Source: an uncultured bacterium (GTDB taxonomy: Bacteria; JAAXHH01). Taken from it: DNA of 37,991 bases. Each line of letters opens with the position of its first letter. Within the stretch, counting starts at the first letter, position 1. The notes beneath the pieces were generated by a model. The model saw only the letters and a program-made list of their open reading frames with translations, ran no database searches and was not told where the DNA came from. Positions 1-37,991 of the stretch are shown one piece after another. The position numbers and the translations under genes are program-made. Location of the stretch: contig CAJXCW010000016.1 in the NCBI GenBank assembly GCA_913051705.1, positions 1 through 37,991 on the forward strand, given 5' to 3'.

Positions 1-97
1 CTTTATTAGTTCATAAAGTTGCTTTCAATAAGTATATTTAACATAAAATAAAATAAATGTTTTGAATACAATATTTAGAAATGGTATTGTGTAAATA
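1..97. other. AT-rich segment abutting a truncated gene
   Basis: This stretch is strikingly AT-rich compared with the roughly 50-55% GC of the rest of the window, and it begins exactly where the dimethylformamidase-like reading frame stops. It contains short complementary words (for example aaagttgcttt) but no gene that I can recognise. It could be the edge of an inserted element or a rearrangement junction. Too little is visible to decide. Confidence 0.4.
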
Positions 98-1708
98 TCA
101 ATAAAGCTCCGGATGCAACGCGATACGCCAGTAAAACCCGTTGCCCCCCAGGTACATGAAATGACCGCCCTGTTCGCGATATTGTTGCAGGGCGTCCAGG
201 GTCTGTGGGGTATGATATTCCGGGTGGGCGCCGGTCGTGACAGCCTGGTAATCCCTGATGGCCGCCACGCCTTCCTCATGCAGTTCCTGGTCGGTCACGA
301 GGTCATAGGCGATGCCATTTTTTTCAAGCCATGTGATCAGATGGCTGTCCGCCTGAAAATGACGCAGGCCGGAGCAATCCCCTTCTGTCGCCCCGAAGGT
401 GATATAGCCAGGGCGGAGTGTGAACAGCGGGCGTTTGTGTGAGGCATGACAGATGCCACTGCCGTCAGTATGATCGTTATAGGTGGAGAGACCGTACTGA
501 CGATGTACTGCCGGGTTCCAGGGGTAGGCGCTCCAGTCGCGAATACGATCCAGCCAGCCCGGCTCAAAATTGGGGCGTGCGTGGTTGCCGTACACCGTAT
601 AGGTAAAGGTCGATATCAGGACGCACAGCCTTGCTGAGGGCTTGCCCTTAGGCGGGCAGACAAAAAACGGTACGGCCTCTTCATGTTCCCCGCAGCGCAA
701 GCGGGCAGCATAGACCCCTGATTTCAAGTCATCTGGAATGGTAAAAGAGAAGTCCGTTTCCCAGCCGAAGTCATAGATGTCATCGTCATGAAAATGAATG
801 GCGGCGTATTGATCCGGGGCATGCTGCCAGCACATTTCCTCTCCGGTCCAGTTTGACCCGGTCATGGCTCTGGCAGGCATATTGATCAGCCGGCCATGTT
901 TCTGATGCGTGCCGACATCTTCAATGCGTGTCGAACGTATCCCCTTCGAAAAATCCCAGTGGGCTTGCAAGCCTTCCGGGATCTGCATCGGCAACTCTGA
1001 GATGTCTTCTTCGGTTAAATTACGATTAAAGATCATCGGTGATTCGAGCTTGCCGTTGAAATGACTGTGAACCGAATTTCCGCTGACGGCCGCAAGAAGG
1101 ACGCGGTCGATGTCCTGGAGGAATATGTTCTGATCAAGCTTTATAGCGACCTGTGCTTGTCTGCCCGATAGGCTTAGAGATTGTTGCCCTACGGCCAGTA
1201 TGCTGGTCTCTGCATCATACGTCGTCCAGACGCGATACCAGTGGCGGGTTTTAAGCTTCTCGCCGGAATGTACCGTTATCGTATTTTGATTTGATCCGAG
1301 GTAGGTAACTGAAGGACAGCCCTGTTGATCTATACACAAACTCAGTCCCTGGTGGTTGGCTGACTCGCTGCAGCTGACGATGCCCTGAATACCTTTATCA
1401 GGGGTGGTCGGCCAGATGGTGGCGACGATGGTAAAACTGCCGAGGGATTGGAACAGGTCTCCAGTCTCAATAGAGGCATAGGAGCCGGGATAAAAGGGCT
1501 GTGGTCGGGATGGGAACGTACCGCCGAATGGAATGTTGACTTCTTCTTCGATGAGCCCCGGGCCGATCGGGTTGGGATCCGCGGAAATAACGCGAACCAG
1601 ACCGGCATGGTAAGGTTCATCGGTATAACTACTTACTTTAAACTCAATCGTATCACCTGGCCGTCCGGACAATCTATCCGTATAACCCAGCAAAGGAATT
1701 TGACTCAT
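98..1708 (-). pseudogene. N,N-dimethylformamidase large-subunit-like protein, 3'-truncated
   Basis: The 536-residue frame resembles the large subunit of N,N-dimethylformamidase and related amide hydrolases. The N-terminal part (about residues 1-90) begins with the family phrase IPLLGYTDRLSGRPGDTI. A LamG/concanavalin-like sandwich follows (about 95-290, with SPMIFNRNLTEEDI and GLQAHWDFS). The family's C-terminal catalytic domain then starts (STFTYTVYGNHARP, YNDHTDGSGI, GGHFMYLGGNGFYWR). Known relatives run to about 750 residues. This one stops at TGA after ALHPELY, just past GGNGFYW, so roughly 200 residues of the catalytic domain are missing and the DNA turns AT-rich. The ATG at 1708 has a GAGGAG 12 bases upstream. 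It lies 35 bp downstream of the M14 peptidase gene on the same strand. I infer a truncated, probably inactive gene. The family assignment is firm, the substrate is not. Confidence 0.75.
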
Positions 1709-1743
1709 GCTAACAGCAACTCCTCGTGCTACCTAACGCATTA

Positions 1744-4347
1744 TCATTGTATCAAGGTATTGAAAATCAGTTTGAACGTCCCATGCGTCTGCACCCGATG
1801 TTGCGCCCGAAAGCCGATGAGGACCACCTTGCCCTGTCCATGCTTCACCGAGACCATCGCCGCTTTGCCTGCGATCACCTCTTCACCGAGTAACCAGCCG
1901 CTCTGCAGGATGTCCCGATCTACAAACGTTACAATGCGTTCGATATGGTCGTTGTTTGGTGAGGGGATCACCTGGTAGACGTGGTTGCCACCCAGGAAAG
2001 CTGCGAGGGCGTCGGCAGGCATGCCGTATCCCAGCGGGTTGGTTTGATCCACCTGGACCCTGAGCGTCGAGCCGGGCGACCAGAATGTATTGGAAGACAG
2101 ATTTTCCACCACATTCCTGATGGGCAATTTGAACTTTTCGATCGGGAGGGCGCCTGCCTGCGCAAACGTGACCAGCGTGCCGCCACTTTTTACAAAGTCT
2201 TCAAGGGCAGTGACGCCCTCTTCTCCGAACCCGCTTCGATACTTCGCCGGATAGTCTTCCGGTCTGCGGCCGAAATTCCTGGTGGTTTCAGACTGTTCTC
2301 CGGTCATCCGATTTACACCGTCCGCAGGGAGTATGATAACGTCATACTTATCCTTCAGTTTTCCGGTTTTGATCTCGGCGTCCATGAGGGAGGCATACGG
2401 AAAGCCGAACCGTTCGAGGAACAGGCGTGTCCATCCTTCGTCCATGTTGCCCCCGTAATATCTCTGATACATGCCGATGCGATGTCTCTTAACGAGATGT
2501 CGTCCTTCTGTTCCTGTGGTGTTGAGCGCAACAAAATTCACCCCGGTCTGTCGGGCCGTCTCTTCAACCAGCGTCGTCGAGGCGCCGGCTTCTACAATAA
2601 AGTCACCGGGCTGAAGCGGCCCTGCAGCCTGATCCACGCGATGCACGTTCACCTTCTTATCAAGCAATAGATTGACCGCCTTGAAACTATCATTCAGCCG
2701 GCCGTCCAGCACATAACCGGCTACGCCTTTCGTCACCTGTCCGGCCTGCTTGACATGGTCAGTGACGCTGGTGAGATCCCTCCCAATCATTTTGCCTACC
2801 GCGTCCACCCGTACGCCCATAAACTCCGCCATATTGTCCGTAGCCATATCATAGGGACGGATCGGATTATTATCCCGGTCCCGCGTATAGGTATTGTCCG
2901 GGTAAAACGTTCTGCCCAGCAGCCACCGGATCAACCCGCGTTTCGGCTGCGCCATCGTTACCACGAACGTACCGGCCTCGTATACACGGCCCTCATGGGT
3001 GAAACCCTGATCTGCCTGTCTGATATCGATGCCCTGATCGAGTAGTTTATTGACCATTTTGAAGGCGGTAAGCGGATCATGTTGTACGGCGGGAATCACG
3101 AAGGCGGCCGTTTTCCCCTTCATACCGCGTTCTGTTTGACGTATGGCCTTCAGATAGGCATTGCGAAGTACCGTTTCCCTGTTTCGGGCAGCGATGTCCA
3201 GGGCGGCCAGGGCGGCAATCTTCTGCTGTTCCACGATGTCGCGTACACGCCACCAGCCGCCGGGCCACGGATTGGGGAAGGTCGTCTGAGCCTCGTAGGC
3301 AGGCATGCCCCGACGTGAGCCCTGCAGTTGATCCGGATGCAGGAAGAGGGGCGTCGCCAATCGGGCGCTTGCCGACTCGGTCAGCATACCGGCAATATTA
3401 TGAAAGGGCGTTATCCAATGAAAACCGAAATGGCCCCATCCGGAATAAATAGCGGCATTCACGACGCCGGGTTTCCCTGCCTCTTCTTCTTTATACGCGA
3501 TATGCGCGCCGTACCAGCTCATCTCCCGCCATACCAGTGGATCGGCCTCCGGACGAATCGGCTCTGCGTAGGGTGGAACGTATATCCTGGCACCGTACGC
3601 CCCCATCTGGTGGTGGTCGATATAGGCCTGGGGAATCCAGTCGCGAAACATGATCTTCGCGCCGTATTGAGATTCCACCGTATTTGTCATGAAGGCATCC
3701 CGGTTGTTGTCATGGCCGATATAATGATGATACAGCCAGGGCAGCCCGACCCCTTCGAACTCGGTACCGACGGTCTCATTGTACCAGTCCGTCACCATAA
3801 TCTCCCCATCTGGATTGAAGGATGGAATCATAATAGCAATGGTCTCGTCCAGAATACGCAGGAGTTCATCATCTGTACGGATCGTCATGTCGTATATTAG
3901 TTCTACGGCCATCTGACTCGCCGCCACCTCAGACGAATGGAGTCCCATGGATTGGACGACGACGGCTTTCCCCTGGTCAATAGCACGTTCAATCTCGGTC
4001 TCAGGTACCCCACGAGGGTCGCTCAGGGTCGCATTGAACTGCCGGAGTTCTTCGAGCCTGGCCAGGTTCTCAGGCGATGAGATGAACAGTACCAGGAATG
4101 GATTACCCAGTGTGGAAGGGCCCATATCGAGCACATGCACTCTGGGACTCTTCTCCCCGATAAGATGGTAATATTCTACCATTTTATCCCACCGGGCAAG
4201 CTTACGGTCCGCCCCCATTTGAAATCCGAAATAATCTTCCGGAGAAGGGATCTCCTGGGCTATGGTGACATGCGTCCCGAACAGTAGCAGCATAAAAGGA
4301 ACAAACAGTATGGTGATGAGACGACTTTTAAAGAAAGACGATTTCAT
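1744..4347 (-). CDS. Secreted M14-family zinc carboxypeptidase
   Basis: This 867-residue exported metallopeptidase should cleave C-terminal residues from peptides outside the cytoplasm. Residues 1-30 are a signal peptide (basic start, hydrophobic FVPFMLLLFG, TIA-QE cleavage). The M14 domain covers about 35-400. Its HxxE zinc pair is H137/E140 in GLHSSEVAA, the family phrase FNPDG is at about 178, NNRD at about 214 gives the substrate-binding Arg, DHHQMG at about 244 gives the third zinc His, and MLTES places the catalytic Glu at about E324. The C-terminal half (about 550-867) looks like a glutamine-amidotransferase-like flavodoxin fold (DVIILPADGV, SGGTLVTFAQAGAL), as in other large M14 proteins. 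The ATG is preceded by AGGAG at 7 bp. All catalytic residues appear present, so I expect it to be active. Specificity is unknown. Confidence 0.9.
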   Translation of the reverse strand: MKSSFFKSRLITILFVPFMLLLFGTHVTIAQEIPSPEDYFGFQMGADRKLARWDKMVEYYHLIGEKSPRVHVLDMGPSTLGNPFLVLFISSPENLARLEELRQFNATLSDPRGVPETEIERAIDQGKAVVVQSMGLHSSEVAASQMAVELIYDMTIRTDDELLRILDETIAIMIPSFNPDGEIMVTDWYNETVGTEFEGVGLPWLYHHYIGHDNNRDAFMTNTVESQYGAKIMFRDWIPQAYIDHHQMGAYGARIYVPPYAEPIRPEADPLVWREMSWYGAHIAYKEEEAGKPGVVNAAIYSGWGHFGFHWITPFHNIAGMLTESASARLATPLFLHPDQLQGSRRGMPAYEAQTTFPNPWPGGWWRVRDIVEQQKIAALAALDIAARNRETVLRNAYLKAIRQTERGMKGKTAAFVIPAVQHDPLTAFKMVNKLLDQGIDIRQADQGFTHEGRVYEAGTFVVTMAQPKRGLIRWLLGRTFYPDNTYTRDRDNNPIRPYDMATDNMAEFMGVRVDAVGKMIGRDLTSVTDHVKQAGQVTKGVAGYVLDGRLNDSFKAVNLLLDKKVNVHRVDQAAGPLQPGDFIVEAGASTTLVEETARQTGVNFVALNTTGTEGRHLVKRHRIGMYQRYYGGNMDEGWTRLFLERFGFPYASLMDAEIKTGKLKDKYDVIILPADGVNRMTGEQSETTRNFGRRPEDYPAKYRSGFGEEGVTALEDFVKSGGTLVTFAQAGALPIEKFKLPIRNVVENLSSNTFWSPGSTLRVQVDQTNPLGYGMPADALAAFLGGNHVYQVIPSPNNDHIERIVTFVDRDILQSGWLLGEEVIAGKAAMVSVKHGQGKVVLIGFRAQHRVQTHGTFKLIFNTLIQ

Positions 4348-4431
4348 AGATCACTCCTGGGAAAGAGGATTATTTTGTAAGTTATAGAGGGAAGAGCGTA
4401 CGAAATAATCTGTACTATGGGAATATAATGA

Positions 4432-5073
4432 GGAACCTGCAGGCCGTCTATCAAAAACCCCCATTTTGCCCGATTTCTCGAGGCCATGAGTTTTTCTCAC
4501 GGGGCTGTATTGAACACATCCCAGGTGGCAAGAGAGTGCCAGGTGGGTCGCAAAACAGTCGAGGGGTATATAGATAATTTAGAGGACTTACTGCTGGGCT
4601 ATAGACTTCAGGTTTTCACTAAACGCGACCGTCGCCATCTACAACACCATCCCAAATTCAACTTTATTGATACGGGGGTATTTCAATCTCTGCGGCCCAA
4701 GGGACCGTTGGACAGCCCGGAGTCTAGCGGAGGACCTGCACTGGAAGGGCTGGTAGCCCAACATCTTCGTGCATAGAATGCCTGTCAGGGTAACACCTGC
4801 GAATTATTTTACTGGCGGACAAAATTAAAAGTAGAGGTTGATTTTGTGATATACGGTCCCGATATCTTCCTGGCTATCGAGGTTAAACATGCCCGTACTA
4901 TTCGACCTCAAGATCTCCGGGGGCTGAAATCTTTTAGTGAGGATTATCCGGAATGCCAAAGGGTGTTGCTTTAACGGGGTACAGAGCCATTGAAAAAAGG
5001 GAACATCCTGTGTCTGCCGTATGAACCATTCCTCCAAAACCTGACTCCCGGCCGGTCTATGTTGAATACATAA
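4432..5073 (+). pseudogene. DUF4143 (AAA_14-type) ATPase C-terminal remnant with two in-frame stops
   Basis: One continuous frame reads NPHFARFLEAMSFSHGAVLN, then a winged-helix-like stretch (TSQVARECQVGRKTVEGYID), then KFNFIDTGVF and ALEGLVAQHLRA, and ends with a PD-(D/E)XK-like segment VEVDFVIYGPD...FLAIEVKHAR. This is the DUF4143 C-terminal half of the large prokaryotic ATP-binding protein family. The frame is broken by TAG at 4774-4776 and TAA at 4972-4974, where relatives usually have Trp and Tyr respectively. Each could therefore be a single-base change. The N-terminal AAA ATPase domain is absent: a stop lies directly upstream and the next gene starts at 4347 on the other strand. It is a clear decayed remnant. 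A REP-like pair follows it. Confidence 0.85.
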
Positions 5074-5100
5074 ATAAGTGATGTTACGCGCAAGACCATG

Positions 5101-5175
5101 TGTCGCCCGCAGCAGCGGGCTCCTACCCTTCAAAGTGCCTGCATATCGTGGTAGGAACTCGCTCCTGCGAGCGAT
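5101..5175. repeat. Pair of inverted REP-like hairpin elements
   Basis: Two short elements face each other. On the minus strand, 5101-5126 reads gtaggagcccgctgctgcgg..., with head GTAGGAG and a stem GCCCGC/GCGGGC around TGCT. On the plus strand, 5151-5174 has head GTAGGAA and stem CTCGC/GCGAG around TCCT. A conserved GTAGGA head next to a GC-rich hairpin is the hallmark of REP sequences mobilised by RAYT transposases, and the inverted pair resembles a BIME. No RAYT gene is in the window. Confidence 0.7.
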
Positions 5176-5221
5176 ATATGCGAAAATACACACGCAGAGG
5201 TCGCATTATACTCCACTCCCT

Positions 5222-5992
5222 CTATAACAGGTCGATTCGCTTCATTTCCTCCTCATCCAGCGTCCACGAGAAGATATCCATATTGTCCTGTAAATGGGCT
5301 TCGGAACTGGCTTTGGGAATAGCAATGATCTGTCGTTGTACCAGCCACCGCAAAGCGACCTGGGCGGCGGACTTGTTGTGGTCGCCGCCGATCCTGGCCA
5401 GCGTGGCGTCGTTCGCTATAGCGCCCACAGCCAACGGACGGTGCGCCGTGACGACAACCCCGTGGTCGCGGCAGTGGCGCCAGACGGATTCCTGGAAATG
5501 ACCGACATGGAACTCAACCTGATTGTTGCATATAGGCGCTTGAGCCAATTGTATGGCCCGATCCACCTGTTCGTTGGAAAAATTGCTCACGCCGATATGG
5601 CGGACCCGGTCCGCTGCTTGAATCTCGTCAAAGGCTCTGAGCGTTTCCTCTAAGGGCACGGTTTCGTTGGGCCAGTGGATGAGCAGGAGGTCCACGTACT
5701 CGACCTGTAACAGGTCCAGACAGGTTTGGAATTGTTTCATCACCTGGTCGTATCGTAGCGCATCCTGCCATATTTTGGTGGTAATAAATACGTCCTCTCG
5801 GTCGATGCCGCTTTGCTTGAGTCCCTGACCGACCGCATCCTGATTTCGGTACATATGGGCGGTATCGATGTGCCTGTAGCCCATATCAAGCGCGCGTTCC
5901 ACGACCTCAGCGCACTGGTCGCCGCGCAATTCCCAGGTGCCCAGGCCCAACAACGGCAGGTCACATCCCGAAGCCAGTTTTACAGACGACAT
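5222..5992 (-). CDS. Aldo/keto reductase
   Basis: This is a 256-residue NAD(P)H-dependent aldo/keto reductase, a single-domain (beta/alpha)8 barrel in the cytoplasm. The full catalytic tetrad is visible: D43 and Y48 in YRHIDTAHMY, K73 in TTKIW and H106 in LLIHWP. GVSNFSNEQV at about 134 and the C-terminal cofactor segment IPKASSEAHLQDNM are also family-typical, although the usual IPKS reads IPKA. It is somewhat shorter than the common 270-330 residues and has a compact C-terminus, as in the 2,5-diketogluconate reductase branch. The ATG at 5992 has AGGAG at a good distance. A purine-rich repeat lies upstream and the REP-like pair lies downstream. The substrate cannot be deduced. Confidence 0.92.
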   Translation of the reverse strand: MSSVKLASGCDLPLLGLGTWELRGDQCAEVVERALDMGYRHIDTAHMYRNQDAVGQGLKQSGIDREDVFITTKIWQDALRYDQVMKQFQTCLDLLQVEYVDLLLIHWPNETVPLEETLRAFDEIQAADRVRHIGVSNFSNEQVDRAIQLAQAPICNNQVEFHVGHFQESVWRHCRDHGVVVTAHRPLAVGAIANDATLARIGGDHNKSAAQVALRWLVQRQIIAIPKASSEAHLQDNMDIFSWTLDEEEMKRIDLL

Positions 5993-6010
5993 ACTATTCT
6001 CCTATTAAAG

Positions 6011-6140
6011 ATAGTACAGAGTTGGAAGAGTACAGAGTGAAGAGGGAAGAGTAATACAAAAGATAGGGAAGAGTACAGTAGTGAGGGGGAAGAGTAATAC
6101 ATAGGCTACGTCCATACTCTCCACTCTTCACTCTTTTCAA
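6011..6140. repeat. Purine-rich word repeat with inverted arm
   Basis: The spacer between the AKR and GrpB genes is built from variants of GGAAGAGTACAGAGTGAAGAG and GGGAAGAGTAATAC in direct copies. It closes with an inverted copy (ctctccactcttcactctt, 6117-6135). Nothing else explains it. It belongs to the class of low-complexity intergenic repeats seen at several other places in this window. Confidence 0.7.
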
Positions 6141-6148
6141 TTTGAGTC

Positions 6149-6697
6149 TTACTTCTGGATACGATTTACTTGATCTATTACGGCGCACTGCTCTTGAGAA
6201 AATCCCTGTTGCCGCAGTATCCCCATAATGAAATCCGTCTTGCCTTCTACATAGCTGTCGATATCGTGAGGGAATTGGTCGGCAAGCTGTTTTTTGAGGT
6301 CGCCATATGCCTGGGCGATGTCAGGATGCGTACGCAGATAGTCGCGCAAGGCCAGCGGGTTTTTCAGCCCGAGGCTGCTTTGAGGACATAGATACAGATG
6401 ATGGCGGGGCAATCCGTCAGGCTGCTTGAACGCTTCGCGGCCCTCAATCCCTAAATTGCCTCTGTGGATATATCCCAAAGTGACCAGGCGTTCAATAGTC
6501 AGGGGTACTTCGGCGTCGGACGGTGTCACGATACTCAAATCGATAATCGACTTCGACGCCAGCCCCGGCACGGACGTACTGCCGATGTGTTCAATCGATA
6601 TAGCTATATCCTGAACGACCGGCCACACCTGGTCGCGCAACCGATCAAAGACGGCAGGCCACGCTGGATCGTAATCCACTACTACCACCTTTTTCAT
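6149..6697 (-). CDS. GrpB family (UPF0157) nucleotidyltransferase-fold protein
   Basis: The 182-residue protein matches the GrpB/UPF0157 family throughout. It has VVDYDPAWPAVFDRLR at the N-terminus, the signature EHIGSTSVPGLASKSIIDL (about residues 36-54), then GYIHRGN, GREAF and the HHLYLCP and FRDYLR-like (LRDYLRTHP) segments. The family has a nucleotidyltransferase-like fold and is sometimes found fused to dephospho-CoA kinase. Its cellular role is not established. The ATG at 6697 has only a weak ribosome-binding site, but the conserved N-terminus supports this start. It is on the same strand as the phytanoyl-CoA dioxygenase gene, 27 bp downstream of it, so the two may be cotranscribed. 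Confidence 0.9.
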   Translation of the reverse strand: MKKVVVVDYDPAWPAVFDRLRDQVWPVVQDIAISIEHIGSTSVPGLASKSIIDLSIVTPSDAEVPLTIERLVTLGYIHRGNLGIEGREAFKQPDGLPRHHLYLCPQSSLGLKNPLALRDYLRTHPDIAQAYGDLKKQLADQFPHDIDSYVEGKTDFIMGILRQQGFSQEQCAVIDQVNRIQK

Positions 6698-6724
6698 CGG
6701 TGGATGCTTCTAATTTACCAGCTA

Positions 6725-7540
6725 TCAGGCGTTCCCAGGGAGGAGCTCGTCTCCTTCACCTCGTTCACGGTAGCCGCTGACGACCAGTCCGGGCCGCCCG
6801 AAACTCTGGCCGTATTCCTGGCGATTATCGGGATCGCGATAGCCCATGCGGACCAGACGGCGGGGCTTTTTCGTCTGATTGATATAAGAGCCGTGTATGG
6901 TATCTATGCAGAAGAGCACCACGTCACCGGCCTTAGCCGACACAGGCACGGTATCTTCCAGATGGTATTCGTCTGTAGGCAGGTGTGGCGTGCAGGGGCC
7001 GTCCTCTGTTTTGAGTATGTGATCCAGATGGCCCATCTTGTGCGAGCCGGCCAGAAAGCGGATTTCTCCATTTTCATGACAGGTGTCATCGAGGTGTACC
7101 AGCGTATCGATATAGCGGCCGTCCCGATGGCCGTAGAATGGGTTGTCCTGGTGCATAGGGAAAGGATGGCCGGTCTGGGGCGGTTTGATGTGGAGGGTAG
7201 TGTGGTGAAGCTCGATATTCGGTCCCAATAACTGAGTTAACGCTTCGACCAGCGTCGGATTCATTACGGCGCGCGCCCAGGCCGATGAATAGAGATGCAG
7301 ATCGTGCATGGCGGTGAGTTTGGATTTGGCTTCGGTCTCCGGGTCCATGTACGCCTTGCGCCACGGTCCCGACCAGCCGGGACTGGTAAAAGCCCAGTCT
7401 TCAACGAGCCGGTCCAGCTCGTCAGAGAGTTCCCGAGTCTCTTCCTGGGTGAAGACCTCGGGGATGTGTAGAAAGCTGTTTTCGTGATAAAACGCGACCT
7501 GCCCATCGCTCAATACGGTTTGTTCTGTGGTCAACGACAT
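6725..7540 (-). CDS. Phytanoyl-CoA dioxygenase family protein
   Basis: This is a 271-residue Fe(II)/2-oxoglutarate-dependent oxygenase of the PhyH family. The iron facial triad is visible as H130 and D132 in PMHQDNPF and H216 in DTIHGSYIN, with a 2-oxoglutarate-binding Arg in the following KKPRRLVRMGYRDP. GSHKMGHLDH and AGDVVLF are further family-typical segments. The fold is a cytoplasmic double-stranded beta-helix. The ATG at 7540 has AAAGGAG 7 bases upstream. A second, unrelated 2OG oxygenase lies immediately upstream on the same strand. PhyH paralogs are used widely for small-molecule hydroxylation, and the real substrate here is unknown. Confidence 0.92.
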   Translation of the reverse strand: MSLTTEQTVLSDGQVAFYHENSFLHIPEVFTQEETRELSDELDRLVEDWAFTSPGWSGPWRKAYMDPETEAKSKLTAMHDLHLYSSAWARAVMNPTLVEALTQLLGPNIELHHTTLHIKPPQTGHPFPMHQDNPFYGHRDGRYIDTLVHLDDTCHENGEIRFLAGSHKMGHLDHILKTEDGPCTPHLPTDEYHLEDTVPVSAKAGDVVLFCIDTIHGSYINQTKKPRRLVRMGYRDPDNRQEYGQSFGRPGLVVSGYRERGEGDELLPGNA

Positions 7541-7680
7541 CGTGGGCTCCTTTGCTCAATGAGGTCATGCACTGAATAGTTTATGCCAGATCCTACTTAT
7601 ATTAAATTACAAATTCGATGGACGAACGCAACCCCTTAAAACAGACCGCGCCGCCTGGATGTCTCTTATTGGAAATAAGT

Positions 7681-8712
7681 TCAGACCAGATCCGAATAAT
7701 GAATAGCCGCCACGTCCGGGTGGGATCTTACGCGGAATTTAAGTTTGTTGGCGCCGTACACGGAAAACACCGGATCATCCGGATTCGGGTTCTCTCCGCC
7801 CGGCGCCTGTGTCATCAGATCGGGAGGTAAAGAAATCGGCACTATGTTCGCTTCCAGAGCCGGATTTACAAAGTAGGCCAGAGAAATCCGCTCTAACCCG
7901 GGCGGCGGCATGATCACACGGTGTTTAGTCGCCCGAAGATATCCGTGCGTCGCCATTTGCAGCATTTCGCCCAGGTTCATGATATACGTGCCGGGTATCT
8001 GTTTAACAGGTACAATATCATCACCCAAGCCGACTTCGAGGCCCGGTACCTCATTCTGGAGGATAAGCGTGATCAACCCGGAGTCCTGATGCAGGCCCAC
8101 CCCCTGCTCGGAGTCCTGATCGTTTTCGACATGAGGATATCTGATGACTTTCATCAAAAATTCCGGCTCATCACCCGCCATATAATCGAAATAATCCGGC
8201 TCCTGCCCCAACCCCACGGCGAGGGCGCTGAGCACAGACGTACCCAGCGAAGCCATGCATCCAAGCCAGGAGCTGATGATATCCTGCATAGCCGGTAATG
8301 CGGGCGGCCATTGATTGGGGCCGTGCAATTTCAGCCACTGTGGATCATCCGGTCCGAGATTGACGGTCTCTTTCTCCGGTCCGAAATCGATCTGGTCGCG
8401 CCAGTCCTGCGTGTTATTCGTGATTTCCATACCTAACTGCGTATAGCCCCGAAACTGGGCACTCTTCGTGTTTTTTATGGCGAGTCTGTCCGACACGGGC
8501 AGGTCGAAAAACCGGTGCGATATGTCGATCACGTCCTGCTCTAATCGGGCATCGATGCCGTGATTCGCCAGATAGCAGAATCCGGGATTGTGACAGGCCT
8601 CTCGCAAGGCCTGGGCGCAAGCCTGTCCGCCGGGTGACGTCGGGTCCACCAGAAAATTACCGAAATCGATGACTGGGAGGAGAGCATCCGGTTTATGCTG
8701 GTTATTTCCCAT
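7681..8712 (-). CDS. Isopenicillin N synthase-like 2OG-Fe(II) oxygenase
   Basis: This is a 343-residue member of the IPNS/plant-type 2-oxoglutarate dioxygenase family. The N-terminal DIOX_N part reads LPVIDFGNFL and PGFCYLANHGID. The catalytic part has H208-Q-D210 in GLHQDSGLIT, distal His H264 in ATKHRV, and R275-x-S277 in RISLAYFVNP for 2OG binding. I chose the ATG at 8712. The longer frame starts at a TTG at 8736 that sits in a GGTGATT repeat without a ribosome-binding site. Bacterial members hydroxylate diverse metabolites, and nothing here points to antibiotic synthesis. It lies between the M24 creatinase-like gene and the phytanoyl-CoA dioxygenase gene on the same strand. Confidence 0.9.
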   Translation of the reverse strand: MGNNQHKPDALLPVIDFGNFLVDPTSPGGQACAQALREACHNPGFCYLANHGIDARLEQDVIDISHRFFDLPVSDRLAIKNTKSAQFRGYTQLGMEITNNTQDWRDQIDFGPEKETVNLGPDDPQWLKLHGPNQWPPALPAMQDIISSWLGCMASLGTSVLSALAVGLGQEPDYFDYMAGDEPEFLMKVIRYPHVENDQDSEQGVGLHQDSGLITLILQNEVPGLEVGLGDDIVPVKQIPGTYIMNLGEMLQMATHGYLRATKHRVIMPPPGLERISLAYFVNPALEANIVPISLPPDLMTQAPGGENPNPDDPVFSVYGANKLKFRVRSHPDVAAIHYSDLV

Positions 8713-8736
8713 AGGTGGGTTCCAGGTGTAAGTCAA

Positions 8737-8873
8737 TTGGTGATTGGTGAATGGTGATTGAAAACCCTTTTATTTACAGTTGGTGATAAACAAACATATG
8801 TGGTCTTTACATGACAATCAGTTTTAATGCAAACAGATTTTCAATCACCAATCAAAAATCACCAATCACCACT
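8737..8873. repeat. GGTGATT heptamer repeats forming a large inverted repeat
   Basis: Positions 8737-8768 carry ATTGGTGATTGGTGA and GGTGATTGAAAA. Positions 8838-8873 carry the same words inverted (tcaatcaccaatc, aaaatcaccaatcaccac). About 70 bp of AT-rich sequence lies between, so the spacer could fold into a long imperfect hairpin. The same word family recurs at 21092-21117, 26790-26826 and 37934-37991. Confidence 0.8.
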
Positions 8874-8878
8874 TGATT

Positions 8879-10063
8879 TTATTTTTGAATTTCATAGGGC
8901 GTTTTGTGCAGCGGTTCGGCGCCGTTGGCTGTGATCAGATATCCGTCTTCAATCCGCAAGCCGCCCCAGGGTGCGTTGAACAGGGGGATATCTATGGAAA
9001 TGACCATGTCTTTTTTTAGTATGGCCGGGCTGCTCGGTCCGAATATGGGCGGCTCAAACTCGATGACCCCGACGCTGTGGACGCCTGAATAAAGAAAATA
9101 CGAGGATAGATTCCCTTCGGCCACTATTTTTCTGCCGATGGCTTCGACTTCACGACCTTCAAGATCGGGGTGCAAGGCATGAAAACACGCCTGCTGAGCC
9201 TGAATAGCCACGTCCAGCGCATGCCTGATTGCCTGCCCGGGGTCACCCACCAGGACAGGCCGGCCGATGGCGGCATGATACCCTTCATAGCGCGGAGCAA
9301 CGGTTAATAAGACCAGTTCATCCGGTTCAATGGACCGAAAGGTGGAACGAGCGAGAATAGGACGGGCATTGGGGCCGGAAGCGACAATGGTGTCGATTCC
9401 CGTGCCTTCGGCGCCGGCCCGGCGCATAGCGGCTTCGATTTCTGCCGCAACCTCACGCTCTGTCACCCCGACTTCAATCGCATCGACACCGGCTTGAAAA
9501 CCTGCTTCTGCGATCTGATAAGCGTATCGAATAACCTCAATTTCAGCCGTCGATTTCTGCGCTCGTATATCACACAGGTCGTTTTCCACATCCTGCCATG
9601 CCACATTCGGCAGGGCGGCCTGCAAAGCAGCCAGTACATCGGCGGCGATCAACCCCTGTCCCCCAACACCGACACGCCGTACAGCAGGAATGTCTACACC
9701 GATATCGGCCATGATATCGGTAACACTCTGCATGGTGGAGTAAGGGTAATCCTCATCGGGATGGGTAAACTCCCGTAGGATACGCACGTCGGGAATCTGT
9801 CCGGCCAGGAGCGCGTACTGGTCGCTCTCAGGGCCTACCAGCATGACCGGGGGCCCTTCCCTGGGCATGAGAATAATCACCGGTTCAAAATGAACCGGAA
9901 AGTTCGCCAGCCACCGGGCATGGGCCGCCCCGAAGGTCGCCCGATCATCGGCATACGCCAGCAACAGATCAAGCCCCTGTGCTTCCATCATAGCCTGGAC
10001 TTTTGTCCAACGCTCCGGATATTCCGATGAGGGTATCACGGGTTTATCAGGTTGTTCTGCCAA
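8879..10063 (-). CDS. M24-family creatinase/aminopeptidase P-like protein lacking metal ligands
   Basis: This 394-residue protein has the two-domain layout of creatinase and aminopeptidase P, with an N-terminal creatinase domain (about 15-160) and a pita-bread domain (about 170-390). In metal-dependent relatives five residues bind the metals (D, D, H, E, E). Aligning the conserved YxGY here (YEGY, 259-262) gives T254 and A265 in place of the two Asp, H329 (GVHSVG) retained, D358 in place of the first Glu, and E372 (RIED) retained. That pattern resembles creatinase, which needs no metal but keeps the catalytic His. A C-N hydrolase acting on a small amidine or amino acid derivative is plausible, as is a non-catalytic protein. 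The start is TTG at 10063, supported by GGAG 7 bases upstream. The SDR remnant precedes it. Confidence 0.85.
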   Translation of the reverse strand: MAEQPDKPVIPSSEYPERWTKVQAMMEAQGLDLLLAYADDRATFGAAHARWLANFPVHFEPVIILMPREGPPVMLVGPESDQYALLAGQIPDVRILREFTHPDEDYPYSTMQSVTDIMADIGVDIPAVRRVGVGGQGLIAADVLAALQAALPNVAWQDVENDLCDIRAQKSTAEIEVIRYAYQIAEAGFQAGVDAIEVGVTEREVAAEIEAAMRRAGAEGTGIDTIVASGPNARPILARSTFRSIEPDELVLLTVAPRYEGYHAAIGRPVLVGDPGQAIRHALDVAIQAQQACFHALHPDLEGREVEAIGRKIVAEGNLSSYFLYSGVHSVGVIEFEPPIFGPSSPAILKKDMVISIDIPLFNAPWGGLRIEDGYLITANGAEPLHKTPYEIQK

Positions 10064-10132
10064 AGTGGATCTCCATGAGGTTCAGATGCAGAATGGATCA
10101 CGGTCTTTCAGGTGGGGCGAAACAGAACATGT

Positions 10133-10281
10133 TTACCTCGCCGGCCAGCCGCCGTCCACGGTCAGGGCATGGCCGGTCACGAAAGACGACGAGTCCGAGC
10201 CTAACCACAGCGCGAACGTCATCCGCTTATGTCACACCCGCCGGTGACGACAGCAACTTTAGCACTGAAATCGAAGGTCAT
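10133..10281 (-). pseudogene. Short-chain dehydrogenase/reductase with internal deletion
   Basis: Only the two ends of an SDR survive. From an ATG at 10281 with AGGGGA upstream, the frame reads MTFDFSAKVAVVTGG, the start of the NAD(P)-binding Rossmann motif, then runs to a stop within seven codons. In another frame, ending at TAA 10133-10135, the sequence reads FALWLGSDSSSFVTGHALTV followed by DGGWPAR, the characteristic SDR C-terminus. A normal SDR has about 250 residues, so about 200 residues including the YxxxK active site are gone. It sits 69 bp upstream of the M24 gene on the same strand, so a dehydrogenase was probably once part of that operon. Confidence 0.85.
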
Positions 10282-10450
10282 ATAATTCCCCTGAATCCCT
10301 CTGGATGGATATTGGAAATGTAATAGCGTAATAAAGAATAAAATCGTCATTCAAAATTGAAAAATCAACCATTCTTTATATCCAATCGCTCTCATACCGT
10401 AGTCTGCTGTCGGATTGTGAAAAGTATTTTCTCAAAACAGTATGTTGATG

Positions 10451-10479
10451 TTGAAATCGAAGACAAGATGTTTTATACT
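10451..10479 (+). promoter_or_regulatory. Candidate sigma-70 promoter for serA
   Basis: TTGAAA (10451-10456) and TATACT (10474-10479) are separated by exactly 17 bp, each one mismatch from consensus, in the AT-rich part of the spacer upstream of serA. It is on the serA strand about 140 bp before its ATG. Confidence 0.5.
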
Positions 10480-10527
10480 TGTATTGTACTTAAATTAGCA
10501 CCCAATTGTCAGACTCAGGTTTTCTAA

Positions 10528-10608
10528 TTCACCAACTCACCTGTACACGCACGGCGCGCCGTGCGCCTCCAACCTATTCTTTCACCAACTCACCAACTCA
10601 CCAACTCC
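10528..10608. repeat. CACCAACT tandem words interrupted by a GC palindrome
   Basis: Directly upstream of serA, CACCAACT words occur twice at 10529-10541 and three times at 10582-10606. Between them lies an 18-bp perfect palindrome (10548-10565) with core GCACGGCGCGCCGTGC. The same 16-base core is found at 33776-33791. The palindrome appears to be inserted into the tandem tract. The leader RNA of serA would contain a strong hairpin here. Confidence 0.75.
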
Positions 10609-10617
10609 AAGGTTTCC

Positions 10618-12249
10618 ATGCCCCATATCATCATTCTCGACAAACTGGCCCCGGAAGGGCTCGAACTATTGGATCAGACCGATAATATCACTTACGACGT
10701 ACGTACTGGCTTGAGTGGCAACGACCTGCGGCAGGCGCTGCTTGAATACGACGGCGCCATCTGCCGGAGCGGCGTAAAGATCACCCCGGATACGCTGGGA
10801 GGCAATCGGCGGCTCCGGGCGATTGTGCGCGCCGGCGTCGGTACGGACAACATCGACAGAGACGCGGCCACCCGTCAGGGCATCATCATCATGAATACGC
10901 CGACGGGTAATACGCTCAGTACGGCGGAACATACATTCACGTTAATGGCGGCGTTGTCACGCAACATCGCGCCAGCACATCAGAGTCTGGTTGAAGGGCA
11001 TTGGGATCGCAGCGCATTCATGGGTACCCAGCTTGCCGGTAAAACGCTCGGTATAGTCGGTCTGGGGCGTATCGGCCAGGAAGTGGCCAAACGAGCCCTG
11101 GCATTTGAAATGCATGTGATCGGTTATGATGCGTTCGTCTCTGCAGAACAAACGGTCAAATACGGCATCGAATACGCGGAACATGTGCATGCCATGTTAC
11201 CGAAAATAGACTATCTGACGGTCCACACCCCGCTTACACCGGAAACCCGGCATCTTATCAGCCGGGCTGAGATCGACTTGCTCAAACCGGGCGCCCGGCT
11301 GGTCAATTGTGCCCGGGGCGGTATTTACGATGAATCCGCCCTGGTAGAAGGACTCAAGAGCGGCAAGTTAGGCGGCGTAGCGCTGGACGTGTATGAAGAA
11401 GAGCCCTGTACCGACAGCCCGCTGTTCCACATGCCCGGCGCCCTTTGCACGCCGCACCTCGGCGCCAGCACCGAAGAAGCGCAGACTTACGTCGCGATGG
11501 AAGCCGCAGAACTCCTGGTCAACTATCTGACCACCGGGGAAGTTCGTCATGCGGTTAATACGGCCTCTATCGATCCCAACACGTTGCGAGCCTTACGCGG
11601 ATATCTGGATGTGGCGCACCGACTTGGTATCCTTCTTGCGCAATGGCACAGTGGGGGAGCCCGTGCGTGTCGATTGACCTATAGGGGACAGGTGACCGAT
11701 GAAAACACGCGGTTGCTGACCGCCGCTTTCTGCGCCGGATTGCTCGAACAGGCGCTGGATGAAGAGGTGAATATCGTCAATGCAGAGGTCTTGCTCCGTG
11801 AGCGCGGTATCGAACTTTCTGAATCCAGTCGTAGTACGTCCGGCGTTTTCAGCTCAGCCATCAGTGCGGAAATCGATTGCAGTGGGACGATCTATCGCGC
11901 CGAAGGGACGGTCTTCGGTAATAATATGCCCCGATTGATCCGTCTGCGAGAACATCGTCTGGAGGCTTATCTCGATGGGAATCTTCTGATATTCACCCAC
12001 AATGATGTGCCCGGCATCATCGGCGCCATAGGGACCACGTTGGGTAAGCATCAGGTGAACATCGCTCAGATGGCTGTAGGCCGGTTAGGCGAGGAGCCGG
12101 GTGGCGAAGCCATCGGTGTGCTCAATCTGGATCAGGTTGCCCCGAAAGAAGCGATTGATGAGGTATTACAACACCAGGCAATCAACAGCGTTCATCTCAT
12201 TCGATTACCGGGCCATGGCGAATTACCGCCCTGGCTGCCGGCAGGATAG
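10618..12249 (+). CDS. serA: D-3-phosphoglycerate dehydrogenase, ASB and ACT domains
   Basis: This 543-residue enzyme oxidises 3-phosphoglycerate to 3-phosphohydroxypyruvate, the first step of serine synthesis. It has the long-type order. A substrate domain is followed by the NAD-binding Rossmann domain (GIVGLGRIG at about 145-153). The catalytic triad is R233 ([12 protein letters not shown]), a Glu at about 262 (LDVYEEEP) and H280 (TPHLGAS). An intervening ASB domain covers about 320-460, and a C-terminal ACT domain (about 468-540, [28 protein letters not shown]) is expected to sense serine. I use the ATG at 10618 because [15 protein letters not shown] is the conserved N-terminus. An upstream in-frame start at 10561 would translate the CACCAACT repeat. 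The ribosome-binding site is weak (AAGG). pdxJ follows on the same strand. Confidence 0.95.
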
Positions 12250-12537
12250 GATTTCGGATGGCTGGTCCCCTATCGGAACGCATCGAACACTGCGTGGTTG
12301 TGGATTGGGTTTGAGGCCTGTTTAGCCCGGTGTTTCAACGCCGGACATCGATGTTATTTACCGGAATCGGGAATCGATTGAGGTGACCGGTGTGCCAATG
12401 GTCCGTTTGAAGAAATTGGAAATGGGTCTTGTATATTATGTCATTAGTAAATATACATTAAAGTAATAACGAAAATCATGCCCGGATGTAAAGTTTGATC
12501 AATCCATCTGACACCCTATTAAAGAATCGGAAATCCC
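12250..12537 (+). other. serA-pdxJ spacer, possible unassigned frame
   Basis: This 288-bp gap has no recognisable complete gene. One plus-strand frame (12326-12466) stays open for 46 codons and reads protein-like (PDIDVIYRNRESIEVTGVP), but it has no good start or ribosome-binding site and I do not recognise it. It may be a remnant. A loose TTGAAG-N19-TATATT pair (12407-12437) could serve as a pdxJ promoter. Confidence 0.3.
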
Positions 12538-13296
12538 ATGACTCAGCTGAGCGTTAATGTCAACAAAGTCGCCCTGTTACGAAACACCCGAACCATCGGT
12601 ATTCCGAGCGTCACCAAAGCCGCGCGCACGGTCATTGAAGCGGGTGCTTACGGGGTTACCGTACATCCCCGTCCAGATGAACGACATATCACGGCGGACG
12701 ATGTGGATGATCTGGTGGAGCTGCTGAAAGAATATCCCGATATTGAGTTCAACATCGAAGGCAATCCATTCCATAACCTGATGGATATCGTCCGTAAAGT
12801 CAGACCTGATCAGGCCACGCTGGTACCGGATGATCCGAATGCGCTCACTTCGAATCAAGGCTGGGATATCGCCGCCGATGGAGAGCGGCTCAAGCCGATC
12901 ATCAGCGAGCTGAAAGACCTCGGATGCCGGGTCAGCCTGTTTATGGACCCGGATATCGAACAGATAGAACGTATACCGGAGTCAGGCGCCGACCGGATTG
13001 AATTATATACAGAGCCCTATGCGGCGGCGTTCGAAGAAGGTCCGGAGGCGCTTGACCGGGTGTTGCCGTCGTTTGTCGCGGCCGCCGAAAAAGCGCAAGC
13101 GATCGGCTTGGGCGTTAATGCCGGCCATGATCTGAATCTGGACAATCTGACGCCTTTCTGTCAGAACGTACCCCATGTGCTGGAAGTATCCATCGGGCAC
13201 GCGTTAATTGCCGATGCCCTGGATATGGGGTTGAAAACGACGGTCGAAGCCTATTTGCATATCCTGAAAATTACCGCCGGTCCTGTTCACGTCTGA
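12538..13296 (+). CDS. pdxJ: Pyridoxine 5'-phosphate synthase
   Basis: The 252-residue protein is PdxJ, the TIM-barrel enzyme that condenses 1-deoxyxylulose 5-phosphate with 3-amino-2-oxopropyl phosphate to give pyridoxine 5'-phosphate in the DXP-dependent vitamin B6 pathway. Family marks are LSVNVNKVALLRNTR at the N-terminus, the active-site stretch AGAYGVTVHPRPDERHI (about 39-55), FNIEGNP (about 77), TLVPDDPN (about 100), RVSLFMDPD (about 130) and GVNAGHDLNLDNL (about 183). The usual NIDHVATLR reads NVNKVALLR. It lies downstream of serA and 33 bp upstream of an M16 peptidase gene. The ATG has no strong Shine-Dalgarno sequence. Confidence 0.93.
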   Translation: MTQLSVNVNKVALLRNTRTIGIPSVTKAARTVIEAGAYGVTVHPRPDERHITADDVDDLVELLKEYPDIEFNIEGNPFHNLMDIVRKVRPDQATLVPDDPNALTSNQGWDIAADGERLKPIISELKDLGCRVSLFMDPDIEQIERIPESGADRIELYTEPYAAAFEEGPEALDRVLPSFVAAAEKAQAIGLGVNAGHDLNLDNLTPFCQNVPHVLEVSIGHALIADALDMGLKTTVEAYLHILKITAGPVHV

Positions 13297-13329
13297 CCAC
13301 ATCTGACTTATAACCAAGCGAGGTATAGC

Positions 13330-14832
13330 ATGAGATATGGCTCATTTCGATTATGGCTCATAGCGCTTGTCGTCATGGCGCTCGGTCGTGCGGGACAGGC
13401 GCAGGATCTGGCGGCATTCGAGAAGACCGTGACGGAATTCACGCTCGAGAACGGCCTGACATTTATCGTAGTCGAGCGCCACGAGGCCCCTGTGGTGTCG
13501 TTTATGACCTATGCGGATGTGGGGTCGGTAGACGAGGTCAAGGGGATTACCGGTATCGCCCACATCTTTGAACACATGGCGTTTAAAGGCACCAAAACGA
13601 TCGGCACTAAAGATCTGAACAAAGAATATGCGGCCATGAGCGAAGTAGATGACGCGTTTAAAAAACTGCGTCTCGAACGCCACAAGGGCCATCTCGCAGA
13701 TCCGGAGCGGATTGCCGCGCTCGAAAAACTGTTTGAAGACGCCAGGAAAGCAGCCCAGGCGTGGGCGGTCTCCAATGAAATGGATGAGGCGATTGATCGG
13801 GTCGGTGGGGTCGGTCTTAACGCCACAACGAGCGTGGATGCTACCCGCTATTTCTACAGTCTGCCGTCCAATAAAATCGAATTGTTCTTTTCCCTTGAAT
13901 CGGACAAGTTCCTTAACCCGGTTCTTCGTGAGTTCTATACCGAGAAAAATGTCGTCATGGAAGAACGCCGGATGCGGACCGAAAGTAATCCGGTCGGCCG
14001 TTTGCTGGAAGAAATGGTGACCACGGCGTATAAAGCACACCCCTATGGGGAGCCGACCGTGGGGCATATGTCGGATCTGGCCACGGTGACGCGTAGTGAA
14101 GGTCAGGATTTCTTCGATACATATTACGGGCCCGCTAATCTAACGATCATGATTGTCGGAGATGCAGATCCCCTACAGGTCAAGCAACTCGCTCAGACGT
14201 ATTTCGGTCGTTTACCTGCCAGTGAAAATCCCGGACCTGTCGAAACGGTCGAACCGCTGCAATTGGGCGAGCGGCGTGTGGTCATCGAAGACCGGGCGCA
14301 GCCATTGTTGTTGATGGGCTACCACAAAGTCGATATCAACCATAAGGATGACCTCGTCTTCAACGTCTTATCGGATATCCTGGGAAGCGGGCGTACAAGC
14401 CGTCTGTACAAAACGCTGGTCAAAGATAAGAAAATCGCCGTCAACGCCTCCTCGTTTACCGATTTTCCCGGCAGCAAGTATCCCAATATGATGGTCTTCT
14501 TCGCCTTTCCCAGTCAGGGGCATACGGCAGAAGAATGCGAAGCGGCGATCAGTGAAGAGATCGAAAAGATTAAGAACGAGGGGGTCACCGAAGATGAATT
14601 GGATAAAGCCAGGACGCGCGCTCGGGTAAATCTGGTCCGCCAGCTCGATTCGAACACGGGGCTGGCTGCTCAGATGGCCTATTTCCATGTGCTGACAGGC
14701 GACTGGCGCAATCTGTTCTACGGCATAGACCAAATCAATGAGGTGACCGCCGAAGACCTAAGCCGGGTGGCAAATGAATATCTGGTTAAAAAGCAACGGA
14801 CGGTGGCGTTGATTAAGACGGTGGAGAAGTAA
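13330..14832 (+). CDS. Secreted M16-family zinc peptidase, catalytic subunit
   Basis: This 500-residue exported pitrilysin/processing-peptidase-type enzyme has a signal peptide (about 1-24, LWLIALVVMALGRAGQAQ). It carries an intact inverted zinc motif H78-I-F-E81-H82 in IAHIFEHMAFKG, where E81 is catalytic, and a third ligand around E211 in KNVVMEERRM. The second M16 domain follows (about 240-430, PANLTIMIVGDAD, ILGSGRTSRLYKTLV). About 65 charged residues (93-160, KKLRLERHKGHLADPERIAA) are inserted between the zinc motif and the third ligand, more than is common in M16B. The next gene encodes an M16 protein without the zinc motif, so the two probably form an active/inactive heterodimer in the periplasm. 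Confidence 0.92.
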   Translation: MRYGSFRLWLIALVVMALGRAGQAQDLAAFEKTVTEFTLENGLTFIVVERHEAPVVSFMTYADVGSVDEVKGITGIAHIFEHMAFKGTKTIGTKDLNKEYAAMSEVDDAFKKLRLERHKGHLADPERIAALEKLFEDARKAAQAWAVSNEMDEAIDRVGGVGLNATTSVDATRYFYSLPSNKIELFFSLESDKFLNPVLREFYTEKNVVMEERRMRTESNPVGRLLEEMVTTAYKAHPYGEPTVGHMSDLATVTRSEGQDFFDTYYGPANLTIMIVGDADPLQVKQLAQTYFGRLPASENPGPVETVEPLQLGERRVVIEDRAQPLLLMGYHKVDINHKDDLVFNVLSDILGSGRTSRLYKTLVKDKKIAVNASSFTDFPGSKYPNMMVFFAFPSQGHTAEECEAAISEEIEKIKNEGVTEDELDKARTRARVNLVRQLDSNTGLAAQMAYFHVLTGDWRNLFYGIDQINEVTAEDLSRVANEYLVKKQRTVALIKTVEK

Positions 14833-14899
14833 AAGGAGACACGGGGGTTTAGAGTGTTCCGGTCAGTGGCAAAGTTCTAAATCGGGAGCGTATAATAAT

Positions 14900-17032
14900 A
14901 TGAGTAGACCATTTGTTTATCTGACGGCTGTAACGATAATGATTGCAGCCATGAGTACGCCGGTGGGCGCGCAGAAGCATTACAAAGAGCTGGTCTATCC
15001 GTCGATCAACGATATTCGGGCGCCTGATCCGACGCGGGTGACGTTGAAGAACGGTATCATCCTGTATCTGGTGGAAGACCATCGATTACCTCTGATCAGT
15101 CTCCGGGCGCGTATCGGCGTCGGGGGAATCAATGAATCCGCAGATAAAGTCGGTCTGGCAGGAATTACCGGTGCGGTCATGCGTTCAGGCGGTACTGCGA
15201 CGATGAGCGGCGATGAGATCGACGAAGTGCTGGAGAGCATCGGCGCCTCCATCGAGACCAGTATCGGGAATGCGTCGGGCTCGGCTTCCATGTCGCTCCT
15301 CAAGGACAATATCGACTTAGGGCTGTCTATCCTGGCGGATATCCTGATGAACCCGGCCTTCCCTGAAGACAAAATCGAATTGCAGAAGGTGCAGGAACGC
15401 TCTTCGATAGCCCGGCGAAACGACGACCCGACCAATATGGGCTTTCGGGAGTTCAGCAAGTTGATCTACGGAGCGGAGAGTGTGTTCGCTCGGCATACCG
15501 AATACGCCACGCTCGATGCCGTCACGCGGGATGATCTGTTGGCGTTTCACAAAGCGTATTATCATCCGAATAACTTGATGATCGGCATCTGGGGCGATTT
15601 CGACACCGGAGAGATACGAAAGAAAATTGAAACGGCCTTCCAGACCTGGGAAAAAACCAACTTCAAACGTCCGAAGACACCCACGGTCGACTACACCTTT
15701 GATAATACGGTCGATTTCATTCGTAAGGAAGATATCAATCAGAGTACTGTCGTCCTGGGACATATCGGGGGCTTGAGGAACAATCCGGATTATTTTGCGT
15801 TGCAGGTTATGAATGATATTCTGAGCGGTGGGTTTTCCGGTCGGCTTATGCGTCATGTCCGATCTGATCAGGGTCTGGCTTATGCCGTGTTCGGCCAGTA
15901 TAGCGGCAACTACGATTATCCCGGTATTTTCTATGTCGGCTGTATGACCAAATCTGAAACGACGGTGCAAGCCATCCGTTCCATGCTGCATGAGGTCGAG
16001 CAGATGAAGCAGGAAACCGTGACCGAAGAAGAACTGGCGCTGGCCAAGGAAAGTTTTCTCAACTCATTCGTTTTTAATTTTGATACAAAGGGTGAAATCA
16101 TCAATCGGCAGATGACCTACGAATACTACGACTACCCACGGGATTTTCTCGAGAAAACCAAAGACGGTATTGAGAAGGTCACCAAAGCGGATGTACAGCG
16201 TGTTGCCCAAAAATATCTACAGCCGGACAAGGTGCGTATACTCGTTGTCGGCAATGACAAAGATTTTGATGAGGCGCTCAGCGTCCTGGGTGAGGTGAAC
16301 GAGATCGATGTGACCATTACCATGCCGGGGATGTCATCAGATACGCCACCGGCGTCCGAGGATGATATGGCCCAGGGCAAAGCCTTATTCGAGCGGTCCA
16401 TAGAAGCGGCCGGGGGCAGCAACGCGTTCAAAGCAGTACAGGGAATCAGGCAGAAAGGGACGGTCCTGATGGTCACGCCCCAGGGTGAAATAGGCCTTGA
16501 TATCGAGATCCTGGTATCGCTGCCGAATAAAATGCGGGTCACATCCCAGACGCCGATGGGGGAAATCGTGCAGATTTTAAACGGCGACCAGGCCTGGATG
16601 ATCACCCCCATGGGCACGCAGCCGGGACCGCCGTCGGTCAAAACGTCGATGATGGAAAATATATGGCAGAACCTGGCGTTCCTGTATGGTCAGGCGGAGA
16701 CAGAAGGCCTGACCATACAGCATATCGGTCAGGAAGATGTAGAAGATAAGACCACGGAAATCTTGCTGATCACCCCGCCCGGTTTCACCGGCTTTAAGTT
16801 GTACCTTGATACGGCAACCATGCTGCCGGTCAAGAAGGTCGCCCGGGCCATGTCACCGCAGGGACCTATGGAAATTGAAGATATGCTGTCCGATTATCGT
16901 GAGGTGGCCGGCATGATGTTGCCCTTCAAATCCACCACGAAACGAAACGGCCAGCCCGGTGGTGAAGTGACCATAGGGGAGATTGAAATCAACCCCACGT
17001 TAGCAGAAGAGCTGTTTACGGTGCCGGAATAG
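14900..17032 (+). CDS. Inactive M16-type subunit fused to a LolA/LppX-like domain
   Basis: This is a 710-residue exported protein (signal peptide about 1-24, ending VGAQ). Residues 40-470 form an M16 tandem domain with typical segments (TLKNGIILYLVEDHRLPLIS, YYHPNNLMIGIWGDFD, ILSGGFSGRLMRHVRSDQGL). The HxxEH motif is replaced by AGITGAVMRSGG, so it cannot bind zinc in the usual way. Residues about 485-710 add a beta-rich domain (AAGGSNAFKAVQGIRQKGTV, LPNKMRVTSQTPMGEIVQIL, MLPFKSTTKRNGQPGGEV) resembling lipoprotein-carrier folds of the LolA/LppX type. It follows the zinc-containing M16 gene by 67 bp. I infer a partner subunit whose extra domain may bind a hydrophobic ligand or lipoprotein. GGGAG lies 11 bp before the ATG. 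Confidence 0.85.
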   Translation: MSRPFVYLTAVTIMIAAMSTPVGAQKHYKELVYPSINDIRAPDPTRVTLKNGIILYLVEDHRLPLISLRARIGVGGINESADKVGLAGITGAVMRSGGTATMSGDEIDEVLESIGASIETSIGNASGSASMSLLKDNIDLGLSILADILMNPAFPEDKIELQKVQERSSIARRNDDPTNMGFREFSKLIYGAESVFARHTEYATLDAVTRDDLLAFHKAYYHPNNLMIGIWGDFDTGEIRKKIETAFQTWEKTNFKRPKTPTVDYTFDNTVDFIRKEDINQSTVVLGHIGGLRNNPDYFALQVMNDILSGGFSGRLMRHVRSDQGLAYAVFGQYSGNYDYPGIFYVGCMTKSETTVQAIRSMLHEVEQMKQETVTEEELALAKESFLNSFVFNFDTKGEIINRQMTYEYYDYPRDFLEKTKDGIEKVTKADVQRVAQKYLQPDKVRILVVGNDKDFDEALSVLGEVNEIDVTITMPGMSSDTPPASEDDMAQGKALFERSIEAAGGSNAFKAVQGIRQKGTVLMVTPQGEIGLDIEILVSLPNKMRVTSQTPMGEIVQILNGDQAWMITPMGTQPGPPSVKTSMMENIWQNLAFLYGQAETEGLTIQHIGQEDVEDKTTEILLITPPGFTGFKLYLDTATMLPVKKVARAMSPQGPMEIEDMLSDYREVAGMMLPFKSTTKRNGQPGGEVTIGEIEINPTLAEELFTVPE

Positions 17033-17039
17033 GCAGAGT

Positions 17040-17097
17040 GGAAGGATGGGAGGACAAGTTCCCTCTACCCCCCCCCTTCCATCCTCCCATCCCGTTT
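17040..17097. repeat. GGAAGGATGGGAGG inverted repeat
   Basis: GGATGGGAGG (17044-17053) and CCTCCCATCC (17083-17092) form a 10-bp perfect inverted repeat around a C-rich loop, followed by cgtttt. It could act as a weak terminator between the M16 pair and the carbamoyltransferase gene. Related words recur at 19519-19600, which argues for a dispersed repeat. Confidence 0.6.
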
Positions 17098-17112
17098 TAC
17101 AAGGACCATGTA

Positions 17113-18048
17113 ATGACAGGCATACTGAAACATCTGGTGGACTGGAAGTACTGGAGTGACGAAGATGTCGTCCGGGTGCTGGATCTTGCACAGCGCGTTA
17201 AACACCATCGCTGGGAATACCAGGGTCATATGCAGGGGAATACCCTGGTCATGATTTTTCAGAAGACATCGACGCGCACCAGGGTATCTTTCGAAGCAGG
17301 GATGACAGAGCTTGGTGGGCATGCCATCAATCTGGATTGGAACACCACGAACTTTACGCTCAGCAAGATCCGTTTCGAAACCCGTTATCTTGGCCGTAAT
17401 GCCGCTTTGATCATGGCGAGATTAAAGGAAAATGCGGATCTCCTGGAGATGGAAAAGGCATCGACCGTGCCTGTCATCAACGGATGCTGCAATTTGTATC
17501 ATCCCTGTCAAGCTCTGGCGGACATGCTGACCATTGCCGAAGATCGCCCGGAAGGCATACGGGGCGCCAGATTAACGTATATAGGCGTGTACAATAATGT
17601 GGCAAATTCACTGGTGTCCATCGCCGCACCGCTGGGTGTTCATCTGACGCTGGTGTGTCCGATCAGAGAACAGGGAAGCATTGATGAGGAAAGCAGACAG
17701 CGGTTGCTGAATGAGGGCTTGCTTACGGAAACACTGGATGCAAAAGCGGCCGTCAAAGAGGCGGACTACATCTATACAGATACCTGGCTGGATATGGAAT
17801 ATTTTAATGATCCCGGTTATGCCTCAGAGAGAGACAAGCGCTGTGAAATTATGATGCCATATCAGGTGAACCGGGAACTCCTTGAAGGCTGTCATGCCAA
17901 AATCATGCACGATATGCCGATCCACCCGGACTACGAAATTGCAGAAGATATGATCGAGGATGAGAGCTCGATTATTTACGACCAGGCCGAAAATCGTCTC
18001 GATGCCCAGAAAGCGATTATGCTGCACGTGCACCGCCACATGAAGTGA
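17113..18048 (+). CDS. Ornithine/aspartate-type carbamoyltransferase, variant ligand motif
   Basis: This is a 311-residue member of the aspartate/ornithine carbamoyltransferase superfamily. The carbamoyl-phosphate loop STRTR (53-57), the HPCQ motif (130-133, NLYHPCQALADMLTI) and the second-domain Rossmann start (ARLTYIGVYNNVANSL) are intact. At the C-terminus NRLDAQKAIM matches OTC. The ornithine-binding motif HCLP is replaced by HDMP (266-269, IMHDMPIHPDYEI), and the usual SMG loop reads DTWLDM. The amino-acid partner may therefore not be ornithine. A different amine or acylated ornithine is possible. The ATG at 17113 has AAGGA upstream. An in-frame GTG at 17038 would translate the inverted repeat and is rejected. 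No other arginine gene is nearby. Confidence 0.88.
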   Translation: MTGILKHLVDWKYWSDEDVVRVLDLAQRVKHHRWEYQGHMQGNTLVMIFQKTSTRTRVSFEAGMTELGGHAINLDWNTTNFTLSKIRFETRYLGRNAALIMARLKENADLLEMEKASTVPVINGCCNLYHPCQALADMLTIAEDRPEGIRGARLTYIGVYNNVANSLVSIAAPLGVHLTLVCPIREQGSIDEESRQRLLNEGLLTETLDAKAAVKEADYIYTDTWLDMEYFNDPGYASERDKRCEIMMPYQVNRELLEGCHAKIMHDMPIHPDYEIAEDMIEDESSIIYDQAENRLDAQKAIMLHVHRHMK

Positions 18049-18049
18049 G

Positions 18050-18123
18050 CTGATGCCCTGCATCAGGGCTTGTAGCTTGTAGCCGGTAGAATCTACAAGC
18101 TACCGCTACAAGGCATCTGTCAC
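18050..18123. repeat. Two-hairpin intergenic repeat, copy 1
   Basis: This starts with a small hairpin TGATGCCCTGCATCA, continues with GGCTTGTAGCTTGTAGCCGG and inverted CTACAAGCTACCGCTACAAG, and ends GCATCTGTCAC. A second copy with the same order lies at 28529-28622. It sits in a convergent gap where it could also serve as a bidirectional terminator. Confidence 0.65.
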
Positions 18124-18130
18124 TTGCCGT

Positions 18131-19273
18131 CTATATATACCCCGTCGATCCATCCGGCCTCACCGGGCAGGTGCGTTGCCAGTGGAGATACGGATTATCC
18201 GTAATGGCCTCTTCGTTGACATCGATGCCCAGGCCGGGCGTGTCGCGCAGTTCCAGATAGCCGTCCTTGGGCAAATACGGGTCAAGTACGCATTTTTCCC
18301 ATGCCGTACCGACCGGCATGACGTATTCCAGAATCTTGAAATTAGGTGTAGCAGCCGAGAAATGGACGTTGACGGCGGTTGCTATGGGCCCCATGGGGTT
18401 ATGGGGTGCTACGGTCACGTAATGGGCTTCGGCGATGGCGGCAATCTTACGCATTTCGAGCAGGCCACCGCAGACACAGACATCCGGCTGAATGATATCG
18501 GCGCCCTGAGCGGTGATCAGATCGAGGAATTCAAAGCGGGTGTAGAGTGATTCGCCGGTGGCCAAAGGCACCTGCATCTGTTGCCGTAAGCGCGCCCAGG
18601 CGGGAATATGCTCGGGGCGCAATGGCTCTTCGTAGAAATACGGATCATACGGTGCAAGCGCATTGGCCAGTTGCAACGCCTGAATCGGCTCAAAAATCTT
18701 AGCATGCGGATCGAAGGCGAATTCCCATTCCTCCGGCGTATTCCGGCGTATCTCTTCAAAATATTGCGCGCCGGCTTTGCATACCAACCCCCAGCGGTTC
18801 GCATCGGGATTCAACTGATAGGGACTTGTTTTAAACGCGGTAAACCCCCACTTCTCATTTAGCTCATGCGCCCGTTCTGCCGCTTCCTTCCCGTTGCTTC
18901 CCCCCATACCCTGATACACCCGAACCCGATTACGCACGGCGCCGCCCAACAGCATATAAACCGGCAGACCGGCGGCTTTGCCGCTAATGTCCCAGAGGGC
19001 ATGGTCAATACCGGATATAACGGCCAAACCTGTACCCCCGGACGGGAAACGGAACTGCTGCATCAGCTTGAGCATGATATATTCGATGCGGCGCGGATCT
19101 TCCCCTTTGATCATTTCGAAGATATAGTCAGCGATAGGCTCCACCGACCGGTCCGGTCCCACCGAATAGGCCTCTCCCCAGCCATACAATCCTTCATCTG
19201 TTTCTACCTTGATCAGTCCACGAGATCGGTTGCCGAAACTGCCTAAAAAGGTCTTGATCGCTGTAATTTTCAT
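18131..19273 (-). CDS. Enolase-superfamily dehydratase, mandelate racemase/galactonate dehydratase type
   Basis: The 380-residue protein has the enolase-superfamily layout: capping domain (about 1-120) and (beta/alpha)7 barrel (about 130-340). Metal ligands are D188 (FAFDPH), a Glu at 215/216 (FYEEP) and E241 (LATGES). H190, next to D188, and H291 (VAPHNPMGP) match the acid/base His pair of the D-galactonate/gluconate dehydratase branch rather than a Lys-x-Lys racemase pair. It should remove water from a sugar acid to give a 2-keto-3-deoxy acid. The ATG at 19273 (MKITAIKTF) is the conserved start. The frame extends 7 codons upstream without support. It has no operon partner and stands in a gap-flanked position. 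The exact sugar acid is not determinable. Confidence 0.92.
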   Translation of the reverse strand: MKITAIKTFLGSFGNRSRGLIKVETDEGLYGWGEAYSVGPDRSVEPIADYIFEMIKGEDPRRIEYIMLKLMQQFRFPSGGTGLAVISGIDHALWDISGKAAGLPVYMLLGGAVRNRVRVYQGMGGSNGKEAAERAHELNEKWGFTAFKTSPYQLNPDANRWGLVCKAGAQYFEEIRRNTPEEWEFAFDPHAKIFEPIQALQLANALAPYDPYFYEEPLRPEHIPAWARLRQQMQVPLATGESLYTRFEFLDLITAQGADIIQPDVCVCGGLLEMRKIAAIAEAHYVTVAPHNPMGPIATAVNVHFSAATPNFKILEYVMPVGTAWEKCVLDPYLPKDGYLELRDTPGLGIDVNEEAITDNPYLHWQRTCPVRPDGSTGYI

Positions 19274-19694
19274 AACAAGTCCACCCCGGTGCAAAGAGAT
19301 GTTCGTGACGAATTTTATTTCATAACGCCGGTTGTCATAAATTAGACCGGCGCCATAGCAGAACAGTAATCTATACAGGCGCTATGGCCCTGTAAAATAG
19401 GGATAGGCGCAAGATAGAGGGCATAGGCTGGGCTGTCAAGTACGGTTACTGTGGCATGCCAATTGCGCTGGGTGGAATTCAGAGGCCGTTCCGCTCCAGG
19501 CGTGTAGATAAAATACGGGCGGAAGGCCGGAGAGATGGAAGGATGAAACATCCCCTTGGGGTTTCCCTTCCATTACGCCATCCTCCTGTCCTTCCGTCCG
19601 CGTTACTTCGTCCAACCAACACGCCTGTTATATTCCGTTTCATGTAAACCCATCCTGCAGCAACGTCCGCCTGTCGAAACAAGCAGACTATCCC
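19274..19694. other. Intergenic region with GGAAGGATG inverted repeat
   Basis: About 420 bp separate two divergent genes before the M55 promoter. Positions 19519-19600 carry GGAAGG and GATGGAAGGATG words. They are followed by a hairpin (GAAACATCCCC/TTGGGGTTTC) and inverted copies (CTTCCATTACGCCATCCTCC), related to the repeat at 17040-17097. Positions 19342-19551 are open on the minus strand and read somewhat protein-like (YTPGAERPLNSTQRNWHATV), but I cannot assign it. No other gene is apparent. Confidence 0.5.
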
Positions 19695-19725
19695 TTGACA
19701 TATTCCTTCCAAAATATTGTATAAT
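19695..19725 (+). promoter_or_regulatory. Candidate sigma-70 promoter for the M55 gene
   Basis: Perfect hexamers TTGACA (19695-19700) and TATAAT (19720-19725) are present, but with a long 19-bp spacer. They lie about 54 bp upstream of the M55 ATG, on the same strand, in an AT-rich context. Confidence 0.5.
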
Positions 19726-19778
19726 AATAAGGTACCGCAAATTCAGAATATCAGAATTACATATTCAGGAGGAGACAG

Positions 19779-20684
19779 ATGATGAAATTTCAAAAATGGC
19801 TTCTTGCCCTTGTCGTGCTGCTCATCAATACCACAAACACGTATGCGCAGCAGGATAAACTCAAAATCTATATTTCCGTCGACATGGAAGGCGTGGTTGG
19901 GGCGGTGACTGGTGAGCAGCTGGGCCCGGGCGGCTTCGAATATCAGCGGTTTCGTGAATTCATGACGCAGGAGGTCAATGCGGCGATAGAAGCGGCGTTT
20001 GAGGCCGGGGCTACGGAGATACTGGTGAGTGACTCCCACGGTAACGGCCAGAACCTGTTGATCGATAAGATGCCGCGAGGTGTGCAGGTCATCCGCTCCT
20101 GGCCCAGGCACTTCGGTATGATGGCCGGGATCGACGAGACGTTCGATGGGGTTATCTTTTTGGGATATCACGCCAGCACCACCAATCCCGAAGGAGTGCG
20201 CGCGCATACCATATCCAGCGCGCGTCTGGCCGCCGTCAGGCTCAACGGCATGGCCATGCCCGAGGCGGGCATCAATGCGGCAGTTGCCGGGCATTTCAAT
20301 GTGCCGGTAATCATGATATCGGGTGACGACGTCGCGGTCAAGGAAGCGCAGGACCTGATCGGTGATATGGAGGGCGCGGTCGTCAAATGGGCTAATAGTT
20401 TCCACTCGGCCCGCTCCCTTCATCCGGAAGATGCCTACGAACTGATTCGACAAAAGGTAAAAAGGGCCATCGAACGGATCGATCAATTCAAGCCGTATAA
20501 ACTACAGACGCCGATCACACTGGATGTAACCTTTAAAAGTTACCGCCCGTCGCAGGTCATGGCGTTTCTATCTATCGTGGAGCGGACCGATGCACACAGC
20601 ATCAGGTATGTAGGTAAGGACATGGTTGAGGTGTCGGATTTCATGACCTTCGTGACCAGCTATAATATTGCGCTGGAGCCGTAA
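19779..20684 (+). CDS. Secreted M55-family D-aminopeptidase (DppA-like)
   Basis: This is a 301-residue DppA-type zinc peptidase that should release D-amino acids such as D-Ala from peptides, for example during wall turnover. A signal peptide (1-23, WLLALVVLLINTTNTYAQ) predicts export, whereas classic DppA is cytoplasmic. The zinc ligands are present: D35 and E37 in ISVDMEGVV, H87 in SDSHGNG, H131 in LGYHA and E162 in PEAGINAAVAG. Its strong ribosome-binding site AGGAGGA (19767-19773) precedes two adjacent ATG codons, and a consensus-like promoter lies upstream. A broken DUF2059 gene and a murA-like gene follow on the same strand, so the neighbourhood suggests a cell-envelope role. Confidence 0.92.
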   Translation: MMKFQKWLLALVVLLINTTNTYAQQDKLKIYISVDMEGVVGAVTGEQLGPGGFEYQRFREFMTQEVNAAIEAAFEAGATEILVSDSHGNGQNLLIDKMPRGVQVIRSWPRHFGMMAGIDETFDGVIFLGYHASTTNPEGVRAHTISSARLAAVRLNGMAMPEAGINAAVAGHFNVPVIMISGDDVAVKEAQDLIGDMEGAVVKWANSFHSARSLHPEDAYELIRQKVKRAIERIDQFKPYKLQTPITLDVTFKSYRPSQVMAFLSIVERTDAHSIRYVGKDMVEVSDFMTFVTSYNIALEP

Positions 20685-20687
20685 CGG

Positions 20688-21095
20688 ATGCCGAGTATCA
20701 GAGCAGGTTGCGGGTTGTGGATGGATGCGCATCTTTTTGTGGTTACGGGCAAGGTAGACATTTCATTGGATTTAATTCTCGGCGTGATGCGTGGATTTAT
20801 GACCATCCAGACAACGTTTGATGCCGATGCTGAGGATATCGGCGAGGATGAAATAGATATCATGTTCAGTGTGATGCAGATCGATCTACAAGAAAACTAG
20901 GGGAAATTTTATTTGCTGAAAACGTTATATACATTTCGTAACACCTCTGACGAAGATCTTGTCGCATATATTAAGATATGGGAATCTGAGGCAGGCAGAC
21001 GTTTCGTTAACATCGGCAATGCGGGTTTGAGAAGCGTATTACAAGAAGCTGCCGATCGGGCGGTGGACCTGGCAAAGGTCAATGGTGATATGTGA
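20688..21095 (+). pseudogene. DUF2059-like protein remnant with in-frame amber stop
   Basis: One frame from 20688 to 21095 is interrupted only by TAG at 20898-20900. Before the stop it reads DISLDLILGVMRGFMTIQ and ends MFSVMQIDLQEN. After it, it reads LLKTLYTFRNTSDEDLVAYI and WESEAGRRFVNIGNAG. The second part matches the C-terminal DUF2059 pattern (Y-x-Y/F-R, D-x-x-L-x-x-Y, ES-x-AGR) and the first part looks like the segment that normally precedes it. A signal peptide and N-terminal half are missing, since the M55 gene ends 4 bp upstream. I read it as a 5'-truncated, stopped pseudogene. A short real protein (20688-20900, 70 aa) cannot be excluded. Confidence 0.6.
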
Positions 21096-21117
21096 TTTTT
21101 GATTGGTGATTGAAAAA
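21092..21117 (+). repeat. GGTGATT repeat copy upstream of the murA-like gene
   Basis: GTGATTTTTGATTGGTGATT followed by GAAAA, identical over 25 bases to the inverted copy at 8838-8873. It begins within the last codon of the DUF2059 remnant. Confidence 0.8.
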
Positions 21118-21187
21118 GCGGAGATAGGATCATTGACGTATTCATATGTAGCGTTCTTTGACCTATGTTTTTCCCGAAAGGGTGGCT

Positions 21188-22513
21188 ATGGCTAATTTGC
21201 TTGTCAACGGCGGTAAACCGCTTTCCGGTACGATTATCCCGTCGGGTAATAAGAATGCCATGTTGCCGATCCTGTGCGCCACGGTATTGACGGATGAAAT
21301 CGTCACATTGCGGAATGTGCCGAACATTACGGATGTTCAGAAGGTGGTTCGTTTTTTGGGCGCTATGGGTTCGAAACTCGACTGGGACCAGGCCGCCGGC
21401 GTTTTACGTATCAACAACGCGGCGTTTCATGATGAACTTGGTGATGTTCCTCTACCTGCGGGCATGCGTTCCGCAGTACTTTTGCTGCCTGCCTTATTGC
21501 GGCGAGTAGGGAAGATCGAATTTTCGAATACAAAAGGATGCGCGTTGGGCGTTCGTGAACTGGATCCGCATATTGATGTGTTAAGGATCTTAGGGGCGGA
21601 TGTCGTGTCCGATGATCCCATCATACTCGAATTAAACGGCAACTTCAAAGGTGGTCGGCTCTGGCAGGACTATATGTCGGTCACCACCACGGAGAATTTT
21701 GTGATGGGCGCTGTTCTGGCAGAAGGGCATTCCACCCTGATTAACGCAGCCAGCGAACCCCATGTGCAGGATCTTTGCCGTCTTTTGAACGAGATGGGCG
21801 CCAGGATCGAAGGCATCGGGTCGAGTATTCTTCATGTCGAGGGGGTGGAGCGCCTTGGAGGTGCTGAAGTCGCTATTTCCCCCGACCATCATGAGATCAC
21901 GACCTTTCTGGCCCTGGGGGCGATTACAGGCGGTGAGATTCACGTTGAACAGTCGGTGCCTCAATATTTCGATCTGATCAATCGGTCGTTCAAAAAACTG
22001 GGTGTAGAGATCGAATATGACGGCGATACGGCGATCGTTCGTGAAAACCAGCCGTTTCGTATAGATGCCCCGCATACCACCAATTTGCTGGCAAAAATAG
22101 AAGCGGCTCCCTGGCCGTACTTTCCGGCAGATTTATTACCGCTCATGATCCCTCTGGCCGTCCGGGCAGAGGGTCAGATGATGTTCTGGAATAAAGTGTA
22201 TGAAGGCGCCTTTTTCTGGATGTCGGAACTGGTCAAGTTCGGCGCCCATGTGGTCACCAGCGATCCGCACCGTATCATTGTATTCGGAAACCGGCCGTTG
22301 CGGCCGGTGACGGTAGAGGCACCGTATATCATCCGAGCGGCGGTGGCGCTGTATATGACGGCGGCGAGTATTCCGGGGATCAGCGTCATTAAAGGTGCGG
22401 AATCCATTCAACGGGCGCATCCGCATTTTGTAGAGAACCTGCAGGCATTAGGGGCGGATGTGGAATGGGAGGGCTTGAGCGGTATCGAAGAAGATGACCA
22501 GCCTGCCGGATGA
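21188..22513 (+). CDS. murA: UDP-N-acetylglucosamine 1-carboxyvinyltransferase-like (divergent MurA)
   Basis: This 441-residue EPSP-synthase-fold enzyme resembles MurA, which transfers enolpyruvate from PEP to UDP-GlcNAc in the first committed step of peptidoglycan synthesis. K22-N23 (SGNKNAMLPIL), the active-site loop Cys C118 and R123 (NTKGCALGVRELDPHID), TTTENFVMGAVLAEG and the Asp of FPADLL are retained. The segment that normally reads ENRFMHVPEL is EGAFFWMSEL, losing its Arg. The C-terminal DLR reads IIR and HIDRGYERI is replaced by SIQRAHPHF. It is therefore either a divergent MurA or a paralog with altered substrate. The ATG at 21188 follows AAAGGGTGG. It converges with the next gene, only 16 bp away. 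Confidence 0.85.
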   Translation: MANLLVNGGKPLSGTIIPSGNKNAMLPILCATVLTDEIVTLRNVPNITDVQKVVRFLGAMGSKLDWDQAAGVLRINNAAFHDELGDVPLPAGMRSAVLLLPALLRRVGKIEFSNTKGCALGVRELDPHIDVLRILGADVVSDDPIILELNGNFKGGRLWQDYMSVTTTENFVMGAVLAEGHSTLINAASEPHVQDLCRLLNEMGARIEGIGSSILHVEGVERLGGAEVAISPDHHEITTFLALGAITGGEIHVEQSVPQYFDLINRSFKKLGVEIEYDGDTAIVRENQPFRIDAPHTTNLLAKIEAAPWPYFPADLLPLMIPLAVRAEGQMMFWNKVYEGAFFWMSELVKFGAHVVTSDPHRIIVFGNRPLRPVTVEAPYIIRAAVALYMTAASIPGISVIKGAESIQRAHPHFVENLQALGADVEWEGLSGIEEDDQPAG

Positions 22514-22529
22514 TCCTCTTCTTCTTAGA

Positions 22530-24332
22530 CTATCCGATCACTCGCATTGGAATTAGCGGTTTGGATGAGTCTACCTTGAAATCCAGGTTTACCTCCTGCT
22601 CCCCACGACGGAAGACCATTTTGCCGGCCCCATCGGCAGGAGCATCTACACCCGGTGCTTCATAGAGCGGATACGCCTCATAATCCAATATTTCACCATC
22701 TACGCTATGCGGGCCGTCGTAGATTAATTCCAGACGGCGACCGGCCAACGTATCGACCACCACGCGGTCCTGTGTCGGCCAGCCACCGATATCCAGGTGC
22801 GCGGTCGTACGGCGATCACAGAACGTTTCGAATGACTCTATTTCAGACGCTTCGGCAGCTTCGATAATCAAGCCGGCATGTACATCCGGAATGCGCAACA
22901 TCCAGCCGTCTATCTGATTGGGATTATTCGTCAAAAACCGGACCGAACCCGTTTCCCGTATCTCAGTCCATTCGTAGGCGCCAATAGGGCGTAGTGCGAT
23001 GTAGGCTCCTACGCCGGTATCACCCATGATCCAACCGTCCCGCTCGACCCAGGCGATGGTTCTGGGCAGAAACATATTGGCATACGGCGCCTCATCCTCT
23101 TCCGGAATACGATACAGAATAATAGCTGTGCCCTCATGTTGCATCATCTGTTCGTAAGGCGAAGCGCCGAACAGCCGGTCGGGCCATTGAAGATACGGTT
23201 TGTCGGACCCGATCTGATGGCCGATGTTCTGGGGATAACCCACAAGAAACGCGCTGAAACGGTCCGGGCTGCGATATGGATGATTGCAGGTGATTTTACA
23301 CTCCTGATTTTCCCCTTTCCAGGTCAGGTCCCAGGATATCAGATCAATAGGTCCCGACATCGGACCGGGCAGCCCCGTTTGGGTCGTTCCAAGCGCAAAA
23401 GAGGGGCTCATATACGTATATTTACGTACAGGCCGGGCTTCGCGTTCTACGCATCGGTAAAAAGTACGCGGCGCTTTGGTCTTTTTTACCACATGGGGCG
23501 TCGACCGGTCCCAGGCCATTTCAGCAAACAGGGCAGGCGGGCGGTACCGGGCCGTAGTCGCCGGGATGCCGAAGCCGTGGATGTGAATCTGCGAATTGAA
23601 CTCCTCACCGCCGAAGAACATAAATTGTAAGATCGGAATCGCCCCGGAGAACCGCCATGTATTCTCACGATAGCCTTCTCGGCTGTGTCCGCCCGCCCAC
23701 GCGCCATGGAAATATTCCAGGGCCATATCGGCCACATAGAGGGACAGCACTCGTTCTGCCTGTTTTCTTAAATGTGGGTCTTGTGCATGGTCCACCAGGG
23801 CGATCATGGGCACCATATGTTCGATATGATATTGCGGGGAATCGTACTCGTGGTGGCCGTTGACGGCCGTCCGATTGATCATACCCAGTATCCAGCGCAT
23901 GGCTTCGGCCCGCATGGCATCCGGTGGCAGTCCGTTCCATGTGCGGTCCAGGTCCGGCCACATTTCTGCGGCCAGCAGGTTGCCGACATAGTACATCAGC
24001 CAGTGGTTTTCCGTATTGCCCCGTTCCAGGACACCTTCGGTCATGAATTCTTTGATGATGGCCATGGCATCATCCGGCATTTTATCCGGCCACCGGCAGG
24101 CCAGGGCCATGCAGGGAAAGATCTGAAACGGGCCACCTGTAGGCCGCCCGTTCGGACCGTCGGTCCGCAGGTTGAGGCCGTTCTTAACGATATCTACGAT
24201 GTGATCGTGATGTTGATCTTTGGCTAATAAAACATGGGCATCCCAGAGCCCGCGCCCCCCCTGTTCCGCTTTGTAATCGATAATCTGTTTTGCCCGGGCA
24301 TCCACCTGCGCCCGGTAGGCATCCTGCGTCAT
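22530..24332 (-). CDS. Probable (alpha/alpha)-toroid plus beta-sandwich protein, lyase-like
   Basis: I cannot name this 600-residue protein. The N-terminal 280 residues are helical and carry phrases common in (alpha/alpha)-toroid polysaccharide lyases and related uncharacterised proteins: GNTENHWLMYYVGNLLAAEM, GHHEYDSPQYHIEHMVPMI (Asn/His/Tyr-rich, suggestive of an active site) and WAGGHSREGYRENTWRFSG. The C-terminal half is beta-rich. There is no obvious signal peptide. The start at 24332 is firm: AGGAGG lies 7 bp before the ATG, and the ATG overlaps the TGA of the upstream BNR-propeller gene (ATGA), indicating translational coupling. A heparinase- or alginate-lyase-like role in glycan breakdown is plausible but unproven. 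Confidence 0.7.
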   Translation of the reverse strand: MTQDAYRAQVDARAKQIIDYKAEQGGRGLWDAHVLLAKDQHHDHIVDIVKNGLNLRTDGPNGRPTGGPFQIFPCMALACRWPDKMPDDAMAIIKEFMTEGVLERGNTENHWLMYYVGNLLAAEMWPDLDRTWNGLPPDAMRAEAMRWILGMINRTAVNGHHEYDSPQYHIEHMVPMIALVDHAQDPHLRKQAERVLSLYVADMALEYFHGAWAGGHSREGYRENTWRFSGAIPILQFMFFGGEEFNSQIHIHGFGIPATTARYRPPALFAEMAWDRSTPHVVKKTKAPRTFYRCVEREARPVRKYTYMSPSFALGTTQTGLPGPMSGPIDLISWDLTWKGENQECKITCNHPYRSPDRFSAFLVGYPQNIGHQIGSDKPYLQWPDRLFGASPYEQMMQHEGTAIILYRIPEEDEAPYANMFLPRTIAWVERDGWIMGDTGVGAYIALRPIGAYEWTEIRETGSVRFLTNNPNQIDGWMLRIPDVHAGLIIEAAEASEIESFETFCDRRTTAHLDIGGWPTQDRVVVDTLAGRRLELIYDGPHSVDGEILDYEAYPLYEAPGVDAPADGAGKMVFRRGEQEVNLDFKVDSSKPLIPMRVIG

Positions 24333-25204
24333 ACGAGTCCTCCTTCTGGTGGTAAAATTGCCTGCACATGGACAAATCCTTCTATCTGCCGCCAGGTATG
24401 CCCGGCATCTTCCGTAGACCAGAGGCCGCCCGGGGTGGCACCCGCCATCCACACATTCGGCTTATCAGGATGTACAGCTACAGCCGCGCATAGCATCCGT
24501 GGACCGGATTGACGCCAGTAGCCTGATTCGTCGCCTACCGTCACTCCATGTACGGTCGCTGCGACCATAGAACCATTGCAGGCAGCCAGATCGTATATAG
24601 CCCCCCCGTCCTTCGAATGTCCGGCGGCGTTCCAGGTCAACCCATCGGCACTGTGCCACACGCCCCGATCATCCGTACCGGCCCAGAACAGGTCGTGGGC
24701 GTAAGTCAGGGCGCGCACTGGTGTGCCGATGAGGCTGCTACGAGTCCATCGGGCGCCGCCGTCCTCCGCGATTAAGACGCCGGCCTCCGTACCGATCAAC
24801 CATCGAGAACTATCTGCCGGATCAATCTGTATCGCATTGGTAAACCGCTCGTTGACATTCAACGTGTCTGAAAGATGGGTCCACCGCACAGCACCTGTGT
24901 CGTCGCGTCGGCCTGTCGAAATGCTGAACGACGAACCGGCGACCACACCGGGATCACCATCAATTGAAGCGACGGCCATGACTTCGGTAAGCGTTTCATC
25001 GTGCAACTGTTTCCAGTATCCAGCCTGATGCGGCCATTCCCAGAGGCCGCTGCCCTGACAGGCGCCGGCCACGAGCCGTTCCGGCTCTCGAAGCAGGCTG
25101 GAAATGCCGGACGAAAGAGACCCCACGCGTGTCCAGGCGCCGCCAATGACACCGTGATACAATCCTTTTGAACCAATCAACCAATCCTGTTGCCAGGTAG
25201 GCAT
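24329..25204 (-). CDS. BNR/sialidase-type beta-propeller protein
   Basis: This 291-residue protein is built from BNR-type blades, seen as repeated GxWxSxDGGxxW-like units: GVLIAEDGGARWTRSSL, GVWHSADGLTWNAAG and GLWSTEDAGHTWRQIEG, with intervening WLIGTEAG, WAGTDDRG and WMAGATPG strands. Such propellers bind or act on glycans or simply scaffold. Catalytic sialidase residues are not evident, and there is no signal peptide. The ATG has GGAG 7 bp upstream. Its stop overlaps the start of the toroid protein by 4 bp, so the two are coupled. The shared translation suggests a joint role, but neither sequence reveals the substrate. Confidence 0.75.
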   Translation of the reverse strand: MPTWQQDWLIGSKGLYHGVIGGAWTRVGSLSSGISSLLREPERLVAGACQGSGLWEWPHQAGYWKQLHDETLTEVMAVASIDGDPGVVAGSSFSISTGRRDDTGAVRWTHLSDTLNVNERFTNAIQIDPADSSRWLIGTEAGVLIAEDGGARWTRSSLIGTPVRALTYAHDLFWAGTDDRGVWHSADGLTWNAAGHSKDGGAIYDLAACNGSMVAATVHGVTVGDESGYWRQSGPRMLCAAVAVHPDKPNVWMAGATPGGLWSTEDAGHTWRQIEGFVHVQAILPPEGGLV

Positions 25205-25261
25205 TTGTTCACTCCGTTCATTAGATATTATAGGTTACGTTCGACTCTTTAAGCTCTTCCG

Positions 25262-25528
25262 CTATAGAGGTGACGGTGTATCGTTGACAACCGTCCATCC
25301 GGAGGTCTGCAATTGGTCTCGAAGATAATCCCCCAGAGCAGCTTGCTTACGAATGACATCGGCATAACCCTTCCATCCCGCGACGGCCAGAGTAAGGGAG
25401 AGTTTAAGGCCGATAAATCGCCGGGACCATTGCATGAAGTAGCGTGGATGGTTGGTATGCGTCTGACATGTTCGAAGGCCTTCCGCGATAAAATCCGGTT
25501 CCAACAGCAGTGGGCTTTTTCCCTTCAT
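25262..25528 (-). pseudogene. PLP-dependent (group II) decarboxylase fragment
   Basis: The 88 codons match a stretch of a pyridoxal-phosphate group II amino-acid decarboxylase after the PLP lysine: THTNHPRYFMQWSRRFIGLK, then LSLTLAVAGWKGYADVIRKQ, then SGWTVVNDTPSPL, where the family continues with PVVCF-like residues. Full enzymes have about 450-500 residues. The PLP-binding part and the C-terminal end are both absent. It stops at TAG 25262-25264. The ATG with AAGGA nearby may be fortuitous. I consider it a gene relic. Confidence 0.75.
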
Positions 25529-25539
25529 TCTTCATCCTT

Positions 25540-26334
25540 TCAACTCACCAGTTCACCACGCAGGACCGTCACCGCCTGACCACCCAGACGAATGCGGTCG
25601 CCGTCGACGTGTACCTTTACCAGGCCGCCGCGTTCCGAGACTTGATAAGCTGTAAAGGTGTCCTTGCCCAGGCGTTTCTGCCAGAAGGGGCCGAGACAAC
25701 AATGGGCTGAACCGGTGACAGGATCTTCGTTGATACCGGCTTTTGGTCCGAAAAAGCGGGAAACAAAGTCGAATTCCGGTGAAGAACTTGCTGCCGTGAC
25801 GATCACGCCCCGTGTTTCGATTTGAATCAGAAGAGAGAAATTGGGTTTTAAATTTCGTACCGTCTCTTCAGAATCCATCTGGACGATATAATCCATCGTG
25901 CGATGCCGTCCTACATACACAGGTTCGGCTCCCAGGGCTTCCACCAACCCCTGGGGTGCTGTGGCTTCCTCTTCGAAGACCGCCGGAAAATTCAACTCGA
26001 TCCAGTCGCCACTCCGGTCTGCTGTCAATCTGCCGCTGCGTGTGGAAAACCGGGCCTGTTCATCCGGTTGCAGATAACCTTCCTCCCAGAGGACATGGGC
26101 ACTGGCCAGCGTGGCATGGCCACAAAGTTCCACTTCGATTGCCGGCGTGAACCACCGCAGACCATATCCATCTTCTTCTTTCACCAGAAAAGCCGTCTCA
26201 GACAGATTCATCTCCTTTGCCAACTGCTGCATCCAGACCGCCTCCGCGGGTTCTGGAAGTATACACACTGCGGCTGGATTACCACCGAACGGTTTATTTG
26301 TAAATGCATCTACCTGAGTGATTTTCAAAGCCAT
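25540..26334 (-). CDS. PhzF family isomerase/epimerase
   Basis: The 264-residue protein belongs to the PhzF/diaminopimelate-epimerase fold family, with two pseudo-symmetric halves. E46 in NLSETAFL is the catalytic acid known from PhzF. GHATLASAHVL (72-82) and EDPVTGSAHCCLG (203-215) are the two substrate-cradling motifs. The N-terminus VDAFTNKPFGGNPAAVC is diagnostic. Members perform proton-shift isomerisations of small metabolites, and there are no phenazine genes here. The ATG at 26334 has AAAGGAG upstream. It sits 32 bp downstream of the thioesterase gene on the same strand. The decarboxylase relic follows. Confidence 0.93.
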   Translation of the reverse strand: MALKITQVDAFTNKPFGGNPAAVCILPEPAEAVWMQQLAKEMNLSETAFLVKEEDGYGLRWFTPAIEVELCGHATLASAHVLWEEGYLQPDEQARFSTRSGRLTADRSGDWIELNFPAVFEEEATAPQGLVEALGAEPVYVGRHRTMDYIVQMDSEETVRNLKPNFSLLIQIETRGVIVTAASSSPEFDFVSRFFGPKAGINEDPVTGSAHCCLGPFWQKRLGKDTFTAYQVSERGGLVKVHVDGDRIRLGGQAVTVLRGELVS

Positions 26335-26366
26335 AGTTTACTCCTTTAATATAACAGTGGTTGAGT

Positions 26367-26783
26367 CTACTCCCTCAGATCATATTCCAGCCTCAGATAC
26401 GTCGCTGTGGCGTGGGCGATCAGGCGGCCGGATGCGCTGGTGATCGAGACTTCACCGTAGATGATCTTTTTCCCGTTTTTGATCACACGGCCTCTGGCAT
26501 GGAGATCCTCTTGTCTGGCAGGAGATAGGTAATTAACCCCCAGGTTAGTGGTTACCGTGTTTTTGGTAATACCATTAAGCGTCGTCTGTGCCATGTAGAC
26601 CATGGTATCGGCCAGGGAAGCGATCACACCGCCATGCACAAGACCATAATACTGCGCGAGTTGATCACTATAAGGCAGTCGGCCATGACAGATGCCTTCC
26701 TCGACGGCCGTAATCTCGAGACCGAGCAGTTTAACAAATGGGACCTCGTTGATCATAGCCTGCAATTGTTCAATAGTAACCAT
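26367..26783 (-). CDS. PaaI-type hotdog thioesterase
   Basis: This 138-residue single-hotdog protein of the PaaI/YbgC-like acyl-CoA thioesterase group carries the key segment LVHGGVIASLADTMVYMA (H50-G-G, D59), then NLGVNYLSPARQEDLHARGR and GRLIAHATATYLR. It should hydrolyse an acyl- or aryl-CoA as a homotetramer in the cytoplasm. I start it at the ATG at 26783 (MVTIEQLQAMINEVPFVKLL). The frame remains open 21 codons further upstream, but that part is the GGTGATT repeat. No clear Shine-Dalgarno sequence precedes the ATG, so the repeat forms the 5' leader. Confidence 0.9.
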   Translation of the reverse strand: MVTIEQLQAMINEVPFVKLLGLEITAVEEGICHGRLPYSDQLAQYYGLVHGGVIASLADTMVYMAQTTLNGITKNTVTTNLGVNYLSPARQEDLHARGRVIKNGKKIIYGEVSITSASGRLIAHATATYLRLEYDLRE

Positions 26784-26789
26784 AAAAAT

Positions 26790-26826
26790 TTGGTGATTTT
26801 TGAAAGGTGATTGGTGATTGAAAAAC
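26790..26826. repeat. GGTGATT repeat copy before the thioesterase gene
   Basis: TTGGTGATTTTTGAAAGGTG then ATTGGTGATTGAAAAA. It ends only a few bases from the thioesterase ATG, in the same relation to the gene as the copy before the IPNS-like gene at 8737-8768. Confidence 0.8.
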
Positions 26827-26872
26827 GAAAACCTTCTGGATTTCATCGATCAGAGTGAGTTCACCGTCCGTT

Positions 26873-27718
26873 CTATGTATGTCCCGATAGATCCTCAACT
26901 GTACTGAAGCCTTCTTTGCTGAAGCCGATTCGATCAGCACCCATCACCTCTTTTAACGTCTTGAGCAGAATATGATGCGCATCGGGAGCATACCAGGTTT
27001 CATATCCATATTGCGCGTATAATCGTCGAATACCGAGCCTTTCCGTCCGTTTGCCCCCAGCGCCGTCTCCGTCAAAATAGGTATCCACAATCACCCGATG
27101 ACAACGGTCTTTGAGCAGATCGGCGAAGGCGACCGGATCATTAGGTAACATCGGACTGACCGTCACCTGCACGGTCAAACCAGTTGCCATAGCGGCCTCA
27201 AGAGTTTTTAGCCGATGTGACACCGAGGGCACGCGAGGCGTAAGACGACGTCGTACCAGGTCATCATTTGTTTCCAATGTCATACTCAGAACACAGTGCT
27301 TGATCTGTTTGATCAGATCGAAGTCACGTCGTACCATCGGACTGCGTGTCTGGACGACCAGGAGATCGGGTGGATCGGCCGCAAAGGCTTCCAGACAGCC
27401 ACGTGTGATACGATATTTCGACTCAGCACCCTGATAGGGATCAGTGGCAGAACTTAAAAAAACGCGCACCGGCTTCCCTCTTGATTTCAACCGGGCCAGT
27501 TCTTGCGCAAGCTGTTTCGGTGCATTCATCTTAACATCCACATATTCGCCCCACAGGCCGCCATGGTATTGATGCACCGGCAAAGCCTGGACGTAGCAAT
27601 ACGGACATTGAAAAATACAACCGGTGTAAGGCTGTAACGAGTGGGTATAGGCCGACAGGAACCCACCGGTTTTGGTCAAGGCCGATTTGCACGTAATTTC
27701 GCGAACCGTTAAAGGCAT
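26873..27718 (-). CDS. Radical SAM protein, SplB/Rv2578c-like
   Basis: This 281-residue radical SAM enzyme has its [4Fe-4S] cysteines in GCIFQCPYCYVQ, spaced C-x3-C-x2-C as in the spore-photoproduct-lyase-like (SPL) branch. YTGCIFQCPYCYVQALP, FLSSATDPYQGAE and TRSPMVRRDFDLI are typical of the Rv2578c-type proteins of unknown function, and the barrel ends near VIVDTYFDGDG. The ATG at 27718 gives MPLTVREITCKSAL. A TTG two codons earlier is the alternative. No ribosome-binding site is apparent. It lies 46 bp downstream of the methyltransferase gene. Substrate unknown. Confidence 0.88.
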   Translation of the reverse strand: MPLTVREITCKSALTKTGGFLSAYTHSLQPYTGCIFQCPYCYVQALPVHQYHGGLWGEYVDVKMNAPKQLAQELARLKSRGKPVRVFLSSATDPYQGAESKYRITRGCLEAFAADPPDLLVVQTRSPMVRRDFDLIKQIKHCVLSMTLETNDDLVRRRLTPRVPSVSHRLKTLEAAMATGLTVQVTVSPMLPNDPVAFADLLKDRCHRVIVDTYFDGDGAGGKRTERLGIRRLYAQYGYETWYAPDAHHILLKTLKEVMGADRIGFSKEGFSTVEDLSGHT

Positions 27719-27764
27719 GGGCAAGTTGGGCAGGTTGTACCTGTAGACCCGTATTAATAAGCAA

Positions 27765-28511
27765 CTACGGTCGATAGAGATACCAGGCTGCAGCAGTCAG
27801 ATTTCGGTTGGTACTCAAAGCGATATGACGCACCTCGATACCGAGTTCGTCGATCAGTAAGAGCATGGGATGGGCAGGATACACATTCATTTCAGTCACC
27901 GGATCTGTCAATGGATGTTCTTTCCTCAGCAATAATTCACTCAGCTTGAAAGTAAACGGGAGCATAAAGCGCAGTTGATTGATGAAATAAATCCATTTTT
28001 TTCTGGGCATCATAGGCGCCTGAATATAGGATTTTCCCTTTTTTTCAAGGCGTTCCAGAAGCTGCCGGATGATCTGGAATCCTGTTTTAGCCGGAATATG
28101 TTGTAAAACCAGGCGGGTGTGAATAAATGAGAAGGTATCATCCCCTAAACAGGAAGCAAGATCATTGTTTTCGACTAATCTGACTTCGGTCGTGTCTACA
28201 TTGATATTCTGTTGCGCTTCTTCCACCATCGCCCTGGAAACATCGATGCCCACCGCCTGCTGAAAATACTGGCCGAATGGTTTTAATACACGGCCTACCC
28301 CGCACCCGTAATCAAGGGCTTTGCCTTCCGGCGTCAGCGGAATGGATAGATGATCAAAACCCTCCTTCATGTGGAGGAAATTCTGCTCGCCTGAGGCAAA
28401 GAACTCCTCCATATTTTCTCTATTTCTATATTTCGGAGAAGCTAATACGGCGTAATAGAGATCGTCTTTATCCCATTTATTCCATTCTCGATCCGTATTA
28501 CGGAATACCAT
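27765..28511 (-). CDS. Class I SAM-dependent methyltransferase
   Basis: This 248-residue Rossmann methyltransferase has motif I as LDYGCGVGRVLKPFG (66-80) and the acidic strand-2 end as VGIDVSRAMVEEAQ (87-100). DDTFSFIHTRLVLQHIP gives the motif IV region. The C-terminal third (KKWIYFINQLRFMLPFTFKL) is basic and hydrophobic and looks specific to this protein. The ATG at 28511 has AAGGA upstream, and the two-hairpin repeat (copy 2) lies just before it. The methyl acceptor is unknown. Confidence 0.88.
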   Translation of the reverse strand: MVFRNTDREWNKWDKDDLYYAVLASPKYRNRENMEEFFASGEQNFLHMKEGFDHLSIPLTPEGKALDYGCGVGRVLKPFGQYFQQAVGIDVSRAMVEEAQQNINVDTTEVRLVENNDLASCLGDDTFSFIHTRLVLQHIPAKTGFQIIRQLLERLEKKGKSYIQAPMMPRKKWIYFINQLRFMLPFTFKLSELLLRKEHPLTDPVTEMNVYPAHPMLLLIDELGIEVRHIALSTNRNLTAAAWYLYRP

Positions 28512-28528
28512 ACATCGGGTCCTTATGA

Positions 28529-28622
28529 CTGATGTTGTACATCAGTGCGGGTAGCTTGTGGCAGGTGGTAGTGCAAGTAAAATCGTTGATACCGCTACCC
28601 ACTACCCGCCACAGATGTCACG
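28529..28622. repeat. Two-hairpin intergenic repeat, copy 2
   Basis: TGATGTTGTACATCA, then GCGGGTAGCTTGTGGCAGG, inverted CCGCTACCCACTACCCGCCAC, and AGATGTCAC. The order, the first hairpin with a changed loop, and the closing ATGTCAC/CTGTCAC match copy 1 at 18050-18123. It lies between the PriA and methyltransferase genes. Confidence 0.65.
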
Positions 28623-28686
28623 TAACATCTGGTATATTATATCACCACCATATATTTGTCAATTCACACGCATTCAGCCATTATCT

Positions 28687-31146
28687 TTACATCATTCCAA
28701 CCGGGTCTACGTCGATTTTGACATGCAGTTTTTTACGGTCGGCATCACGTTCCCACTGATGCCGTGATGTCTGGACGGTTTCCCGCAGGTGCTTTGAATG
28801 GGGACCCCGTACGATAATGTGCCAGCGGTACTGGTTGCGAACACGGGCTATGACCGATGGGGCGGGACCAAGAATAGTGAGGCCACGGCCATACTTCTTC
28901 AGCAGTCCGGAAAACCGGTGGGCTTCCCGTATGACTTTGGGTTCGTTCTCTCCCTGGAACAGGATGCCGATCATACGGCCGAATGGCGGATAGCCCAGTT
29001 CTCGCCGGTCTGCCACTTCCTGCACATAAAAGGTATTAAAGTCATGCGTCTTAGCGTTTGTGATGCTGTGGTGACCCTGTGAATACGTTTGGATGATCAC
29101 TTCGCCGCCTAATTTACTGCGTCCTGTTCGTCCGGCCACCTGAGTCAATAATTGAAACGTCCGTTCGCTCGCCCGGAAATCCGGTAAGTTGAGAGTGGTC
29201 TCCGCTGAAATAACGCCTACCAGAGTCACATGCGGGAAGTCGAATCCCTTGGCCACCATCTGGGTGCCTAACAGAATATCGGCTTCCCTGTTTAAAACCC
29301 GATGAAAAATATCCTGATGCGCCCCCTTACGTGTCGTGGTGTCCTGATCCATACGCGTAATACGGGCGTTGGGGTATAGTTCCTTGAGCTCTTCCTCAAT
29401 CCGCTGGGTACCGGTGCCTTTAAAACCAATCGAATGGGACTGACATTTGGGACATTCATCAGGCGCGTTCATCCGATAGTCGCAATAATGACAGCGAAGT
29501 AACAGGCTGTCTGCGTGATAGGTCAGCGTGACACTGCAATGGGGGCAGGAGAGGGCGTGTCCGCAATCGGTACACTGAATAAAGGTGGAGAACCCTCGAC
29601 GATTGAGAAACAGGATCACCTGTTCTTCACGCTCCAATCGGTCCTGGATCTGTTCGATCAGCATCTTGGAGAAGATGGACCATCGTCCCTCTTTCTGCTC
29701 TTCTCTCATGTCCACGATGTGTACGTGGGGCAGTGGCCGTTTATCTACCCGTTCGGTCAGATGGCAGCAGGTGAATTTCCCGTTTAGGGTATTGGCGAAC
29801 GTCTCCATAGCGGGGGTGGCGCTGCCTATCAGCGTGACGGCATGTACGAGGCGGGCTCGGACAATGGCTACATCACGTGCGTGGTACAGCGGCGGATCAT
29901 CAAATTGCTTGTAGGACGGCTCATGTTCTTCATCTACGACGATCAAACCGAGATTGGGAACCGGTGCAAAAATGGCGGACCGCGCCCCAACGACAATGCG
30001 GTAACGGCCGGTTTTGATCTGACGCCATGAATCGAATCTTTCTCCGGTAGACAGGCCGCTGTGAAGCACTGCGACCAGATCGCCGAAGTGAGCGCGAAAT
30101 TGAAGGACTGCCTGGGGGGTCAGCGCCAGTTCCGGTACCAGGACAATCGCTGAACGGCCGGTAAACAACGTCTTTTCTATGGCTTTGATATACACATGGG
30201 TTTTTCCGCTGCCCGTCACGCCGTATAGAAGAATGGGTTTGGACGACCCTTTATCGATCGCCTCCTCAATTGTACTCAGGGCCAGCGCCTGTTCGAGCGT
30301 CGGCTTGATCGGTTTGGACGGCTCGACTTTGTAATTCTGATACGGATCACGTATCACCTCGACTTCATAGATCTCTATCAGCCCTTTTTTTTCTAACGCC
30401 CTGATCACGGCCCGATCGATACCGCCAAGATGACGTAATTGATCCGTCGTTAACTTGCCGTCGTGCTTAACAATCAAATTGATACAACTGGCCTGTTTGG
30501 GAGCGCGAGCGGCTAACTGAGAAATGAGTTGTTCGACTTCTTCGCGCGGTGTAATCGTTTTGACCCAGGTTTCATATTTAATGCCCGGATCTGTTGCTGG
30601 TTTTCCGACAGTAAATTCGATAAAACCTTTGGCTTCAAGCGAACGCAGTGAAGCAAAAGGTTGCCTGATCTTAACTCGGCGTTTGAGGCTATTGATGGTA
30701 ATGGCCTGGTGATCGGCGATTGTAGAAAGGAGGAGCGCCTGTTGCGGCGCCGTGCGTTGAAGTCGTTCAAGGACATCGGGCGGAAAGGATCTGGTTAATG
30801 AGACGGTTTGCTCCGCTTCGTTCAATAGTCCAGCCGGTAAGGCCGTTTTTATCGTCTCCCCCCAGGTACAGAGATAATAGCCGGCGACCCAGTGCGTGAG
30901 TTCCAGCAAAGTCCTGTCCAGTACCGGCTCATGATCAAGGACATCGAGGAGAGGTTTGGGGTTTTTTACCGGGCACGAGTCTGCCATACCAGTGATTACA
31001 CCGGTCATCAGTCGATTTCGGAAAGATACAAAAGCGCGACATCCCGGCTGGGCCATATCGCGTAGTGAATCGGGAATGCTGTAAGAAAAAATCTGATCTA
31101 TGGGAAGCGGTAGGACCATCTCAGCAAATCGGGCGGATGCGGCCAT
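28687..31146 (-). CDS. priA: Primosomal protein N' (replication restart helicase PriA)
   Basis: The 819-residue PriA is the DEXH helicase that reloads the replisome at stalled forks. It has an N-terminal DNA-binding domain (VLPLPIDQIFSYSIPDSL, FRNRLMTGVITG) and Walker A GVTGSGKT (309-316). DEEHEPSYKQ follows (405-414, motif II), then GSATPAMET (motif III). A zinc region of eight cysteines in four CxxC pairs (CTDC, CPHC, CHYC, CPKC) follows, then helicase motifs V and VI (LLGTQMVAKGFDFPHVTLVG, FQLLTQVAGRTGR) and a C-terminal domain. The length is usual to slightly long. The ATG at 31146 lacks a clear ribosome-binding site and is separated from the GWxTD gene by a GGTATGGAG word repeat. Confidence 0.97.
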   Translation of the reverse strand: MAASARFAEMVLPLPIDQIFSYSIPDSLRDMAQPGCRAFVSFRNRLMTGVITGMADSCPVKNPKPLLDVLDHEPVLDRTLLELTHWVAGYYLCTWGETIKTALPAGLLNEAEQTVSLTRSFPPDVLERLQRTAPQQALLLSTIADHQAITINSLKRRVKIRQPFASLRSLEAKGFIEFTVGKPATDPGIKYETWVKTITPREEVEQLISQLAARAPKQASCINLIVKHDGKLTTDQLRHLGGIDRAVIRALEKKGLIEIYEVEVIRDPYQNYKVEPSKPIKPTLEQALALSTIEEAIDKGSSKPILLYGVTGSGKTHVYIKAIEKTLFTGRSAIVLVPELALTPQAVLQFRAHFGDLVAVLHSGLSTGERFDSWRQIKTGRYRIVVGARSAIFAPVPNLGLIVVDEEHEPSYKQFDDPPLYHARDVAIVRARLVHAVTLIGSATPAMETFANTLNGKFTCCHLTERVDKRPLPHVHIVDMREEQKEGRWSIFSKMLIEQIQDRLEREEQVILFLNRRGFSTFIQCTDCGHALSCPHCSVTLTYHADSLLLRCHYCDYRMNAPDECPKCQSHSIGFKGTGTQRIEEELKELYPNARITRMDQDTTTRKGAHQDIFHRVLNREADILLGTQMVAKGFDFPHVTLVGVISAETTLNLPDFRASERTFQLLTQVAGRTGRSKLGGEVIIQTYSQGHHSITNAKTHDFNTFYVQEVADRRELGYPPFGRMIGILFQGENEPKVIREAHRFSGLLKKYGRGLTILGPAPSVIARVRNQYRWHIIVRGPHSKHLRETVQTSRHQWERDADRKKLHVKIDVDPVGMM

Positions 31147-31180
31147 GGGTGGGGTTCAGGTATGGAGGAGGTATGGAGGG

Positions 31181-32509
31181 TTAATACACCCGATATAGCT
31201 GATAACGGCCGTAACCATCGAAGTCGACAAACACAAAACGCCGGCTGATGTTGTTGTAATGCCAGACTTGATAGGGGTTGGTAGCGGATTCAAACGTGAA
31301 CCGCTCTACTTCATTCGGCGGTCCAAAAATGATATAAATACGGCCCTGGTCACTTCGCCAGCCCTTGCCAAGACCCATTCTGAAATTGCTGTTAGCATAC
31401 TCTATCCTGCGGTAGTACATAATCATAAATTCGTTCTGATCCGTCTCTGGTGTGGGATCCCGGCGTTTCCAGAAGTCGTACAGGGCGATATGCTGTTCAT
31501 CTCCCGGCCCCTCTTTCAGTTTTTTGAGCAGCTCTATTTCATCCCGTTCGGCGATATATTCCAGTTGATCTACAATTTCTTTAAAATGTTTCGCCGTCGT
31601 AAGTGGCAGCAGATATTGCCAGTTAATATAAAAATCAGCTTTTGATTTAGCTGTTTTTCGAACGTCCTTATCCTCTACTTCAATTTCGAGGGAATAACGG
31701 CCCTGGGAGAAATCCTCGGTATCAAAACGCATACTGTAAGCGCCGACCGGTCCCTGCCGCTCGAGTTCTTCTTCATGAGTCAGGATGATACGGCCTGTTG
31801 GAGATTTAATTTTATAGGTTGTCTTTAACGCTTTCTTCGTATCTGCTTTCGCTTCGGTATATATTTCGTAGTAGATGTATAATTCGGTGTGTTCTTCCCC
31901 ATAAGAGCGGGTCAGATTGGGGACGACCGTCAAGCCTCTTTTGTTCAACCCGATAGTCGAAGGCTCCGAGGTGACCAGACCGGCGAATTGAATGTCACTG
32001 ATGCTGAGCTTTTTTTTGAAATAATCCGGGACCTTAAACGACCGAACCATATCCAACTGTCTGTCCGTATCGATATCGTAGAGTTTGAACTCCAGATCAT
32101 ATTTGCCCGGCGGCAGATAGGTCGTGAACATTTTAGCCCTGGAATTATCCATCATTTGCGTTTCGACCTCGGTATCCACCGTAATCGAATCACGGACTGT
32201 TTCAGCCAGGATCTGGTATCCCTTATCATCATTGACAAGCAGGGAGAGTTCGTAATGGCTGACAAACTTTTCACCGGATTTAATAAAGTTAAACAATTCA
32301 TTCGATAGTCGGTAATAGCAATCGATCCGCGTGCTATCAATGACATTGCCACGTGCCGTCATAATGTCCACGATCGCGTAGATAGGGTCTATAACATCTC
32401 TCTCTGTATTTTCCGGCAGAGCAAACTGGGCCCGGGCAGAGGAAGGTTGACCGACCAGACCGACTATAATACCGATCCATACCCAAAATGTGTGATTATA
32501 TTGGTACAT
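31181..32509 (-). CDS. Secreted GWxTD-domain protein
   Basis: This is a 442-residue exported protein. The ATG at 32509 is chosen over a longer frame because GGGAGGA lies 6 bp upstream and a signal peptide follows (FWVWIGIIVGLVGQPSSARA-Q). The middle is beta-rich with repeated Ig-like strands (YYEIYTEAKADTKKALKTTY, GAYSMRFDTEDFSQGRYSLE). The last 100 residues form the GWxTD domain: EFMIMYYRRIEYANSNFRMG, GWRSDQGRIYIIFGPPNEVE, VWHYNN...FVFVDFDGYG. The eponymous motif reads GWRSD. The domain is characteristic of FCB-group bacteria and its function is unknown. It is the most informative lineage marker here. Confidence 0.9.
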   Translation of the reverse strand: MYQYNHTFWVWIGIIVGLVGQPSSARAQFALPENTERDVIDPIYAIVDIMTARGNVIDSTRIDCYYRLSNELFNFIKSGEKFVSHYELSLLVNDDKGYQILAETVRDSITVDTEVETQMMDNSRAKMFTTYLPPGKYDLEFKLYDIDTDRQLDMVRSFKVPDYFKKKLSISDIQFAGLVTSEPSTIGLNKRGLTVVPNLTRSYGEEHTELYIYYEIYTEAKADTKKALKTTYKIKSPTGRIILTHEEELERQGPVGAYSMRFDTEDFSQGRYSLEIEVEDKDVRKTAKSKADFYINWQYLLPLTTAKHFKEIVDQLEYIAERDEIELLKKLKEGPGDEQHIALYDFWKRRDPTPETDQNEFMIMYYRRIEYANSNFRMGLGKGWRSDQGRIYIIFGPPNEVERFTFESATNPYQVWHYNNISRRFVFVDFDGYGRYQLYRVY

Positions 32510-32737
32510 TGAAAGTCCTCCCAACGACCGATCAGGCTCAAAGGTGGATGTATACCTGGTGCTCATCTACTGGTCTATTGGGTCGTATTTGGAATCATTG
32601 CCACGAGGTTTAAGAAACAATATATTGAAATAGTGCATCCCGACAAGGTTTTCTTGTGTTGTTGGCCATTGGGCATTTACATTATTATAGAACTACCTAT
32701 TATAGGGCTCGGTTCCCAAATTCCCGGAGATATTCTG

Positions 32738-33769
32738 ATGACTGGCCAGAGGTTCCCATTGATTGAGGTGTCCGGTGATGCGTATACGATGGGTCGCGCC
32801 CATGGTGAGCAGGCACAGACGCTTGTACATAGCTATCTGATGTGGATCGATCGGTTGACCGGCATGGCGCGTGACGTTTTATGCAAAAATGCGATGCAAT
32901 TTGTTCCCATGATGGAAGCGGCCAGCCCGGCGTTTGTCGATGAAATACGGGGTCTGGCAGACGGCGCCGGCATTGCGTTTGAAGAAGCGGTATTGTGCCA
33001 GGCACGAGCGGAAGCCTCTCATACGAAGGAAGGGGGTTGCTCCGCTTTTGCATTGACGGGCGCGGCAACGGCGTCCGGTAACACCCTGGCCGGCCAGAAC
33101 CAGGACCTGGAACCGGAGTATGCGGATGTTGCTATTCTGCTCCGGGTACAGCCGAATGACGGCAGACCTGAGGCTTTGATGTTCACCTTTGCCGGTCAAT
33201 TAGGCTATGCGGGGATGAATGCTCACGGCGTCACCCATTTTGCCAATGCATTGTACGACTGTCCGTGGCGTCCGGGCTTACCACATTATCCGTTAAAGCG
33301 CCTGATGCTGGAACAACGCACGGTAGACGAATGCATCGGTCTACTGCAACGGTATCGTACGTGTTCCGCCGCCAATGTGGTGGTTGCAGACGGTGAAGGG
33401 CATATCGGTGATATTGAGGTCCGTCCGGAAGGCATCGCTCTGTTCGAAGATACCCGTCCGGATATGCGGTTGCATACCAACCATTATTTAACATCCGAGT
33501 ATGCAGCGTACGAAACCCATTCGCTCCCGGATTCCTGTCCTCGTCTCGACCGGCTGCGGCATCTGATCCGGGAGGCGTGGGGTGATATCACCGTGGATGT
33601 ATTGAAAACATTTCTCGCCGATCACGAAGGCGATCCCGGCGGTATCTGTCGGCATGGCGATGTCCGGATGCATTCCATCTCGGGTTATATCGCAGAACCT
33701 GAACAACGGCTGTTTCACGTCAGACGCGGGCATGGGTGTCTGGGGAGTTGGGAGACGTATGAAGTTTAG
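32738..33769 (+). CDS. C45-family autoproteolytic acyltransferase/hydrolase
   Basis: The 343-residue protein belongs to the acyl-CoA:6-aminopenicillanate acyltransferase-like (peptidase C45, Ntn hydrolase) family. The precursor is expected to cleave itself before C101 in KEGGCSAFALTG, freeing the Cys nucleophile. GNTLAGQNQDLEPEY just after it and AGQLGYAGMNAHGVTHFANA are the conserved Ntn-fold segments, and YTMGRAHGEQAQTLV marks the N-terminal helical part. I start at the ATG at 32738, with GGAGA 7 bp upstream. The frame continues 35 codons upstream without homology. Bacterial members hydrolyse or form amides, and the substrate is open. A Gfo/Idh/MocA gene follows on the same strand. Confidence 0.88.
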   Translation: MTGQRFPLIEVSGDAYTMGRAHGEQAQTLVHSYLMWIDRLTGMARDVLCKNAMQFVPMMEAASPAFVDEIRGLADGAGIAFEEAVLCQARAEASHTKEGGCSAFALTGAATASGNTLAGQNQDLEPEYADVAILLRVQPNDGRPEALMFTFAGQLGYAGMNAHGVTHFANALYDCPWRPGLPHYPLKRLMLEQRTVDECIGLLQRYRTCSAANVVVADGEGHIGDIEVRPEGIALFEDTRPDMRLHTNHYLTSEYAAYETHSLPDSCPRLDRLRHLIREAWGDITVDVLKTFLADHEGDPGGICRHGDVRMHSISGYIAEPEQRLFHVRRGHGCLGSWETYEV

Positions 33770-33796
33770 TAGGGTGCACGGCGCGCCGTGCACGTA
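33770..33796. repeat. REP-like GC palindrome
   Basis: GTAGG (33769-33773, overlapping the C45 stop) followed by the perfect 20-bp palindrome GTGCACGGCGCGCCGTGCAC (33774-33793). It shares its 16-base core and a neighbouring GTAC with the palindrome before serA (10548-10565). The head plus hairpin resembles a REP element. It could also terminate the C45 transcript. Confidence 0.65.
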
Positions 33797-33852
33797 CGAG
33801 TGCGGAGTGAAAATTAATTGTTCATTTGAAATTTCCTTGAAAGGACAAATCT

Positions 33853-34923
33853 GTGGCGAAGACGAAGAAGAAGGCGAAGAAAACGAGGGTTGGATTTATC
33901 GGGGCAGGGGGGATCAGCCGGACACATATGGGGTATCTGGCGGATATGGAGGATGTGGAACTGGTGGCGGTGGCCGATATCAGTGAAACGGCACTGGAGC
34001 AGTGTAGTGAGACGTATGGTTTTTCCAACTGTTTTACCGATTATAAAAAGATGTTGAAGATGAAAGAGATTGATGCGGTCACAGTCGGGACACCCAACGG
34101 GATGCATCATCAGCCGACGATCGACGCACTCAAGGCCGGCAAAGACGTGATGGTAGAAAAACCCATGGCCATGACAGCTGAAGAGGCCGCAGAAATGATC
34201 AAGGCGGCCAGGAAAGCGAAACAGATGCTTGTGATCGGTTTTCAGCATCGGTTTTCAGCAGAAGCCCAGATGCTCAAGCGGTCCATTGATCAGGGAGAAT
34301 TCGGGCATATCATCTATGCCCGTTGCTTGGCTTTACGTCGGCGGGGCATTCCCAACTGGGGAGTGTTTGGCCGTAAAGATTTGCAAGGGGGCGGGCCGCT
34401 GATCGATATCGGTGTCCATATGATCGAAGCCGCGCATTATCTCATGGGTTCGCCGCAGCCAGTCAGCGCCTTCGGCAGCGCGTATACCTATATGGGTAAC
34501 AAACCCAGTAAGACGGCCTGTTCCTGGCCTGATTGGGATCACAAAACCTATACGGTTGAAGATCTGGCGATCGGTATGATCCGGTTCGACAACGGCGCGA
34601 CGCTGTCTGTTGAAGCCTCGTTCGCCGCACATATCGGAAAAGAAGAATGGACTTTCTCCCTGATGGGTGAAAAAGGGGGCGGCCAGTTCCGTCCTCCCAT
34701 GATCTTCAAGGACGAAGCCGGTACTATGGTTAACCTGGAGCCTGGTTTCCTGCCTAAGACCGACGAGTTTCAGGTCAAGATGCGCCATTTCATCGAATGT
34801 GTCCAGACCCGCAAACCTTCCGAAGCACCGGGCGAGCACGGGCTGCTTGTGCAGCAGATGCTGAACGGGATTTATCGGTCTGCTGAGTTGGGACGTGAGG
34901 TGGCTTTAGAGCCGCTGGTGTGA
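33853..34923 (+). CDS. Gfo/Idh/MocA family oxidoreductase
   Basis: This 356-residue NAD(P)-dependent dehydrogenase of sugars or cyclitols starts with a lysine-rich tail (AKTKKKAKKTR), then the Rossmann motif GFIGAGGISRTH (14-25) and VTVGTPNGMHHQP. VEKPMAMT (101-108) holds the conserved EKP lysine, and GGGPLIDIGVHMIEAAHYLM (179-198) carries the D-x-G-x-H motif. The beta-sheet C-terminal domain completes the fold. The start is GTG at 33853 with AAAGGA upstream. In marine lineages such genes accompany carbohydrate catabolism. The C45 gene lies 83 bp upstream. Confidence 0.93.
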   Translation: MAKTKKKAKKTRVGFIGAGGISRTHMGYLADMEDVELVAVADISETALEQCSETYGFSNCFTDYKKMLKMKEIDAVTVGTPNGMHHQPTIDALKAGKDVMVEKPMAMTAEEAAEMIKAARKAKQMLVIGFQHRFSAEAQMLKRSIDQGEFGHIIYARCLALRRRGIPNWGVFGRKDLQGGGPLIDIGVHMIEAAHYLMGSPQPVSAFGSAYTYMGNKPSKTACSWPDWDHKTYTVEDLAIGMIRFDNGATLSVEASFAAHIGKEEWTFSLMGEKGGGQFRPPMIFKDEAGTMVNLEPGFLPKTDEFQVKMRHFIECVQTRKPSEAPGEHGLLVQQMLNGIYRSAELGREVALEPLV

Positions 34924-35087
34924 CCTAAGGGTCTGTCTAAAAACAACTTGCCCTGCATCGACGCATAGGGTGATGCTCGCGTCTTGGTGCGCAGGATGTG
35001 AAGCCGGGGCCGTGCGCAATACTCCTTCCAATATTTCATATCGCCAGCCGGAATGTGAGATCAAAGCGCAATGTACACTTTCTCATG
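34924..35087. other. Convergent spacer, possible IS end
   Basis: This 164-bp gap between convergent genes has no reading frame that I trust. It begins with GGGTCTGTCTAAAAACAAC, reminiscent of the terminal inverted repeats of some insertion sequences, but no partner end or transposase is present, so this is only a hint. Confidence 0.25.
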
Positions 35088-35993
35088 TCAGGGCTTGATT
35101 GATGAGGGCAGCGCCATCCGAATGGCCGCTGGTACCACACACACATCCAGCACGGCTTTGCCGGGCACCTCATCGCCATCCACCTGTAGCGGTACAGGGT
35201 TGTTCCGTTCTATTTGTACCCTGTGCGTTCGAAGCATTCGTACCCCCGGCATCCGGTCGATTGTGCCGGTCAGCAATCGCCGGCTGTGCCAGAGCAACTG
35301 CAGGAAGCCGGGGTCCTCAACGATACACAGATCCAGCCATCCGTCGTCGGGCCTTGCGGCCGGGGCGATTTGGATACCGTAACCGTACTGAGCGGTATTA
35401 GCCACGGTCAGGATGATAGGTCGTATCTGTAAGTCGCTTTCCTCTTCAAGGGTAATTCGGACAGGCTCCGGGGTGTAGTTCCGATAGGTATCCAGTGTTA
35501 AACAGGCGTAGGTCAGCAGGCCATGACGATTACCCTGCATCTCGTTGTACCGGCGGCTGACTTCCACCTCCAAACCTGTACCTGCCGTACAAAAAAATAT
35601 ATCGTCTCCGATTTTCCCCACATCTATCGGCCGGACGTCGGCCTGAAGCAAGGCGCTGCACGCCCGTTTCGGGTCGAGGGAGATGCCCTGCGACCGGCCG
35701 AAGCCGTTTCCCGATCCGCAGGGCAGCAATCCCAGTATCGTCTCCCTTTCCAGCAGACCTTTCCCCACTTCATTCAGCATGCCATCGCCGCCCACGGCCA
35801 CGACAAGCTCAATGCCGTCATCTGCTGCAAGCCGGGCTAATTCTGTGGCGTGTCCCCGGTGTTCGGTGCGGATGATGTCAAACACAATGCCCGTACCACC
35901 CAGAACCTGACGGATGGTTGTTTCCACGTCTCCACGCCGGTTTCCCGCTCTGGGATTGACGATAAATCGCATGTTTGAAAATTGGTCCGGCAT
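35088..35993 (-). CDS. Diacylglycerol kinase-family lipid kinase
   Basis: This 301-residue DAGK-catalytic-domain protein is of the YegS/DgkB/BmrU type. NPRAGNRRGD at about 13 and VVAVGGDGMLNEV (64-76) form the nucleotide-binding GGDG motif, PCGSGNGFGRS (about 91) is the second conserved loop, and the C-terminal beta-sandwich ends with LQVDGDEV. It should phosphorylate a lipid alcohol at the membrane with ATP. The usual GTGND(F/L)AR loop reads GSGNGFGRS, as in sphingosine-kinase-like relatives. There are no partner genes. The ATG at 35993 has a weak ribosome-binding site. An internal Met8 is the alternative start. Confidence 0.92.
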   Translation of the reverse strand: MPDQFSNMRFIVNPRAGNRRGDVETTIRQVLGGTGIVFDIIRTEHRGHATELARLAADDGIELVVAVGGDGMLNEVGKGLLERETILGLLPCGSGNGFGRSQGISLDPKRACSALLQADVRPIDVGKIGDDIFFCTAGTGLEVEVSRRYNEMQGNRHGLLTYACLTLDTYRNYTPEPVRITLEEESDLQIRPIILTVANTAQYGYGIQIAPAARPDDGWLDLCIVEDPGFLQLLWHSRRLLTGTIDRMPGVRMLRTHRVQIERNNPVPLQVDGDEVPGKAVLDVCVVPAAIRMALPSSIKP

Positions 35994-36125
35994 GCTTCTG
36001 TCCGTTTTGTGTCAATGTTTGCTAACAAGAGTTACCAGGATTAGAGGATGTTTATCGTGGACTTCTGTAAATAATAACATCATAAACAAGTGTTAACTGC
36101 CGATTTGAAAAAAATCACCGTTTTC

Positions 36126-36141
36126 TGGCATAAAGCTTGCA
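36126..36141 (+). promoter_or_regulatory. Sigma-54 (-24/-12) promoter
   Basis: TGGCATAAAGCTTGCA matches the sigma-54 consensus TGGCAC-N5-TTGCW with one mismatch. The invariant GG (36127-36128) and GC (36139-36140) are exactly 10 bp apart. It faces the small membrane-protein gene, giving a leader of about 55-60 nt. The upstream 130 bp is AT-rich with imperfect inverted words (GTTAAC, TGTTTATGATGTTATTA) that could hold activator sites. Confidence 0.75.
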
Positions 36142-36210
36142 TTAGAAACGAATAGGTACCGATAACTATTTAGTCACCCATCAAGGATAAATCAACAATA
36201 AAGGGACATC

Positions 36211-36567
36211 ATGAAACGCTCAATTTTAATACTGGCCATCATGTTTGGTTCAATTACAGACCATGTTTATGCAGAGGTACGAAAGGTTTTGTTGGTTATA
36301 GGGCTGGTAGGCGTTGGGGCTATCGTTGTTGATGCCAGTATGACGGCCTGGGATATCGGGATGCTTCAGGGAGGTCAACGGGCGTCCCGCCGTCACGGTA
36401 TTTTTGAAACGGCGTTTGCTTTGCCCCAGACCCTTATCTTTACGGGGTTGGCGAGATCGTCGTCTGACGACAATAAACCCCTACACCTTGCCGTGTGGGC
36501 GGCCGCATTAACTACACACGGTATATGGCCATTCTGTCCGCTGACGCCAAGGCAGATCTCAGCATGA
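36211..36567 (+). CDS. Small predicted membrane protein, sigma-54-controlled
   Basis: I do not recognise this 118-residue protein. It begins with a signal peptide or membrane anchor (SILILAIMFGSITDHVYA), followed by a strong hydrophobic segment (VLLVIGLVGVGAIVVDASM), then GMLQGGQRASRRHGIFETAF and a weaker hydrophobic stretch (LAVWAAALTTHGIW). AAAGGGA stands before the ATG, and a near-consensus sigma-54 promoter lies upstream. After HGIW a shift of one base would continue ILSADAKADLSMKK to a TAA at 36573-36575, so the C-terminus may be frameshifted. It is divergent from the eroded NtrC-type regulator, which may once have controlled it. Confidence 0.6.
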   Translation: MKRSILILAIMFGSITDHVYAEVRKVLLVIGLVGVGAIVVDASMTAWDIGMLQGGQRASRRHGIFETAFALPQTLIFTGLARSSSDDNKPLHLAVWAAALTTHGIWPFCPLTPRQISA

Positions 36568-36661
36568 AGAAATAAAAGAGGTTTGACATCCGGGTAGCAC
36601 CGACGGTCATTCCATCGTCATCTGGATCAATGGGGATGGGCTTCGGGCTTAACATACGTTT

Positions 36662-37039
36662 TCAGGATGGAAACAGGACACAGGGGGGTTGCCGACAGAT
36701 TCTATTATACCTCTTCACGCACACGGGGCCGGAAGGATTCCACATACCGCGTTCCACCACATTGCGGAGTTCCCGGACATTGCCGGGATAATCGTAGCTT
36801 AACAGCAGCGCTTGCACGTCTTCTGAGAATGGATTGAATTGAAGACCCCTGCGGGTCGCGTAAAGGGAGAGAAAATGCGTTGCCAGCGGGAGGATGTCTT
36901 CCTGCCGGTCCCGTAGCGGAGAGAGATGAATTGTATATAGGTTGAGTCGGTACATCAAATCGCTGCGGAACGTGCCGGCTTCAACCAGATCCTCCAGCAC
37001 TCTGTTGGTGGCGGCCACGACCCGGACCTCCACGGTCAT
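36662..37039 (-). pseudogene. NtrC-type regulator, C-terminal AAA+ half (out of frame)
   Basis: The frame starts TVEVRVVAATNR and continues EDLVEAGTFRSDLMYRLNLY, LSPLRDRQEDILPLATHFL and YDYPGNVRELRNVVERG, the post-Walker-B half of a sigma-54 interaction domain (sensor I, Arg finger region, sensor II). The preceding receiver frame stops at the junction. After NVVER the sequence no longer matches the family: the expected linker and FIS-type DNA-binding helix are absent. In a neighbouring frame YVESFRPRVREEV ends at TAA 36705-36707, possibly the original C-terminus brought closer by a second deletion. Confidence 0.85.
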
Positions 37040-37605
37040 CTCCTTCTCACCACCTCTTTGCCTGTACCCGTATCTCCGGTGATTAAAATGGTATCACAGG
37101 CCGCCTCCACCGCCTGCTGGATCTGGTCGGCGACCTGCTTTATGGCGGTGCCGGCGCCAATCAGGCTACGATTTCCCACGGAAGTCTGGATCCGGCCTAC
37201 CGTCTCGCGCAGGAGGCGTTTTTCCCTGCGAAGCCCCTGGAGTCTAACCGCTTTCTCCAGCACCGCATCCAACTCCAACAGTTTAATGGGCTTGGTCAGA
37301 AAATCCGCCGCGCCGAGGCGTAGCGCCTGAACGGCGGTATCCATATTGCCATGACCAGTGATGATGACCACAGACAGGTCCGGATGATCCGCCTGCACAC
37401 GGGAGAGGAGAGACAAACCGTCCATACCCGGCATACGGATGTCGGTCAGGACGAGATCCCACTCATTGTTCTGAATCATCGTGATCCCTTCCGCGCCGGT
37501 TTGAGCGTCGCCTACCCGATGTCCTGATTCACGGAGATAATCGCCGATGGTCTGATGGACGATGTCTTCATCATCTATGAGAAGAATATCGAGATGCTGA
37601 TCCAT
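37036..37605 (-). pseudogene. NtrC-type response regulator, receiver plus truncated AAA+ start
   Basis: The 189-codon frame holds a complete receiver domain: D11/D12 (LLIDDED), phosphoacceptor D55 (VLTDIRMPGMDG), T83 and K105 (FLTKPIK). A linker and the beginning of the AAA+ domain up to Walker A (GDTGTGKEVV) follow, then RRR and a stop. The about 130 residues with GAFTGA and Walker B are missing, and the next half (36662-37039) is in another frame. ATP hydrolysis and sigma-54 contact are impossible as encoded, although an isolated phosphorylatable receiver could still be made. GGAGT precedes the ATG, and the kinase relic ends 2 bp upstream. Confidence 0.88.
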
Positions 37606-37607
37606 CG

Positions 37608-37930
37608 TTAGGACTCCTTGTCAGATGGGTTTTGATCGGTCTGTTGAGGCCCAGGAGACTGATTGTGATGGCCGTCATGGCGCAACCATAGGCGGCCATA
37701 TCTCCCACCCGATGCCTGGAAGAGGTTTGCCTACTCAACAGATAGAGGGAAATGCCGAGGAGAGAAAGGATCAGCGCGTTTCCACCCGGCATAATTCCCG
37801 ATGAAATCCGGGTGATGGAAGTGAGGCCAATCCCTTCCACCACGGCAAATCAGCCACTGATCAAACCGGCAACAGCCGTGATTCGAGCTATGGTTATATA
37901 TGAATTGATAAGACCAGGTTTGGAAGACAT
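37608..37930 (-). pseudogene. Membrane sensor (histidine kinase) remnant with internal TGA and deletion
   Basis: From an ATG at 37930 the frame reads SSKPGLINSYITIARITAVA, GLISG, then TGA at 37850-37852 where Trp is likely, then FAVVEGIGLTSITRISSGIM, PGGNALILSLLGISLYLLSR and AAYGCAMTAITISLLGL. This is the multi-helix N-terminus seen in PAS-type membrane histidine kinases (compare M-x-PNTALCFLLxGLALWL). After that, another frame reads LQQTDQNPSDKES and ends at TAA 37608-37610, 2 bp before the regulator ATG, like the tail of a kinase gene. The whole PAS/HisKA/HATPase body is gone. Kinase identity is inferred from position and this pattern. Confidence 0.65.
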
Positions 37931-37933
37931 GGG

Positions 37934-37991
37934 GATTGAAATTGGTGATTGATGCCGCTCCGCTTCGCTCGCTGTCCTTATTGGTGATGGC
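37934..37991. repeat. GGTGATT repeat copy at the window edge
   Basis: GATTGAAATTGGTGATTGATG and TTATTGGTGATGG, separated by a GC-rich CGCTCCGCTTCGCTCGC stretch. It lies just upstream of the sensor remnant in the same relation to the gene as the copies before the IPNS-like and thioesterase genes. It continues past the window end. Confidence 0.7.

Follow-up and report, generated by a model that had tools for sequence, protein, structure and literature searches.

Promoters of the Salmonella RpoN regulon carry a TGGCAT-N5-TTGCA core with GG-N10-GC spacing, are intergenic and lie about 70 nt before a start codon (PMC3844500). In PrsK/PrsR systems with PEP-CTERM genes, the sigma-54 site stands on average about 71 nt before the start codon (PMC1569441). 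Activators of the NtrC/AtoC/NtrX type are built from a receiver, an AAA+ domain and a Fis-type HTH. The locus analyzed here lies in a 37,991-nt stretch of DNA (the window) and resembles all three. Its sigma-54 element has the core, the spacing, the intergenic position and the distance of the Salmonella promoters, and is close to the hypA site TGGCATAAATATTGCT given in that study; however, no working activator is identified, no upstream activator site is recognisable and the target is an orphan. With PrsK/PrsR it shares the distance of the site and an NtrC-type regulator with, probably, a membrane kinase, but the regulator is closer to AtoC/NtrX and the 118-aa protein lacks a PEP-CTERM motif, none being seen on reading. 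Compared with regulators of the NtrC/AtoC/NtrX type, the receiver, linker, Walker A, sensor I, arginine-finger region and lid can still be made out, whereas 268 nt have been lost from the centre, the HTH is missing and the frame is broken. According to our analysis, the locus is likely a genuine sigma-54 promoter, now orphaned, beside a decayed two-component operon (Table 1).

Table 1. Position and character of the features around the putative sigma-54 promoter (window coordinates)
Feature	Position	Strand	Sequence	Observation
YegS/diacylglycerol-kinase-like gene, intact	35088–35993	-		DAGK_cat 5.4e-30, YegS_C 1e-26
Putative sigma-54 (-24/-12) promoter core	36126–36141	+	TGGCATAAAGCTTGCA	Exact motif match and matrix score
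Orphan 118-aa ORF	36211–36567	+		Open reading frame; no homologue, no domain
Regulator pseudogene, 3' part	36662–37054	-		AAA+ end (positions ~123–168), lid, then out of register
Deletion junction	37041–37048	-	GGTGGTG/AGAAGG	268 nt missing compared with the orthologue
Regulator pseudogene, 5' part	37036–37605	-		Receiver domain intact (Response_reg, PF00072, 2.4e-30), linker, Walker A (GDTGTGKE)
Membrane-protein remnant	37606–37991	-		Hydrophobic segments, in-frame TGA at ~37852; six-frame reading

The sequence-only reading had described an exact sigma-54 promoter, the only such site noticed, upstream of a 118-aa gene. Its GG-N10-GC spacing was borne out: GG at -24 (36127–36128) and GC at -12 (36139–36140) are separated by 10 nt in a TGGCAY/TTGCW context, and the ATG of the open reading frame, present as described, follows 69 nt after the element. 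The word "exact" holds for the TGGCAY/TTGCW core and not for the longer TGGCACG-N4-TTGCW, from which the element differs at two positions. No other stretch of the window matches TGGCAYN5TTGCW exactly, although a weaker sigma-54-like site of 16.3 bits, TGGCATGCCAATTGCG, stands at 19452–19467 (+), within an intergenic gap of 484 nt that lies upstream of the gene at 19779. With a matrix made from 24 published intergenic Salmonella sites (ChIP study, PMC3844500), the element scored 19.3 bits, the best in the window and inside the range of leave-one-out scores of those 24 sites (12.2–22.8). Its surroundings are A+T-rich, and its orientation to the ATG is correct. An Rfam search of the whole window gave no match. 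From motif, score and setting, we infer promoter function and consider the element most likely to be a genuine sigma-54 promoter.

The product of the 118-aa ORF has a hydrophobic N-terminal signal or anchor region and further hydrophobic stretches by hydropathy. Searches of 59 genomes, of plasmids and of IMG/VR viral contigs gave no homologue, 14 genomes of the family gave no orthologue at E values up to 10, and no family was matched in Pfam, NCBIfam or PHROGs. The sole match in GTDB contigs (L033) falls in another frame of an acyl-CoA ligase-like gene and was rejected. A single-sequence AlphaFold model (mean pLDDT 63) contains one long N-terminal helix and was too weak for a fold search. Given its poor coding statistics (codon score -1.4, against a lowest value of 2.6 and a 5% point of 18.4 for 118-codon segments of real genes in the window) and its lack of relatives, there may be no gene there for the promoter to serve. 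The hydrophobic composition may explain part of the low score.

The second claim of the sequence-only reading, that the neighbouring NtrC-type regulator has lost its GAFTGA/Walker B core, was upheld. The match to Sigma54_activat (PF00158) covers positions 1 to about 40 and continues directly, in another frame, with positions ~123–168 and the lid; positions ~41–122, the region holding GAFTGA and Walker B, are absent. In an alignment with its orthologue from a different genus of the family (G001:C155, L054), the regulator has 5 nt at the junction and the orthologue 273 nt, a loss of 268 nt which removes both motifs and shifts the frame. The two sides of the junction sequence GAGGTGGTGAGAAGGAG, the left giving GKEVV and the right GGEKEM, share GGTGGTG, and this microhomology suggests that the loss was probably a slipped deletion between short repeats. 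The Fis-type HTH is absent from the 36662–37039 frame, whereas the G001 orthologue, by reading, keeps it. No intact copy of the regulator was found elsewhere in the genome, where the next best match reaches 32%. Its sequence marks the NtrC-type regulator gene as a genuine pseudogene. A PrsR-type identity was not favoured: the fragments scored 92.9 and 81.2 bits with the PrsR model TIGR02915 against a cut-off of 502.6, which is not decisive alone for such short fragments, and the AtoC and NtrX models scored higher than TIGR02915 on them.

Upstream of the regulator, the membrane-protein remnant matched no family above cut-off in Pfam or NCBIfam and had no convincing homologue among the family genomes, and no HisKA or HATPase domain was found between its hydrophobic segments and the regulator start. 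We infer that it is probably the former partner histidine kinase of the regulator.

The G001 orthologue, 65% identical in the receiver domain, also carries lesions: its frame shifts near L054:1860 and is interrupted by a TAG at ~2537, and it has evidently been broken independently of the regulator described here. NG86 estimates between the two gave dN 0.24 and dS 1.65 in the receiver and dN 0.26 and dS 1.42 in the ATPase end. These estimated rates (dN 0.24–0.26, dS 1.4–1.7) show that the regulator was long under selection before it decayed. Among the matches listed, response-regulator genes with internal stops occurred in this genome (G000) and in G001, whereas the listed matches from the third genus, with its twelve genomes, included none. 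Such decay therefore seems common and ongoing in the G000 and G001 lineages. Elsewhere in the window, adjacent open frames at 22530–25204 and 4486–5193 resemble split or truncated genes.

In the reading that we prefer, sigma-54 RNA polymerase would sit at the element as a closed complex, and transcription is predicted to start at about 36152, giving a leader of about 59 nt before the 118-aa ORF. The NtrC-type gene, probably together with the kinase upstream of it, is a decaying two-component operon. Its regulator product has no GAFTGA with which to contact sigma-54, no Walker B for ATP hydrolysis and no HTH for binding DNA. With these three losses, the promoter would be orphaned, and silent unless another activator of the genome acts in trans. 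The intact rpoN, the other activators of the genome and the exact sites in its relatives, all described below, also speak for this reading. The locus is then a case of ordinary gene decay and of no new kind of control.

A tentative alternative, which we hold possible, is that the 118-aa ORF was the true target of the adjacent two-component system and that promoter and gene are decaying with it. The ORF and the regulator are adjacent, and the motif fits a target of a sigma-54 activator. For the final stretch of the ORF, the codon score is -12.3 in the frame of the ORF and rises to 2.8 in a different one, which makes the last ~18 codons doubtful and a frameshift near 36520 possible, so that the length of the ORF may itself result from a frameshift. 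However, the regulator, which had been called divergent, is convergent with the ORF: the two genes lie tail to tail, with facing 3' ends at 36662 and 36567, and it is the YegS-like lipid kinase gene that diverges from the promoter element. Moreover, no such ORF occurs beside the G001 orthologue or anywhere in G001, and no sigma-54 site was found in the 9 kb read around that orthologue, even with one mismatch allowed. Since the genes are convergent and neither ORF nor site accompanies the orthologue, the implied pairing of activator and target is unsupported; the regulator may once have served this promoter.

It could also be, although we find this doubtful, that the promoter is live, that the 118-aa protein belongs to a sigma-54 regulon of the family driven in trans, and that the dead regulator is irrelevant. 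As the genes are convergent, their adjacency counts for little. An intact rpoN is present in this genome on G000:C46, so its absence can no longer be held against the promoter, and 12 of the 14 family genomes, covering all three genera, carry the gene. A second, frame-broken copy (G000:C194:8057–8528; L002, L003) has its DNA-binding domain split over two frames. Another activator had been suggested as a possible driver, and at least four complete Sigma54_activat domains, besides partial ones, are indeed encoded on other contigs of this genome. Exact sites stand in the relatives G001 and G002 upstream of the genes for Lon (L107, L122), Hsp20 (L111, L120), GroEL (L117) and TonB receptors (L108, L121 and L114, the last immediately after an activator). 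This genome has one such site ahead of a TonB-receptor gene that follows an activator (C126), and another ahead of an HlyD-type gene that is transcribed divergently from an activator (C32). The presence of rpoN, complete activators and these sites indicates that sigma-54 is in use in the family. No activator gene is listed within ~600 bp of the Lon, Hsp20 and GroEL sites in the relatives, and many predicted sigma-54 targets in this lineage are without an adjacent activator gene. For Lon, Hsp20 and carboxypeptidase-like/TonB receptors, exact -24/-12 sites were found upstream in at least two genera (loci including L029). A conserved sigma-54 regulon of proteostasis and outer-membrane genes is suggested by predicted sites in the family. 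Against a live promoter for the 118-aa ORF stand its lack of an orthologue, its weak codon usage and the absence of any clear palindromic activator site with strict arms in 35994–36125. A fuller version, in which a genus-specific small membrane protein was recruited into the conserved proteostasis and outer-membrane regulon, outlived the adjacent two-component system and is controlled in trans by another activator, strikes us as rather improbable.

That the -24/-12 match arose by chance and that the 118-aa ORF is not a gene appears unlikely. Scanning the whole genome for further -24/-12 sites gave 13 exact ones in total, several of them within coding sequence, while the control, the same pattern reversed, matched 6 times; some exact matches must thus be due to chance, and a single site is not provable. 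In addition, the codon score of the ORF falls under that of every real gene segment tested. On the other hand, dinucleotide shuffles of the window contained on average only 0.06 exact TGGCAYN5TTGCW matches, with one in 6 of 100 shuffles, and the distance and orientation to the ATG, the A+T-rich intergenic setting and the matrix score all argue for a real promoter.

The suggestion that the assembly has lost sequence and that the organism itself still has an intact activator can draw on a fragmented assembly (405 contigs) and on the position of the region at a contig end, but it is very improbable given several independent lesions of different kinds within one operon (central deletion, missing HTH, in-frame TGA), a junction homology of only ~7 nt, too short for k-mer collapse, and different lesions in the sister-genus orthologue.

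Taken alone, a single predicted sigma-54 promoter and the decayed two-component operon next to it are of small weight. The locus does illustrate that lying next to a sigma-54 site is no proof that an activator serves it. The more useful outcome is the finding of predicted sigma-54 sites before chaperone, protease and TonB-receptor genes in a poorly described family.
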